A stretch of 64,000 nucleotides of DNA from Candidatus Borreliella tachyglossi (GTDB lineage: Bacteria > Spirochaetota > Spirochaetia > Borreliales > Borreliaceae): positions 314,454 to 378,453 of the forward strand of contig NZ_CP025785.1 in assembly GCF_003076595.1 (NCBI RefSeq). Direction: 5' to 3'. Of the stretch, positions 1-64,000 are shown one piece after another. Every line of letters starts with the position of its first letter. Positions within the stretch are counted from its first letter, which is position 1. Under the pieces are notes generated by a model. That model was not told the origin of the DNA. It did not search any database and saw nothing but the letters and a program-made list of their open reading frames with translations. The position numbers and the translations under genes were made by a program.

Positions 1-617
1 TCATAAAATAACAAGGCATTGCTAAAATCGCCAAGAGAATAGCAATTTGCTCCTCTCAGCATAAAAAATTCAAAGTAACTCTCTCCCATAGTCTCAAGTC
101 TACTTAAATACTCCTTAGCTTCTAGCTGCTTATCAAGATCATAAACATACATAGTAGATAGAGCAAAAAGTGCTTCCTTAAAATCATCTTTAATGAAAAT
201 TGACTCTAAAAAAGAATCCTCAGCAAGAGTTAAATATTTCTCAATATTTTCTCTAATCTTTATTTCTTTAGATAAATTATAAGAAGAAACACCTATGTAA
301 AAATGAGACAAATGGTTATTTGAGCCATACTCCAAATTTTTATTAAAATACTCAATAGCGGATCCGTATTGACCAAGCTTCATAAGTTCAAGTCCAATTA
401 AACTGAAAAATCTAGACTTTTTATCAATAGAATTTACTATCTTTAATATATTTTTCTCTTCCCTATCAATAAATTCCTTATACACTGCAATTTTTTCTAA
501 AGAACCACCTCCTGCCACCTCTATCTCTCTTATTCTAAGTCCAAGGTTTACCTTCTCCTTAGATTCATCCCCACAAGAGCTAATTAAAAACAACAATACT
601 AGTATCAGTTTGCTCAT
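1..617 (-). CDS. TPR-containing lipoprotein, 3' part outside the window
   Basis: Translation of the minus strand from an ATG at 617 is open to the window edge, so the C-terminus is missing. The first 15 residues form a short lipoprotein signal ending in a lipobox-like ISSC, with Cys15 the likely lipidated residue. The rest is helical and carries TPR-like pairs, for example GQYGSAIEYFNKNLEYG and a later YSLGDFSNALLFY. It directly follows ftsZ with no gap (ftsZ stop at 618), so it is probably the last cotranscribed member of the division cluster. Position corresponds to BB0298 of B. burgdorferi as I recall it. A scaffold role in the periplasm is inference from TPR and lipid anchor only. Confidence 0.8.
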   Translation of the reverse strand, partial: MSKLILVLLFLISSCGDESKEKVNLGLRIREIEVAGGGSLEKIAVYKEFIDREEKNILKIVNSIDKKSRFFSLIGLELMKLGQYGSAIEYFNKNLEYGSNNHLSHFYIGVSSYNLSKEIKIRENIEKYLTLAEDSFLESIFIKDDFKEALFALSTMYVYDLDKQLEAKEYLSRLETMGESYFEFFMLRGANCYSLGDFSNALLFY

Positions 618-1814
618 TCAATCGTCACTGTTTTTTTTGTTTAAATTCCTAAGAAATGTTGGAACATCAATGTCATCTTCAAAATAATTAACATTTTTTG
701 ATTTTGCTATGAAATTATCATTTACTCCATAAGAACTTCCCGAAGCACCCTGACTTCCCGACATCAAACTATCGAATTCTTTTGAGCTTAAAGTATTGTT
801 TTCCACAGCACCAGACAAATCCTTATGCCTCTTAGAAGAAAACCCAGTAGCAACAACCGTAACATAAATCTCATCATCAAAATTTGAATTAATTGCATGT
901 CCATATATTACAGTAGCCTCATCATCAACACTAGCAGTAATTATTCCCATAATCTCTTCAAGCTCAAGTAATGAAAAATCCTCACCTCCAGTCACATTAA
1001 CCAGAAGCCCCTTAGAACCCTCAATTCTAACCTCTTCAAGCAAAGGATTACTAATAGCAGAAGTAGCTGCATCAACCGCCCTATTCTCGCCCTTACCATA
1101 ACCAATACCCATCAAAGCATCACCTTGTCCTTGCATAATACTCTTAACATCGGCGAAATCAATATTAACCTCTCCATGCTCAATAATAAGTCCAGCAATA
1201 CCTTGAACACCCATTCTTAAAACATCATCAGCTCGCTTAAAGGCATCCTTAATTGTAGTTCGCTTATCAACAACAGTTAAAAGCTTTTGGTTTGGAATAA
1301 TTATTAAAGTATCTACAGATTTGCGCAAATTATTTATTCCCTGTTCAGCAAGTCGCATTTTCTTAGGCCCCTCAAATTTAAAAGGCTTAGTAACAACTCC
1401 AACAGTTAAAATTCCAAGTTCTTTAGCTACCTGAGCAATTACAGGGGCAGCCCCTGTTCCAGTCCCCCCGCCCATTCCGGCAGTAATGAATACCATGTCA
1501 GCTCCTGCCAAATGGTTCTTAATAATATCAATGTCTTCCTCCGCCGCCGCTTGTCCAATCTCAGGTTTTCCACCAGCTCCAAGACCTGCAGTAACTTTAG
1601 TGCCAAGGGCAATCTTTATTGGAGCAATAGAAGTCTGAAGAGCCTGAAGATCCGTATTAGCTACAATAAATTCAACATCCCTTACTCCATATTCAATCAT
1701 ACGATTAACAGCATTGCTACCGCCACCGCCCGCACCAATTACCTTAAGAACTGTAGGATTTGTAGCAGAATCAAATCTCCTTGAATGACTATCAATAATA
1801 TTATAATCTTTCAT
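618..1814 (-). CDS. ftsZ: Cell division protein FtsZ
   Basis: Tubulin-like GTPase that polymerises into the division ring. The GTP-binding signature GGGTGTG lies at about residues 115-121, and the C-terminal conserved peptide for FtsA binding is visible as [11 protein letters not shown] near the end. The start is taken at 1814 because GGAGGA lies 6-7 nt upstream; the reading frame extends 15 codons further to 1859, but that extension overlaps ftsA and has no family counterpart. It follows ftsA by about 20 bp in the dcw-type operon. Length of 398 residues is normal. Certain identification. Confidence 0.97.
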
Positions 1815-1834
1815 TAAATTTCCTCCATGACTAG

Positions 1835-3076
1835 TCAAAACCACTCTTTCAAAAACCAACCTTTCAATTTTGAAGATATTTTACCTTGTCTCTTAGATTT
1901 ATTATTTCCTTTCTTTAATTTATTGAATTTTTGCTGCTCATGCTTATAAAGAACAAGTCCAAGCGCTGAGGAAAATTTAGGATCAATATACTCTTCCCCA
2001 ACCCCACTAATATTCATTGGAAAACCTACTCTTGACGGATATTTAAAAATTTCTTCAGTCAAATTAGAAATCCCGGGAAATAAGGCTCCCCCACCAGTCA
2101 AAACAATACCCCCATTGATCTTATTATAAAGTCCCCTCTTCATTATTTCAGCTTTTATCATTTCAAAAATTTCACTCAATCTTGAATGAATGATTACAGT
2201 CAGCTCTCTTCGACTCTTCTCTTGAGGCGGTCTAGTTCCAAGATTAGGAATAATAACACTCTCCATTTGGCTCTCAAGCACAGATATGTGAGCAACACCC
2301 GTCGTTATTTTAATATTTTCAGCAACGTCCTCGGGAACTTTCCAAACCTGTGCAATATCAAGAGTTACTCTATTCGCACCGATTGGAATAACGCCCGTAT
2401 AATACGGAGAACCATCAACATAAAGAATTATGTCAGTTGTACCCTTACCCATGTCAACAAATAAAACTCCCATTTCTCTCTCTTCCTTAGATAAGGTAGC
2501 ATAAGATGACGCTAAACTTCCAAGCACAACTTCATCAACAGAAAATCCAGCACGATTTACACATCTAACCAAATTCTGACTTGAAGAGCTAGATCCTGTA
2601 ATAATGTGTACCTCACCTTCAAGACGTATTCCCATCATATCTATTGGATTTTTTATATGAGGAATTCCATCCACAATAAATTCCTGAGGAACTACATGCA
2701 AAATTTCTCTGTCCATCGGAATCACAATCGCCTTAGCAGCTTCAATAACACGCTCAACATCTTCATCGTCAATCTCTCTAGTCTTTGAATTTATTGCAAC
2801 AACCCCACGAGAATTAGTGCCCTCAATGCTACTACCTGACATAGAAACAGAAAGCGTGGCAATATCACATCCAGAAATAAGCTCAGCCGCCTCAATAGAA
2901 TTAGAGATTGAATCAAGTGCCGCCTCAATATTTATAAGGACTCCCTTTCTAACCCCCCTTGATACACTAGTGCCTATTCCAACTATTTCTAATTGATTAT
3001 TCAAATTTATCTCAGCCACAACAGTACAAATCTTTGAAGTTCCAACATCTAATCCCACTATCAAATTCCTAGACAC
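1835..3076 (-). CDS. ftsA: Cell division protein FtsA
   Basis: Actin-family ATPase that tethers FtsZ to the membrane. The N-terminal phosphate loop GLDVGTSK, the second phosphate motif [10 protein letters not shown] and the adenosine motif [10 protein letters not shown] are all present. The last residues ([11 protein letters not shown]) form the amphipathic membrane-targeting helix expected of FtsA. Translation starts at a GTG whose first base is the last base of the ftsQ stop codon, so the two are probably translationally coupled. 413 residues, normal length. Confidence 0.96.
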
Positions 3077-3834
3077 TAATTTTCTCCCAACAAAATAATA
3101 TCACCACTTCTTAAATCAACAGTATCAGATCTTCCCTTAAGTAAGTCAGTGATCATTAGCACCTTATGCATTGTACTTATTAAGCTAATATCAGTTGTTA
3201 TTAATATTTTATTATATATACTTTTCATATACAAAGTTATCTTGTAATCATAGAAATTCAACTTTAAAAAATTGATCTCTGATATTAAATTATACAAAGT
3301 ATTTTGATTTATTTTAATATAGTTAAGATTCTTTATAATAGCAAGCATTCTATCCTCTAAAAAATCACCCACTTCATTATCATTTAAATTTAGGCCACTA
3401 ATTATGGGCACATCATAGATTAAATCTTTACATTTTTCTAAAATTACACCATCTGAGGCAATAAAATAATAGATAAAATGCCCATCAATATTCTCATAGG
3501 CAACAGCAATAGGAAATCTCTTTTCAATATTAATGTTAATCCTATTAGGAAATTTAAGCTCTACCTTTACACTCCTTACTCTTACATCTTTCCTAATATT
3601 TGCCTCATAAGTCCTAACATCAACTTCATAATAATAAGTATTAGGCCTAATACCTGAAATATTTAGCATATCTTCCTTAGAGATATGAACATTATCATTA
3701 AAACTAATATATCTAATTAAAAAATAAGGTGAAATAAAAATAATAAAAACAATTTCGAGTAATATAAAAGAAATTATTATATACACATATATTATCAAAA
3801 ATTTTCTATAAATTACCATAGATTCAATTGCCAT
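3076..3834 (-). CDS. ftsQ: FtsQ/DivIB-type cell division protein
   Basis: Bitopic membrane protein of the divisome. It has a short cytoplasmic N-terminus, one hydrophobic helix at about residues 11-37, and a POTRA-like segment at about residues 40-112 ending in the family-typical KFPNRININIEKRFPIAVA, followed by the FtsQ beta domain. Similarity is weak, as usual for this family, but the position directly before ftsA-ftsZ and the topology support the call. GAGGAAG lies about 10 nt before the ATG. 252 residues. Confidence 0.87.
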   Translation of the reverse strand: MAIESMVIYRKFLIIYVYIIISFILLEIVFIIFISPYFLIRYISFNDNVHISKEDMLNISGIRPNTYYYEVDVRTYEANIRKDVRVRSVKVELKFPNRININIEKRFPIAVAYENIDGHFIYYFIASDGVILEKCKDLIYDVPIISGLNLNDNEVGDFLEDRMLAIIKNLNYIKINQNTLYNLISEINFLKLNFYDYKITLYMKSIYNKILITTDISLISTMHKVLMITDLLKGRSDTVDLRSGDIILLGEN

Positions 3835-3854
3835 GGCGATAAAACTTCCTCAGT

Positions 3855-4952
3855 CTACCCATCTTCGATATCCCTAGCTACATTTGAAATAAGTCCAGCA
3901 AGTGCCATTGTAACAACAATAGAAGAACCGCCAGATGAGAAGAATGGCAAATTTATCCCAGTGGGAGGTAAAAGTCCAACTGCAATTAAAATATTCATTA
4001 TAGCTTGAAGAAAAATTGTAAGACTCGCAATAAACGCAATAAAAAACTTAAATTTAGTCCTAGCTAAAGTAGCAACAAAATATCCAAGATAAAAAAATAA
4101 ACAAAATAACACAATCGCAAAACAAACCCCCAAAAACCCTAATTCCTCCCCAAGAACCGAAAAAACAAAATCAGAATTAGCCTCTGGAAGTCTACCAAGT
4201 TTTATTTCTCCCATTCCAAGACCCTTACCCCAAAGACCCCCGTTCTTTAAGGCATTAAGCGATGCAATTATTTGATATCCTTTCCCTGCAGGATCCTCAT
4301 AAGGATTTAAGAACGCGAAAATCCTAGCAACCCTATAAGGTTCAAACATTAAAAAAAGAATAGAGATTGGAAAAAATGTCAATAAAATAGAGAAAATATA
4401 TCCAAATGACATCTTAGAAACAAATAAAATAATAAAAAAAAGGATAGCGAAATAGATGGCTGTTGAATAATCATTTTGCAAAATTATGAGCAACCAAAAA
4501 CTACCAAAAACTACCATAGGTTTTATCCAATAAGAAATATTATTATCTGCCTTCAATCTAAACTTACTCAAATAACTTGCAAGATAAATCGTAAAAGATA
4601 CTTTAAAAATCTCTGATGGTTGAATGCTAATTCCCTTTAAAAAGATCCACCTTTTTGCTCCAGAAACGCTAGGAGAGAGAAAAGTTGCCAAAACTAAAGT
4701 AAAAGTTACAAGCAATATAATAGAAACTATATTTTTCAAAAAATCTAGAGAAATTCTTTCAAAAAACAGAAATACAATAAAGCTAAAAAAAAGATATTTA
4801 AGACGCATCAAAAATAAAAAATTGGGATTTCCCGTAAGCTCCAGGCTTAAAAAAAATGAAGATGTATAAAACACAACAAGACCAAAAGAAACGAGCATCC
4901 ATAAAATAAGTAAATAATAATTTCTAAGTGAACCTTTCTGTATAAACAACAT
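3855..4952 (-). CDS. ftsW: SEDS-family division glycosyltransferase FtsW
   Basis: Polytopic membrane protein with about ten hydrophobic segments, expected to polymerise lipid II at the septum with a cognate class B PBP. Family hallmarks are visible: GAKRWIFLKGISIQPSE, DYSTAIYF, the loop with YRVARIFAFLNPYEDP...GYQ, and PEANSDFVFSVLGEELGF followed by GINLPFFSSGGSS. FtsW rather than RodA is chosen for its place between mraY and ftsQ. 365 residues. No partner ftsI lies next to it. Confidence 0.94.
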   Translation of the reverse strand: MLFIQKGSLRNYYLLILWMLVSFGLVVFYTSSFFLSLELTGNPNFLFLMRLKYLFFSFIVFLFFERISLDFLKNIVSIILLVTFTLVLATFLSPSVSGAKRWIFLKGISIQPSEIFKVSFTIYLASYLSKFRLKADNNISYWIKPMVVFGSFWLLIILQNDYSTAIYFAILFFIILFVSKMSFGYIFSILLTFFPISILFLMFEPYRVARIFAFLNPYEDPAGKGYQIIASLNALKNGGLWGKGLGMGEIKLGRLPEANSDFVFSVLGEELGFLGVCFAIVLFCLFFYLGYFVATLARTKFKFFIAFIASLTIFLQAIMNILIAVGLLPPTGINLPFFSSGGSSIVVTMALAGLISNVARDIEDG

Positions 4953-4967
4953 AAAATCAATCTAAGC

Positions 4968-6023
4968 TTATCTAATCTTTAGAGTACTTAGAGCAATTAT
5001 AGCAAATATTAAACCCATTATCCAAAACCTAATAACAACCTGCATCTCAGACCACCCAAGCTCCTCAAAATGATGATGAAGTGGTGCCATTCTAAATACT
5101 CTTCTTTTGGTTCTCCTATAAACTGCAACTTGAATAATTACAGACAAAGTCTCAATAACAAAAACCCCTGCAAGAATTGCAAAAAGGATCTCACTTTTCA
5201 AGATTAAAGCTACCATTCCAAGAATTGCCCCAATAGACAGACTACCAGTATCTCCCATCATTATTTTAGCAGGATAAGCATTAAACCATAAAAATCCAAA
5301 ACTACCCCCCAGTAAAGCTCCAAGAAATATTACAAGTTCTTCAGAACCTTTAACATTTGGAATATCCAAATAAGATGCAAAATCAGCTCTACTAGTCAGA
5401 TATGCAATTATTACTAAAGCACCTGTTACAACAATACTAAGCCCAATAGCAAGTCCATCAAGTCCATCTGTTAAATTAAAAGAATTAGATGCAGATATCA
5501 AAACGAACATTCCAAATGGGATATACAAAAATCCCAAATCTAATTTAAAAGATTTAATAAATGGAAAATAAATCACACTCACGTGTTCACTTCCAAAATA
5601 ATACAGCATGCTGACTGAAATAAAAGAAAATAATATTTGTCCATAGACCTTAATCCAAGGATGAAGCCCATCTGAATTTTTTCTCTTTATTTTCAGAAAA
5701 TCGTCCATAAAGCCTAAACATGCAAAACTAAGCATCACAAAAGTCATTATTAAAAAGTAAACATTTGAAGGATGAATCCAGAAAAATAAAGAGACTAAAA
5801 CACAAAAAAAAATAAGAATACCCCCCATAGTAGGAACTCCCACTTTCTCATTTAAATGACGCTTTGGTCCATCTTCTCTTAAAATTTGATCTAGCTTTAG
5901 TTTCTTAAGTCTTAAGATAATAAAGGGCCCAACAATTAAAGCAAGCAAAAATGCAAAAACAGTAGCATAAGCAGCTCTAAAAGTAATATATTTCAACAAT
6001 CTAAGCCCTACAAGATAAAACAT
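4968..6023 (-). CDS. mraY: Phospho-MurNAc-pentapeptide transferase MraY
   Basis: Integral membrane enzyme that transfers phospho-MurNAc-pentapeptide from UDP to undecaprenyl phosphate, giving lipid I. Diagnostic motifs are present in order: EDGPKRHLNEKVGVPTMGG, the Asp-rich GFMDDFLKIKRKNSDGL, NLTDGLDGLA, GDTGSLSIG and the histidine loop MAPLHHHFEELGWSE. About ten membrane helices; 351 residues, normal. It sits between murF and ftsW with short gaps. Confidence 0.97.
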   Translation of the reverse strand: MFYLVGLRLLKYITFRAAYATVFAFLLALIVGPFIILRLKKLKLDQILREDGPKRHLNEKVGVPTMGGILIFFCVLVSLFFWIHPSNVYFLIMTFVMLSFACLGFMDDFLKIKRKNSDGLHPWIKVYGQILFSFISVSMLYYFGSEHVSVIYFPFIKSFKLDLGFLYIPFGMFVLISASNSFNLTDGLDGLAIGLSIVVTGALVIIAYLTSRADFASYLDIPNVKGSEELVIFLGALLGGSFGFLWFNAYPAKIMMGDTGSLSIGAILGMVALILKSEILFAILAGVFVIETLSVIIQVAVYRRTKRRVFRMAPLHHHFEELGWSEMQVVIRFWIMGLIFAIIALSTLKIR

Positions 6024-6032
6024 AAAACTCTG

Positions 6033-7430
6033 TTAATCCTTAATATAGCTAAGGATCCGCTCAAGTCTATTTGACCTTGACCCTTTAATAGCAATAAAAC
6101 ACTGAGATTCCAAATTTTTAACAAAACAATCAATAAAGTCTTCAAAATTATTGAAATAATATAAATTATTCAAAGTTAAATTCTCAAGTCTCTTTATCTC
6201 TTGAAATTCTTCACCAATTAAAAAGACTTTATCAAAATCCATTAAAATAATTTCCTGCATTACTGTTTTATGAGTTTTGTATGAAAAATTTCCAAGCTCT
6301 TTAAAAGAACCAAGAATAATAAATTTTTTACCCTTAATATCAAGATCCAGAACCATCTCCTTTAAAGCCATAAAAGAACCTAAATTGCCATTATAAGAAT
6401 CATTTAATACCAAATAATCCTTTAGCCTGATAAGCTCTGCCCTACCTTTTTGAAAATCAGCCTTCATAAGTCCTTGTCTGATCTCATTTTCACTCAGTCC
6501 AAGCAATATAGCTAAATTGATGCAAGATATTGCATTTAAAATATTATGTCTACCGGGCAACAAAATAGAATAATTGCATCCTTTATAAGTAAAATCATAA
6601 AAAAATTTCTCATTAAGCAGTGAAAATGATCTAATTTGCAGTCTACCAAAATCAAAATAGGAAATATTAATTCCTGGACTCCTGGAATTGGCTATTTCTC
6701 TCAAATTAGAATGATAAGGACAAGTATCATTTAAGATTACTATCTGCGTATCTTTAGTAATTATTTTACCCTTCTCAGAGGCAACAATTTCTAGATTCTC
6801 AAAAGCCTGCATGTGTGCATAACTTATATTTGTAATAATAACAATCTCAGGATGCAATATTTCAGAAAGGAGACTCATCTCTCCAATATAACTAATTCCA
6901 ACCTCAAAAACAGCATATTCTTCATCACCCTCAGCTCTGAGAATGCTAAGAGGAAGTCCAATGTCTGAATTTAAATTTCCCCAAGTCTTGTAAGTCTTGT
7001 ATCTTTCTGACAATATACTGTAAAGCATCTCTTTTGTTGTAGTCTTACCATTGCTGCCAGTAACAGCTATACGTTTGTAATTTGTTCTTTTAATAAAGTT
7101 TGCTGCCAATTTTTGAAGAAGAAGAATCACATCACTAGCAAGCAAAAAAACCAAATCGTCATTCTTGTCTAAATACTCAACACATAAAGTCTCATAATCC
7201 TTAGAGCACGCAAAACATTTAACGCCAACATTAATTAAATCTTCAACAAAAGAAAATCCATCTACTCTATCTCCCTTGTGCGCAAAATAAAGACTAGAGC
7301 TACTATTCTCTGTACTTACTTCACGACTATCCAGAGTATAAAATGACACGACCCTTTGCATACTATTTGAATGACCAACAAATTTAATATCGTCTAAAGA
7401 ATTTAAAATGTCTTCAATCTTTATATGCAC
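6033..7430 (-). CDS. murF: UDP-MurNAc-tripeptide-D-Ala-D-Ala ligase MurF
   Basis: Cytoplasmic Mur ligase that adds D-Ala-D-Ala to the UDP-MurNAc-tripeptide, the last soluble precursor step. The ATP loop TGSNGKTTTKEM is at about residue 123, followed by Mur ligase central-domain motifs such as FEVGISYIGEM and NISYAHM. Later come GRHNILNA and LNDSYNGN. MurF rather than MurE is chosen from the KTTTKEM signature, the SYNGNLGSF segment and synteny with mraY. 465 residues. Confidence 0.94.
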   Translation of the reverse strand: MHIKIEDILNSLDDIKFVGHSNSMQRVVSFYTLDSREVSTENSSSSLYFAHKGDRVDGFSFVEDLINVGVKCFACSKDYETLCVEYLDKNDDLVFLLASDVILLLQKLAANFIKRTNYKRIAVTGSNGKTTTKEMLYSILSERYKTYKTWGNLNSDIGLPLSILRAEGDEEYAVFEVGISYIGEMSLLSEILHPEIVIITNISYAHMQAFENLEIVASEKGKIITKDTQIVILNDTCPYHSNLREIANSRSPGINISYFDFGRLQIRSFSLLNEKFFYDFTYKGCNYSILLPGRHNILNAISCINLAILLGLSENEIRQGLMKADFQKGRAELIRLKDYLVLNDSYNGNLGSFMALKEMVLDLDIKGKKFIILGSFKELGNFSYKTHKTVMQEIILMDFDKVFLIGEEFQEIKRLENLTLNNLYYFNNFEDFIDCFVKNLESQCFIAIKGSRSNRLERILSYIKD

Positions 7431-7451
7431 TATATACCCCGTTTAAAGATT

Positions 7452-7733
7452 CTAGTATTCAATAACATTTATATCTTTATTACTCTTTTTCTCTAAATTT
7501 AAATAATTCCGATTAAGCTCTTCTATTCTCTCGATATCTTGTAGTTCATATATTATAGTTAATAATCTGAGATTTTCATCAATAATATTGTCTTGGTCAT
7601 TATTTAAAGCCTCAAACTCACGCAACTTGACAACATATCTAAAATTAAGATAGATATTTAGACATATCACAATTGTTAAGATCAAAATTAATACATTGTA
7701 TAATTTAACTTTAACTATTCCTATTTTGCCCAT
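7452..7733 (-). CDS. ftsL: Small bitopic FtsL-like division protein
   Basis: 93 residues with the FtsL plan: short basic N-terminus, one transmembrane helix at about residues 11-30, then a predicted coiled coil containing NLRLLTIIYELQDIERIEEL. The reading frame overlaps the end of rsmH by 13 bp, and rsmH-ftsL is the standard dcw order. FtsL family sequence is poorly conserved, so the call rests on size, topology and position. It would link FtsQ-type and FtsW-type divisome proteins in the periplasm. Confidence 0.7.
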   Translation of the reverse strand: MGKIGIVKVKLYNVLILILTIVICLNIYLNFRYVVKLREFEALNNDQDNIIDENLRLLTIIYELQDIERIEELNRNYLNLEKKSNKDINVIEY

Positions 7734-8608
7734 CTATTTTTTATAGCTCTAAGCTTAGCACTTCTTGATGCATTATTACATCTCTTTTCTTTAAGACTTG
7801 GAATTATAGGTTTCTTAGTCAATACACAATATGAATCTTTATCCAAACTTTTAAAATATTCTTTTACAATCTTATCTTCCAATGAATGGAATGTAATGAT
7901 CGCTAAAACTCCACCTTCTGCTAAACTTTCTACCCATAATGGCAAACTTCTCCTTAATCGAAAAAGTTCATCATTGACATAAATCCTTAATGCCTGAAAG
8001 GTTTTAGTCGCTGGGTTTATTTTAAGTCTTACCCTAGGATAAGCTTTATTAATTATATTTCGAAGCTCTCCCGTAGTGCTTATTTTTTGAGTTTCCCTAT
8101 ATTCAAGAATAGATTTTACAATTCTTCTAGAATAATGTTCACCACCAAACTCATAGATTAAATTCTCAAGCCTTTCTCTACTGAAATCATTTACAACCTC
8201 ATAAGCACTAATACCCCCCGAATCAGGATTAAGCCTCATATCTAGTCTCTCATCTTCAAGAAGCGAAAATCCCCTACCACTCATCTTGTAATGAAACATA
8301 GAAATACCAAGATCAGCTAAAATAAAATTAGGCTTGGTAGATAACGGACATTCACTAAAAAAATCATCAAACCAAGCATTAAAATATGAAATCCTATCTC
8401 TAAATTCTACAAGAGATTCTTTTGCTCTGCTTAAAATAATATCATCCCTTTCAATTCCAATTACATTTATATTTTCATACTTTCTCAGTATCGCACCTGA
8501 ATGACCACCCTCTCCAAGGGTACAATCAATGAAAACAAAATTATTATTTACATATACACTCTCTAGGAAATTAATAATTTCACCAAGAAGCACAGGAGTA
8601 TGGAACAT
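7721..8608 (-). CDS. rsmH: 16S rRNA (cytosine1402-N4)-methyltransferase RsmH (MraW)
   Basis: SAM-dependent methyltransferase acting on 16S rRNA C1402. The N-terminal FHTPVLLGEI, the SAM loop DCTLGEGGHSGAIL, ADLGISMFHY, the segment NPATKTFQALRIYVNDEL and LAIITFHSLEDKIVKEYF are all typical. The ATG at 8608 is favoured because it places FHTPVLL at the N-terminus. A TTG at 8620, four codons upstream and overlapping the preceding gene, is the alternative. It opens the condensed dcw block. Confidence 0.95.
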   Translation of the reverse strand: MFHTPVLLGEIINFLESVYVNNNFVFIDCTLGEGGHSGAILRKYENINVIGIERDDIILSRAKESLVEFRDRISYFNAWFDDFFSECPLSTKPNFILADLGISMFHYKMSGRGFSLLEDERLDMRLNPDSGGISAYEVVNDFSRERLENLIYEFGGEHYSRRIVKSILEYRETQKISTTGELRNIINKAYPRVRLKINPATKTFQALRIYVNDELFRLRRSLPLWVESLAEGGVLAIITFHSLEDKIVKEYFKSLDKDSYCVLTKKPIIPSLKEKRCNNASRSAKLRAIKNRWAK

Positions 8609-8612
8609 AACG

Positions 8613-9443
8613 CTACCCAAGCGTAAACCTGTAAATTAAGTTATTCTCAGTCTCATAAACATCTCCATACCTGATCTTAATTTCATTCCTGCCCTTAGTA
8701 AACTTAAGATTATTTATCTCAATATTCCCATCATTTCTTTTTATATTAAGAAAATTTAAATTATAATTTTTGCCCCCAGATACAACATATGAATTATCAT
8801 CTAAAGATATGCTTTGAAAATCCGATCGAAAAACACTCCTATTATTTAAAAACACTTCAAAGTAATAAATACCCTTAAGCGACCTTGAAGTGCTGTTATC
8901 CTTTTTCAAAAAGCTCAAAACAAGACCATAATTATCAAACTCCACATCTAAATTTAAATCCCTATGTAACTCAAGAACTGCATCATCTTTACCCCTCAAA
9001 AGAATATCCTTCAAGGAAAGATAAGAATTGACATTTAAATTGCCTCTGTTCTTTATTACAAATAAAGGATTAATGATTTGCTCTTTATGCTGATCAACAA
9101 CTACTATATCAAAAATTTTACTATCATCATTTAAAAAAATTTTTTCATTCTTATAAACAAAATCACCAAAAAATTCAACATTAAGTCTCAAATCGCTATC
9201 AAAAATAATTAAAACACTCCTGTCATGCTCTCTCACCTTACTTTTGGAATACAAAATTTTATAATTATTTGAAAAAATAGAAACACTTGTACTCAAAGCT
9301 TTTAATCTTATACCAAGACTTAAAACATCTTCCTTCAATTCCCCAAAATCACCAACTAAATCAAACTTCTCACCATTTCTGAACTCTAAAAACGAATATA
9401 AATTAGCAAAAGTAGAAAGAAGAATAAAAATAATTATCATCAC
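8613..9443 (-). CDS. Exported protein of unknown function
   Basis: I do not recognise this 276-residue protein. The first about 18 residues (MMIIIFILLSTFANLYSF) are an uncleaved anchor or signal peptide with no lipobox cysteine. The remainder alternates short beta-like stretches, suggesting a beta-rich periplasmic domain. It lies between another membrane-anchored unknown protein and rsmH, with its stop at about the rsmH start, so it belongs to the same transcript. A role in envelope or division is only a guess from context. Confidence 0.8.
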   Translation of the reverse strand: MMIIIFILLSTFANLYSFLEFRNGEKFDLVGDFGELKEDVLSLGIRLKALSTSVSIFSNNYKILYSKSKVREHDRSVLIIFDSDLRLNVEFFGDFVYKNEKIFLNDDSKIFDIVVVDQHKEQIINPLFVIKNRGNLNVNSYLSLKDILLRGKDDAVLELHRDLNLDVEFDNYGLVLSFLKKDNSTSRSLKGIYYFEVFLNNRSVFRSDFQSISLDDNSYVVSGGKNYNLNFLNIKRNDGNIEINNLKFTKGRNEIKIRYGDVYETENNLIYRFTLG

Positions 9444-9445
9444 AA

Positions 9446-10516
9446 TTACAACCCTAAATACTTTAATTCACTATTATCATTAAAATATAAAATTCCTTCA
9501 TTAAATTCAATATATGAATTTATCGTATCCTTAAAAAATATATTATCAAACAACTTAAAAGAATCCAGAGAATAAGTCCTTACATTGATTATTTTGTCAT
9601 CTATATCATAGAAATATATTCTATAAACCCTAGAAAAAGCATCATAAGAAGCCCTTAACACAGAATTTTCATTATCAACTCTAAAAATCTTACCATCTTG
9701 AATATTAAGCATTAAAAATGAATCCTTAGTTTCAAGAAACAAATTATAAAAACCATCTACTTTTAAAAAGGGATTAAAATTTCTAAATTTTAAATTTTTT
9801 AAATGTAAAATTTGATTATATCTATCATCTAAATTAATTACCTCTAAGCAATTTGCCTCATCCTCTCTTACGATGCACAAATATTTATTATCTAAGCTCA
9901 ACTTAACGCATATAACTGGCAATCCAGCGCTCAACAAATCACCACCATAAATCATGTTCCCACCTTTATACACATAAGTCTTACCATTAGAGAGTCCTAA
10001 AGCTAATACATCATCATTATAATCAATGCTTAATATTGATGCTATAAACTTAAGAGATAAAATCTTATCACCGCCCATCCCATAAACTTCTAAGGCTTTA
10101 TATAAATCATTTAAAGCAAAAATAGCATTGCCTTTTGCAAAAACAAAATCTTTAGACTTAAAAGAAAACAAAAATTTGTCCGTTTCCCTAGAAAACACGG
10201 AATAATTATCTTTAAAACTGGAAAGCACATAATGATAGTCTGAAAAACTTATTAAATGTTCATTTAATACATGATAATAATATTTATTAGGATCTAGCTT
10301 TAAAATTGTATCTTGCAGGAAAACATTAGTATTTGGCAAAGCCTTACTTACACCATCAAGCTTCATTTTAAAATGCTTAAACTTATAAAAGCTTGAAACA
10401 TTAATAAGTGATTTTAAGAAAAAATCACCTAATACTACGAATATTAACAAAAAAATTAATAATAAAAAAAAATTTATTTTTCTAAATTTAGTTAGATTTG
10501 CTCCATTAAAATTCAA
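9446..10516 (-). CDS. Membrane-anchored protein with propeller-like repeats
   Basis: Not assigned to a named family. Residues about 13-35 form a single transmembrane anchor. The 320-residue remainder has recurring blade-like units such as DDVLALGLSNGKTYVYKGG, DNKYLCIVREDEANCLEVI and DSFLMLNIQDGKIFRV. These resemble WD40/PQQ-type beta-propeller blades facing the periplasm. 356 residues, separated by 2 bp from the next gene, so surely cotranscribed. The propeller is inferred from pattern only; a structure prediction would settle it. Confidence 0.78.
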   Translation of the reverse strand: MNFNGANLTKFRKINFFLLLIFLLIFVVLGDFFLKSLINVSSFYKFKHFKMKLDGVSKALPNTNVFLQDTILKLDPNKYYYHVLNEHLISFSDYHYVLSSFKDNYSVFSRETDKFLFSFKSKDFVFAKGNAIFALNDLYKALEVYGMGGDKILSLKFIASILSIDYNDDVLALGLSNGKTYVYKGGNMIYGGDLLSAGLPVICVKLSLDNKYLCIVREDEANCLEVINLDDRYNQILHLKNLKFRNFNPFLKVDGFYNLFLETKDSFLMLNIQDGKIFRVDNENSVLRASYDAFSRVYRIYFYDIDDKIINVRTYSLDSFKLFDNIFFKDTINSYIEFNEGILYFNDNSELKYLGL

Positions 10517-10540
10517 AATTATTAATATCCTTCCCTATGC

Positions 10541-11299
10541 CTATTTTGTCTTACTTAAATCCGACTGAAATTTAACAGACCAAACCTCATAAAACTTTGA
10601 AAATTTCGCTGCTATTTCCTTTTGGGAAGTAACAGTAGCTAAAACTTTTCCTGCCTGAATATACTCCAGAACTTGCTCTGAGAGCCCGTAATCTTCATTT
10701 ACCTCATATCTTGATCTTAAGAGGAATGCTCCCTCTTCTAGGAGTTCTAAAGATTTAATAAGATGTCCTAATTGAACCTTATAAAAAGGACTATCAATCA
10801 TTAAATTTTTTGCCAAATTCTTAAAATCAATAAAATTCTTGGCTAAAGCAATAAATTTAAGATGCATATCTTCTAAAAAACGAATTGCTTTAAAATCACC
10901 CTTACTAAAGTATATACCCAGATCAATAAGGTATCCTAATTTCTTAACAATTAAAAATCGCTCCCTAGGATTCAAATCAATCACAGGCGTACTCGAAATA
11001 AGTTCTCCAGGAGAGATACGTAGAATAGGACTAACAAACAACGAAAAATCAGAAATAAAATTAAAAAGATTTGCCTTAAAATCATAGTTAACTTTTAATC
11101 TAGGTTTTGTATAGAAATAATTCAGAGATGCAATATAACTTAAAACATTTAAACTTAAATTAATAAAATTAATTTTTGAATCAGATTCTGATGAAAATCT
11201 TTCGGACTTTTTTATATCTCTTATATTGTTTAAAGTTTGTAAAATAAGATTATCAATAAATAAAATTTTTTGATAATCTTCATTATCAATTAGATCCAT
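10541..11299 (-). CDS. Hypothetical cytoplasmic protein
   Basis: 252 residues with no signal peptide or membrane helix and a predominantly helical sequence. I do not recognise a domain. It lies between recN and the two envelope-anchored unknown proteins with short gaps, in the same transcription direction. Nothing in the sequence gives a catalytic motif. Confidence 0.75.
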   Translation of the reverse strand: MDLIDNEDYQKILFIDNLILQTLNNIRDIKKSERFSSESDSKINFINLSLNVLSYIASLNYFYTKPRLKVNYDFKANLFNFISDFSLFVSPILRISPGELISSTPVIDLNPRERFLIVKKLGYLIDLGIYFSKGDFKAIRFLEDMHLKFIALAKNFIDFKNLAKNLMIDSPFYKVQLGHLIKSLELLEEGAFLLRSRYEVNEDYGLSEQVLEYIQAGKVLATVTSQKEIAAKFSKFYEVWSVKFQSDLSKTK

Positions 11300-11314
11300 A
11301 AATACCCGCTTATA

Positions 11315-12979
11315 TTAATTATCATTTCTTAAAAGCTCCTCTGCATGTTTAATGCTAACGTTATTCACATTCCCACTAAGCATTCGAGCAATTTCTAAAA
11401 CACGATCATTATCTAATAATAAAGAAGTTTGAACATATGTCTTACTCTGCATATATTGCTTTTTAACTAAAATATGATAATCTGCAAGGCTTGCAATATT
11501 GGCAAGATGTGTAACAACAAATATTTGAACATTATCTGATAGTCCCTTTAAATATTTACCCAAACTCACACCAGCCTCACCTCCTATCCCAGAATCGATC
11601 TCATCAAATATTATAAGCTTATCCTCATCAACATTTTGCACACTCTTAATGGCCAACATGATTCTTGAAAGTTCACCTCCAGATGCAATTCTATAAATTG
11701 GCTGAGCTTTCAAACCAAGATTACTAGAAATCAAAAATTCCACATCATCAACGCCTGTGCAACTCATTTCACCATCAGAAACTGACACAAAAAACTCTGC
11801 ATTACTCATATTAAGCTTATGTAAGATTCCTGTGACTCCAGAAGCAAATACTAATCCAGCATCTCTTCGAACACCCGAAATATCAGATGATAACCTCTTC
11901 AATTTTTCAAGCAAACTACTTAATTTTTTCTCCCTATCTATCCTTTCAGTCTCAAAATTAAGTGCTGAATGAATAATAATATCACATCTTCTCCTTAATC
12001 CTATGACATCTTCAAGATTTGGTCCATATTTTTTCTTAAGACGAGAAAGCTCGTATAGCCTACTCTCTACTGCCTCAATCTCCATCTCATCATAAGTTTT
12101 GCTAAAAAGATATTTACTATAAACTTGTCCAATATCTTCAAGTTCATAATAAGAACTTTTAAGGCGATTTTCAAGTTCAAGATAATCATTGCTAATACTT
12201 GAAAGATATTCAGCATCGCATATTATCTTTTTTATCTCGACTAAAGCAGAAGTACTCTCACTTACGCTTAAAGTATTTTTCAAGCTTAAAAGTGCCCTAC
12301 ATAAAGATTCATGATTCCTAAGTTCATCTAATCTACCTTTCAAAATCTCTTCTTCTCCCATCTTGGGATCTAAAGAATCTATCTCATTAAGAATCCTTTC
12401 ACACTCTTCTATGTTCTCCTTCTGTGATTTTTCTTTCAAAATAAAGTCATCATAGTCACTTGAAAATTCCATGTAGGCCTCATAAGCCAATTTATACTCT
12501 TTCAGTTGAGCATTTAAATTAGCATAATTATCCAAAATCTTTAGATTATTTGAGGGATTTTTCAAAATTAAATACTGCTGATTCTGAGAATGAACTTCAA
12601 CCAACATATCAAAAACTGGCTTTAAGATTATACTAGAAATTGGTTCATTATTAATATAATAATTACTCAAAAAAGTATCTAGAGATTTAAATGTAATGAC
12701 TCTCTTTATAATAATTGAATCTTCTACTAATATACCCTTAGAAAATAAATAATCTCTAGCGTCGCTATTTGCTCTAAATTTAGCAAGTAAAATACATTCC
12801 CGTTCGCCATCCATAATTATATTATCTTTAAGCTTCCCACCAAATAAATAATAAATTGATGACAACAATAAGCTTTTCCCACTCCCAGATTCACCTGTGA
12901 GTGCTATTAGACCCTTATTTAGTTTAATGGATATCTCTTTGATTAAAACAAAATTTTTTATAAAAAGTTCAATTAACAT
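11315..12979 (-). CDS. recN: DNA repair protein RecN
   Basis: SMC-like ATPase used in double-strand-break repair. Walker A GESGSGKS is at residues 29-36 after the typical MLIELFIKNFVLIKEISI. Central coiled-coil segments follow. The C-terminal head has IASGGELSRIMLAIKSV (ABC signature) and KLIIFDEIDSGIGGEAG (Walker B). 554 residues, typical. It lies directly downstream of nadK, a pairing also common in Firmicutes and other bacteria. Confidence 0.95.
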   Translation of the reverse strand: MLIELFIKNFVLIKEISIKLNKGLIALTGESGSGKSLLLSSIYYLFGGKLKDNIIMDGERECILLAKFRANSDARDYLFSKGILVEDSIIIKRVITFKSLDTFLSNYYINNEPISSIILKPVFDMLVEVHSQNQQYLILKNPSNNLKILDNYANLNAQLKEYKLAYEAYMEFSSDYDDFILKEKSQKENIEECERILNEIDSLDPKMGEEEILKGRLDELRNHESLCRALLSLKNTLSVSESTSALVEIKKIICDAEYLSSISNDYLELENRLKSSYYELEDIGQVYSKYLFSKTYDEMEIEAVESRLYELSRLKKKYGPNLEDVIGLRRRCDIIIHSALNFETERIDREKKLSSLLEKLKRLSSDISGVRRDAGLVFASGVTGILHKLNMSNAEFFVSVSDGEMSCTGVDDVEFLISSNLGLKAQPIYRIASGGELSRIMLAIKSVQNVDEDKLIIFDEIDSGIGGEAGVSLGKYLKGLSDNVQIFVVTHLANIASLADYHILVKKQYMQSKTYVQTSLLLDNDRVLEIARMLSGNVNNVSIKHAEELLRNDN

Positions 12980-13020
12980 ATAAAACTCAAAAACAAATCA
13001 TATCATAAAATTCTTTTATC

Positions 13021-13857
13021 TTATAATAACTTATTTTTAAGTCTTTTAACAAAAGTATCTGTGCAAAATGATGCAAACCGCAAGCTCTTATTAGCAAGAC
13101 CCAATTCAAAAATAATATCAACCTCAAATTTGCCCAGATTAACCCCATCAATAAAAATCGATGCTGGATTTAGAGTATATTTTTTTTGAAATGAAAGCGA
13201 TAACTTACTTCCGCTTGAGAAAACAAAAGAACGATTATAAACAGAGTGCGGAGAAATAGGTGTTAATATAAAAGCCTCAAGATCTGACTCTAAAATAGAC
13301 CCACCTGCTGAAAAAGAATATCCAGTCGAACCTGTAGGTGTCGCAAATACTATGCCATCACTCCTATACGAAAGGAAATCTTCTGAATTAACCATAAGAT
13401 TCACACAGATTAACTTATTAAGAACGCTTGACCGAATAATTACATCATTTAAAGCATATTTGGTGAATATCTTATGTCCACTGTGATAAGCATTAATGTT
13501 TAGCAAATACCTTTTTTGAATAACTAAAGAATTATTAAAAAACTTATCTATTACCTCTTTAAAATCCTTAGGCTTTATATCTGCTAAAAATCCCACCTTA
13601 CCCAAATTTATTGAAATAATTGGAATATCAATATCATGCTTTAAGAGCAAACTGCTAGCTAGCAAAACTGTACCATCTCCACCCAAAGTTATTGCAAAAA
13701 TCAAATTATCTTCCGTTAATAGATCTAAAGATTTGCTAACACTGGCGAATACACTTAAAACACCATACCTATCTTCTAAATATTTTTGTATTTCATGACC
13801 AAGAACTTCAGCATCCGTATTTGAATAATTCACATAAATGAGAACCCTACCTTCCAT
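13021..13857 (-). CDS. nadK: NAD kinase
   Basis: Phosphorylates NAD to NADP. The GGDG motif (TLGGDGTVLLASS), the NLGKVGFLAD segment and the conserved SDGIVFATPTGSTGYSFSAGG region are present. The start is taken at the second of two adjacent ATGs (13857), with AAGGAG 4 nt upstream. The frame is open to 13917, but that extension lies inside cheW. The ATG overlaps the cheW 3' end, so translational coupling is likely. Confidence 0.94.
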   Translation of the reverse strand: MEGRVLIYVNYSNTDAEVLGHEIQKYLEDRYGVLSVFASVSKSLDLLTEDNLIFAITLGGDGTVLLASSLLLKHDIDIPIISINLGKVGFLADIKPKDFKEVIDKFFNNSLVIQKRYLLNINAYHSGHKIFTKYALNDVIIRSSVLNKLICVNLMVNSEDFLSYRSDGIVFATPTGSTGYSFSAGGSILESDLEAFILTPISPHSVYNRSFVFSSGSKLSLSFQKKYTLNPASIFIDGVNLGKFEVDIIFELGLANKSLRFASFCTDTFVKRLKNKLL

Positions 13858-14374
13858 CATTCTCCTTGTATGGAATGTCTTCAAATTCACTCTTGTCAAA
13901 TATCTGCTCAATGTCAATTAAAATTAAATACTCACTCTCAAAATTTTCCTCATCAATCCTAACAACACCTGACATGTATTTTCTATTCAAAGTTTGCAAA
14001 GTTGCAGGAGGTTCTTGCACTCTATATTCATCAAAGCTAATGACTTTTAAAACCTTGTCTACAAATATTCCTAAAAGCTTCTCTTTAATCTTCACTATCA
14101 AATATCCCGTTAAGAGCTTATCCTCTTCTGTTGCATAAACTGAAGGAATTTTAAATCTAACATTTAAATTTATTAAAGGAATAACATTTCCTCTAAGATT
14201 ATAAATACCTGTAATATAATCAGGAACATTGGGTATCGCATATATACCCTCCAAGGGTACTTTGATCACTTCCCTAATATGTTCTATTCCAACTCCATAA
14301 CTTTCCTTTCCTATCTTAAAACATGCAACTTGTAACTGAGACTTTCTTTCCCTAACTTTTTCTTTTACAAACAT
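13847..14374 (-). CDS. cheW: Chemotaxis coupling protein CheW
   Basis: Adaptor that links methyl-accepting receptors to CheA. The protein is essentially one CheW domain: QVACFKIGKESYGVGIEHIREVI, IYAIPNVPDYITGIYNLRG, then NVIPLINL. The ATG at 14374 is preferred over a TTG two codons upstream because AAGGG lies 8 nt before it. About 175 residues. Borrelia species carry several cheW paralogues, so this is one of a set; it is not in a che cluster here but in a housekeeping operon. Confidence 0.94.
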   Translation of the reverse strand: MFVKEKVRERKSQLQVACFKIGKESYGVGIEHIREVIKVPLEGIYAIPNVPDYITGIYNLRGNVIPLINLNVRFKIPSVYATEEDKLLTGYLIVKIKEKLLGIFVDKVLKVISFDEYRVQEPPATLQTLNRKYMSGVVRIDEENFESEYLILIDIEQIFDKSEFEDIPYKENDGR

Positions 14375-14392
14375 ACCCAATACCCTTGTTAT

Positions 14393-14986
14393 CTAAATAT
14401 TTACCCCTAATGCATGAAAATCTTTAGATAAAAAATAAATTTCAAAGGAATTCTTCCTAATAGCTTTAGGCCTAATCTTTTTAACAATCCTGAAACACTT
14501 CTTAAGTTTGTCAAAAATTTGCTCTTCCTCTCCACCCTGAAAAATCTTAATTAATAAATTTCCACCTATCATCAAGATCCCAGAAGCCAATTCTACTATT
14601 CTCACATTTAAATTAAAAGAATTACTTGTATCAACCAATCTATTACCAGTAGTTTTAGGAGCTACATCACTTAAAACTAAACTATATGGTGCAAAAATTT
14701 TGATTTTTTGAAAAACATCTTCAAGATATATATCACCCTTTATAAAATGAAAATTACTATGAAAATTCAGATCCACATCCTGAAGGTCAACTGCAACAAG
14801 TACCCCGTTCTTAAGCTTTCTATAAGCATATTGAGAAAAACTGCCAGGAGATGCTCCAATGTCTAATATATTACCAGGAGAAAACAAAGAAAATCTTTTA
14901 TCAATTTCAATTAACTTATAAACAGATCGAGCAAAATATCCTTCTCTCTTAGCTCTTTTTGAATACTCATCATCAACATCATACAT
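14393..14986 (-). CDS. rlmE: 23S rRNA (uridine2552-2'-O)-methyltransferase RrmJ/FtsJ
   Basis: SAM-dependent 2'-O-methyltransferase. [20 protein letters not shown] supplies the first catalytic lysine of the family K-D-K-E tetrad, [12 protein letters not shown] is the SAM loop, [11 protein letters not shown] the aspartate and [11 protein letters not shown] the second lysine. The ATG at 14986 is chosen for its GAAGAG Shine-Dalgarno; it gives 197 residues, near family length. The frame is open to a TTG at 15043 that would overlap the divergent gene by 6 bp. Confidence 0.93.
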
Positions 14987-15037
14987 ATAAATCTCTTCAG
15001 TGCACTTATCATTATACTTTTTATTATAATTCTTATT
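14987..15037. promoter_or_regulatory. Divergent promoter region of the rlmE operon and the polyprenyl synthase gene
   Basis: Only about 51 bp separate the two divergent start codons. On the minus strand there are two TATAAT boxes, one just upstream of the rlmE leader, and the region is almost pure A/T. No convincing -35 box with 16-18 bp spacing could be fixed, so exact promoter elements are uncertain. It is the only non-coding stretch that could start the long minus-strand run down to position 1. Confidence 0.45.
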
Positions 15038-16084
15038 ATGCAAAATAAATTATTTTTAGATAATATTGAAAAAAATATTAATGCCCTATTCCTGAATGAA
15101 AATTTTCTAAATCTATTTAAAGATAAAGATCTAAAGCTAAAATTTAATATAAGAGAAGGTATGACAACCGCAATTCAAGCTCCAGCTATTGAAATAATAA
15201 AGAGGGGTGGCAAAAGAATAAGACCAATACTTATGATTGTCCTAGCACATGCACTAGGACACAGCAATAGCGATACCGAAAATTTATACAAACTAAGCCT
15301 ACTACTTGAATTACCACATTCTGGAAGCTTAATTATTGATGATATTGAAGATGAAGCCATAAAAAGACGAGGAGGACCTGCTATTCACTTAATTTATGGA
15401 ACAGATGCCAGTATTAATACCGCAAATCTAATTTATTTTCTGCCAGCAAAATTAATACAAACTTCTAATTTAAAGACAAGTCAAAAACTAGCAATTTACG
15501 AAAATTTTTTCACAACTCTTTCAAATCTTCATTTGGGACAAGGAATTGATATCGAGTTACATAATGGAGCATACGTCCCAAGCATTGAAGAATACATATC
15601 TTTAGTTGAACTTAAAACAAGTTCTCTTTTCGGAATGGCTGGTTTTTTAGCTGGAATACTTACAAACAACGAAAAAAAAGCAAAAAATCTTTACAATACT
15701 CTCTTGAAACTTGGAACCTATTTTCAAATAATGGATGACATTATAAATATTAAAAGTGGAATTGCGGGTAAAGACTTTGGAGATGACCTAATTGAAGGAA
15801 AGAAAAGTCTGCCTATAATATACTTTTTAAAAGAAAAAAATTTTGATAATAAAATAACTCAAACACTAGATAAAATTAGAAATAAACCTATAAATGAATC
15901 AAAAGAAGAAATATTAAAATTTAAAAATATGATTAATTCATCAAGTGCCATTAAAGATAGCTTAAATCTTGCCATGTGGTACCTTAATGAATTTATTGAA
16001 GAATTAAATTCGTATAAACTAATCAATAAGTATAAAGACATGCTAATAGATATTTCAAACAAAATAAAAGAGGAAAATTTATGA
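15038..16084 (+). CDS. Polyprenyl diphosphate synthase (isoprenyl transferase, trans type)
   Basis: Elongates allylic diphosphates with isopentenyl diphosphate. [19 protein letters not shown] and the first Asp-rich motif [17 protein letters not shown] are intact. The second motif reads [11 protein letters not shown], with Asn replacing the last Asp of DDxxD. Small residues (S, G) before the first motif argue for a longer-chain product rather than farnesyl diphosphate (inference). It probably supplies the lipid carrier or quinone-type chain. 348 residues. The stop overlaps the next start (ATGA). Confidence 0.88.
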
Positions 16085-16770
16085 GACAATATACACTAAT
16101 TCTAGTCTTGATAAATATCATGATTCCTATCTATGCGACAATACCCATAGAAGATAAAGACAGATACGAAATGGATGAACTTTACAAAGAATCAATGCTC
16201 TTAAAAGAGCTAAAAGAATACGATAAATCAAAATCATTATTAATAAAAATCATAAATAAAGATGCAAAACAAGTTGATGCATATTTACTGCTTTCAGAAT
16301 TAGGATACTTAATGGGTAACTGGTTAGAAGCAATTGAACAGATTAAAACTTATTTAGGAATAATTGATTTTAAAGATGCAAAAAACTATCTTGATATTTC
16401 ATGGGCATACTTTCTAATTGGAGAGACCAGTAACTCAATGGATTATATAATCAAATTTATTCGAGAGAACCAAAATCTATTAAATACTAATATATACATA
16501 CTTATGGACACTATTTTAAAAAAGGGATTTTATCATTTTATAGAAGATGAAGATTCAATGTTTAATCTAATAATTAATACTATTTTTCAAATAGAAACAA
16601 ATGACGATATCATATTTACAATTTTTCTAAACAACTTAGACATCATAAAACAACTTCCCTTTTATCAATTCAATAGAATAAAAATAAAAGATCTAGACTT
16701 ACAAATCAGATCCTTAAGGACGCTTAAAAATTCAATACATGGTATTGCTAAAACCTCTTATTTTTCCTAA
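16081..16770 (+). CDS. Exported TPR-like protein
   Basis: 229 residues with a cleavable-looking signal peptide ([19 protein letters not shown]). Helical repeats follow: ELKEYDKSKSLLIKIINKD, then a segment with LMGNWLEAIEQIKTYLG and YLDISWAYFLIGETSNSMDYI. These fit two or three TPR motifs. Start overlaps the synthase stop by 4 bp. Its last 23 bp overlap the 3' end of the convergent permease gene. Function unknown. Confidence 0.8.
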   Translation: MRQYTLILVLINIMIPIYATIPIEDKDRYEMDELYKESMLLKELKEYDKSKSLLIKIINKDAKQVDAYLLLSELGYLMGNWLEAIEQIKTYLGIIDFKDAKNYLDISWAYFLIGETSNSMDYIIKFIRENQNLLNTNIYILMDTILKKGFYHFIEDEDSMFNLIINTIFQIETNDDIIFTIFLNNLDIIKQLPFYQFNRIKIKDLDLQIRSLRTLKNSIHGIAKTSYFS

Positions 16771-17554
16771 AAAGAGAAATCAATATATTTATTAAGATAG
16801 CCATATAAAAGGGCAAAGCAAGGGCAAAATAAGAATTCAAATAATCCTGAAAATTAAAAAACTTATATTCAATAAATACTATTAAGAATGAAATTGGTAG
16901 CATAAGCCAAGGATTTGACAATGAAATATACATCATGCAAATCGCAAGCCAACCATTGCTTAATCCTAAGTTATAAGAATAAGCATTAAGATTTATAGCA
17001 AGAAATGATCCTGCAATACTTGCTGAAATTACAGATGCACAAATAGCAAAAGATTTGAAATAATTACTAGTTTTCTCACCTAATAGATTCTCATAATCAT
17101 TAGAACGGATAAATTCAAAGACTACTCTAACTCTTGAATAACTTATTATATAGATGCTAAAACCTAAGAAAACGAAGAACAGCAAAACAAAAACTATAAC
17201 AGCAAAATCATTTGATACATTGAAACTAAATCCTGGAATTAAATTAAAATTAACTCTCATTAAAAAATTGACTAAAAAATAACACAATATGTTAATTCCT
17301 ATGCCCGCTATAAAAATATCATACCTATTTATGACAAACAAAGATAAAAATCCTCCAAAAATCAAGCTAATCAGAAGCGTTATCATAGCTGAGATAAAAA
17401 TCCCATATCCCAAATAAACAAAAAGAGAGGTCAAAAAAACAGCTAAAAAAGAAACTCCCTCAATAGCTATATTTAACATCCCCACTCTTTCGGTATAAAG
17501 AACCCCAAGTGCTAAGTATGCAAATGTTAGAGAATACACAAAAATATCAAACAC
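16748..17554 (-). CDS. ABC transporter permease, nucleoside/BMP type
   Basis: 268-residue hydrophobic protein with about eight membrane helices. The N-terminal GVLYTERVGMLNIAIEGVSFLAVF matches the permease signature of BMP-family (nucleoside/simple sugar) importers. The GTG start immediately follows the stop of the upstream permease (TAA-GTG). It forms the importer with the adjacent permease, double ATPase and binding protein. Nucleoside import is family inference; substrate is not visible. Confidence 0.88.
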   Translation of the reverse strand: MFDIFVYSLTFAYLALGVLYTERVGMLNIAIEGVSFLAVFLTSLFVYLGYGIFISAMITLLISLIFGGFLSLFVINRYDIFIAGIGINILCYFLVNFLMRVNFNLIPGFSFNVSNDFAVIVFVLLFFVFLGFSIYIISYSRVRVVFEFIRSNDYENLLGEKTSNYFKSFAICASVISASIAGSFLAINLNAYSYNLGLSNGWLAICMMYISLSNPWLMLPISFLIVFIEYKFFNFQDYLNSYFALALPFYMAILINILISLFRKNKRF

Positions 17555-18487
17555 TTATTTTCTACTCGAATTCATTAAAAACAATGAGATACAAATTGAA
17601 ACCGCTTGACATAACCCAATAAATTCATATTTGAAAGAATAATTTATTTTAAGATAGTTATTAAATTCATTCAACATTGAAAAAAACAAACTAAAAAACA
17701 ATACATACATATAATTAAAACCCGAAATTACAGCAATAATAAACCCATTCCAGCCAATTCCTACAGTTAATCCCAAAAATAAATAATTTTTAAAAAAAAC
17801 TAAAAATATTGCGCCTACAAGGCCATTCAAAAAAGCACTAGAGAATACAGTCAAAAGCTTATACTTAAACTCATTAACACCAAAAAATTTACCCAACAAC
17901 TTTCTATCACCCAATATCTCAAGTTTTAATCCTATAATAGTTTTCTTATGCACAAACACATAAAGCCCCCAAACCAAAATACCAAATAATAGTAAATATG
18001 GCAGAGAAGTATCAAGAGTAAATATCTTATCAATACTTTTTGTTTGACTTAAAAATCTATTTGAAGCTAAAACATTCGATATAAATCCATCTACCAACCG
18101 TTGATTCCCATAGGACATTAAAACTCCCGTAAGCATCCCATTTATTTTAAAAAAGAATGTTAAGTAAAAAGGTACAAGACCTATTAATCCAACTAAAGAA
18201 GAGCTTAAAATCATTATCAATATAAAATTAAAATACGTAAGTCCAAATAAATCACAAAATATATATGCTAAAAATGCTCCGAAATAAACTTGACCTTCAT
18301 TTCCAAGATTTAAACTATTACTTTTAGCACAACCAGAAATTCCTGTCGCAATTAGTAAAAGTAAGATAAAATTCCACAATATTATCTTGATATAAGAAAA
18401 ACTAAAAAACCCATCAAAAAAATACCCGATGCCTAGCACACTAACTGAAAAGATTAAAAAAACATATTCTTTTTTAATTGTCCTCAT
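17555..18487 (-). CDS. ABC transporter permease, nucleoside/BMP type
   Basis: 310 residues, eight to ten membrane helices. LNLGNEGQVYFGAFLAYIF is the conserved permease segment of the family, and GMLTGVLMSYGNQRLVDGFI resembles the sequence before the coupling loop. It overlaps the ATPase stop by 4 bp (ATGA), so coupling is strong. It is expected to dimerise with the adjacent smaller permease. Confidence 0.88.
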   Translation of the reverse strand: MRTIKKEYVFLIFSVSVLGIGYFFDGFFSFSYIKIILWNFILLLLIATGISGCAKSNSLNLGNEGQVYFGAFLAYIFCDLFGLTYFNFILIMILSSSLVGLIGLVPFYLTFFFKINGMLTGVLMSYGNQRLVDGFISNVLASNRFLSQTKSIDKIFTLDTSLPYLLLFGILVWGLYVFVHKKTIIGLKLEILGDRKLLGKFFGVNEFKYKLLTVFSSAFLNGLVGAIFLVFFKNYLFLGLTVGIGWNGFIIAVISGFNYMYVLFFSLFFSMLNEFNNYLKINYSFKYEFIGLCQAVSICISLFLMNSSRK

Positions 18488-19941
18488 ATAAACAGTAGCT
18501 CCTTTAATCTTCCTTTATTAATGTGCTCCCTTTTAAGTCGCAATATAACCTCACCAGTCCTCATTGCTAAAATATCATCAGATAGAAGAAGTATCTCATC
18601 TAAATTAGGGGTAATTAATAGTACAGGCTTCTCCTTAGAAAACCTACGGATAAAAATAGATGTTTCACTATATACCCTATAGTCTAGGTTACTAAGAGGC
18701 GAAAAACAAATTAAAAAACTCTTTGTAATATACTTTTCTCTAAAAAGAGCAAGCTTTTTTAAAGTTCCTCCAGAGAATTCAAAAGACTTAGAATAGAAAG
18801 TTTTAAGTATTTTTTCATCAGAATAACCCATATCTTTCTTAAAAAAATCTTTAAGTCTATTAATAGTAGATTCTTTAATGAATACTTCATTTTCAAAACT
18901 CATTATCTTTGCCAAAAAACTATCCAATATAGTACTATTATCAGCAAATAAATTACCAATTCCTGAAGGCAAAAACCCAGCCTTCATCTCATAAAAATTA
19001 ATATTCTCATATCTATACCCATTCATTTTTATGCATCCCACAAATGGAATTTCTCCTAAAAATAATCTCTCCCATGTTTTTATTGCCGCTTCTTCTGCAA
19101 TAATTCCCAAAACTCCTCTTCTTTTTAAATAAAAACTAATATCATACTTCCAAAAATCTTGAAAAAATAAATTAAACTTTATAAAGTCTTCATTTGACTC
19201 ATCACGATTAATATTTGTAGAAATAAGTTTATCAATAGGCACTTCAAGCTTGCTAAGTATTACCTCTTTATTTATTGATCTAAAGCATTTCCCATCTTTC
19301 AAAATAATAAATTCATCACTAAATTTTATGGCATCACCAATCTCTCTATGCGTAATAAAAAGAGAAGTAATTCCTGCCCTTTTAAGGTTTTTAAGCAATA
19401 TAACAAACTCTTTAGCCTCTTTTTTAGAAAAATAAGCTACACTCTCATCAAAAATAATAATCTTTGCATTTTTTTTAAGAGAAGAAATAATAAGTAAGAA
19501 ATACACCTCTTTAATATTTAAGTCTTGTATTCTCTTTTCTAGATCAAACGCAATATTATAAAATTGCCTAAGCCATTTATAATATCTATACGTCTTAGAT
19601 TTATTCATTGGCATAAAAAATTTAGAATCAAACCAATAAATACTAAGATACTCCCAAACCTTCAAGTTCATATTAAGTTTTGGAATTTGAGATACAAGAT
19701 AAATACCATGTTTCTTGGCCGTGTCTACATTCCAGTTTGACTGCCTCTTATTATTTACAAAGACATCCCCACTATCAAAATGAATAAAGCCAGCCATAAT
19801 TTTTGATAAAGTACTCTTACCCTCACCATTCCTGCCAATGACAGTCAAAATTTTAACTTCTTCAATCTTTAAATTAACATTATCTAGGATAGGTCTCTCA
19901 AGATCTGGAAAAGATTTTACTATATTTTTAAACTCTATCAT
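18484..19941 (-). CDS. Fused double ATP-binding subunit of a BMP-type ABC importer
   Basis: 485 residues with two ABC halves, as in MglA/NupA-type ATPases. Half one has an intact Walker A (GRNGEGKST), Walker B (AKIIIFDES) and H-loop (LFITHRE), but its signature region reads DLNIKEVYFLL rather than LSGGQ. Half two has a degenerate Walker A (GIIAEEAAIKTWERL) and a Walker B without the DE pair, but keeps FSGG. The composite site of Walker A/B from half one with the signature of half two is therefore intact, the other dead. Drives the adjacent permeases. Confidence 0.9.
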   Translation of the reverse strand: MIEFKNIVKSFPDLERPILDNVNLKIEEVKILTVIGRNGEGKSTLSKIMAGFIHFDSGDVFVNNKRQSNWNVDTAKKHGIYLVSQIPKLNMNLKVWEYLSIYWFDSKFFMPMNKSKTYRYYKWLRQFYNIAFDLEKRIQDLNIKEVYFLLIISSLKKNAKIIIFDESVAYFSKKEAKEFVILLKNLKRAGITSLFITHREIGDAIKFSDEFIILKDGKCFRSINKEVILSKLEVPIDKLISTNINRDESNEDFIKFNLFFQDFWKYDISFYLKRRGVLGIIAEEAAIKTWERLFLGEIPFVGCIKMNGYRYENINFYEMKAGFLPSGIGNLFADNSTILDSFLAKIMSFENEVFIKESTINRLKDFFKKDMGYSDEKILKTFYSKSFEFSGGTLKKLALFREKYITKSFLICFSPLSNLDYRVYSETSIFIRRFSKEKPVLLITPNLDEILLLSDDILAMRTGEVILRLKREHINKGRLKELLFI

Positions 19942-19944
19942 AAA

Positions 19945-20985
19945 TCATTCTAAATCAATCGTTATCTCAGTATCATCTATCTCTTTAATCTTATCTTCAA
20001 GACTTTTCTTAACCTCTGCACTAGCCTTTTCTACATAAAATTTATTTAAAAAATTAAATGAAATCCCCATTTTCTTAAGTCCAAGAACTTCACAAGTCCC
20101 ATATTGGATCTCGCCTCTGAGAGCTTTATTTAAGACCTTTTCTAAATAAAATCTTTGATTTGTAATGCCTGAACCAATAATATTATCTTTATTATCCAAA
20201 TAATTTTCACTATCAAATAGAACAGCAAACATACCGTGCTTGCGAACTGACGAGAGCACACCCTCAACAGCTGAACCCACAATCGGAAGAATTACAGAAA
20301 CTCCTGAATTTAAAATTAAAGAGTCAGACAAAACCTTTGCCATATTGCTATCATGCCAATTTCCTAAGATCCTAAAGAACACCATTGAGTCTAAAATCTC
20401 TTCAATACCCTTCTTGAAATAGGGAAAAATATAGTCTCTCATAACAGGATACTCTTGCCCAGAAATCAAGGCAACATTCTTATTGGATAAATTAGAATCT
20501 TTTAAAAATAGGGCTACATAATAACCTAATATATAAGCTTCTTCTGCAACATTATAAGAGAGTGAATACACTTGAGGATTAGTATTCTTAACCAAAGAAT
20601 CAAAAATCAAGAATTTAGTATAAGGATAATTTGCAGAAATTCCATCAATAATCCTTTGCATTACATTATTTGTTGTTATCAAAAAATCATATCTTAAAGA
20701 ATTTAATAACTTCTCAAGTAATTCTATCCATTCACTTTGATTAAACCCAGCTTCAAATAACTTAACTTCAACATCGTTTCTATTTTTTTTAAATTCAAGC
20801 AAAAAATCATACATTTCTTTATAAGAGGGTGACCCACTAATAATTCCAGGAATAAATAATGCAATCTTTTTCTTAGTCGAAGATTTAAGCTCTCTAATTT
20901 TGAAAAAATTAATATACACAAATAAAAATAAGCAAATTAATGAAATAGAAATCCAAACAATTCTAAAGAATAGAAATTTATTCAC
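19945..20985 (-). CDS. BMP-family periplasmic substrate-binding protein
   Basis: 346 residues, N-terminal hydrophobic segment at about 8-28, then KKKIALFIPGIISGSPSYKEMYDFL, NKNVALISGQEYP, and SVILPIVGSAVEGVLSSV. These are the hinge-and-pocket elements of the BMP/PnrA (periplasmic binding type 1) fold. No clear lipobox; the anchor may be uncleaved. It starts with GTG, overlapping the upstream stop by 4 bp. Genes for the ATPase and both permeases follow. Ligand probably a nucleoside by family; not shown by sequence. Confidence 0.87.
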   Translation of the reverse strand: MNKFLFFRIVWISISLICLFLFVYINFFKIRELKSSTKKKIALFIPGIISGSPSYKEMYDFLLEFKKNRNDVEVKLFEAGFNQSEWIELLEKLLNSLRYDFLITTNNVMQRIIDGISANYPYTKFLIFDSLVKNTNPQVYSLSYNVAEEAYILGYYVALFLKDSNLSNKNVALISGQEYPVMRDYIFPYFKKGIEEILDSMVFFRILGNWHDSNMAKVLSDSLILNSGVSVILPIVGSAVEGVLSSVRKHGMFAVLFDSENYLDNKDNIIGSGITNQRFYLEKVLNKALRGEIQYGTCEVLGLKKMGISFNFLNKFYVEKASAEVKKSLEDKIKEIDDTEITIDLE

Positions 20986-21548
20986 AAAAATAAAACACCT
21001 TTCTCAGAAATCATAGCATCCACTTTGATATCATGAGAACAAAATGGCACAAAATTAAAAATCTGGAAATCAAAACACACACCAATTTTTACAAAGAAGT
21101 CTCTTTGCAAAAATATATCATAAAATCCTCCACCACGTCCAACTCTATGTCCAGTATTACTTGAAAATGCAAGTCCTGGAACCAATATAACAGAAGCTTT
21201 ATTAATCTCAAACTCAATACAAGAAATAGGTTCAAGTAAATTAAAACTACCAACCCTAAGGGAGGAATTCCCAAAATATTTGAAAAAACTCATATCACAA
21301 TTGCCCAAAACTCGCGGTAAGAAAACTTCGAAGTTAAAGTCTAGTAAAGAATTTAAGAATACATGAATCTGAACCTCGAATTTCATAGGATAATATGCTA
21401 ATACCTGACAAGTATTTATATTTTTAATTAATTTTAGCAAATTTGCAGAAATATTAATACTGGATTCAGCAATCTTGACTATCCCATAGTTCCTGAGCAA
21501 AACAGTCATCTCATTTCTAATTGCTTGTTTTGACAAACCTATGTTCAT
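20982..21548 (-). CDS. 5-formyltetrahydrofolate cyclo-ligase family protein
   Basis: 188 residues. The C-terminal half carries the family signature: VPGLAFSSNTGHRVGRGGGFYDIFL with the glycine loop, then IGVCFDFQI and HDIKVDAMISEKGV. The N-terminal region has KQAIRNEMTVLLRNYG and YYPMKFEVQ. Converts 5-formyl-THF to methenyl-THF. Neighbouring nucleoside-type importer genes overlap its end by 4 bp. Confidence 0.87.
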   Translation of the reverse strand: MNIGLSKQAIRNEMTVLLRNYGIVKIAESSINISANLLKLIKNINTCQVLAYYPMKFEVQIHVFLNSLLDFNFEVFLPRVLGNCDMSFFKYFGNSSLRVGSFNLLEPISCIEFEINKASVILVPGLAFSSNTGHRVGRGGGFYDIFLQRDFFVKIGVCFDFQIFNFVPFCSHDIKVDAMISEKGVLFL

Positions 21549-21553
21549 AAAAA

Positions 21554-22642
21554 TTAAAATTCTCTAGGCTTTAACAAATAAAATTCATCAACACTTAAAT
21601 TGCTAGGAACATTACCATTCGTACGACCTAAATACATCTTAAAAGAATGAATCGTTTTAAAAAACTTTTTTGCTAAAGATGATCTATTTTTCTTATAATC
21701 TTCAAAAAATTTTAAAACAGATCCATGAATAATCAATTTATCAGAAATATCAGAAGAATGCTTAATGAGATCTTCTATAAAAAAAAATATATTTGCCAGA
21801 TAAATAAAATTACTAAAAAGGATACCTATTCTTCCTCTCAGATAATTGACATAATTTACCATATCAATTCTATTACCCAAAGTATGATTTTTATCTTCTA
21901 GGCTCCACTTTGAGTATACAGTATTAAACCTAGGATCTTTTACTAGATAATCATATACAAAATCAAACCTAAAACTATCCTCAACGTATTTTGAAAATAT
22001 ATAATTTGAACGCCTATTGCTTAGAAAAATAAAACCTTTACGAGACGTTTCTTTAAGATTTTGAATTATATTAGTAGGAGCAGTATCACTAGTTTTACAT
22101 AAAAAAGAATTATCATCCCAAAGTAAAATACTAGTACCTTCTGAAACTAAATATTCATTCTTATTGTAATGCTTAAGAATGCCTTCAAAAACACTAACAA
22201 AATAATTATTAAAATATTCACCGTTTACATAAAATTTTGCCGGCGCATCAGTCATAAAGAAATAATTATTCACATCGACAGAAAATGAAGAGCCTTTAAC
22301 AACCTCATAAATAACGACCTCTAAGCTTCCCTTAAATAGATATATTTTTGCATCTTGCACGTCTTTAAGGGAAGAATAAAAAACAAGACTATGCGTATTA
22401 GAATGAAAGGTTACATCTGATAAAACACCATTTATTCCATATAAACCTATCTTAATTTTCGAATTATCGCCAACCTCAATAAAATCATATTCAAAAATCT
22501 CATCCCCCAAATACAATCTAATAGGAATAGTATTCCTGACAACATTAATCTGACCCTCTATTTCCTTAATTAATGCTACTTGAGAGAATAATACTACCCT
22601 AGATAATAACAACAAAAAGATGATAGAGTGTGATTTTAAAAT
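21554..22642 (-). CDS. Exported FecR-like domain protein, non-canonical start
   Basis: A FecR-like beta domain covers roughly residues 15-130: ALIKEIEGQINVVR, LYLGDEIFEYDFIEVGDNSKIKI, then LFKGSLEVVIYEV. No ATG gives a sensible N-terminus. A TTG at 22615 has no Shine-Dalgarno. An ATT at 22642 has GAGG 8 nt upstream and would give a better signal peptide (LKSHSIIFLLLLSRVVLFSQ), so I extend to it. Remaining 220 residues unrecognised. Probably periplasmic. Corresponds in place to BB0322. Confidence 0.72.
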   Translation of the reverse strand: MLKSHSIIFLLLLSRVVLFSQVALIKEIEGQINVVRNTIPIRLYLGDEIFEYDFIEVGDNSKIKIGLYGINGVLSDVTFHSNTHSLVFYSSLKDVQDAKIYLFKGSLEVVIYEVVKGSSFSVDVNNYFFMTDAPAKFYVNGEYFNNYFVSVFEGILKHYNKNEYLVSEGTSILLWDDNSFLCKTSDTAPTNIIQNLKETSRKGFIFLSNRRSNYIFSKYVEDSFRFDFVYDYLVKDPRFNTVYSKWSLEDKNHTLGNRIDMVNYVNYLRGRIGILFSNFIYLANIFFFIEDLIKHSSDISDKLIIHGSVLKFFEDYKKNRSSLAKKFFKTIHSFKMYLGRTNGNVPSNLSVDEFYLLKPREF

Positions 22643-22708
22643 AAAATTATCCTCAATTTGAATAAACTTATGAACTTAATTATATCCTGTTTTAAAAAAT
22701 TTATTAAC

Positions 22709-22737
22709 TTTAATAAACATGAAAAATAAACTATAAT
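22709..22737 (+). promoter_or_regulatory. Possible promoter before the duplicated BB0323-type leader
   Basis: A perfect TATAAT lies at 22732-22737 with TTTAAT at 22709-22714, a 17 bp spacer. The start of the short lipoprotein ORF follows about 110 bp downstream. The -35 match is poor. It could drive both the truncated copy and the intact gene at 23156. Confidence 0.35.
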
Positions 22738-22813
22738 GTTAAGAAGCTTGCAAAAAAGATATTTTGAACTAGATTTTTCCTAAATAAAGAACCTAGGAAG
22801 AGATAAAAGCTAC

Positions 22814-22966
22814 AATTTATGTAGTCAACATTATATAAGAAGGATATATATGATGCGTAAAAACAAGTTATTACTTTTGATGTTATCTGTATTTGCTCTT
22901 TCTCTCATTTCATGTGAAACCCCCCCAGAAGAAAGGGCATGCGGAAATGCCAAAATTTCAAAGATG
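22814..22966 (+). repeat. Direct repeat, copy A (BB0323-type leader region)
   Basis: 153 bp that align without gaps to 23120-23272 (offset 306). The unit contains the last 36 bp of the 5' leader, the ribosome-binding site, the complete lipoprotein signal sequence and the first codons of the mature protein. Copies differ at scattered positions, mainly after the lipobox. Confidence 0.85.
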
Positions 22967-22972
22967 CTCTAG
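22850..22972 (+). pseudogene. Truncated duplicate of the LysM lipoprotein gene (40-codon ORF)
   Basis: An ORF with RBS (AAGGA), double ATG and the same signal peptide as the gene at 23156. It reads [20 protein letters not shown], then SCETPPEERACGNAKISKML and a TAG stop. Cys at residue 22 is the lipobox cysteine, so the mature form would be a 19-residue lipopeptide with a second Cys. It is most simply a truncated duplicate, but nothing in the sequence prevents translation, export and lipidation. Too short for usual gene callers. Confidence 0.75.
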
Positions 22973-23155
22973 GATAGGAGTATAGTATTAATATAATTAA
23001 AATGGATCAGAGATGACAAACAAATAATTGCATAATGTTAGGTTATGCAATATTATGGTAGTAAGGTTTACTGAACAGCTAAAAGAACTGATAAATTGAT
23101 GCTCAAAACCAAAGTTCTTAATTTATATAGTCAATATTATATAAGAAGGATGTAT
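22973..23155 (+). other. Intergenic spacer with a 9-bp hairpin
   Basis: Between the truncated copy and the intact gene. It contains a perfect inverted repeat, ATTGCATAA at 23027-23035 and TTATGCAAT at 23043-23051 with a 7-nt loop. No T-run follows, so it is not a classical terminator. The last part is copy B of the direct repeat (from 23120). Confidence 0.6.
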
Positions 23156-23272
23156 ATGATGCGTAAAAACAAGTTATTACTTTTGATGTTATCTGTATTT
23201 GCTCTTTCTCTCATCTCATGTGAAACCCCTCCAGAAGATGCAAATAATAAAGATGCCAAAATTTCGAAATCA
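23120..23272 (+). repeat. Direct repeat, copy B (BB0323-type leader region)
   Basis: Partner of 22814-22966; this copy runs on into the full-length lipoprotein gene. Confidence 0.85.
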
Positions 23273-24292
23273 AAAGAAATTAAGGAAACCGGAGATGTGC
23301 AAAGAGACATTGAAGAGATTAAAAATGAAGTCATAAGAGAGCGAGGGAACCTTTTTTATTCTAAAGAATTCAACGAAGCTGAAAAGACCGAAAAGGAAAT
23401 GAAAGCAAAATTTGCAAAAGGTATGACTAAGGAAGGAAATGACATTGCTATCAAAGCACTAGAAAGATACAGAAGTATTGCCAGAGATACGATAGAAAAA
23501 AAAGAAAAAATAAACTACCTTAAAGAAAATATTGAAAAATACCTAAATGATGCTGAAGCCAATGAAGCATACATATGGATACCATTGGAGGTTGATGAAG
23601 TAAATAACTTATACTTTGAAGCAACAAGAAAATACAAAGTATACGACATTGAAAACTCTCTTGGAATGTATAGTAAAGCATTTAATAAGGCACAGCAAAC
23701 AGCCAAACGAGCAAAAGAATCAAGAGCTCTTAAGGAAACAGATGAGAGAATGTATAAACAATTAAAAGCACTTGAAGCTGCTTCTAATCTTCCCGTTTAC
23801 AGCAATAATAAACTCATTAAACCATCGCCATGGAATGGGAGAGCACTAATTAAAGATAAAGGCGAATATATGAACCTCTTAAATCTGGAAGGTGGGACTT
23901 ATTTACTTGGAAAAGTAGACTTTCCATTAGTACTTGCCTATGAAGAAGAAGCCAAGGAAATAAAAAAAGCAGATTCAACTAAATTTAAAACACTCCAGCT
24001 TATTGAAAAATCCAGACAACTATGGGAGCAAGGGCTTGAAGCTAAAAAGCTCAACAATCTTAGACTTGCAAATGAATTATTCTTAGATTCTGCAAGATAC
24101 TTAGAAGCTTACCAAAGCTATGCAACTAGGGAACTTTACATAATTAAAATTGGAAATACCTTGTGGGGAATTTCTAAGAAATTATACAACGACCCTTATT
24201 TATGGCCAAAAATTTGGTTTGCAAACAGACAAAAAATTCAGAATCCAGATATAATATACGAAGACTGGAAAATAATAATTCCTTCTAAATAA
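23156..24292 (+). CDS. BB0323-type lipoprotein with C-terminal LysM domain
   Basis: 378-residue envelope lipoprotein. The signal peptide ends in the lipobox SLISC. The start at 23156 is chosen for AAGGA 5 nt upstream; a second ATG follows at once, and the 20 extra codons back to 23096 are leader. The body is a long charged helical region. The C-terminus is a LysM domain, [17 protein letters not shown] followed by [15 protein letters not shown], which binds peptidoglycan. In B. burgdorferi the orthologue is processed and needed for cell fission and outer membrane integrity (established, from memory). Confidence 0.93.
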
Positions 24293-24305
24293 AACAAAAC
24301 CTAAA

Positions 24306-24338
24306 AGAAAACAAGTATAATACTTGTTTTCTTTTTTT
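24306..24338 (+). terminator. Rho-independent terminator after the LysM lipoprotein gene
   Basis: A perfect 12-bp stem (24306-24317 with 24321-24332), loop TAA, followed by a T-run. It lies 14 bp past the stop and about 50 bp before the next gene. Confidence 0.9.
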
Positions 24339-24391
24339 ATATTTAATAAAATTAATCCAATAGAAATGTATTACATAAAAGAGAACAAACA

Positions 24392-24757
24392 ATGAAAAAC
24401 TTGATATTAATAAGTATCTTATTTTTTTCGTGCTATACAGCCAATCTAGACGAACTTACAAAAGAAACTCCTTATAGTATCTACTTAAGAGAAGCTCAAA
24501 AGGCAATGAATGTTAATGATTATACATCTGCTTTAAAAGTATATGAAAAAATGATTGAAAATTATAAACAAAATACAGGAATAGTCGCTACTGGAAAATA
24601 TGAAATCGCCTTCATACATTATATAACAAATAAAAAAGAGCTAGCAAAACAATTATTTGAAGAATTAATAAAATCTGGTACAAAAACTCCCAAATGGATT
24701 ATCCCCCTATCTGAGAAGATGATAGACAAGATAAAAAATGAAAAACTTAAACTATAA
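24392..24757 (+). CDS. Small TPR-like lipoprotein
   Basis: 121 residues. MKNLILISILFFSC is a short lipoprotein signal with Cys14 as the likely lipidated residue. A TPR pair follows: YLREAQKAMNVNDYTSALKVYEKMI, then GKYEIAFIHYITNKKELAKQLFEEL. Ends 22 bp from the convergent vWA gene. Corresponds in place to BB0324. Function unknown; perhaps a periplasmic scaffold. Confidence 0.82.
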   Translation: MKNLILISILFFSCYTANLDELTKETPYSIYLREAQKAMNVNDYTSALKVYEKMIENYKQNTGIVATGKYEIAFIHYITNKKELAKQLFEELIKSGTKTPKWIIPLSEKMIDKIKNEKLKL

Positions 24758-24779
24758 ACTCTACAGCTACCCTTTCAAA

Positions 24780-25898
24780 CTACTGCTGAAGTATTATCCC
24801 ATAAATTGTAATATCTTTTTCCTTAGCCAAGTTCATAACTTCCTCATAAACTATAGGCCCCCTAGGATATTCATGAGGAGGTGCATCTCCCAATACAACA
24901 ATAAATCTATTCTCCGCCTTCCAATCAAATTGAGTAACAGCAGCATTAATCCCTTCAAATACCGCCTCAGGATAATCTCCTCCACCACCTACATTAATAT
25001 ATTTAAGAATATTGTTTAAATACTCCTTAGTATTAAAATCAAAAGATCTTGTCAAAAAATCTTCAAGATAATCCTTATAAAATACAAGACCTACCCTATA
25101 AGACTTAAATTGCTTTAACTGAGGTTCTACGATCTCAAAAAGATGCTCCTTTAAAATTTCAATATTATTCTTCATACTCTCAGTAACATCAACAACAAAA
25201 ACAAGATCTAAGTCAGCATTTGAATCTTCTGATTTTTCTAAAATATCCTTGATCTTATCAAGCGCATCCATTCCCTGTTCTGCAACAACAACATCATCCG
25301 AAAATCTAGAAAATGCTTCCATCATCCCATTAGACTCAATTTTACCGTCCATTTGACTGTCCTTGAAGAATAATTCATAGGCATTATCCTTATACTGACC
25401 TAAATAATCATTATATTTTTTTTCAAAAGTTCTAATTGAAAACCAAAAAGGTTCTTTCCTTCTCTTAAGAGTTTCTAAATCAATATCACCACTTCTTGTT
25501 GAAAAATTAGGAAAACCATATTTTAATCTCTTAGGTATTAGTATATGAAAAGCCTCCCCAAATTTTCTATTTGGAACAGGCGTAGAGGATGTCAATGATA
25601 AAAGTTCCCTATTCATAATAACTCTACCGTTTAAAATTCTAATTTCATCTCCATTAATGTCATTATACCCTAGCGTTCTAAATGAATAAGTAGATACATC
25701 TTTACTCTTTTCTGGAATTTCAAAAGATTCAGTTAAAATGACAGACTTAACCTTTGGCTTTTTCCTAATAAAAAGGTGAAAGCCATTTTCATGAGCCTCA
25801 ACATATACATCATCAATGGTAATATTTAGATCATCTTCTATTAAAGAAAACAAAGTAAACACAACCAACAAAAAAACAAAAAAGTAAGTTTTTTTCAT
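24780..25898 (-). CDS. Exported von Willebrand factor A domain protein
   Basis: 372 residues with a signal peptide or anchor (about residues 4-20). The C-terminal half is a vWA domain: LDLVFVVDVTESMKNNIEIL carries a MIDAS-like DxTxS, then SYRVGLVFYKDY, GGGGDYPEAVFEGI and FIVVLGDAPPHE. The N-terminal half is beta-rich and unrecognised. It follows flcA by about 50 bp in the same direction, so cotranscription with a flagellar collar gene is likely, though a flagellar role is inference. Metal-dependent protein binding in the periplasm is expected by family. Confidence 0.85.
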   Translation of the reverse strand: MKKTYFFVFLLVVFTLFSLIEDDLNITIDDVYVEAHENGFHLFIRKKPKVKSVILTESFEIPEKSKDVSTYSFRTLGYNDINGDEIRILNGRVIMNRELLSLTSSTPVPNRKFGEAFHILIPKRLKYGFPNFSTRSGDIDLETLKRRKEPFWFSIRTFEKKYNDYLGQYKDNAYELFFKDSQMDGKIESNGMMEAFSRFSDDVVVAEQGMDALDKIKDILEKSEDSNADLDLVFVVDVTESMKNNIEILKEHLFEIVEPQLKQFKSYRVGLVFYKDYLEDFLTRSFDFNTKEYLNNILKYINVGGGGDYPEAVFEGINAAVTQFDWKAENRFIVVLGDAPPHEYPRGPIVYEEVMNLAKEKDITIYGIILQQ

Positions 25899-25950
25899 AC
25901 AAATCCTTACAAATTAGTTAGACAAAATTATGTCTAAAATTATTAAAAAT

Positions 25951-28821
25951 CTAAAGATTATCAGTTAAGCTCTCGTAAAACAAAATATTGGATCCAGCAA
26001 AATCATTCTTAAAAATGCTTCTAAGATTTAAACTAGCAAGATCTTTTTTAACACTCCTAACCATCTCATCATCACGATTTAACAAGTCAAACATTCTAGA
26101 TGATTTAGTCAAATTCGCAATCCCTGAATCATAAAGCCTATTGTCCATAACAGTACCAGCTCCAACCCTATCACCAAGAGATGCTCTTATCTCAACAACT
26201 CCAAGATTATTGTAACTTTCAATTTCTTTTATTAATAAAGCCTTATTATACTTATTATCTTTAGGCCTAAAATCTAAGATACTGGACTTTTCTGTCTCTA
26301 AATTCTCTAATATTCTCAAATAATAGCTCCTAGAAGTTACAAAATCACCCATTTTATAAAGGACAGATGCAATTGAATTCAAAACTTCATTACTATTTGA
26401 AAACCCAGACATATTCTCAACTTTAAATAAATAGCTTAATGCATCCTTATAGTTATTCTCCTTATAATTAAGCAAGGCTACCTTATAATAAACATCCGGA
26501 GAATTAACACCCTCATTTATTGCCATCTTATAAGAAGAAATTGCTGATCTGAAGCCATTTAAAGATCTAAGAATATCCCCTTGCTTTTCATAAATTGAGG
26601 AAAGCTCTCGAGACCCTTTAATAAGACCATTTCTTTTATAAAAATCATAATCATTTAAAGCTAAACTAATAATATTGCTTGCTTTCAGAGAATCATTTTC
26701 CTTCTCATAAATATCTGCCAAGATTCTATAAGCAATTATCTTATCAGATGCATTTTCCATTGAATTTTCCTGCCTAAATCCATTTAATGCTGTCAGCAAA
26801 TATCCTTCTGCCTTCTTAAAATCACCCATACAATAAGAATATCTACCACTTTCAAAGAGAGCCTTATTGTAATTGGGATTCTTAACCAAAATCCTTCTAA
26901 GAATATACTCAATCTCTGAGTTCAGATTGACATCCAAAGCATTAGCAATAGTCTTCCCATCACCAGCCTCAAAGCTAGCAAATTCTTTATTCAATAGATT
27001 CATCTGGGCACTTAAATACCTAGGATTCTTAGATAAATTATTTATTCTCTTGCTATAAACTGTAAAATCAATATATTTATCTATTAACTTCTTAGCATAT
27101 CTAGTATAAACACCCTCATCAATATCTAACCCTTCATTTGTCTTAATAAAAGTATTTACATTCTTCGCTTCCCTCTCAGCACCAGCTCCAATATAGTTAT
27201 TAAAAAGTTTAAATAAAATTTCCTTTCTATGCCCATATCTTGAAAGCAAAATAGTATAATTATTAATACTATCTTTGTAATACTTAGGATTTGTTTGAGC
27301 CCACCTAAAATAATTATCACCCTTATTCATTAATGCTTCATAATCATAAAGATCATAAGATATAACCTCATCAAGGATTAAATTAGCATCTGAATATTCA
27401 CCAAGTCTCATTTTCATAGAAGCATAAGATATATATCCATCCTTATCAAAATTTTTTCGTCTTCTCTTAGAAGCATCTCTAGCAAATGGATCAATGGTAA
27501 ATAATTCCTCGTACTTCTCTTCAGCACTATCAAAATCTCTTATATCCTCGAAAGCTTTAGCATAAGCCAGAAACCAACTGCTATTAGGTCGCATATAATA
27601 TGCATCTCTAAAAGTATCCTTAGCAAGCTCCCTCTTATTCTCGTATATATAAGATATTCCTTCTCTGTATTTTTTATCAGATGCGATATAAAAGAACATA
27701 ACATCAACTAAAAAATAAAAAGACACAAAAGTTAGTACAACAAAAATAGATGCTATTTTAAGTATTGGCGTTAAAGCTTTAGAAATCCTATAGCTAAGCT
27801 TCTGTTCAAGCTTGCTAAACTCCTCTGCCTTATAATAAATAACAGGCAATTTAACAGAACGCCCAACAATATCACCAGAAAACTTAGCAATAAACTTAAG
27901 CCCTTTTTTATTTTGCTCAACAAGATCAATCAATGCCTCAATCTTATACCTAGAGACATTGCCTCGCGTTAAAGCCTCAGCAACAGCAATTCTCAAATTC
28001 CTAGGATAAGAGTTTAAATGCTTAAGAAACAAAGGATAATCAATTTTAAAATTATCTTCACTAGAAGGTGTTTTTTTGTCATCTTCCAAAAATCTAAAAT
28101 CATCTGAAAGATTAGAAAAATCACCCTCTTCATCAGGATCCTCAGAATTCTTATTATCCTCAGAGCTCTCATTAAAATCATTCCCACCCCGATATGTCAT
28201 CCCCAACTGATCACTTTCTCCATTAGATCCATTCAAATTATCAATTATATCATCAAGATTGAAATTATCATCCAAAGCATCATTGCCATCACTTAAAGAT
28301 TCGTTATCTAACCTCTCAGCATCAATTTCCTTATCAAAAGACTCATCTGAACTTAATAAATTTGTATCCAAATCACCAGCTAAACTTTGCAAGCTATCTG
28401 GACTATCTAAATCAAAATTAGCAGCATTATCTAAACTAATAGAATTATCATCAAGAACCCTCTCAATGTTTTCTTCAAGTTGAGAACTTAAAACATCAAA
28501 ATCATTATCTAAATCATTAAACTCAGAATCAATATCCACCCCACTAGAATCTTGTAAGATTCTACCATCCTCTTCAGCAGATTTGACTTGATCTTCGCTA
28601 TCAAGAGCATCAAGAATAAAATCTAAATCAAGTCCCTCCTCAGGTGCTTCTTCTAAGTCAAGATCTACCTGATCCTGTTTCTCCCAAGGAAGGATACTTT
28701 CACCATTCCTCGGGGGCTCAATTTCCATTTTAATTCCAAAGGGCTCTTTTGTAGCTCTCTCGGCAGAAATATCATCTAATATCTCTCTTTTAAACTTTTT
28801 TACTTTCTCTATATCAGGCAT
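25951..28821 (-). CDS. flcA: Periplasmic flagellar collar protein FlcA
   Basis: About 956 residues with three zones. Residues 1-260 are very acidic and low-complexity (Asp, Glu, Ser, Asn). A short folded cytoplasmic segment (about 265-335) precedes one membrane helix near residues 350-380. A long periplasmic TPR solenoid follows, with units such as ENKRELAKDTFRDAYYMRPN and MGDFKKAEGYLLTALNGF. Position and architecture match BB0326, reported as FlcA, needed for the flagellar collar and stator assembly. The ATG at 28821 is preferred to the TTG at 28830. Confidence 0.88.
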   Translation of the reverse strand: MPDIEKVKKFKREILDDISAERATKEPFGIKMEIEPPRNGESILPWEKQDQVDLDLEEAPEEGLDLDFILDALDSEDQVKSAEEDGRILQDSSGVDIDSEFNDLDNDFDVLSSQLEENIERVLDDNSISLDNAANFDLDSPDSLQSLAGDLDTNLLSSDESFDKEIDAERLDNESLSDGNDALDDNFNLDDIIDNLNGSNGESDQLGMTYRGGNDFNESSEDNKNSEDPDEEGDFSNLSDDFRFLEDDKKTPSSEDNFKIDYPLFLKHLNSYPRNLRIAVAEALTRGNVSRYKIEALIDLVEQNKKGLKFIAKFSGDIVGRSVKLPVIYYKAEEFSKLEQKLSYRISKALTPILKIASIFVVLTFVSFYFLVDVMFFYIASDKKYREGISYIYENKRELAKDTFRDAYYMRPNSSWFLAYAKAFEDIRDFDSAEEKYEELFTIDPFARDASKRRRKNFDKDGYISYASMKMRLGEYSDANLILDEVISYDLYDYEALMNKGDNYFRWAQTNPKYYKDSINNYTILLSRYGHRKEILFKLFNNYIGAGAEREAKNVNTFIKTNEGLDIDEGVYTRYAKKLIDKYIDFTVYSKRINNLSKNPRYLSAQMNLLNKEFASFEAGDGKTIANALDVNLNSEIEYILRRILVKNPNYNKALFESGRYSYCMGDFKKAEGYLLTALNGFRQENSMENASDKIIAYRILADIYEKENDSLKASNIISLALNDYDFYKRNGLIKGSRELSSIYEKQGDILRSLNGFRSAISSYKMAINEGVNSPDVYYKVALLNYKENNYKDALSYLFKVENMSGFSNSNEVLNSIASVLYKMGDFVTSRSYYLRILENLETEKSSILDFRPKDNKYNKALLIKEIESYNNLGVVEIRASLGDRVGAGTVMDNRLYDSGIANLTKSSRMFDLLNRDDEMVRSVKKDLASLNLRSIFKNDFAGSNILFYESLTDNL

Positions 28822-28834
28822 ATCAAACAAAACC

Positions 28835-29728
28835 CTAAGTCAAATCATTATATATCCTAGTTCCCTCTTCATGAAGAACCTCAAAACGTTTTTCTAAATC
28901 ATCAGCAATTGTAGAGCTTAAAATTTCTTTTGTTGCCTCTAACCCTTCCTGATCTAACTTCCTTAAAATTAAATTCTTATACTCAAGCACATCTAATACC
29001 TCTGTTGTATTATACACAAGCGCATCTTCCCTAAAAATATCATGCTCCATATTCTCATCTGATGAGACTTCAAGAATATTGCCATTAATGCCTACCATTA
29101 CAAAATAGTCAAAAATTTTAAAATAACTTCCAATCTCAGAAATTATTTTTTTAGTTTCGGGTTTACCTTTTCTATATCTTGTAGCCGTTGGAAAAATAAG
29201 AATAATATATCCACTACTCTTTTTATCAGAAATAAATTTCATAGAATTGGCATTAAAAGCTCGCCTCTCCCTAATAGTCTCAGGATCAACTCCAATAAAT
29301 GAATGTGGAGGATAAATAAATATTACACTATAGCCTAAAGATAAGCTTTTAACGAATAAATTATCCTTAAAAAGCTTAACACCCGCTATAGGAATAACAT
29401 GTTCCGAAACTTCTCTACAGCTCATCCTGTTAAGTAAAAACTGAAAACAAGGAAAGTCAAAATTGCTATAATGTTCCATTAATATAAGTGAGGACTTGCC
29501 CAACCTAGACTTCTCATAAAGCTCTAAAATATGTTTAATACCAACAATAGTAGAATTACTACTCAAAAGCCTTTCTATCATTTTGTCAGCTAAACCTACA
29601 CTAACAGAATCTGCCTCATGATAAGAACTCTTTAAGCAATTTATCTTTTCAATAGCTTTAAATTGACTAAGAAACTCATTCTCAATATCTTTAAAATATT
29701 TATTAAAACTATCATTCTGTATAAACAT
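28835..29728 (-). CDS. PlsC-like glycerolipid acyltransferase
   Basis: 297 residues. The HX4D catalytic motif is visible in LMEHYSNFDFPCF, and IFPTATRYRKGKPETKKI resembles the substrate-binding motif of glycerol-3-phosphate or 1-acyl-glycerol-3-phosphate acyltransferases. Orthologue BB0327 is annotated as a putative glycerol-3-phosphate acyltransferase. No membrane helix is obvious; probably peripheral on the inner membrane. It is the first gene of the flcA/vWA run, with a good promoter upstream. Confidence 0.8.
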   Translation of the reverse strand: MFIQNDSFNKYFKDIENEFLSQFKAIEKINCLKSSYHEADSVSVGLADKMIERLLSSNSTIVGIKHILELYEKSRLGKSSLILMEHYSNFDFPCFQFLLNRMSCREVSEHVIPIAGVKLFKDNLFVKSLSLGYSVIFIYPPHSFIGVDPETIRERRAFNANSMKFISDKKSSGYIILIFPTATRYRKGKPETKKIISEIGSYFKIFDYFVMVGINGNILEVSSDENMEHDIFREDALVYNTTEVLDVLEYKNLILRKLDQEGLEATKEILSSTIADDLEKRFEVLHEEGTRIYNDLT

Positions 29729-29789
29729 ACAACTTCATCCTTCAAAGTTTTCGAAAAACAATATATTAGCAAAGTAAAAATATTACATC

Positions 29790-29818
29790 ATTATACTTTA
29801 TTTATTTGGCAAATTAAA
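29790..29818 (-). promoter_or_regulatory. Promoter of the acyltransferase-flcA operon
   Basis: On the minus strand: TTTAAT (complement of 29813-29818), 17 bp spacer, perfect TATAAT (complement of 29790-29795). Start codon about 60 bp downstream. Confidence 0.6.
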
Positions 29819-29825
29819 GTAAAAT
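29797..29825 (+). promoter_or_regulatory. Possible oppA1 promoter overlapping the divergent promoter
   Basis: TTTATT at 29797-29802, 17 bp spacer, TAAAAT at 29820-29825. It interleaves with the minus-strand promoter at 29790-29818, so RNA polymerase could not occupy both at once. A palindrome TTGTTAACAA at 29836-29845 lies near the expected transcription start. Confidence 0.45.
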
Positions 29826-29894
29826 CCACTTAGGCTTGTTAACAAAATCATTTAAAACAAATAAAAATTCACATAATTCAAGGAGGATGTTTAT

Positions 29895-31478
29895 ATGAAA
29901 TACAAAGTAATAATTCTTTTATCTTTCTTTTCTGCTTTATTCTTAACTACCTGTTATAGTGATACACAGCAAGATAAAATAACCTTTAGAGTAACAAATG
30001 ACAGCGAGCCCGATTCGCTTGATCCTCAGCTTGCTACTTCTACGCAAGCATTCAACATCATCATAAATACATTCTTAGGCCTAACAGTAAGAGATTCACA
30101 AACTGGAGGCTATAAGCCAGGATTAGCTCAATCTTGGGATATATCTGATGATGGACTTGTGTACACATTCCACTTAAGAGAAGGTCTTGTTTGGAGCGAT
30201 GGTGTTCCTATTACTGCTGAGGGTATTAGAAAATCTTACCTTAGAATTTTAGATAAAGAAACGGGATCACAATATGTTGATATAGTTAAATCAACAATTA
30301 AAAATGGTCAGGATTACTTCGATGGCAAGGTAACTGATTCTGAACTTGGCATTAGGGCTTTAAATGACAATACTTTAGAGATAACCCTGGTTAATCCAAA
30401 ACCTTACTTCCTTGATATGTTAACGCACACATCATTCATACCAGTGCCAGTTCATGTTATTGAAAAACATGGGCAAAACTGGACAAATCCTGAAAATATG
30501 GCCGTAAGTGGTGCATATACGCTAAAGAAAAGACTAGTTAATGACAAAATAGTCATCACAAAAAACGATAAGTACTATAATGCTCCAAGTGTTGAAATAG
30601 ATGAAGTGATATTTTACCCTATACTCGGCGATACTGCCTATAATATGTACATAAAAGACGAACTTGATTTCCTCCCAACAATAGGAAGAGAAAAATTCGA
30701 TGAAGCCAGAATAAGGGATGATTATTATTCTTACCCTACGAATTCCGCAACCTACTTGGCATTCAACACTACTATTAAACCGCTTGATAATCCAAAAGTT
30801 AGAGAAGCTTTAACCCTTGCTATTGACAGAATAACTATAACTCACGTTATTGGCAAAGGTCGTTCAGATCCGACAAGAAACCTAACACCACCATTTGACA
30901 ACTACTCTTATGGTAAGGAATTAAAATTATTTGACCCTGAGCGATCAAAAAAATTGCTAGCTGAGGCTGGATATCCGAATGGTGCGGGTTTCCCTACTCT
31001 TAAATATAAAACTTCAAAACGTGATGGGATGGGCAGAACTGCAGAGTTCCTACAAGAGCAATTTAAAAAAACACTCAACATCAATCTTGAAATTGAAGTT
31101 GAAGAATGGACTACATTTTTAGGCAGTAGAAGAATGGGTAATTACCAAATATCAGACATGGGATGGGCAGGAGATTACGGAGATCCACTAACATTTCTTG
31201 AAAGCCTATTTACTACAGAAAATCATGTGTTTGGAGCATATGGATACTCAAACAAGGAATATGATGCTTTAATTAAAAAATCTGATTTTGAACAAGACCC
31301 GCTTAAAAGACAAGACATCTTAAGGCAAGCTGAGGCAATCATAGTAGAGAAGGACTTCCCTATGGCTCCATTATCAATCATGAAATCATATTATCTCTTT
31401 AGAAATGATAAATGGACTGGATGGACTCCCAATGTTGCAAATAAATATCACTATGAAGACATAAAGCCTAAAAGATAA
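29895..31478 (+). CDS. oppA1: Oligopeptide-binding lipoprotein OppA1
   Basis: 527-residue solute-binding protein of the peptide ABC importer. The signal peptide ends at LTTC (Cys 20). Family features: SEPDSLDPQLATS, the YKPGLAQSWDISDDGLVYTF segment, and VREALTLAIDR. A strong RBS, AAGGAGG, precedes the ATG. It delivers peptides to the OppBCDF complex encoded downstream. Codons 6-515 are identical to oppA2; only codon 5 (V against A) and the last codons differ. Borrelia depends on peptide import for amino acids. Confidence 0.95.
   Translation: MKYKVIILLSFFSALFLTTCYSDTQQDKITFRVTNDSEPDSLDPQLATSTQAFNIIINTFLGLTVRDSQTGGYKPGLAQSWDISDDGLVYTFHLREGLVWSDGVPITAEGIRKSYLRILDKETGSQYVDIVKSTIKNGQDYFDGKVTDSELGIRALNDNTLEITLVNPKPYFLDMLTHTSFIPVPVHVIEKHGQNWTNPENMAVSGAYTLKKRLVNDKIVITKNDKYYNAPSVEIDEVIFYPILGDTAYNMYIKDELDFLPTIGREKFDEARIRDDYYSYPTNSATYLAFNTTIKPLDNPKVREALTLAIDRITITHVIGKGRSDPTRNLTPPFDNYSYGKELKLFDPERSKKLLAEAGYPNGAGFPTLKYKTSKRDGMGRTAEFLQEQFKKTLNINLEIEVEEWTTFLGSRRMGNYQISDMGWAGDYGDPLTFLESLFTTENHVFGAYGYSNKEYDALIKKSDFEQDPLKRQDILRQAEAIIVEKDFPMAPLSIMKSYYLFRNDKWTGWTPNVANKYHYEDIKPKR
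29909..31439 (+). repeat. Long direct repeat, copy 1 (oppA1 body)
   Basis: About 1531 bp with no difference that I can see from 31728-33258 (offset 1819). It begins just after codon 5 and stops 13 codons before the end of the gene. Outside it, the 5' leaders differ, while a 28-bp stretch after the stop codons is again shared. Confidence 0.9.
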
Positions 31479-31713
31479 CAAAACTAACAAGAGATAAAAA
31501 TAAGTAATTTAAAAATTAAGATTTAAAATTAAATAATTAATAACTTATACTCCAAAGATTATAAGCTAAAAGAACTCATAGTATTAAACTTAAGAATCTT
31601 GATTTCATATCCTACCAGACGCATTATACTTTATCTTATAAAATAAAGTATAATTTATAAGATTGAAAAATAAATAAAAATACAAATACCAAATAACTTA
31701 AGGGGAGCAATTT
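31479..31713 (+). other. oppA1-oppA2 spacer with hairpin
   Basis: AT-rich, no ORF. A perfect 12-bp inverted repeat, 31623-31634 with 31643-31654 and an 8-nt loop, contains TATACT/AGTATA. No T-run follows, so it may be an mRNA-stability or processing element rather than a terminator. The same strand has possible but unconvincing promoter boxes. Confidence 0.55.
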
Positions 31714-33297
31714 ATGAAATACAAAGCAATAATTCTTTTATCTTTCTTTTCTGCTTTATTCTTAACTACCTGTTATAGTGATACACAGCAAGATAAAATA
31801 ACCTTTAGAGTAACAAATGACAGCGAGCCCGATTCGCTTGATCCTCAGCTTGCTACTTCTACGCAAGCATTCAACATCATCATAAATACATTCTTAGGCC
31901 TAACAGTAAGAGATTCACAAACTGGAGGCTATAAGCCAGGATTAGCTCAATCTTGGGATATATCTGATGATGGACTTGTGTACACATTCCACTTAAGAGA
32001 AGGTCTTGTTTGGAGCGATGGTGTTCCTATTACTGCTGAGGGTATTAGAAAATCTTACCTTAGAATTTTAGATAAAGAAACGGGATCACAATATGTTGAT
32101 ATAGTTAAATCAACAATTAAAAATGGTCAGGATTACTTCGATGGCAAGGTAACTGATTCTGAACTTGGCATTAGGGCTTTAAATGACAATACTTTAGAGA
32201 TAACCCTGGTTAATCCAAAACCTTACTTCCTTGATATGTTAACGCACACATCATTCATACCAGTGCCAGTTCATGTTATTGAAAAACATGGGCAAAACTG
32301 GACAAATCCTGAAAATATGGCCGTAAGTGGTGCATATACGCTAAAGAAAAGACTAGTTAATGACAAAATAGTCATCACAAAAAACGATAAGTACTATAAT
32401 GCTCCAAGTGTTGAAATAGATGAAGTGATATTTTACCCTATACTCGGCGATACTGCCTATAATATGTACATAAAAGACGAACTTGATTTCCTCCCAACAA
32501 TAGGAAGAGAAAAATTCGATGAAGCCAGAATAAGGGATGATTATTATTCTTACCCTACGAATTCCGCAACCTACTTGGCATTCAACACTACTATTAAACC
32601 GCTTGATAATCCAAAAGTTAGAGAAGCTTTAACCCTTGCTATTGACAGAATAACTATAACTCACGTTATTGGCAAAGGTCGTTCAGATCCGACAAGAAAC
32701 CTAACACCACCATTTGACAACTACTCTTATGGTAAGGAATTAAAATTATTTGACCCTGAGCGATCAAAAAAATTGCTAGCTGAGGCTGGATATCCGAATG
32801 GTGCGGGTTTCCCTACTCTTAAATATAAAACTTCAAAACGTGATGGGATGGGCAGAACTGCAGAGTTCCTACAAGAGCAATTTAAAAAAACACTCAACAT
32901 CAATCTTGAAATTGAAGTTGAAGAATGGACTACATTTTTAGGCAGTAGAAGAATGGGTAATTACCAAATATCAGACATGGGATGGGCAGGAGATTACGGA
33001 GATCCACTAACATTTCTTGAAAGCCTATTTACTACAGAAAATCATGTGTTTGGAGCATATGGATACTCAAACAAGGAATATGATGCTTTAATTAAAAAAT
33101 CTGATTTTGAACAAGACCCGCTTAAAAGACAAGACATCTTAAGGCAAGCTGAGGCAATCATAGTAGAGAAGGACTTCCCTATGGCTCCATTATCAATCAT
33201 GAAATCATATTATCTCTTTAGAAATGATAAATGGACTGGATGGACTCCCAATGTTGCAGAAAGCTATATTTATGAGGGCATAAAACCTAAGAGGTAG
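31714..33297 (+). CDS. oppA2: Oligopeptide-binding lipoprotein OppA2
   Basis: 527 residues, a near-twin of OppA1. The differences are Ala5 for Val5 and the C-terminal tail (ESYIYEGIKPKR against NKYHYEDIKPKR). RBS AGGGGAG upstream of the ATG, unlike the AAGGAGG of oppA1, so expression can differ although the products are functionally almost the same. In other Borrelia OppA1-3 are related but distinct proteins with different peptide preferences; here that difference between 1 and 2 is erased. Confidence 0.94.
   Translation: MKYKAIILLSFFSALFLTTCYSDTQQDKITFRVTNDSEPDSLDPQLATSTQAFNIIINTFLGLTVRDSQTGGYKPGLAQSWDISDDGLVYTFHLREGLVWSDGVPITAEGIRKSYLRILDKETGSQYVDIVKSTIKNGQDYFDGKVTDSELGIRALNDNTLEITLVNPKPYFLDMLTHTSFIPVPVHVIEKHGQNWTNPENMAVSGAYTLKKRLVNDKIVITKNDKYYNAPSVEIDEVIFYPILGDTAYNMYIKDELDFLPTIGREKFDEARIRDDYYSYPTNSATYLAFNTTIKPLDNPKVREALTLAIDRITITHVIGKGRSDPTRNLTPPFDNYSYGKELKLFDPERSKKLLAEAGYPNGAGFPTLKYKTSKRDGMGRTAEFLQEQFKKTLNINLEIEVEEWTTFLGSRRMGNYQISDMGWAGDYGDPLTFLESLFTTENHVFGAYGYSNKEYDALIKKSDFEQDPLKRQDILRQAEAIIVEKDFPMAPLSIMKSYYLFRNDKWTGWTPNVAESYIYEGIKPKR
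31728..33258 (+). repeat. Long direct repeat, copy 2 (oppA2 body)
   Basis: Partner of 29909-31439; same length and, by reading, same sequence. Confidence 0.9.
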
Positions 33298-33619
33298 CAA
33301 AACTAACAAGAGATAAAAATAAGTAATAAAAAGATAAACTACTTCTATGGCCTAGGCTATAGAAGTAGTTCTTTATAATATACTAATAACTTTTAAAAGC
33401 TACATAAGCACTCTTACATTCGTATTTATCTCTTATAAGTTAGTTATTTTTCTAATAGCATCTCGCCTTACAAGTTCACACATGGTACTAATCGAACTTA
33501 TTATTAGGAACTCCTTTATTAACTAAATTTACAAGGCTATAAGTCAAATTTTAGATGAAAAATTATTTATGCTTTTTAGCGAAATTGGAATTAACCTTAA
33601 TGAATAGGAGATAAAATGA
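33298..33619 (+). other. oppA2-oppA3 intergenic region
   Basis: 322 bp without an ORF of note. It starts with the 28-bp stretch also found after oppA1, then the hairpin at 33337-33370. The remainder is AT-rich leader for oppA3. I see no clear promoter pair. The oppA3 RBS AGGAG lies at 33606-33610. Confidence 0.6.
33337..33374 (+). terminator. Probable terminator after oppA2
   Basis: A 34-nt near-perfect palindrome. AACTACTTCTAT at 33337-33348 pairs with ATAGAAGTAGTT at 33359-33370, one G-U position, and GCCTAGGC at the centre. A short CTTT follows. Strong fold, weak T-tract; may attenuate rather than stop transcription. Confidence 0.65.
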
Positions 33620-35206
33620 ATGAAACAAATACAATATGTATCTATGTTATTTTCTATAATAACTATTCTAGCCTGCAGCAAGGAGATTGAAAAAGAACCT
33701 GCTTCATTTAAAATTAGCTGGGGCGGAGAACCAAAATCAATAGATCCTCAACTTTCTGAAGAGACGATAGGATCAGCGATAGTTTTGCAAATGTTTAGTG
33801 GCATAATGAATATTGATACACAAACTGGAGGTTATAAGCCAGGATTAGCTCAATCTTGGGATATATCTGATGATGGTCTTGTATACACATTTCATTTAAG
33901 AGAAGGTCTTGTTTGGAGCGATGGTGTTCCTATTACTGCTGAGAGCATTAGAAAATCTTACCTTAGAATTTTAGATAAAGAAACGGGCTCACAATATGTT
34001 GGTATGCTGAAGCCAACAATCAAAAATGCACAGAACTATTTCGATGGCAAGGTAACTGATTCTGAACTTGGCATTAAGGCTTTAAATGACAATACTCTAG
34101 AGATAATTCTGGTTAATCCAAAACCTTATTTCCTTACTATGCTAACACACCAATCATTTATACCAGTGCCAGTTCATGCAATTGAAAAACATGGGCAAAA
34201 CTGGACAAATCCTGAAAACATAGTTGTCAGTGGACCATTTAAACTAAAAGAAAGACTAGTTAATGAAAAAATAATAATTCAGAAAAACGATAAGTACTAT
34301 AATGCTCCAAGCGTTGAAATAGATGAAGTAGTATTTTACACTATAAGAGATAGCTCAACTTCTTATAGGATGTATGAGAATAATGAAATTGATGCTCTTA
34401 CATCTGGAACCATTCCATACGATTTAATAAAAGAGATAAAGTTAAGAAATGATCATTACACATCTGCCCTTAATGGTCTTTACTACTTTTCATTTAACAC
34501 ACAAATAAAACCAATAGATGATTCAAGAGTTAGAGAAGCTTTAACCCTTGCTATTGACAGAGAAACATTAACAGAAAAAGTTCTAAATAATGGTAGTATT
34601 GCCACAAGAAGAGTAACTCTCAACTTTAACAACTATTCTTACGGTAAAGAATTAAAATTATTTGACCCTGAACGATCAAAAAAATTGCTAGCTGTGGCTG
34701 GGTACCCTGACGGTGCGGGTTTCCCTACCCTTAAATTAAAATATAATACTAGTGAGAACCATAAGAAAATCTGTGAATTTATTCAAAATCAATGGTCAAT
34801 GATTTTAAATATTAAGGTTGAACTTGAAAATGAAGAATGGACTACATTCTTAGCACATAAACAAAGCGGAAATTATGTAATAGCAAGATCTGGCTGGATG
34901 GGGGACTATCCGGATCCACTAACCTTTCTAAATTTATTCCAAAAAGAATTCTCTCATTTTAGTTCATATAAATACTTTAATGAAGAATATGAAAATCTTA
35001 TTCATAAATCTGATTTTGAATTAGACCCAATAAAGAGGCAAGATATTTTAAGAAAAGCAGAAGAAATAATAATAGAAAAAGACTTCCCTGTTGCTCCAAT
35101 ATATATATACGCAGGGAATTATCTATTCAGAAATGATAAATGGACTGGATGGACTCCTAATATTCTAGAAAGATTTGATTTCTCTGCGCTTAAAAAAATA
35201 AAATAA
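33620..35206 (+). CDS. oppA3: Oligopeptide-binding lipoprotein OppA3
   Basis: 528 residues; signal peptide ends at ILAC (Cys 19). First about 65 residues are unlike OppA1/2, the next part (from TQTGGYKPGLAQSWD through TGSQYV) is almost identical to them also at DNA level, and later sections alternate between similar and divergent. This mosaic suggests past recombination. An out-of-frame ATG at 33616 has better RBS spacing (5 nt) than the true ATG at 33620 (9 nt), but only the latter gives a lipoprotein. Confidence 0.94.
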   Translation: MKQIQYVSMLFSIITILACSKEIEKEPASFKISWGGEPKSIDPQLSEETIGSAIVLQMFSGIMNIDTQTGGYKPGLAQSWDISDDGLVYTFHLREGLVWSDGVPITAESIRKSYLRILDKETGSQYVGMLKPTIKNAQNYFDGKVTDSELGIKALNDNTLEIILVNPKPYFLTMLTHQSFIPVPVHAIEKHGQNWTNPENIVVSGPFKLKERLVNEKIIIQKNDKYYNAPSVEIDEVVFYTIRDSSTSYRMYENNEIDALTSGTIPYDLIKEIKLRNDHYTSALNGLYYFSFNTQIKPIDDSRVREALTLAIDRETLTEKVLNNGSIATRRVTLNFNNYSYGKELKLFDPERSKKLLAVAGYPDGAGFPTLKLKYNTSENHKKICEFIQNQWSMILNIKVELENEEWTTFLAHKQSGNYVIARSGWMGDYPDPLTFLNLFQKEFSHFSSYKYFNEEYENLIHKSDFELDPIKRQDILRKAEEIIIEKDFPVAPIYIYAGNYLFRNDKWTGWTPNILERFDFSALKKIK

Positions 35207-35210
35207 TAAA

Positions 35211-35255
35211 ACAAATAGACACCTATGAAAATATTTTTTATAGATGTCTATTTGT
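35211..35255 (+). terminator. Hairpin after oppA3
   Basis: An imperfect inverted repeat of about 19 bp: ACAAATAGACACCTATGAAA pairs with the complementary arm ending TAGATGTCTATTTGT, with two mismatches and a short loop. Immediately follows the oppA3 stop. No strong T-run on the plus strand, so attenuation or 3'-end protection is as likely as termination. Confidence 0.65.
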
Positions 35256-35280
35256 TGATAAACTTAAAAATCTACAAATA

Positions 35281-35930
35281 GTGCTTGCTTTTCAAAGAAA
35301 TAAAAAGAAAAATATTGTAAAATTGCTATCAAGACCTAAAAACAAATTAATAACATTCTCAATAATTGTAATCTCTTGTGTCAAAACAAAAGACGATAAA
35401 CTATCATTTCAAATATGCATAGAAGGAAAACCGTTATCCCCTTTTAAGCCACACCTAATCGATAAAACTCTTGGAGCAAATATATTGAATATATATTTTT
35501 AGATCTCTTAACATTAAATACAAAAACAGCATAGCTTAAAGCAGGGTTAGTTAAATCTTAGGGTATATGATAATGAATTCGTATGCACATCCTACATCTA
35601 AAATAGGTCTCGTTTGGTGCGATGGTGTTCCTATTACTTCTGAAAGGATTAGTCAGTCACTAATACATGTATCATTTGTACCAGTACAAATCCATATTAT
35701 TGAAAAGCATGGGAAAACCTGGACAAAGCCTGAAAATATAGTTGTTAGTGAGCCATTCAAATTACAGCAAAGAGTACCAAACGATAAAAATAACACTTAT
35801 AAGCATCATAAATGCTATAATAAGAAATAAGTTGAACTAGAAGTATTTGTATATATACAATCCTGGACATTACCCATCAAAAATGATAAATGAACTGGAT
35901 AGATTCCTAATCTCTCAGGTATATATTATC
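35281..35930 (+). pseudogene. Decayed fourth oppA
   Basis: Remnants of an oppA gene in order. A lipoprotein-like N-terminus (FSIIVISC) is followed by LSFQICIEGKPLSPFKPHL, matching SFKISWGGEPKSIDPQL of OppA3. Next comes a stop-riddled stretch matching the YKPGLAQSWDIS region, then LVWCDGVPITSERI, then HIIEKHGKTWTKPENIVVS, and finally a tail matching NDKWTGWTPN with Trp codons mutated to stops. Large internal deletions remove most of the C-terminal lobe. It lies between oppA3 and oppB. No functional product expected. Confidence 0.88.
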
Positions 35931-36056
35931 TGTTTAAAATAAAATCAGCTCAAAAATCTTAAACTTAAATCCTACAATTAATATATAAATTACAGAATAT
36001 AGCATAATATATAGATATATATAACACAGAGAAATTATTAATTTTAACTTGCAAAA

Positions 36057-36105
36057 TAACACATTATATTTAATAATATTCAACATTATTAAATATAATG
36101 TGTTA
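36057..36105 (+). promoter_or_regulatory. Perfect 21-bp hairpin upstream of oppB
   Basis: 36057-36077 (TAACACATTATATTTAATAAT) is the exact reverse complement, apart from length, of 36085-36105, with a 7-nt loop ATTCAAC. No T-run follows. It is the first of two tandem palindromes before oppB. Confidence 0.8.
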
Positions 36106-36110
36106 AAATA

Positions 36111-36147
36111 ATCAATTATATAGGTTTGAAAAACCTATATAATTGAT
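36111..36147 (+). promoter_or_regulatory. Perfect 17-bp hairpin abutting the oppB ribosome-binding site
   Basis: ATCAATTATATAGGTTT at 36111-36127 pairs exactly with 36131-36147, loop GAA. AAGGAG of oppB starts two or three bases after the stem, so in RNA the helix would sit directly against the RBS. May be a stabilising 5' end after processing, an attenuator, or a translation control element. Confidence 0.8.
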
Positions 36148-36160
36148 ATAAGGAGCAATT

Positions 36161-37081
36161 ATGTTAAGGTTTACCGTGCAAAAATTACTAGAAACAATCC
36201 CAACTTTAATCGCAATAACATTTTTATGCTTTTTGATAATGAGACTTGCTCCCGGAAATCCATTTGATTCTGAGAAACCTATTGATCCTCAAGTAAAAGA
36301 AAAACTCATGCAAAAATACCATCTTGATAAACCTTTTTATATTCAAGCTTACTATTACATCACTGGTGTTTTAAGGGGAGACCTTGGGCCATCATTGAAG
36401 AAGAAAGACTTAACTGTCAATCAATACATAACATTAGGATTCCCTAAATCACTGACAATCGGAATAGTAAGCTTAATAATCTCACTAATGCTTGGAACTC
36501 TGTTAGGTACATTAGCGGCAATTAAAAAAAACACTCGTACCGATTATATAATAAGAATAGTAGCAATATTCGGAATTTCTGTACCAACCTTCGTAACTGG
36601 TCCTATTTTGCAATATTTTCTATCTGTAAAGTTAGGATTATTTTATACTTCTGGGTGGATTTCAGAACGCGGTGGTCTTTCAAATTTAGTTATGCCTATA
36701 TTAACAATGAGTTTGCCGTATACAGCCATTTTTACACGAATACTTAGAGGTTCTATGTTGGAAATATTAAAAAGCGACTTTGTAAGGACAGCAAGGGCTA
36801 AAGGCCTAAGTTTTCATGTAATAATCAGAAAGCACGTGTTGGTAGGCGCAATACTTCCTCTAGTGAGCTATATAGGTCCTGCATTTGCTGGCATAATTTC
36901 TGGTAGCATGGTTATCGAACAAATATTTAGAATTGCTGGGATGGGTATGTTTACAGTAGAAGCATCCTTAAACAGGGATTATCCACTATTAATGGGTTCA
37001 ATTTTAGTATACTCAACATTATTACTTATTTCTATTTTAGCATCTGATATTACTTATAAAAGACTTGACCCAAGGACATAG
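36161..37081 (+). CDS. oppB: Oligopeptide ABC transporter permease OppB
   Basis: 306 residues, six membrane helices. N-terminal LLETIPTLIAITFLCFLIMRLAPGNPF is typical of OppB/DppB, and the coupling EAA-like loop reads DFVRTARAKGLSFHVIIRKHVL. Begins the oppBCDF run; AAGGAG precedes the ATG. Pairs with OppC in the inner membrane. Confidence 0.97.
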   Translation: MLRFTVQKLLETIPTLIAITFLCFLIMRLAPGNPFDSEKPIDPQVKEKLMQKYHLDKPFYIQAYYYITGVLRGDLGPSLKKKDLTVNQYITLGFPKSLTIGIVSLIISLMLGTLLGTLAAIKKNTRTDYIIRIVAIFGISVPTFVTGPILQYFLSVKLGLFYTSGWISERGGLSNLVMPILTMSLPYTAIFTRILRGSMLEILKSDFVRTARAKGLSFHVIIRKHVLVGAILPLVSYIGPAFAGIISGSMVIEQIFRIAGMGMFTVEASLNRDYPLLMGSILVYSTLLLISILASDITYKRLDPRT

Positions 37082-37093
37082 GAGAATAATAAA

Positions 37094-38146
37094 ATGAGTG
37101 AATATGAAAAAAAAGACCTCTCATGTGAATTACATACATCTCGCAAAAGAGCTTGGTTAAGGTTTAAGGAAAACAAACTTGCATTTATGAGCATATTTGT
37201 AATTGGTTTTTACGTACTCATTGCAATATTTCAACCAATACTGCCAATACACAAATACTATACGCAAGTAGTAGAACATGCTGATTTACCTCCATCTTTT
37301 AGACATGCTGGAGAGCTTTGGTATGAAAAGGAACTTTATTTTATAAAAAAATTATCAGAAAAAGAAAAACGAGGAATAAATGAAGAAGAACAGGCAAAGC
37401 TAAACGAAATAAAAAGAAAGATAGAAACTGAAGTCCAACAAATTGACGGAAAAGAAGTTCAAATACACAAAAGAGTATACTTACTAGGAACAGACAGTCT
37501 TGGACGAGACTTGCTTGCAAGAATAATACAGGGAAGTCAAATATCAATATCTGTAGGATTTATTGGAGCATTTATAGCAATGATAATAGGTTCCATAGTA
37601 GGTGCAATTGCAGGATTTTTTGGTGGAATCCTAGACAGAGTAATAACCAAAATAATAGAAGTTCTTTATATTTTACCCACTTTACTTGTCATAATCACAT
37701 TAATGACTATTATGGAAAGGAATATTATAGGACTATTTATAGCAATCAGCATTATGTCATGGCTAATAATTGCTAGAGTCGTGAGAGGGCAAGTACAATC
37801 ACTTGCAAAATCTGAATTTATACAAGTAGCTAGAACACTAGGCGCAACGAATAGAAGAATGATACTTAATCATTTAATTCCTAATAGCTTGGGTATGATA
37901 GTAATACTTACAACAATGAATGTACCATCATTTATCATGCTTGAATCATTCTTGTCATTTCTAGGTCTTGGAATATCAGCACCAATGACTAGCTGGGGAG
38001 AATTGGTAAAAAATGGAATTCCTACATTTGTTGAATACCCATGGAAAATTTTTATTCCAGCAACAGTCATGACAACATTCTTATTGTTTATGAACTTTTT
38101 AGGTGACGGATTAAGAGATGCATTTGATCCGAAAGACAACCTTTAG
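37094..38146 (+). CDS. oppC: Oligopeptide ABC transporter permease OppC
   Basis: 350 residues. N-terminal helix, then a periplasmic insert rich in Lys/Glu (about residues 60-125) and HKRVYLLGTDSLGRDLLARIIQGSQISIS, the OppC/DppC signature. Coupling loop: EFIQVARTLGATNRRMILNHLIP. Twelve bp after oppB. The charged insert is longer than in many OppC proteins. Confidence 0.96.
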   Translation: MSEYEKKDLSCELHTSRKRAWLRFKENKLAFMSIFVIGFYVLIAIFQPILPIHKYYTQVVEHADLPPSFRHAGELWYEKELYFIKKLSEKEKRGINEEEQAKLNEIKRKIETEVQQIDGKEVQIHKRVYLLGTDSLGRDLLARIIQGSQISISVGFIGAFIAMIIGSIVGAIAGFFGGILDRVITKIIEVLYILPTLLVIITLMTIMERNIIGLFIAISIMSWLIIARVVRGQVQSLAKSEFIQVARTLGATNRRMILNHLIPNSLGMIVILTTMNVPSFIMLESFLSFLGLGISAPMTSWGELVKNGIPTFVEYPWKIFIPATVMTTFLLFMNFLGDGLRDAFDPKDNL

Positions 38147-38156
38147 GAGCAATCAA

Positions 38157-39029
38157 ATGAAAGAAGACTACATACTGGACATAAGAAATTTATCAGTTGA
38201 GTTTAAATTAAAGCATACGACAATATATCCTGTAAACAATATAAACTTAAAAATTAAAAAAGGCGAAATTAGGGCCATTGTTGGAGAATCTGGTAGTGGA
38301 AAATCTGTAACAAGCATGGCAATATTAAAACTATTACCTGAACTGACAACAATATACAAAAACGGAGAAATACTATTTGAAGATCAAGATTTGCTGAAGC
38401 TTAGCGAAAAAGAGCTTCAAAGTATTAGAGGTAATAAAATAGCAATGATATTCCAGGATCCAATGACTTCTTTAAATCCATATTTAAGAGTATCTACGCA
38501 AATTGAAGAGACAATAATGCTACATCAAAAATTAGATAAAAACACAGCAAAGAAAAAAGCAATAGAAATGCTAAAAACCGTTGGGGTTGTAAACGCAGAA
38601 GAAAGAATAGAGCATTACCCGCATCAATTCTCAGGGGGAATGAGACAAAGGGTTATGATTGCAATGGCTTTAAGTTGTCATCCATCACTATTAATCGCAG
38701 ATGAACCTACTACAGCTCTTGACGTTACAATTCAGGAACAAATATTACTACTTATTAAAAGTTTATCTAAAAAGTTCAATACTTCAACAATACTAATAAC
38801 TCATGACTTGGCTGTAGTTGCTGAAATTTGCGATACAGTATCTGTAATGTACCAAGGCAACTTTGTAGAAGAAGGCACAGTAGAAGCGATATTTAAAAAC
38901 CCTCAACATCCATACACAATTGGTCTTTTAAAATCAATACTTACTCTAGACCAAAATCCAAATGAAAAACTTTATTCAATTAAAGAAAATCCTATTGAAA
39001 TAACTACAAGTAACATTGAGGAGCATTAA
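38157..39029 (+). CDS. oppD: Oligopeptide ABC transporter ATPase OppD
   Basis: 290 residues. Walker A GESGSGKS, Q-loop MIFQDPMTSLNPYLRV, signature FSGGMRQRVMIAMALS, Walker B LLIADEPTTALDVT, H-loop ITHDLAVVAEI. The start at 38157 follows AGGAG; the frame is open back to 38118 inside oppC, which I reject. The usual C-terminal Cys-rich Fe-S motif of some OppD proteins is not evident. Confidence 0.96.
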   Translation: MKEDYILDIRNLSVEFKLKHTTIYPVNNINLKIKKGEIRAIVGESGSGKSVTSMAILKLLPELTTIYKNGEILFEDQDLLKLSEKELQSIRGNKIAMIFQDPMTSLNPYLRVSTQIEETIMLHQKLDKNTAKKKAIEMLKTVGVVNAEERIEHYPHQFSGGMRQRVMIAMALSCHPSLLIADEPTTALDVTIQEQILLLIKSLSKKFNTSTILITHDLAVVAEICDTVSVMYQGNFVEEGTVEAIFKNPQHPYTIGLLKSILTLDQNPNEKLYSIKENPIEITTSNIEEH

Positions 39030-40007
39030 ATGAACAATGGACAAGATATAATTCTTAAAGTAGAAAACTTAGTACAAACATTCACAATTGGAGAAGACTT
39101 CTTATTTTGGAAAAATAAACGCAAGGTAAACGCTGTAAACGATATTAGTTTTGAAGTTGAACGCAATAAAACATTAGGTCTTGTTGGTGAGTCGGGATGT
39201 GGTAAATCAACAACTTTAAGATCCATAATGCAACTCTATACACCAACATCTGGGAGTATATATTTCAATGGTAAAGATATTACTCAACTTTCAAGAAGAG
39301 AACTTCTTAAAACAAAAAAAGACATGCAGATGGTATTTCAAGACCCACATACATCTCTTAATCCAAGAATGACAATAAGAGAAATAATAGCAGAACCATT
39401 AATTATATACAACGAAAATAAAATTCTTCCAAGGACAAAAAAAGAAATAGAAAAGAGAGTAGATGAACTGATGGACATTACTGAACTGGAAAAAAGTATG
39501 CTATCTAGGTATCCACACGAATTTTCAGGCGGTCAAAGACAGAGAATAGGAATAGCCAGAGCACTTGCTCTTAATCCTAAACTTTTACTTCTAGATGAAG
39601 CTGTATCTGCGTTAGATGTATCCATTCGAGCTCAAATTCTAAATCTACTTAAGGATTTACAAAAAGAATTAAATTTGTCTTATCTTTTTATCTCACACGA
39701 CTTAGCAGTAGTAAAATACATGAGCGATAAAATTGCTGTAATGTATCTGGGAGTCATCTTAGAGATTGCGCCTAGAGAAATTTTATTTTCAAATCCTATA
39801 CATCCATACACCAAAACATTAATAGCATCTATTCCCGAAATTGATCCTGAAAAAAGAAAAAACAAAACTATCAAACTTGATGAACCTTCTTTGGCAAACA
39901 TGCGAAACACAACCTTAACAAAAAATGCACCACTTGAGGAATTGGAAAAGGATCATTTTGTGTCTAAGTATCTTTTTGATGAAATGCATAGCCTACTTAA
40001 TACTTAG
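39030..40007 (+). CDS. oppF: Oligopeptide ABC transporter ATPase OppF
   Basis: 325 residues. Walker A GESGCGKST, MVFQDPHTSLNPRMTIREI, signature FSGGQRQRIGIARAL, Walker B LLLDEAVSALDVS, ISHDLAVV. ATG follows the oppD stop directly, with GAGGAGC as RBS. Last gene of the opp operon. Confidence 0.96.
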   Translation: MNNGQDIILKVENLVQTFTIGEDFLFWKNKRKVNAVNDISFEVERNKTLGLVGESGCGKSTTLRSIMQLYTPTSGSIYFNGKDITQLSRRELLKTKKDMQMVFQDPHTSLNPRMTIREIIAEPLIIYNENKILPRTKKEIEKRVDELMDITELEKSMLSRYPHEFSGGQRQRIGIARALALNPKLLLLDEAVSALDVSIRAQILNLLKDLQKELNLSYLFISHDLAVVKYMSDKIAVMYLGVILEIAPREILFSNPIHPYTKTLIASIPEIDPEKRKNKTIKLDEPSLANMRNTTLTKNAPLEELEKDHFVSKYLFDEMHSLLNT

Positions 40008-40027
40008 TTTTTGCTATTAAACATCAA

Positions 40028-40064
40028 TTCTTATTTTGCTAATTATTTATTATCAAAATAAGAA
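40028..40064. terminator. Inverted repeat between convergent oppF and P26
   Basis: An 11-bp perfect stem, TTCTTATTTTG at 40028-40038 with CAAAATAAGAA at 40054-40064, and a 15-nt loop. It overlaps the last codons of the minus-strand gene. Possibly a weak bidirectional terminator. Confidence 0.5.
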
Positions 40065-40804
40065 ACTTCGAAATCTATTTTGTTGTCGATACCTTGAACA
40101 AAATAAAGATTAATTCTATTAATATTATTCTTATCTATAACTTTATTTCCAGAATCAACAAAATAATAATAAATCCTACCTCTAGGAAGATCCTTAAGCT
40201 TAATAGTATACACTCCTTTATTATGTTCCTGCTCAATTAATCTATTTAAAAATGGATTAAAATTATTGAAGTTACCCGCTATTGTAACAATCTGACCAGG
40301 GCGCCCTATGTAAAAAATTTCAACTTCTCTACTGTCATAAGAACCAATTGGATTTCGTAAAGAAACATAACTAGATTTTATTCCTAAAATATCAATTATA
40401 GAAAATGGTATTAAATCTTTATCATAAACTACATTCTTATTATATTCATCATTTGTCCAAACACCATCTATAACAAGTCTATACTTGATTTTATCAAGTC
40501 CATGCGGAAGACTTACCTTTACAAAAAAAAGTCCATACTGATTCTTTTGAAATAAGTACTTTTTTGAATAGCCGTCAAAATCAAAAGCAGCGAAAATCTT
40601 AAGAATTCCCTTATCAGGCGGATAAAACATAATGACTCTCTTAGAGTCAACAACTGGAGTCAAATTATCCTGTCTTGTTGAAACCTCTAAAAATTCACTT
40701 AAAGATAAATCAAAATTTTTAACTACATAACTTTCTGAATAAACATTACTAATGCTTACAAAAGACAGTACGAAATAAAACAAATACCACAAAACTTTTT
40801 GCAT
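40043..40804 (-). CDS. Exported P26-like protein with glycogen-binding-type (CBM48/AMPK-like) domain
   Basis: 253 residues; cleavable signal peptide ending near VYSES. The C-terminal 90 residues (IVTIAGNFNNFNPF, then KGVYTIKLKDLPRGRIYYYFVDSG) match the early-set carbohydrate-binding domain of AMPK beta and CBM48. A weaker related beta domain (DKGILKIFAAFDFDGY, YRLVIDGVW) precedes it. Called P26 (BB0336) in B. burgdorferi. No catalytic domain, so binding only. Ligand unknown. Confidence 0.85.
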   Translation of the reverse strand: MQKVLWYLFYFVLSFVSISNVYSESYVVKNFDLSLSEFLEVSTRQDNLTPVVDSKRVIMFYPPDKGILKIFAAFDFDGYSKKYLFQKNQYGLFFVKVSLPHGLDKIKYRLVIDGVWTNDEYNKNVVYDKDLIPFSIIDILGIKSSYVSLRNPIGSYDSREVEIFYIGRPGQIVTIAGNFNNFNPFLNRLIEQEHNKGVYTIKLKDLPRGRIYYYFVDSGNKVIDKNNINRINLYFVQGIDNKIDFEVSYFDNK

Positions 40805-40897
40805 AATTTAGCTGAAAAATCCAGTAAACAATTCTTTTATCAAGATACTACACATTTATTTTATTTATTATTATACTGAAAATATATATTAAAGTAA

Positions 40898-42229
<1,332 letters not shown>

Positions 42230-42232
42230 CTT

Positions 42233-42254
42233 AAGCCCTCGAAGGAGGGCTTTT
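42233..42254. terminator. Terminator between convergent eno and rpsI
   Basis: AAGCCCTC (42233-42240), loop GAAG, GAGGGCTT (42245-42252), then TTTT on the plus strand. The minus strand also has A/T tracts, so it can serve both genes. One of the few GC-rich stems in the window. Confidence 0.9.
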
Positions 42255-42275
42255 CCATAAAATAGGTATAAATAC

Positions 42276-42686
42276 TTATCTTTTTGAAAATTGGAAGCTC
42301 TTTCTAGCTTTCTTCCTACCAAACTTTTTACGCTCAACCTTTCTTGAATCTCGTGTCAAAAATCCATTAGATTTTAAAACCACCCTATGTCCTTCATCAA
42401 GATCATAAAGAGCTCTTGCAATGCCATGCCTAATAGCACCAGCCTGACCTGAAATGCCACCCCCATAAATGTTAATATAAAGATTATATTTTCCAAGAGT
42501 ATTTGTTAAAACCAATGGAGACAAAGCAATTGTCCTTAAATTTTCAAGTTGAATATAAGACCCAAAATCTCTACTATTAATCTTAATCTCACCCTTACCG
42601 TCTCTAATATAAACCCTAGCAACAGAAGACTTTCTCCTTCCTGTACCCATTGCTAAATTAATACCCTTAACATTTGACTTTGTCAT
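42276..42686 (-). CDS. rpsI: 30S ribosomal protein S9
   Basis: 136 residues. [33 protein letters not shown], and the basic C-terminal tail ending KSFQFSKR that reaches the P-site tRNA. Overlaps rplM by 4 bp, the universal L13-S9 pair. Confidence 0.97.
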
Positions 42687-43147
42687 CTTTCCTCTCTATA
42701 ATGTGATTCTAATTTACAAGGAGTTTGAGCTTTAAGAGTGTGCTCAGAACCAGCAAAAACTCTAAGATTTCTAAAAAGCTCACGTCCCAAAGGCCCCTTT
42801 GGCAACATACCCTTAACAGCTATTTCAAGGGGTGCAGTCGGCTTCCTCTCAGATAATGTTCTAAAAGTGTCAGAATAAAGACCCCCAGGATATCTCGAAT
42901 GCCTATAATAAATTTTCTGAGAATATTTCTTACCTGTAAGTCTAATCTTTGAAGCATTAATAATTATAACATTATCACCCAAATCTTGGTGTGGTGTATA
43001 ATAAGGTTTATGTTTACCTCTCAAAATTCTAACAGCTTCTGTAGCAATTCTACCAAGGACCTTATCAGCCGCATCAATTACATACCATTTTTTCTCTATA
43101 TACTTTGGCTTAATCCATATTGTCTTATTATTCGTTACCCTATTCAT
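42683..43147 (-). CDS. rplM: 50S ribosomal protein L13
   Basis: 154 residues from the ATG at 43147. [51 protein letters not shown] and [19 protein letters not shown] are family hallmarks. A GTG at 43168 would add seven residues (GAIYII), but these are not part of the family N-terminus; neither start has a strong Shine-Dalgarno. Confidence 0.96.
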
Positions 43148-43228
43148 AATAATATATATAGCCCCCACTTAGATATTCTACAAAATCATACTTTCTTATT
43201 GTATTATTTGTAAGCTACCCTGTCAATA

Positions 43229-44014
43229 CTAACAACTAAATTTATCCTGTAGCCTAAAAGAAACTTTTCGAAACCCATCTAAGTCTCCTTTAGAAAATTT
43301 TAAAGGAACAAGTGAAGGATTTCCAAAATTAGGATTAATTAAATATCTATTCTTTAAATACTCATTATAAATCTCAGTATGATGCTCAGATTTATAGAGC
43401 GGTAACATATATCTATCAATTACTCTAAACATAGGTGTAGCAAAAATATCAAAATTAATTTTTACGCTCTTTTCGTAAGCCAAAACTTTAGCAAGCATAT
43501 GTCTAGCAACTGCTAAAGTTAAGGCATCGAAACTATCTCTAAATTCTATTTTTTTAGATAAATTATCTACTATAACAATACTAATAGACATACATCCAGG
43601 CATTGGAATATTTACAAGCATAGGATACCTAAAGTTACTAAATCCAACCTTAAATTCATATATCCCCTGCTTTTCTTCCCAAGGATTGCTAAAATACTGC
43701 TGACCTGTTAGAGACAATAAAAATTCTCTAGCATCTCTTTCAAACTTAAAAATATACACAGATCCTGCTTCTTTAAAAAACGCAAAAAGAACATTTTCAA
43801 ATTGTTTTCTAAACACAGAAGGATAAGAAGCTGTAAGACCTCTTGAAAAAGTCTGCTTAAGAATAAGATTTAAACCTTGAATTCTATATCCTAAAAAGCT
43901 ATTTCCTCCATTTAAGTATAAATCCAAATATCTATTACCATTAATATCATAAAGATAAAAAAATCTTGCCCTTTTAATTATTGGAAAGCAACTCGCCAAA
44001 GATTCACTACACAT
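43229..44014 (-). CDS. Aminotransferase class III-like protein lacking the PLP lysine region
   Basis: 261 residues. The N-terminus (FYLYDINGNRYLDLYLNGGNSFLGYRI) closely follows the opening of class III aminotransferases such as glutamate-1-semialdehyde aminotransferase. The protein is about 60% of family length and I find no lysine motif for PLP. It overlaps the gatB stop by 8 bp, so it is tied to gatCAB. Probably non-catalytic; function unknown. Alternative: coincidental similarity. Confidence 0.72.
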   Translation of the reverse strand: MCSESLASCFPIIKRARFFYLYDINGNRYLDLYLNGGNSFLGYRIQGLNLILKQTFSRGLTASYPSVFRKQFENVLFAFFKEAGSVYIFKFERDAREFLLSLTGQQYFSNPWEEKQGIYEFKVGFSNFRYPMLVNIPMPGCMSISIVIVDNLSKKIEFRDSFDALTLAVARHMLAKVLAYEKSVKINFDIFATPMFRVIDRYMLPLYKSEHHTEIYNEYLKNRYLINPNFGNPSLVPLKFSKGDLDGFRKVSFRLQDKFSC

Positions 44015-45467
44015 CCCTTAATTTGCCCATTAAAATCTCATTTGTAAGAACAGGATTAACCTTGCCAGAAGTTTTCTGCATAACTTGCCCCATCATAAAC
44101 TTAAGTGCATGACTTTTACCCTTTCTGTAAAGTTCAACTGATTTAGGATTTTCATTTAAAACTTCAAGCACAACTGATTCAATCAAAGATTTATCACTTA
44201 TCTGTTCTAAACTTTTCTCACTAACTACGACAGCAGAGGAAACATTTCTCTCAAGCATTTCTAAAAATACTTCTTTTGCAATCTTACCACTAATCTTGCC
44301 ACTAACAATCAATTCAACAAGTTCTCTAACATATGATGGCGGTAAATCAAACTCAAGTATACTTATTGCCCTCTCATTAAGTACACCTAACACTTCAGAT
44401 AATATCCAATTCGCTACCCTCTTAGGCTCACTTGCCCCTACTGCTGCATCTTCAAAATATTTAACCAAGTGCTTATCAGTAGCTAAAGTAACAATATCAA
44501 AATCACTAAGAGCATATTGCTCTTTCAATCTAATTCTTGTGTCAAAAGGTAACTCTACCAGTTTATCACTAGTTCTTATGTTTTCAATATATACATCATC
44601 CAGCTTCACTAAAGGTAAATCGGGGTCCTTAATATATCGATAATCTGCGACTGTTTCCTTGCTTCTTTGAAGCACTGTAATACCCCGCTTATCATCAAAA
44701 CCTCTTGTATGTTTGCCTACACTTTCGAAAGTTTGCCTATAAAGCAACCATTCTTCTCTTTGTCTCGCCTCTTCATATTCAATTGCCAATTTTACGGATT
44801 TGAAAGAATTTAAATTCTTTATCTCAGCAATTGGAGTCTTATATTCAATACCATTCTCATTAATAAGTAAATTAATGTTAACATCGCAACGAAATGATCC
44901 ATTTTCCATGCTACAATCAGATAACTCAAGATATCTAAAAATTTCCCTTAAAGAACTTAAGTAAGCCACAGCTTCATCACCACTATTAATGTCTGGACCT
45001 GAGACAATTTCTAGTAATGGTGCGCCTGAACGATTGAAATCAATATAACTTCGATTGTCATTCTCAAGTAAATGTAAACTCTTCCCAGAATCTTCTTCCA
45101 TGTGTATTCTAACAATATTAATTTTTTTCAAACCCAAAGAAGCCTCAATAAAGATAAATCCATTCTCACAAATGGGTTCATCATTTTGAGATATCTGATA
45201 ACCCTTGGGCAAATCAGGATAAGAATAATGCTTTCTATCAAACTTAACAATATTTCTTATTCGAGAATTTGTAGCATGTCCAGCTAAAATTGCACTATTA
45301 ATCAGTTCTTTATTCACGCTAGGTAATGCTCCAGGAAGTCCAAGGCATGTTGGGCAAGTGCGAGAATTTGGAATCCCACCAAAATCATTCCTGCACGCAC
45401 AAAAAGCCTTTGTCTGCAATCCTAATTGCACATGGACTTCTAAGCCAATGAGTAATCTATATTCCAT
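44007..45467 (-). CDS. gatB: Asp/Glu-tRNA amidotransferase subunit B
   Basis: 486 residues. Kinase-like domain motifs: IGLEVHVQLGLQTKAFC, KHYSYPDLPKGYQISQ, EEDSGKSLH, FNRSGAPLLEIVSGPDI. The C-terminal GatB/YqeY helical tail binds tRNA. Works with GatA and GatC to convert Glu-tRNA(Gln) to Gln-tRNA(Gln). Its start overlaps gatA by 11 bp. Confidence 0.97.
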   Translation of the reverse strand: MEYRLLIGLEVHVQLGLQTKAFCACRNDFGGIPNSRTCPTCLGLPGALPSVNKELINSAILAGHATNSRIRNIVKFDRKHYSYPDLPKGYQISQNDEPICENGFIFIEASLGLKKINIVRIHMEEDSGKSLHLLENDNRSYIDFNRSGAPLLEIVSGPDINSGDEAVAYLSSLREIFRYLELSDCSMENGSFRCDVNINLLINENGIEYKTPIAEIKNLNSFKSVKLAIEYEEARQREEWLLYRQTFESVGKHTRGFDDKRGITVLQRSKETVADYRYIKDPDLPLVKLDDVYIENIRTSDKLVELPFDTRIRLKEQYALSDFDIVTLATDKHLVKYFEDAAVGASEPKRVANWILSEVLGVLNERAISILEFDLPPSYVRELVELIVSGKISGKIAKEVFLEMLERNVSSAVVVSEKSLEQISDKSLIESVVLEVLNENPKSVELYRKGKSHALKFMMGQVMQKTSGKVNPVLTNEILMGKLRDV

Positions 45468-46902
45468 TTAATCTTAATTCCTCTATTACATTTTTTGAAA
45501 AATTTAATAGCTCAAAATCTCTCTTAACTTGCCCAATTACCTGCATGCCAATGGGTAATTCTTTATTGTCTTTAGCGAAGGGGAGAGAAATTGCAGGAGA
45601 ACCCACAAGATTTGCAATCACAGTACATACATCCGAATAATACATTTTCATGGGATTATCAAAATTCTCACCAATTTTAAAAGGCTTTACAAAACTTGTA
45701 GGCGTAATAATATATTCAAAATTATTAAAAACCTCATCAAACTTAGGAACTATTAAATTTTCAATAATTCTGCGAGCCTTTGCATAATATTTTAAATCAT
45801 AACCTTCTGATAATAAATAATTCCCAAGCACAATACGCCTTTTTACCTCTTCTCTTAAAAACAAACTTCTATGCTTAAAATAAAACTCACTAAGACTCAA
45901 ATCATCGTTTATCCGTTTCCCATAACGAAGCCCAGTATAGCGAGCAAGATTAGATGAAGCTTCAACCGGTGATACTGAATAGTAAAGAGAGAGTATATAA
46001 CTAACTTCCTTTATTGAAACTTCCTGTATTTGGACACCTTTACTTAAAAGCCCAGCCTTAAATTTAGAAAACTCGCAGGCAATCTCTGCCTCCATTAAAT
46101 CTTCACTAAGTTCCTTAATGACAGCTACTTTTGCGCCTCTTAAAGATTTATTCAACAATGGATAAGGATTTGTAAAAATATCTATGCTAGTAGCATCCAA
46201 CCTATCAATACCACAAGTATGCTGTAATATTAAAGCTACATCATCAACAGAGTTAGCAAAAAATCCTATCTGATCAAGAGATGACGCATACGATACAAGT
46301 CCATAACGAGACAGACCTCCGTAAGAAGGCTTAAACCCAATTATGCCAGAAAAGGATGCAGGGAGCCTAACAGATCCTCCAGTATCGCTACCAAGTGAAA
46401 AAGGAGCCTGACATCCCGCAACAACAGCACTAGACCCACCAGAACTACCACCCACAACATAGTCCTTGTTTAAAGGGTTAAGAGTAGCCCCATAGCAAGA
46501 AAACTCACAAGAAGATCCCATTGCAAATTCATCCATATTAGTTCTACCAATCAAAATTGCACCATTATCTTTAAGCCTCTTAATAACAGTTGCATCATAA
46601 GGCGAAACATAACCTTGTAAAATTTCAGAAGCACAAGTTAAATTTTTATCTTTGATCGAAATATTATCCTTAACAGCAATAGGCATGCCAATTAAAGGCA
46701 GATTCCGTCCCTCACCCCTATCCAATAGAACATCATATTCTTTCGCTAATTCTAATGAATCATCGAAAAACTCAATATACCCATTCATATCCTTATTTGA
46801 TTCATATTGTTCTCTGTAAGAGAGAACAATATCATAAATCTTACACTGACGTGTTAACACTAATTCCCTAATTTTGATTAAGTTTATATTTCTTAAATCC
46901 AA
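45457..46902 (-). CDS. gatA: Asp/Glu-tRNA amidotransferase subunit A
   Basis: 481-residue amidase. The Lys-cisSer-Ser triad can be placed at AVKDNIS, GGSSGGSSAVVAG and GSDTGGSVRLPAS. Releases ammonia from glutamine or asparagine for GatB. Twelve bp behind gatC. Confidence 0.97.
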   Translation of the reverse strand: MDLRNINLIKIRELVLTRQCKIYDIVLSYREQYESNKDMNGYIEFFDDSLELAKEYDVLLDRGEGRNLPLIGMPIAVKDNISIKDKNLTCASEILQGYVSPYDATVIKRLKDNGAILIGRTNMDEFAMGSSCEFSCYGATLNPLNKDYVVGGSSGGSSAVVAGCQAPFSLGSDTGGSVRLPASFSGIIGFKPSYGGLSRYGLVSYASSLDQIGFFANSVDDVALILQHTCGIDRLDATSIDIFTNPYPLLNKSLRGAKVAVIKELSEDLMEAEIACEFSKFKAGLLSKGVQIQEVSIKEVSYILSLYYSVSPVEASSNLARYTGLRYGKRINDDLSLSEFYFKHRSLFLREEVKRRIVLGNYLLSEGYDLKYYAKARRIIENLIVPKFDEVFNNFEYIITPTSFVKPFKIGENFDNPMKMYYSDVCTVIANLVGSPAISLPFAKDNKELPIGMQVIGQVKRDFELLNFSKNVIEELRLNGI

Positions 46903-46913
46903 AACAATACTCC

Positions 46914-47189
46914 CTATTCAAGTACCTTAGGTGATGGGAAATATCCATCTAGAAATAAATTACTAAATTTTTTAATAGATTCAATCGTCAAAGAAGGTAC
47001 ACTCTCATCATTCCTTAAATCAGACATCTGGCATGTTTTCTCTTGCAAATCATTTCCTACATCGAGTTCAGATATCCTATTTAACATCTCAACTGTTTTT
47101 CTAAACTTTTCAACGAATTTCTGCTCTTCACTTTCACTTAAGCTTAATAAACTCAATTTCAAACTATTTTCTAAATGGATATCTTTCAC
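46914..47189 (-). CDS. gatC: Asp/Glu-tRNA amidotransferase subunit C
   Basis: 91 residues. LLSLSESEEQKFVEKFRKTVEMLNRISELDV is the GatC helix pair that wraps GatA. The usual N-terminal AxLARL is here LKLSLLSL. The identification rests on this and on order gatC-gatA-gatB. Confidence 0.9.
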   Translation of the reverse strand: MKDIHLENSLKLSLLSLSESEEQKFVEKFRKTVEMLNRISELDVGNDLQEKTCQMSDLRNDESVPSLTIESIKKFSNLFLDGYFPSPKVLE

Positions 47190-47198
47190 ATGTCACCT

Positions 47199-49292
47199 CT
47201 AAATTTTAGAAAGCCCCCTCATATAGGTTGAATTTAAAATAGCCTTCTTGCCATTCCTTAGACTAATTTTAATAAACGACTCATCATTTTGATACCATTT
47301 ATCAATAATTACCCCATTTTCTCCATTATAAGTTATATAATCTCCAATATTAAAGCTCTTGCCAGAACTATGGGCAAAAAAATACTTAAAATTATCTCTT
47401 AAATATTCTGGAACAAAAATCATATCATAAGCATCTTTGCTGATATCTTGAAAAAACCCTGAAATAGCTGTGTTTCTGAGCATACCTCCAAAAAATCTCT
47501 GCAAACTAATTGTAATAATAAGCTCTACCTTAGCTCGAGTAATAGCCACATAAAAAAGTCTTCTCTCCTCTTCCTGCCTCTCATCAGTTAATTCTTCAAT
47601 CTCAGAAGGCAACAATCCCTTCTCAAGTCCAGATATTATCACTCTATCAAACTCAAGACCTTTAACACCATGAATTGAAGATAGAAGTACGCTAGACTTA
47701 GAATCTCCGTGCATTAAAGGCGAAAGAAACGAATTTTCTAAAAATATTACAAGCCCTTCAAAGCTACCCGAATATTCAACACCACTTCCAATAAGTTCAT
47801 CAATATTCCTAGATTTTTCATCCTTATCAAGTTTTTGATAATAATCCCAAAGTCCAAATTTAATTACAACATCTCTAATAAATGCAGATAAATTCACATA
47901 AACATCTCTTTGAATTCTTTGCCCTAGCTCATCATAAAGACTCAAGAAAGCAATAAGAGAATCTCTTGCCTTACCCTTAATACTATCAGCAACTTTTTTA
48001 CTCGCAAGAATTAAATCAAGATTAACATCACCATCATTTAGCATTCCAATTACTTTATCTGTACTAGTTTTCCCAATGCCCCTAGCAGGTTTATTTATTA
48101 CCCTTAAGAAAGAAACTCTATCTTTTTTATTTACAAAAAGTCTCAGTAGAGAAATTACATCCTTAACCTCTTCCCTTTCATAAAATCTAATTGAACCTAA
48201 CACACTATATGGGATATTTTGTTTTAAGAAAGATTTTTCAAACTGAAAAGATTGATAATTAAATCTATAAAGAACTGCCGTCTCAAGTCTGTTCTCAATA
48301 AGGAAGCGAGAAAAATACTCAGCCTCTTCTGTAGGATTCTGAAAAACGAAAAATTTTATCTTATTGCCCTTCTGATTTTCTGTAGTTATTACTTTCTCAT
48401 ATCGATTTTTGTTTTTTGAAATAACAGCATTTGCAACATTTACAATACTTAAACTAGAACGATAATTTTGTACCAAATAATATTTAGACACATCATTAAA
48501 TGTCTTCTCAAATTCAAGAATATTTTCTACCCTAGCACCTCTAAAAGAATATATAGACTGATCTTCATCTCCTACTACCATAAAATACATATCTTGGCAA
48601 TAAAGCTCTTTTAAAAATAAAAACTGTGCATAATTAGTATCCTGATATTCATCCACAAGTATAGCCTTAAATCTCTTCTGAACCCGCATCCTTATATCAT
48701 AAGACTCTCGCAACATCAAAGCAGACTTAAGGATAAGATCAGAAAAATCAAAAGCATTATTCCTAGATTTTTCTTGCTCGTAAGTTTTAATACACTTGTA
48801 AGTTTTTTCATCAAGACCAAAATAATCATCTAAAAAGCTAGTCTCTTTACCCTTGCTTATTAAAGACGAAACCTCCTTTGCAAGTTCAATGGTTGGAGCA
48901 AGTCCAATTTGCTTAACAAATCTAACAACATCATTAGTGTCCCAGATTGTAAAATTTGAATCATAATTCTTATCAAATTTTTTAAAATAAAGCCTTAAAA
49001 GCCAAGCACCAAAAGAATGAAAAGTTTGAATGTGTAAAGCCTTATCAAAATCAAAAAGATGATTTATCCTTTCATTCATCTCGCTTGCAGCTTTATTTGT
49101 AAATGTTAAAGCAAGGATCTCTTCTGGTCTTAATTTTTCAACCTTTATTAAATGAGCTATCTTAGCTGTTATAACCCTTGTTTTACCACTACCTGGACCC
49201 GCAAGAACGAGAAGAGGATTCTTAGTACCATCTAAAACAATTTTTCTCTGACCAGAATTCAAGCTAGAGAGGAACGCTTCTACCCTGTCCAT
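47199..49292 (-). CDS. pcrA: UvrD/PcrA-type SF1A DNA helicase
   Basis: 697 residues. Motifs in order: AGPGSGKTRVI (I), LTFTNKAASEM (Ia), LVDEYQDTNYAQ (II), GDEDQSIYSFRGA (III), VQNYRSS (IV), SSIHGVKGLEFDRVII (V), LFYVAITRAK (VI). 3'-5' helicase for repair and replication restart. ATG overlaps the upstream stop by one base (TAATG). The C-terminal segment with NIGDYITYNGENGVIIDKW looks like the PcrA Tudor-like RNAP-binding fold. Confidence 0.95.
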   Translation of the reverse strand: MDRVEAFLSSLNSGQRKIVLDGTKNPLLVLAGPGSGKTRVITAKIAHLIKVEKLRPEEILALTFTNKAASEMNERINHLFDFDKALHIQTFHSFGAWLLRLYFKKFDKNYDSNFTIWDTNDVVRFVKQIGLAPTIELAKEVSSLISKGKETSFLDDYFGLDEKTYKCIKTYEQEKSRNNAFDFSDLILKSALMLRESYDIRMRVQKRFKAILVDEYQDTNYAQFLFLKELYCQDMYFMVVGDEDQSIYSFRGARVENILEFEKTFNDVSKYYLVQNYRSSLSIVNVANAVISKNKNRYEKVITTENQKGNKIKFFVFQNPTEEAEYFSRFLIENRLETAVLYRFNYQSFQFEKSFLKQNIPYSVLGSIRFYEREEVKDVISLLRLFVNKKDRVSFLRVINKPARGIGKTSTDKVIGMLNDGDVNLDLILASKKVADSIKGKARDSLIAFLSLYDELGQRIQRDVYVNLSAFIRDVVIKFGLWDYYQKLDKDEKSRNIDELIGSGVEYSGSFEGLVIFLENSFLSPLMHGDSKSSVLLSSIHGVKGLEFDRVIISGLEKGLLPSEIEELTDERQEEERRLFYVAITRAKVELIITISLQRFFGGMLRNTAISGFFQDISKDAYDMIFVPEYLRDNFKYFFAHSSGKSFNIGDYITYNGENGVIIDKWYQNDESFIKISLRNGKKAILNSTYMRGLSKI

Positions 49293-50491
49293 TAATAAAC
49301 TTCAGAAACCTTAAGATCAAATCCTACAGGAGTCTTTAACCAAAAAAACTGAACTGCCATTACCTCTCTTTCATAACTTTTCAAAAAGGAAGTAATATCT
49401 TTGCCTCGAAGAACAATATTAACATCAGAAAGTCTTGACAAAAATAATATTAAAGACTTTCGAAAACTTAAATTAAGAGGATCACCTTTGGATACAAATA
49501 AAGACTTGCCAGAGAGATTACTCTCATCAGAATATCTTAAAAATGTATCGTTCAAACAATCAACAATTAAATCAATTTTGACAACATTCTGAGCAGAATA
49601 TAGAGTAGGATACTCGCTAACTATTCTACTCCTAGGTCCATTAACCTCAAATCCCCAATTTAAAATATTAAATCTATTAGAAAGATTGGTTTCAAGTACA
49701 TATTCAATATTTAAAATAACAGATTCTAAACTTACATGGGCTCTCTTAATGTTACCATAAGAATAATTCTCGTAAATCATCTTAACTCTTATATTATCAT
49801 CAAAATCTATTTCTCTAGATCTGCCCAATTTAAAAATATGCCTACTATTGTTTAAACCATTTGTAATAACCAGATCATCATTTATAAAAGAAACTCTATA
49901 TTTCGAAACAACATCACCATACCTTAAATATAACAAATCACCATCTCCAAGTGAATCATTCCAAAAAGCTTCCCTATCAAAAAGAATTTCATGAATTTCT
50001 GGAGCTTTCCTTGCAGAATGCTTTGCTTTAAAAACTTTTCTTAAAAAGCTATCAATTTCCCTAAAATTTAAGCTCACAAATGCTAGCACTACAAGACTAA
50101 TGATTCCTACTAATATTTTAATTATTTTAGAAGAATCAATCTTAGAAATACCTAAGTTCTTACCCGCAAATCTTCCTTCGCTTGCAAAATTTGAACCAAT
50201 ATTTTTCTCCTCAATCCTAATTCCAATATAGCTATCATTAAGTCTTCTCTTATATTCCTTAAAAAGAGATGACATATGCCAAACATCAATATCTAAATAT
50301 TCGCTATAAGTTCTTAAAAACCCCACAGCTAAAACTTCATTTGGAAACAATTCAATATTAGAATCTTCAAGGGCTTTAAGATATTTAACAGAAATTTTAA
50401 TCTCATCAGCTATAACCTCTAGAGTTAAACCCTTGTCAACTCTAGACTTTTTTAAAAAATCTCCAAACTTAACGAAATCATTTTCTTCCAT
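49292..50491 (-). CDS. RodZ-like HTH membrane protein
   Basis: 399 residues. Residues about 8-75 are a helix-turn-helix of the RodZ type (FLKKSRVDKGLTLEVIADEI, VGFLRTYSEYLDID). One membrane helix at about 129-148, then about 250 periplasmic residues that differ from standard RodZ. RodZ connects MreB to the cell wall machinery; the same role is inferred, not shown. Next to lolA and pcrA. Confidence 0.78.
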   Translation of the reverse strand: MEENDFVKFGDFLKKSRVDKGLTLEVIADEIKISVKYLKALEDSNIELFPNEVLAVGFLRTYSEYLDIDVWHMSSLFKEYKRRLNDSYIGIRIEEKNIGSNFASEGRFAGKNLGISKIDSSKIIKILVGIISLVVLAFVSLNFREIDSFLRKVFKAKHSARKAPEIHEILFDREAFWNDSLGDGDLLYLRYGDVVSKYRVSFINDDLVITNGLNNSRHIFKLGRSREIDFDDNIRVKMIYENYSYGNIKRAHVSLESVILNIEYVLETNLSNRFNILNWGFEVNGPRSRIVSEYPTLYSAQNVVKIDLIVDCLNDTFLRYSDESNLSGKSLFVSKGDPLNLSFRKSLILFLSRLSDVNIVLRGKDITSFLKSYEREVMAVQFFWLKTPVGFDLKVSEVY

Positions 50492-50502
50492 AGTTCAACA
50501 CC

Positions 50503-51153
50503 TCAAGTTTTTTTAACGTCATACAAAAAATTATCCACCTTGTTTGAAGTTTTTGGCGGGTCATACTTAAATTTACTTTCAGGAATTCCAACATTAAACT
50601 TCACAGATAAAAGATCAATAACTATCTCTCTACCACTTCCTGTAGGATAAGCAACAATTTTTCTAATTACGCCACTTTGAGCAAAAGCAATCATAAAAGA
50701 ATCAATTGTAGCAGCTCCCTTATAGAGTCGCCGTGAAAAAGTCAATTTTATAAAATTCTCAGAGCTCCCTCCAGATTCGTCAAGAGGTTCCAAATTGGGA
50801 GAATTAGTATAAGATACACTATATTCAGTATTTAAAATCTGCATAAAACCACTCTTACCTTTCCCACCAACTAATTGTTGCCTAAAAGAAGTACCAAGCG
50901 ATGGAACATAAACAGTCAAAAGTTCCCCATCACTCGCAAAAACCTGACTATTTGAATCTAGATTAACAATAAACTTATCTGGAAACTTATAAAGCAGAGT
51001 CCCCGTTTGCTTTAGTCCCTTTATATTAAGACTAATCTTAGCCTGCATATCTTCTACGTTTTGATACCTAGAATAAATATCCTCAAAATATTGATTGGCA
51101 GACACTTGAGCGAAAATAAAACACGGATATAAAATTAATATTATTCTCTTCAT
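50503..51153 (-). CDS. lolA: Outer membrane lipoprotein carrier LolA-like protein
   Basis: 216 residues with signal peptide (MKRIILILYPCFIFAQVSA). The LolA half-barrel pattern is visible: YFEDIYSRYQNVEDMQAKIS, GTLLYKFPDKFIVNLDSNSQ, FASDGELLTVYVPSLGTSF. Orthologue of BB0346, described as a LolA homologue. Shuttles lipoproteins through the periplasm; the window contains many likely clients. 11 bp before the RodZ-like gene. Confidence 0.88.
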   Translation of the reverse strand: MKRIILILYPCFIFAQVSANQYFEDIYSRYQNVEDMQAKISLNIKGLKQTGTLLYKFPDKFIVNLDSNSQVFASDGELLTVYVPSLGTSFRQQLVGGKGKSGFMQILNTEYSVSYTNSPNLEPLDESGGSSENFIKLTFSRRLYKGAATIDSFMIAFAQSGVIRKIVAYPTGSGREIVIDLLSVKFNVGIPESKFKYDPPKTSNKVDNFLYDVKKT

Positions 51154-51318
51154 TATAACAACTCTTCAACATTAAGCTCAATTCAATAGCAAAATATATT
51201 ACATACTTTATACTTAATATCCATACTACAACTTATTAAAACAATAAGCTATTATTCATAATATACCATTTTGCACATTAATAATAAACATATTTAGCAA
51301 AAGATTACAGAGGTTAAA
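51154..51318. promoter_or_regulatory. Divergent lolA / NFACT intergenic region
   Basis: 165 bp, AT-rich, between diverging genes, so it must hold promoters for both. On the plus strand TTGCAC is followed at 17 bp only by a weak -10. GAGG lies before the plus start. I cannot place boxes with confidence. Confidence 0.4.
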
Positions 51319-52761
51319 ATGTCATTAAATTACAATGAAATAAACATCCTACTTAAGGAACTTCCTTTGAAAAATTCATTTTTCAAAAAAATTAAACAGC
51401 CCAACCATAAAACTTTAGTGATCGAACTTTACAACATAGAAGAGAATGAAAAAAATTTTAATATATTAATCTCATTAGGCTCAAAAACGACTAGAATTCA
51501 CAAGACAAGCAAAAAATTTGAAAATATTAAACCCCCCTTAAGATTTTTTGAATTTTTAAAATCAAAAATTCAAAACGGTAAAATACTTGAAGCTTATCAA
51601 ATAAAAAATGAAAGAATAATTTTCATTGAAGTGATAAAAGGTGAAAGAATATTCTTCCTCTTCGTAAAATTATGGCCATCATCTCCTAACATAATTGCCA
51701 CAGATACAAATTTTAAAATCCTTGATGCATATTATAGAAGACCAAACTCAAAAGAAATTACAGGTGAAATATTTAAAAAAGCCAAAGAGCTTATTGAAAA
51801 TAATAATACAATCCAAAAAAAGTCAGTCACATTAAAGGATGGCTACAATAGTCAATTATCTTATTCAGAATTTATTGAAAATTACTATGATAACTTAGAA
51901 ACAATAGAAACTAAAACACACAACAGAGAACTACTTATAAAGAAATATGAACAAGCAAAAACAAATTTAAAAAAAAGAATATGTTCTTTAGAAAAACAAA
52001 TAGATTCAATTAAAACAATCGAGAATAAAAAAGAAAAAGGCGAAATGATATTATCAAATATCCATATAATAAAAAAAGGGATGGACGCTATCCTTCTAAA
52101 GAACAGCAAAGGAGAAGAAACTACAATAGTCCTAGATAAGACATTGCTCCCTAAAGACAATGCTTTAAAGTATTTTAAAGAATACAAAAAAAGCAAAAAT
52201 TCCTTGGATCTTATAACAGAACAATTACAATACGCAAGAGAAGAATATGATAAATTAATGCTAAAGATAACCTGCATAGATGAGGAAGAATTAATTGAAT
52301 CTGCAAATGAAAGAACACAAAGACAAAAACTTCCAAAAAAGCCATCTATTGGCATTCATCTAATTTCTTGTGGATTTGAAATCGTTGTAGGAAGAAATGC
52401 AAAGGAAAACGATGAACTTTTAAGAAGCTGGGCAAAGGGAAATGACTACTGGCTGCATACAAGAGATTATCCTGGCGCGTATGTATTTATTAGAAATAAG
52501 AAAGACAAAACACCTCCTCTTGAAGTCTTGCTAGATGCTGGCAATTTATGTGTTTTTTATACAAAGCCTGCAAGAAAATCGGGTGAAGCTGATCTTTATT
52601 ACACCCATGTTAAATACTTAAGAAGGGTAAAGGGAGGAAAAACAGGGCTTGTAATACCCAACATGGAGAAAAATTTAAATATTAAATTAGATCTTAAAAT
52701 ACTAGAAAAACTAAAAACAAAAAATAATTTTATAAATTATTTTCATTTGAACTTAAAATAA
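51319..52761 (+). CDS. NFACT-family (RqcH/FbpA-like) protein
   Basis: 480 residues. N-terminal NFACT-N part, central coiled coil at about 200-340 (KKRICSLEKQIDSIKTIENK), and C-terminal NFACT-R domain with FEIVVGRNAKENDELL, GNDYWLHTRDYPGAYVFIR and YYTHVKYLRRVKGGKTGLV. RqcH proteins add alanine tails to stalled nascent chains on 50S; the Borrelia homologue BB0347 is known as a fibronectin-binding protein. Both roles are literature; sequence shows the NFACT architecture. Confidence 0.9.
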   Translation: MSLNYNEINILLKELPLKNSFFKKIKQPNHKTLVIELYNIEENEKNFNILISLGSKTTRIHKTSKKFENIKPPLRFFEFLKSKIQNGKILEAYQIKNERIIFIEVIKGERIFFLFVKLWPSSPNIIATDTNFKILDAYYRRPNSKEITGEIFKKAKELIENNNTIQKKSVTLKDGYNSQLSYSEFIENYYDNLETIETKTHNRELLIKKYEQAKTNLKKRICSLEKQIDSIKTIENKKEKGEMILSNIHIIKKGMDAILLKNSKGEETTIVLDKTLLPKDNALKYFKEYKKSKNSLDLITEQLQYAREEYDKLMLKITCIDEEELIESANERTQRQKLPKKPSIGIHLISCGFEIVVGRNAKENDELLRSWAKGNDYWLHTRDYPGAYVFIRNKKDKTPPLEVLLDAGNLCVFYTKPARKSGEADLYYTHVKYLRRVKGGKTGLVIPNMEKNLNIKLDLKILEKLKTKNNFINYFHLNLK

Positions 52762-52783
52762 AATGGCAAGTTCTTGGAAAATA

Positions 52784-52812
52784 TTGTTATTACAACTTAA
52801 AAAGCATAAAAT
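52784..52812 (+). promoter_or_regulatory. pyk promoter
   Basis: TTGTTA at 52784-52789, a 17 bp spacer, TAAAAT at 52807-52812; start codon 25 bp later with AAGGAG RBS. A close sigma-70 match. Confidence 0.6.
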
Positions 52813-52837
52813 TTAAATACTTTAAGGAGAAAAACAA

Positions 52838-54271
52838 ATGATCAATAAATTAACAAAAATAGTAGCAACAATATCTGACCTTAGATGTGACCCAGAACAC
52901 ATAAAAGATTTATATGATGCAGGAGTAAATGTAATAAGACTTAATACTGCTCATCAATCTCACGAAGACGCAATTAAAGTAATCAACAATGTTAGACAAG
53001 TTTCAAATAAAATAGCTCTAATGATTGATACAAAAGGACCAGAAGTTAGAACAGCGAATATTGAAAATCCTATTCCCGTTAAGATAGGAGATAAAGTAAT
53101 AATTTCAACATCCCCTATTAATGATCCTAATACATTGCAAACCAATTATGATGGATTTGTGAATGAAGTTCCAAATGGATCTAAAGTTTTAATTGACGAT
53201 GGTGAACTTGAAATGGTTGTTATTGAAAAGCTTGCAGACAGATTAGTCTGCGAGGTTCAAAATGACGGGCAAATTAAAAATAAAAAATCAATCAATACAC
53301 CAGGAGTTTCACTTAAACTACAATCTGTAACTGAAAAGGATAAAGGATTTATTGAACTTGCAGCAAAACAAAATATTGATTTTATTGCTCACTCATTTGT
53401 AAGACATGCAAAAGATATTCAAGATGTTAAAGATATATTAAGTGCTGCTGGCAATTCTGATGTAAAAATTATTTCCAAAGTTGAAAATCAAGAAGGAATT
53501 GATAATATTGAAGAGATTGCAAAGAATTCTTATGGAATTATGGTCGCAAGAGGAGATATGGGGGTTGAAATACCTGCTGAGGATGTCCCCCTAGCCCAAA
53601 TTAAAATAACACAAACCTGTATTAAGTACGGAGTACCTGTAATTACCGCAACACAAATGCTGCACACAATGATTGAAAATCCGAGACCTACAAGAGCAGA
53701 AGTTTCCGATGTTGCTAATGCTATTTTAAATGGTACAGATGCTATAATGCTATCTGGTGAAACAGCTTACGGTAAATATCCAGTTGAAGCTGTTAAGATG
53801 ATGACCAGAATTGCTAGAGAAGTTGAAAAACATAGGGAAAAAACATTATTTAGAGATGAAATTTTCTGTAGCAAAAAAGTTATCAGAAACTACATTATTA
53901 AATGTGCAATGGATGCAACAAAACTAATGCCCATTAAAGCTATTATTGTTGACTCACTAAAGGGAAGGACTGCAAGAATAATGGCAACGTACAGAGCAAG
54001 TGTCCCTCTATTTATTACAACGAATAACGAAAGAATAGCAAGAGAATTATCACTCTCTTATGGAGTTTATTCCAATCTTGTTGATAGTAACTTTAAGAGA
54101 ACGACTGAATTCGTAATAACTTCTCTTGAGATGCTAAAGAAACAAGGAATAGTTAAAGATTCAGATACTGTAGTTATTACCTCTGGAAATCCAAATAGGG
54201 ACGCTCAGAAAGGCACAGAGTTCGTAGAGATAAATACAGTAGAAGATGCAATTAAAGGGCGAAACATATAA
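52838..54271 (+). CDS. pyk: Pyruvate kinase
   Basis: 477 residues, final ATP-yielding step of glycolysis. Active site: MIDTKGPEVRT (Asp, Thr, and the Glu associated with K+ dependence), IISKVENQEGIDNI (catalytic Lys), MVARGDMGVEIP, and TATQMLHTMIENPRPTRAE. The usual RLNFSHG reads RLNTAHQ, so the Ser that helps hold K+ is Ala. C-terminal domain intact. Confidence 0.97.
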   Translation: MINKLTKIVATISDLRCDPEHIKDLYDAGVNVIRLNTAHQSHEDAIKVINNVRQVSNKIALMIDTKGPEVRTANIENPIPVKIGDKVIISTSPINDPNTLQTNYDGFVNEVPNGSKVLIDDGELEMVVIEKLADRLVCEVQNDGQIKNKKSINTPGVSLKLQSVTEKDKGFIELAAKQNIDFIAHSFVRHAKDIQDVKDILSAAGNSDVKIISKVENQEGIDNIEEIAKNSYGIMVARGDMGVEIPAEDVPLAQIKITQTCIKYGVPVITATQMLHTMIENPRPTRAEVSDVANAILNGTDAIMLSGETAYGKYPVEAVKMMTRIAREVEKHREKTLFRDEIFCSKKVIRNYIIKCAMDATKLMPIKAIIVDSLKGRTARIMATYRASVPLFITTNNERIARELSLSYGVYSNLVDSNFKRTTEFVITSLEMLKKQGIVKDSDTVVITSGNPNRDAQKGTEFVEINTVEDAIKGRNI

Positions 54272-54288
54272 ACAAAATAAGAAATAGT

Positions 54289-55029
54289 TTGGTTGATAAT
54301 ATATTTTACTCAACTAATAAATTTAACCTAGAATTATCAAACCTAAATAAAATAAAAACTCATAAAGCACTGTTAATTAGTTATGGAGCTTATGAGTTTT
54401 TCTTAAAAAATATTAACCTATTTCAAAAGGTAATTACAGAGAATACAAAAAATGTGTTTATATTCTCCCAAACAAAAGACAATTCGAGTGTCAATATTTC
54501 AACTCATAAAGCTTGGAAATTATTAGACGAAACTATTGATGTCAATCTAGATATCATAGATCTAATAAAAAATTTTGAATTTACAAGCATAGAAGATATA
54601 ATAATAGAAAACGATCACAAGATTGAAATTGTAGTAAATTTTATTAAAGACATAACAAAAGAGATAAAAATAATTCCTATCATTCTGGGTAATCTTAAAA
54701 ATCAAACTTTAAGAGAATTTTGCTCATTCCTAAAGCCATTTACAAGCAAAGAAGAAAACTCCTTTTTATTCCTTTCTCACTTTATTTCACACTCTACAAA
54801 CTTAGCAAAAGCTATCAAACTAGCAACAACATTAAAGAAACTCTTGATTGCAGATAACTTAGATTCTTCATGTATTCTAGAATATTACAATGCACGTAAA
54901 ATATTCCCTGAGAACATAAATGCAATTATAATAATTCATAAAATTTTTAAAAAGTTCGAATTCATACATTACAAGACTACCAGTAACAATAACGAATATT
55001 CAGTAATAGAAAATATACTAATAAGTTAA
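54289..55029 (+). CDS. Divergent MEMO-like protein
   Basis: 246 residues. The order of short segments follows the MEMO/AmmeMemoRadiSam-B family: NIFYSTN (family FYPAD), LLISYGAYEF (PHAGYVYSG), THKAWKLL, VNLDIIDLI, ENDHKIEIVVNFI (EHSLEVQLPFL), KIIPIILGN (KIVPILVG) and FLSHFISHS (SSDLSHY). The first two metal-binding histidine positions appear lost. TTG start at 54289 has a poor RBS, 17 bp after pyk; coupling to pyk possible. Confidence 0.65.
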   Translation: MVDNIFYSTNKFNLELSNLNKIKTHKALLISYGAYEFFLKNINLFQKVITENTKNVFIFSQTKDNSSVNISTHKAWKLLDETIDVNLDIIDLIKNFEFTSIEDIIIENDHKIEIVVNFIKDITKEIKIIPIILGNLKNQTLREFCSFLKPFTSKEENSFLFLSHFISHSTNLAKAIKLATTLKKLLIADNLDSSCILEYYNARKIFPENINAIIIIHKIFKKFEFIHYKTTSNNNEYSVIENILIS

Positions 55030-55039
55030 AAATAAACTT

Positions 55040-55318
55040 TTAAATGAAGTTTTCTATTCTCTTATGATTCTTTTTCAAAAAACCATCAAGACCAACTTTT
55101 GAAATACTCCTTAAAGCATTCGCAGAAACCTTAATATTAACACTTCTTCCAAGCTCAGGAACAAAAAACTTCTTATTTATTAAATTTACTTTAAAAACTC
55201 TTTTAGTCTTAACACCAATATGTTGCCCTGCACCGCCCTTCTTCTTAGCAAGCCCCTTCCTTGGAACATTATTTCCAAATATCGTCTTCTTTCCTGTTAT
55301 TGCACATTCTCTTCCCAT
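55040..55318 (-). CDS. rpmB: 50S ribosomal protein L28
   Basis: 92 residues. MGRECAITGKKTIFGNNV is the classical N-terminus with Cys, and VNIKVSANALRSISKVGLDGFLKK the C-terminal part. Convergent with the MEMO-like gene (10 bp gap). Confidence 0.96.
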   Translation of the reverse strand: MGRECAITGKKTIFGNNVPRKGLAKKKGGAGQHIGVKTKRVFKVNLINKKFFVPELGRSVNIKVSANALRSISKVGLDGFLKKNHKRIENFI

Positions 55319-55327
55319 ATAAAACTC

Positions 55328-56887
55328 CTAAACCGTATGTTTCCTCTCTAAATATAAATCCATTAACCTTAAAAATAAACTTAAGTTACCCACTATATTT
55401 TTAATCATACTACCAAAGCTTACATTATTTCCATAGCTCTTTGCAAGATCAGTATCAAGCTCTTTCCAGTTGTAAATAAGTTCCCTTTCTGAAGAAGATT
55501 TCATATAATCCTCTAAGCAATCTTTCAAGCGTTGTTCCATAGAATAAATTCTTGAATAATACTCATTTAACAAGACAAAAGCCTTCTTATTAATATCTGC
55601 TATTATATTTAACAACAATTTCTCTGATGACTTATCTCCAACAGAAGCTCTATGCAAAAGAGCATTAATTCTATTTCCATAATTACCATGATCACCAAGA
55701 TTATTATCGAAATCAATAAGACTTGAATAAGTACTAATTAAAGAATGCATATCATTAGACATATTTCTAGAGATCTCCATAACCTTCCATTGCCCCTTAA
55801 TAATAAGGATATTGATAATATCATTGAGATCCTTTTTCACAAAATTAATTGCATAGGTTTTCAAATATCCCAAAAGCTCATAATAAACATATCCAGCAGT
55901 GCTCACAATTTTAGATGTAATCTTAGTATTCATCCTTTCACTATAATTATCTAAACTTAAAGGAGTAACTCCAGGAAACAATTTCTCAGCTATGATCTTA
56001 GATTTGCTATTTTTTTGAAAAACCTTAATTTTTTCTATCTCATTTGCAACATGTTTAGTCAAGTCATTAAAAAATGTTCTCGCCATCGGCTTTGACTTCT
56101 TAGTATTAGATATGGGAAAATAATCAGGATCTCCACTAACATACCTTATAAGATACAAAATCTCTTTATTTTTATTTATCTCAACAATAGAAGTTAACAT
56201 CTTCAGCCAAATATTTGGCTTAATGGGAAAATTACCCTTATCTCCATATACTTCTAAAAGGATATCATAAAGATTTTTCCAAATAGCAAAATCTCTAACA
56301 GAATATATACATTCCAAAAAGTCCTTAAGCTCATCAAGAATTAAACCACAACCAACGGCACTAAATCTCGGCTTATATGCAAGATCATCTTCTGGTAATA
56401 AATTATCAAAATTCTTAATGATCGAATAATACGGATAGGATACTAATTCAAAAAAGATATCCAAAGCTCCACAAGTCTCATCTATTAACTTGATTTGCTC
56501 CTGAGTTATGTTTTTAAATAAATAACTCAAATTATTATTCAAATTCTTAGGAACATCCGGTGTAAAACTCACCACATCACTAGCTGAGAAAGAATAAATG
56601 TAATCCAAAGCTCTCCTTTGACTCTCATTTAAATATTTCTCAACAACAAATTGAATTATTTTATTTGAATTTTTATACCGCTGTACAAAGAACTTCAAAG
56701 GAGCAAAGGTTTTGTAAAAACCATAAATAAATTTAGCAAACTGTGGCAAAGCTTGAATTTTTGAAGCATTAAAAAAATTATTTATCCTGCCTAAATTGCT
56801 CTTTACTTCTCTAAGTCTTTTTTGCCTCACTTGTTCAGGAGTAAGCTCTCTATTAAACATAGAAACTAAAAAATTCAATAAACCCAA
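55328..56887 (-). CDS. Large helical protein of unknown function
   Basis: 519 residues, no signal peptide or membrane helix, mostly helical. I do not recognise it beyond its being the BB0351 position in Borrelia. TTG start at 56887 preceded by GGGGAG at about 8 nt; an ATG nine codons in (56860) is an alternative. Last gene before rpmB with a 9 bp gap, so they are probably cotranscribed. Confidence 0.8.
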   Translation of the reverse strand: MGLLNFLVSMFNRELTPEQVRQKRLREVKSNLGRINNFFNASKIQALPQFAKFIYGFYKTFAPLKFFVQRYKNSNKIIQFVVEKYLNESQRRALDYIYSFSASDVVSFTPDVPKNLNNNLSYLFKNITQEQIKLIDETCGALDIFFELVSYPYYSIIKNFDNLLPEDDLAYKPRFSAVGCGLILDELKDFLECIYSVRDFAIWKNLYDILLEVYGDKGNFPIKPNIWLKMLTSIVEINKNKEILYLIRYVSGDPDYFPISNTKKSKPMARTFFNDLTKHVANEIEKIKVFQKNSKSKIIAEKLFPGVTPLSLDNYSERMNTKITSKIVSTAGYVYYELLGYLKTYAINFVKKDLNDIINILIIKGQWKVMEISRNMSNDMHSLISTYSSLIDFDNNLGDHGNYGNRINALLHRASVGDKSSEKLLLNIIADINKKAFVLLNEYYSRIYSMEQRLKDCLEDYMKSSSERELIYNWKELDTDLAKSYGNNVSFGSMIKNIVGNLSLFLRLMDLYLERKHTV

Positions 56888-57025
56888 ATTTGCTACTCTC
56901 CCCGCAAAACATTAAGTTCCAAAACTAACAATCTTTAAAATATTTAAAATCAAAAATATCAGAATAACTATAAAAATTATACATAATTTATTGTAAAATG
57001 AAAGGAAATAAAAGAAATAATTTTT

Positions 57026-58141
57026 ATGCGCATAAATAAATCAATCTTAGTCATAGTTTTTACTTTAATTTTTAGTTGCTCAGGAGATGGTACTATCATC
57101 ATATTGACCGACAACAAAATCATTCCATTTTATATAAATCAATTTAATATCGAAAATAAAGCAAGCTTTATTGTTAAATACAAAGATCATATTAATATAC
57201 AAACAATTAACAACGAGGATGCTCAAATAGTTATTTCAAAAAATATAGACAATATAAATATAATAAAAAACTTTAAAAATATTCATAAGTATTATTGCCC
57301 AGATTATCCAATATTAAAGAATATATCTGAGAAGTTTACATATAGAATTATTCCCTTAAGCTTTGATATTCCCATCTTGATATATAAAAACGATTATAAT
57401 ATAAAAAAATACATTGACTTAGAAAATATTAAAGAGATATATAAAAGCTTCCAAAAAAATAAAAAACTTTTTATTTCTCCCTATATCTCTGAAAGTCTAT
57501 TTTACATACTATCTGAAATAAATGACATAAACTTTTATTTTGGAAATAACAAACCAGAATATTATGAGGAAAAAATGTCAGATATGGTCAATCACTTTAA
57601 GTCTTTTATAGACGCAAATGAACTTGAACTGCAAAAAAAATTCACAGAGAAATATAAATATCTACATTTAGAAAAAATATTACTTGAAAAAAACACTCTT
57701 TTAATTGCAGGATTAACTGACTTGGCGTATTATAATGGTTTAAATAAAGACGTTAAATCCAAAATCAATTTTTCATATTTAACTAATAGTGAAAAAAATT
57801 CATCAGCATCCAATATAACTTTTATGGGCGTTAAAGAGTTATCAAGACCTATAGAGAGATTTATTAAATGGATACTAAATCAAGAGGTGCAAAGGAATCT
57901 TATCGAAATGAAAGACAGAGCTCAATTTAATGAACATTTTGGATTCGTAAGTGGATTTACACCTTATAAAAGTTTGAACCTAAAATTAAAGCATATAACA
58001 AAACACATACCTTCATTTATTATTGATGAAAATCATATAAATAAAAATTCATATATATTAAATAAACAACAAATAGAGAAAGAAAATCAAATGATTAATG
58101 AATTATTTTTATCTAATATAACAAATAAAAACCTTGAATAA
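57026..58141 (+). CDS. Solute-binding-like lipoprotein
   Basis: 371 residues. Signal ends at IFSC (Cys 18). GTIIILTDNKIIPFYINQFN and the later FMGVKELSRPIERFIKWILNQEVQRNLI resemble the opening strand and the 'A..FIKWLLS.EAQ' helix of extracellular solute-binding proteins. No ABC permease genes are adjacent. It sits alone on the plus strand with its stop 2 bp from the convergent membrane protein gene. Substrate unknown. Confidence 0.7.
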   Translation: MRINKSILVIVFTLIFSCSGDGTIIILTDNKIIPFYINQFNIENKASFIVKYKDHINIQTINNEDAQIVISKNIDNINIIKNFKNIHKYYCPDYPILKNISEKFTYRIIPLSFDIPILIYKNDYNIKKYIDLENIKEIYKSFQKNKKLFISPYISESLFYILSEINDINFYFGNNKPEYYEEKMSDMVNHFKSFIDANELELQKKFTEKYKYLHLEKILLEKNTLLIAGLTDLAYYNGLNKDVKSKINFSYLTNSEKNSSASNITFMGVKELSRPIERFIKWILNQEVQRNLIEMKDRAQFNEHFGFVSGFTPYKSLNLKLKHITKHIPSFIIDENHINKNSYILNKQQIEKENQMINELFLSNITNKNLE

Positions 58142-58143
58142 AT

Positions 58144-59937
58144 CTATGATTCCCTATAACTAACTAGTATTAAATGAAAAACAATAAACAGTAGGGCAGA
58201 AAAAATAAAAAAGAAAGAGATATATATATTAATGAATATTTGGATCAAGAGTGCTATTAAAATAAATAACAAGTAATTGACAATAAGTGAAATGATACCT
58301 GCGAAAATAGCTATTATTAAGGATATTAAAAATATTATAAGTTTTGACTCAAATTCAAAACTTACTTTAGAAGATACAGACATAAATAAAACCCCCAAAA
58401 GAACCAATAAGATAGGATTTATCAATAAAAAAAGGCTCGAAGAGAATATACTTATTAACCTTAAATTAAGCATTCCAATTTGATTAAAAGCATTTGGTAG
58501 ATCTTGAATAGGTAAAAATACACTATCTCTACTAGAATTTGAAAATAAATGTAAATTGTTAACATCTTTATTAATATTAATAACGTTTGATTCACTTAAC
58601 TCAAAGCCTCTAGGTGATACCATAACAGTAGTAGCAGTAATTCTGTTATCTTCATTGTCCTTATCTAAAACATTCTGATAAACCTGATTACCCTTAAGAG
58701 TAGCAAATGGTACTTTAACATGTAATATAACACTCCCCAACTTATTAAACCTAATAAGTTCAAAATTTTTAACCATCTTTATATAAGAAACGCTATTTAC
58801 AACCTTTTGCATATAGATATAATCATATGTTCCATTAGTAGAATCGGGTTGAAATAAAAATACATCGTTTATACCGTAATATTCATAATATTTTTCAATC
58901 TCATCGAAGAAAAGATATTCACCTCGAAGTTTTTCCAAAGATTTATTCTTATAGCTCAAGATCTCATTATCATTTGGAAATAACTTATGAAGCTTTAAGA
59001 ATCCATAATATGCAGGTTTAAATTTTTCTGTATTAAGATATAAAAAATTTTTTTGCTTCTCTTCAAAAACTGAATACCTCTTTTCAATCTCGATATTCTT
59101 ATATTCACTTAAAGCCTTAAAAGTTAAATTCAAAAGAACAGCAAGTTCATCGTCTCTAGTAGAAGCAAATCCTATGTAAGCAAAGTAGTTGGCTGTAGAA
59201 TAATCACCTTTATCAATAAATTCATTAACAATATTTTTAAAATCATCTTTTGTAAGATTTTTAAGTAAATACATCTTAATATTTTTCCTAACCTTTTCTA
59301 AATCAACATCATAAATAGGCATCCTGTCATATTCCGACTTCACCAAGTAATAATTAGTTGAAAGTTCATCATTAGAATAATCAATAAGTCTCATCTTATT
59401 ATATATTCTAAGTAACTCTTCAAGATGTTTTCTTTTTTGATTCATTGCACCAAGTAAATCATCCGCATCTAAAATCTTATTTGCAGATAAATTTATATCT
59501 ATGTCTTTAACTTTGATAATTATTTCATTTGCTTGACTGTCAAGGAAATTATATCTCTCATAGCTATACTTATACTCACTTCTTTGAGTATGAACGTGAG
59601 GCAAAATCAAGTTGAAAACAAGCGTCAAAACAATCCCTACTATAAAAAATAAAAATATGAACGGGTAAAACCTACTAAATAAATATCCTCTATATTCTTT
59701 CAGATAAAGTCGTGTTTCATATTTACTTAAAAAAATAAAGTAAATACAAATAAAAAAAATAAAAAATCCATTAAAATAATTGTAAATACTTATAATAACA
59801 TCAAAAAATGTGGCGATTAACCTATATCTCTCTAAATAATCCGCCCCTAAGAAATATGTATAACTAAAAACCAAAACAATAAATAAAAATAAAAAACTAA
59901 TAAAATTACTTAAAAAGGCATACAATTCTTTTTTCAT
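58144..59937 (-). CDS. Large membrane protein of unknown function
   Basis: 597 residues: three hydrophobic helices in the first 120 residues, a periplasmic region of about 300 residues with TPR-like helices (KPAYYGFLKLHKLFPND), then three or four helices at the C-terminus. The TM-soluble-TM plan is shared with the smaller upstream gene. No recognised motif. 18 bp gap to the upstream gene. Confidence 0.78.
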   Translation of the reverse strand: MKKELYAFLSNFISFLFLFIVLVFSYTYFLGADYLERYRLIATFFDVIISIYNYFNGFFIFFICIYFIFLSKYETRLYLKEYRGYLFSRFYPFIFLFFIVGIVLTLVFNLILPHVHTQRSEYKYSYERYNFLDSQANEIIIKVKDIDINLSANKILDADDLLGAMNQKRKHLEELLRIYNKMRLIDYSNDELSTNYYLVKSEYDRMPIYDVDLEKVRKNIKMYLLKNLTKDDFKNIVNEFIDKGDYSTANYFAYIGFASTRDDELAVLLNLTFKALSEYKNIEIEKRYSVFEEKQKNFLYLNTEKFKPAYYGFLKLHKLFPNDNEILSYKNKSLEKLRGEYLFFDEIEKYYEYYGINDVFLFQPDSTNGTYDYIYMQKVVNSVSYIKMVKNFELIRFNKLGSVILHVKVPFATLKGNQVYQNVLDKDNEDNRITATTVMVSPRGFELSESNVININKDVNNLHLFSNSSRDSVFLPIQDLPNAFNQIGMLNLRLISIFSSSLFLLINPILLVLLGVLFMSVSSKVSFEFESKLIIFLISLIIAIFAGIISLIVNYLLFILIALLIQIFINIYISFFFIFSALLFIVFHLILVSYRES

Positions 59938-59955
59938 AAATTCTACAAAGTTATC

Positions 59956-60897
59956 CTAACGCAAGCTATTTTCAAATTCTTCACCAAGCCTAACATATTC
60001 AGAAATAAACCCAAACAAATAACTAGAAAAGAAGGTTAGAACACAGAAAATAAAAGGTATATAATCAGAAATTACATTTCTTCCCATAATCAAATTAAAA
60101 TTTTTAGGAAACTCAATTGCATAAAGATTGTAAATTTTAAAAAATAGTATAACAAATATAGGATAAAGGAACAAAGAAAAACTACTTGAAAATATAAGAT
60201 TAAACACATAAGAGAATGAAAACAAAAGCAAAGTAAACCCCAATATATTAAACATCAAGCCAAAGTATCCTAAAGAAAGTAAAAAAGTATTCAAAGTGTC
60301 TAAATCATTAAAAATAACACTCATACATTTACGATGTGTTCTCTGAGCCAAAATTTTATCTTCACTAGAATCAATAACATTAAATTTAGAAAAATTTGGT
60401 CTATATATAAACCCCTTAAAATCTGATTCATCAAGATCATTGTGCTCAACTCTCAGCAGACCTTTAAATCCAAAAAATCTAGCATCTTTGCTATAAAGCG
60501 TTATCTTGTCATCAAAAAAATGTACTACCCCATCCTTAATAATTTTATCATCTCTTTCCTGGAAACCCACAAAGATAGAATTAAAATTAATGGCTGCTAA
60601 GAATCCAAAGTAAGATAACAATAATATAAAAACAAAAATGATAAAATATAAAGATCTGGAAGCTCCTAAAAGTTCTACATCCATAGGATAAGAAACCCTC
60701 ATAAAAGTAATAACAAGAGCTAAAGGAAAGACATAAAGATAAGCATTATAATAAAGATCGTAACTAAAAATGGAAAAATTTACATATAGGAACTTATATC
60801 TTAAATAAAATATGCAAATAAAAATTAAAGACAAAAGAAAAAATACAAAAATAAATCTATAAGCTATTAAAAAAATAAACCTCAAAACATTTAACAT
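59956..60897 (-). CDS. Membrane protein of unknown function
   Basis: 313 residues. Three helices in the first about 100 residues, a beta-rich soluble part with KIIKDGVVHFFDDKITLYSK, then three or four helices. The plan recalls LptF/LptG-type proteins, but the usual sequence signatures are absent. Cotranscribed with the following large membrane gene. Confidence 0.75.
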   Translation of the reverse strand: MLNVLRFIFLIAYRFIFVFFLLSLIFICIFYLRYKFLYVNFSIFSYDLYYNAYLYVFPLALVITFMRVSYPMDVELLGASRSLYFIIFVFILLLSYFGFLAAINFNSIFVGFQERDDKIIKDGVVHFFDDKITLYSKDARFFGFKGLLRVEHNDLDESDFKGFIYRPNFSKFNVIDSSEDKILAQRTHRKCMSVIFNDLDTLNTFLLSLGYFGLMFNILGFTLLLFSFSYVFNLIFSSSFSLFLYPIFVILFFKIYNLYAIEFPKNFNLIMGRNVISDYIPFIFCVLTFFSSYLFGFISEYVRLGEEFENSLR

Positions 60898-60926
60898 AAC
60901 AAATTCCCAAAAGTCAAAAAGATACT

Positions 60927-61412
60927 TTAAGACTTTTTAACAGGCAGAACATCTCTAATTTTCTGCTTAGCCTCTTCAAAGCTAATTTGCAAGGCCAAAC
61001 TAATTTCATGTTCCAAAATTAACTCAAAATCATTTAAAATCCTTTTCTCATAGAAGGGCAATTCTTTTTGAGTAGACTTTGTATATAAGAATTTATATAA
61101 TTTAGCAGTATTTAATATATCACTTTGCTTATAAAAATCATGGCTACCATCTTTAATTTTTTTCTGGTCTATTTGGCCTTCAAATTCTTTAATAACATCA
61201 AAGACCTCTACTATCTTTTCTTTACTAACCAAAGCTCTAATCCCAAGATCATCAGCTCTAGAAACTGGTACCATAAAAGTCATCTCATTGAACGGAAAAT
61301 ATATCTCATAATAATCAATAAATTCACCATTAAATTCTTTATTTTGAATAGTTTTTATTTTACCTATTCCTTGCATTGGATAAACTACAGGTTGATCTAA
61401 TACAAATGCCAT
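60927..61412 (-). CDS. CarD-like transcription regulator
   Basis: 161 residues. The N-terminal RNAP-interaction domain is clear: DQPVVYPMQGIGKIKTIQNKEFNG, then YYEIYFPFNEMTFMVPVSRADDLGIRAL. The C-terminal part is helical as in CarD. Binds the RNA polymerase beta subunit and stabilises open complexes. GAGG 7 nt before the ATG. Orthologue of BB0355. Confidence 0.9.
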   Translation of the reverse strand: MAFVLDQPVVYPMQGIGKIKTIQNKEFNGEFIDYYEIYFPFNEMTFMVPVSRADDLGIRALVSKEKIVEVFDVIKEFEGQIDQKKIKDGSHDFYKQSDILNTAKLYKFLYTKSTQKELPFYEKRILNDFELILEHEISLALQISFEEAKQKIRDVLPVKKS

Positions 61413-61460
61413 TTTTTACCTCGTATAACAAATTTTCACTAATACTTAAATTAAAAGAAG

Positions 61461-62054
61461 TCATAAAAACACACTTAGATTAGTTCTAATACCAAACTTA
61501 TTTACATGAAATAAACTTTCAAGATAATCATTGCTACAAAAACTTATTATCATGCTAGGGGTAAGCTTGTTAATATTTGCAAAAAACATTTCCTTGTTTC
61601 TCTTAACAGCTTTCAAATCATAATAGCCAATAAAGTTAATCTCTTTATGTGATTCTTTTAATCTTAAAAATTTTTTTTTAGAAATTATCTTATCCTTGTC
61701 AATAATATAGCATGTTTTATACGTATTTTCTAGTATACTCATTAAAACAAGTAAAATTGAATTAGAATCGTAATAACCAATATCAACCTTTGTAAAAAAT
61801 TTGCATAGAAATCTTAATAACTTAGAATTTGAAAAAACAAGTGACGAGTCCTTAACAAGGTTTCTAAATCTTTTAAACATCAAAAATTTTAACAAACCCT
61901 TACAATCAATAAAAATAACTATTGAATGATATGGATGAGATAAAAGATACCCAAATCGACTTATCAATTTATTGTTATCCTTAAATGCATCTATTGGAAC
62001 TCCACAAAAATAAATCCTATCGGGTTTTGAATATATATCTTTTAAATTAGCCAT
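61461..62054 (-). CDS. WecG/TagA/CpsF-like protein
   Basis: 197 residues. The opening IYFCGVPIDAF resembles the 'ILGVPVDA' start of GT26 glycosyltransferases. SSLVFSNSKLLRFL recalls the 'ADLVLPDG.G' region, KTCYIIDKDKIISKKKFLRLK the 'LLGG..' loop, and INKLTPSMIISFCSNDYLES the 'DLLFVGLG.PKQE' region. Several key residues are absent, so activity is doubtful. Start overlaps the rsmE stop by 8 bp. Confidence 0.6.
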   Translation of the reverse strand: MANLKDIYSKPDRIYFCGVPIDAFKDNNKLISRFGYLLSHPYHSIVIFIDCKGLLKFLMFKRFRNLVKDSSLVFSNSKLLRFLCKFFTKVDIGYYDSNSILLVLMSILENTYKTCYIIDKDKIISKKKFLRLKESHKEINFIGYYDLKAVKRNKEMFFANINKLTPSMIISFCSNDYLESLFHVNKFGIRTNLSVFL

Positions 62055-62775
62055 TATTACCCTCTAATAATACTTTAAAATAAGCAAGCGAATAAACAAT
62101 AGCTGTGTCCGCTCTCAAAATTGGGGTATTAAACCTTACAAATTTAAAATCTAATTCTTTAAAAAAGTTAATTTCTGACTTTGAAAAACAACCCTCAGGT
62201 CCTATTAAAATTCCAATCTTCCCCAAATTACTAATATCATCACCACAGCTTAGCAAAACACCTTCCTGATGAGCAACATAATAATTAACAAATGATGAAT
62301 AAGGAATGCTAAAAAAATCTTTATAAAAATTAACACTCGGAGCCTGAGTATTGCCACTCTGCTTCAAAGCTTCATCAATTACTTTTGAAAATCTTAAACT
62401 CTTAAACTCCAAATCATCCATGTTTATTTTAGAAACAGAATGATCAGCATTAACAATATTTACCCGGTCTACTCCAATTTCAACAATTTGCCTTAAACTT
62501 AAATCTAATTTTCTACCCTTAAGACTAGAGATAAACATATCTATTTCAAAATCACGCTCTTTTATTTGATCTATTCTTAAAGTAGAAAGCTTAATGAGTT
62601 TATTATCTATAGCTACAATCTCGACAAATCTCACTTCTTTCCCTTTTAAGAGAACACTTAATGTATCCCCCACCTGCATCCGCTTCACATCGACAAGATA
62701 ATGATAAATCTTAATATCATCAATAACAATATCATTCCCAAATAAACAGCTATCGTCTAAGACTATTTGCTTCAC
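62047..62775 (-). CDS. rsmE: 16S rRNA (uridine1498-N3)-methyltransferase RsmE
   Basis: 242 residues, SPOUT fold. IYHYLVDVKRMQVGDTLSVL (N-terminal PUA-like), FISSLKGRKLDLSLRQIVEIGV, and the knot LIGPEGCFSKSEINFF followed by RFNTPILRADTAIVYSLAYFK. Overlaps ctp by 4 bp (ATGA). Confidence 0.94.
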   Translation of the reverse strand: MKQIVLDDSCLFGNDIVIDDIKIYHYLVDVKRMQVGDTLSVLLKGKEVRFVEIVAIDNKLIKLSTLRIDQIKERDFEIDMFISSLKGRKLDLSLRQIVEIGVDRVNIVNADHSVSKINMDDLEFKSLRFSKVIDEALKQSGNTQAPSVNFYKDFFSIPYSSFVNYYVAHQEGVLLSCGDDISNLGKIGILIGPEGCFSKSEINFFKELDFKFVRFNTPILRADTAIVYSLAYFKVLLEGNNG

Positions 62776-64000
62776 AGATTATTTTTAGCTCCCCCTAAAA
62801 GATATTCATAAGCAGCCCTTAACGCCTTATCATAATGCAGATTATAAATTGGCACTTCTTGATTTGTATTTTGATAAAACTTAGCAAGCACATACTGACC
62901 TAAAAAGTCTCTATCTATGGCATAGTTTGCATGCTCATGATCAAGATTATCCATAAAAGCATCTATTTCGCTCTCAGTAATAGATTTTTTGCCCTTCAAA
63001 AAGTCTTCTACCAAGCGCTTATCGAAAATTTCCTTATATACTAAAGCTTCAGCCTCAGAAAGATCTTGTACAACAATCTCTAAATCGGGCTTAATTCCAA
63101 TATTATGAATACTTTGACCAGATGGAGTATAGTACTTTGAATTTGTAATCTTAAACCCTCCAGTATGGAAAGGCACTACATTCTGAATTACTCCCTTACC
63201 ATAGGACTTTTCTCCTATAACATAAGCTCTCTTATTATCTTTTAAAGCTCCCACTAAAACTTCCGATGCTGATGCTGAATTTTTATCGATCAAAGCAACA
63301 ATTTTCATATCCAAAGGTACTAAATGGTTAGAACTGGCTTTATACTCAAAAGGCGCCTTTGAATCTCTTGCCTTTGTTGAGACAATGATCCCTTTCTCCA
63401 AAATATCATCAGCTATTTCTATTGCATCTTTCAGAAAACCTCCTGTATTAAGCCTTAAGTCTAGAATCAAAGATTTGATATTTTGAGACTTAAGTTTGTC
63501 TAAAGCTTTTCTAAAATAGATGTTAGTATTTGGATTAAAACTTAGTATTCTAATATACCCAACATCTTGCTTAATAACATCGTACTTAATAGTCTGTATA
63601 TCTAATTTCTCTCTTGCAAGTTCAAATTCCAACTTTAAATCTTTTCCTCTTAAAATAGAAACTTTAACTTTTGTACCCACTTTACCTCTTAAAAGCTCAA
63701 CAATTTGTTCTACTGTCATTGAAGTAGCACTCTTACCATCAACAGCCACAATGTAATCGCCAGGCCTAATTCCAGCCTTATAAGCAGGCCCCTCTTCAAA
63801 AGAAGTAGCAATCATAACATAAGATGCACCAGGCTCAAGATTCTCGGTCTTCTGAGAATCATTCTTCTTAACAATAGCTACACCAATGCCGACATAATTC
63901 CCTTCCGTAGTTTTTGAAATTTCTTCTAAATCTTTTTTTGTCAAATATTGAGAATATGGATCCCCCAAGGCCTGAAACATACCTTTCAATGCTCCTTCAA
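62772..64000 (-). CDS. ctp: C-terminal processing peptidase, 5' part outside the window
   Basis: Tail-specific serine protease of the periplasm, at least 409 residues in the window. Open to the window edge: codons continue upstream of 63989 as EGALKGMFQALGDPYSQYL. A PDZ domain (YVGIGVAIVKKND, AGIRPGDYIVAVDGKS) is followed by the S41 catalytic part: KNSASASEVLVGAL (Ser) and GEKSYGKGVIQ (Lys). In B. burgdorferi CtpA trims P13 and other outer membrane proteins (literature). Confidence 0.95.
   Translation of the reverse strand, partial: EGALKGMFQALGDPYSQYLTKKDLEEISKTTEGNYVGIGVAIVKKNDSQKTENLEPGASYVMIATSFEEGPAYKAGIRPGDYIVAVDGKSATSMTVEQIVELLRGKVGTKVKVSILRGKDLKLEFELAREKLDIQTIKYDVIKQDVGYIRILSFNPNTNIYFRKALDKLKSQNIKSLILDLRLNTGGFLKDAIEIADDILEKGIIVSTKARDSKAPFEYKASSNHLVPLDMKIVALIDKNSASASEVLVGALKDNKRAYVIGEKSYGKGVIQNVVPFHTGGFKITNSKYYTPSGQSIHNIGIKPDLEIVVQDLSEAEALVYKEIFDKRLVEDFLKGKKSITESEIDAFMDNLDHEHANYAIDRDFLGQYVLAKFYQNTNQEVPIYNLHYDKALRAAYEYLLGGAKNNL

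Follow-up and report, generated by a model that had tools for sequence, protein, structure and literature searches.

The window, a 64,000-nucleotide stretch of the Candidatus Borreliella tachyglossi genome, carries two tandem oppA1 genes, oppA1a and oppA1b, with identical bodies and distinct 5′ leaders and 3′ tails. Taken together, the data make it very probable that an old duplication of oppA1 was followed by gene conversion repeated in each lineage, the latest event or events having overwritten the bodies of the two copies in the window species. RecA-type homologous recombination between adjacent copies, recurring independently in each lineage, would account for this pattern. The latest event(s) in the window species would have overwritten codons 6 to 515 plus the 30 bp that directly follow the stop codon, and codon 5, the 39-bp 3′ tail, and both leaders would have escaped conversion. 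In two related species, represented by genomes G014 and G016, the scaffold would have been homogenised and the peptide-contacting segments not, selection probably keeping two pockets apart; in the window species, the peptide-contacting segments would have been homogenised too.

Read along the forward strand, the locus appears to consist of oppA1a, oppA1b, oppA2, a pseudo-oppA3, and then oppBCDF, with a predicted role in peptide binding. The ORFs of oppA1a (29895 to 31478) and oppA1b (31714 to 33297) each encode an oligopeptide-binding lipoprotein of 527 aa, 99% identical to one another. Both are lipoproteins of SBP family 5 (Pfam SBP_bac_5, E = 1.2e-84 for oppA1a), the nearest solved structures being Borrelia OppA4 (4GL8, BbOppA4) and OppA3 (9PV8). 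In a tree of residues 236 to 512, which lie outside the homogenised domain II, copies a and b fall with the oppA1 that comes first in Lyme and relapsing-fever (RF) Borrelia (support 93), and the third gene (33620 to 35206) groups with the OppA2 clade (support 93), into which copy b does not fall. The pair, named oppA1 and oppA2 in an earlier note on this DNA, is thus to be renamed as two oppA1 paralogs, the oppA2 ortholog being the third binding-protein gene. The aspartate that binds the peptide N terminus (Asp431 of BbOppA4, Asp419 of Salmonella OppA; PMC5736914) is conserved within an aligned GW.GDY motif. Further downstream lie a decayed oppA3-like gene (35207 to 36160, remnants at 35347 to 35944), in which matches to OppA3 are interrupted by stops, and the transporter genes oppB, oppC, oppD, and oppF (36161 to 40007), oppB being identified by Pfam BPD_transp_1 and the other three by ORF translations and conserved gene order.

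The leader of copy a occupies positions 29729 to 29894, and the a-b spacer together with the leader of b occupies 31509 to 31713. The leader of b contains an inverted repeat (ATACTTTAT..ATAAAGTAT, about 31623 to 31654) that G016 and G014 largely share and that is possibly a promoter or operator; a similar sequence lies 5′ of copy a. A scan for consensus promoters returned 43 hits where 32 were expected and was not informative. A terminator-like hairpin follows copy b (33337 to 33370), and hairpin-capable sequence occurs at the matching place in G016 and G014.

Self-comparison of the window revealed that 29909 to 31439 equals 31728 to 33258 base for base (1,531 bp, offset 1,819), an identity for which chance cannot account. 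Residues 6 to 515 are the same in both proteins, with Sd = Nd = 0 over codons 6 to 515. Across the aligned segment from 29894 to 31508, the two copies differ at 14 positions in total: one is 29908, in codon 5 (V in copy a, A in copy b), and the remaining 13 fall within 31440 to 31478, a stretch that comprises the 12 final codons with the stop and corresponds to 33259 to 33297 in copy b. The 14 bp 5′ of the codon 5 difference (29894 to 29907) are the same in both copies; the 5′ leaders are unlike each other. Past the stop codons, a second homogenised patch of 30 bp extends from 31479 to 31508 in copy a and from 33298 to 33327 in copy b. The identity of the bodies and of residues 6 to 515 described in the earlier note is therefore exact to the base, and the differences that it had reported in the leaders, codon 5, and about 12 last codons are confirmed and located; the match that it had placed after the stop codons does exist but measures 30 bp, not 28.

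We compared 36 genomes of the family, of which G000 is the window genome. Two copies of oppA1 were found in G000, G016, and G014, with G013 carrying a truncated array; the RF genomes have a single oppA1, and copy number at the locus varies among relatives. As in the window, the pair lies between an acyltransferase gene and oppA2 in G016 and G014. A tree of 13 neighbouring proteins (4,519 columns) recovered G000 as sister to G011, G013, G014, G015, and G016 (support 0.98), a placement that puts the window species in the echidna-reptile group. A tree of plsC and oppB alone had put G000 with the RF clade, and the 13-protein tree was preferred.

Because of N gaps or truncated genes in G011, G013, and G015, tests of the two copies against their counterparts were run without these genomes. 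The copy a leader can be aligned with those of G016a and G014a (78% over 173 bp to G016); the a-b spacer, with the leader of b, can likewise be aligned with the G016 and G014 spacers (67% over 224 bp to G016). The codon 5 states also agree with G016. In the tails, an a-type (.KY) and a b-type (E.Y) state are common to all three species, copy a matching G016a/G014a (.NKY/.GKY) and copy b matching G016b/G014b (AE.Y). The common synteny and the orthologous leaders, spacer, and tail types show that the pair existed before the species split, and oppA1a/oppA1b is an old tandem duplication that predates the separation from G016 and G014. A date before the RF split, suggested by some segment trees, was rejected because the supports (70 to 86) are too weak.

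The tails sort by a/b type, and the bodies sort by species, the incongruence between body and tail for which alignment of relatives had been proposed as a check. Nucleotide identity between a and b is 99.2% in G000, 95.1% in G014, and 89.2% in G016, and the identity of orthologs between species (76 to 84%) lies below every within-species a/b value. For codons 6 to 515, the by-species topology beats the by-ortholog topology (dlnL 869, AU p = 3e-64), and a topology in which orthology is kept in G014 and G016 only is also rejected (dlnL 445). Body dS between a and b is 0 in G000, compared to about 0.85 to G016. With 1,531 sites unchanged, the last homogenisation in the window species was very recent relative to the species split.

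Unconverted islands persist in the bodies of G014 and G016. For an island set drawn after the data had been seen, dS between a and b is 0.55 in the islands and 0.011 elsewhere in G014, and 0.96 and 0.143, respectively, in G016. Island dS is about that of orthologs between the species (about 0.64), indicating that the islands have been without conversion since the split or before. The raised synonymous divergence shows that the islands escaped homogenisation. When mapped on Salmonella OppA, the a/b amino acid differences lie mostly at positions 24 to 44, 269 to 276, 301 to 312, 363 to 375, 402 to 413, and 482 to 484. Hydrogen bonding in Salmonella OppA involves Glu32, Val34, His371, Arg404, Arg413, Gly415, Trp416, Cys417, Asp419, and Tyr485, and ten structural elements surround the ligand (PMC6305025). 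With two elements widened to take in contact residues 32 and 419, the G016 copies differ at 28/75 sites in contact-region elements versus 43/406 elsewhere (odds ratio 5.0), and the G014 copies differ at 17/75 versus 14/406 (odds ratio 8.2), with a Fisher p of about 1e-7 and circular-shift fractions of 0.002 (G016) and 0.008 (G014).

We infer that selection for different peptide ranges is probably the cause of this escape. The islands might instead be merely fast-evolving loops, not protected by selection for peptide specificity, given that OppA pocket segments are variable between any paralogs and that the islands used for dS were chosen with hindsight. This we consider unlikely, albeit a serious contender, as fast-evolving loops would not explain why synonymous divergence is raised along with the amino acid differences, a sign of escape from homogenisation seen, for instance, in G014, nor why the a/b types are common to the species.

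As regards the process itself, a bounded tract, unconverted flanks, and patchiness are all present, and gene conversion or an equivalent recombination between the copies is strongly supported by the sequence comparisons. Gene conversion had already been put forward in the earlier note, and the contrast between the orthologous leaders, spacer, and tails of the sister species and the species-wise clustering of the bodies makes it firmer. It is also the simplest form of concerted evolution here, because three lineages have kept the same copy number and flanks. Unequal crossing-over between sister chromosomes that expands and contracts the array, without non-reciprocal conversion, is permitted by tandem copies, agrees with the variable copy number of relatives (the G013 array, the single oppA1 of RF genomes), and in repeated cycles would leave much the same trace. 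It nevertheless appears improbable, since exactly two copies with conserved flanks are found in each of the three lineages and patches of about 10 to 100 codons, some homogenised and some not, are easier to obtain by short conversion tracts; we therefore infer conversion rather than crossing-over cycles.

Still less probable is an assembly artefact by which truly differing copies were collapsed or polished to one consensus. The cluster is evidently hard to assemble, with N gaps in G011 and G015, and over-polishing could mask a few residual differences. Yet in the one genome that represents the window species, a single contig of 937,305 bp holds both copies, resolved with distinct flanks, leaders, and tails and with no N in the 12.1 kb around the locus, and polishing could not erase a difference of 5 to 11% as seen between the G014 or G016 copies. 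A recent tandem duplication of one oppA1 in the window species, its tail and leader changed later, would fit the complete identity over 1,531 bp and its reach to 30 bp past the stop but is scarcely credible, being excluded by an old shared pair with bodies that cluster by species: the alignable leaders and spacer in G016/G014 and the a/b-type tail residues common to the species reinforce the argument already made against it in the earlier note, and drift following a fresh copy could not produce 13 changes in 39 bp and none in 1,531 bp.

Gene conversion in the window species is not explained by one clean donor-to-recipient event; several events of different age are needed. In G000 the island segments are the same in both copies, i.e., they have been homogenised too. 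The shared body is b-like and like RF oppA1 at residues 1 to 70 (support 96, G000 with RF) and a-like at residues 236 to 345, where it groups with G016a (support 99), a mosaic that points to segmental transfers before the last homogenisation. The tail ends in IKPKR in both G000 copies and in IKVKK in both copies of G014 and G016, indicating that it was also exchanged at some earlier time. The presence of an unconverted 39-bp tail inside converted flanks may be due either to two separate tracts or to a single heteroduplex in which mismatch repair was patchy. Of the conversion tract with fixed ends first envisaged for this pair, the unconverted ends hold, but the body is a mosaic and the 30-bp post-stop patch has been homogenised too. 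Donor assignment by a/b-diagnostic sites and outgroup polarity gave a mixed signal, and no direction is claimed.

Homogenisation extends beyond the oppA1 pair. Residues 71 to 235, i.e., domain II plus part of domain I (domains from PMC5736914), cluster by species across oppA1 and oppA2 (G000a/b/c, 100; G014a/b/c, 100; G001a/c, 96). Positions 30093 to 30623 of oppA1a and 33815 to 34345 of oppA2 are 89% identical, above between-species orthologs, and the domain II block of oppA1 and oppA2 in G014 is 98 to 100% identical. Domain II has thus been homogenised between oppA1 and oppA2 as well, and conversion at the locus is recurrent and not a single accident. The oppA3-like gene is intact in G016, where it is the fourth gene, and remnants are also present in G007 and G005, a distribution that suggests an ancestral oppA3 with repeated losses outside the Lyme group.

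In the window species, the two oppA1 genes are now predicted to encode nearly one protein from two different leaders. A role in dosage or expression timing would be more likely than two specificities, the contribution of the tail aside; a functional difference could still reside in the divergent C-terminal tails. The trans-species a/b states make it likely that the ancestor of the window species had two different pockets. Because oppA1a and oppA1b have unlike pocket segments in G016 and G014, it is plausible that the second binding specificity was lost in the window species, which would have narrowed its peptide range. Borrelia is unable to synthesise most amino acids and relies on imported peptides, and its diet is believed to be set by how many distinct OppA pockets it has. 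It is quite possible, if not quite probable, that a balance operates in reptile-group Borrelia in which conversion keeps the transporter-docking scaffold uniform (including domain II across oppA1 and oppA2), selection keeps the oppA1a and oppA1b pockets apart, and mosaic transfers recombine pocket segments, the window species having lost the second pocket and kept two promoters for one product. The locus offers a natural comparison of two oppA1 pockets in the sister species with one pocket shared by two genes in the window species. In practical terms, oppA gene trees and oppA PCR assays mix histories, domain II following the species and the pocket segments following the paralog.

Segmental gene conversion is familiar in the same spirochaete family from vls of Lyme Borrelia, in which silent cassettes serve antigenic variation and diversity is generated. 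Unlike vls, oppA1a and oppA1b would be two expressed-type genes from which conversion removes diversity, and no sign of a dedicated conversion system was found at the pair. In order, in its SBP family 5 lipoproteins, and in the downstream oppBCDF, the locus resembles the chromosomal Borrelia oppA1-oppA2-oppA3/oppBCDF locus, of which Lyme Borrelia has oppA1 to oppA3 and RF species have oppA1 and oppA2 only (Groshong et al. 2017, PMC5736914). That study attributes the oppA paralogs to serial duplication and mentions neither an oppA1a/oppA1b pair nor gene conversion, and no description of conversion among Borrelia oppA genes was found in the open-access papers searched. Island escape has a precedent in kind in the GOT1p1/GOT1p2 paralogs of Tigriopus californicus (PMC3728101), where conversion has homogenised all but some islands that stay divergent and rare transfers make mosaics; here, in contrast, the protein is a bacterial binding protein, and the islands coincide with the ligand pocket and have been erased in the window species. 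Conversion between diverged bacterial paralogs has reportedly been studied in the release-factor genes RF1/RF2 (PMC4530459), which are not a tandem pair, whereas in oppA1a/b tandem copies have been homogenised almost completely. The mechanism is a familiar one, of which the pair is a clear example, and what merits follow-up is that the unconverted islands fall on the ligand pocket.

Among the relatives, G013 (L041:1599-5128) carries three tandem oppA units, each truncated at the N terminus and about 1.13 kb long, and the two complete unit junctions have the same sequence (GCGAGGATTACTTC). An intact chromosomal oppA that includes a signal peptide was not seen in this genome; the array is either real decay or an assembly error. 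N runs lie inside the oppA cluster of G011 and G015 (L043:1662-2082 and L042:3247-3346, respectively), with apparent hybrid genes around them, and both could result from short-read collapse at homogenised copies. Elsewhere in the window, a 119-bp direct repeat (22814 to 22932 and 23120 to 23238, 95.8% identical) is located upstream of and into an ORF that starts at 23096.
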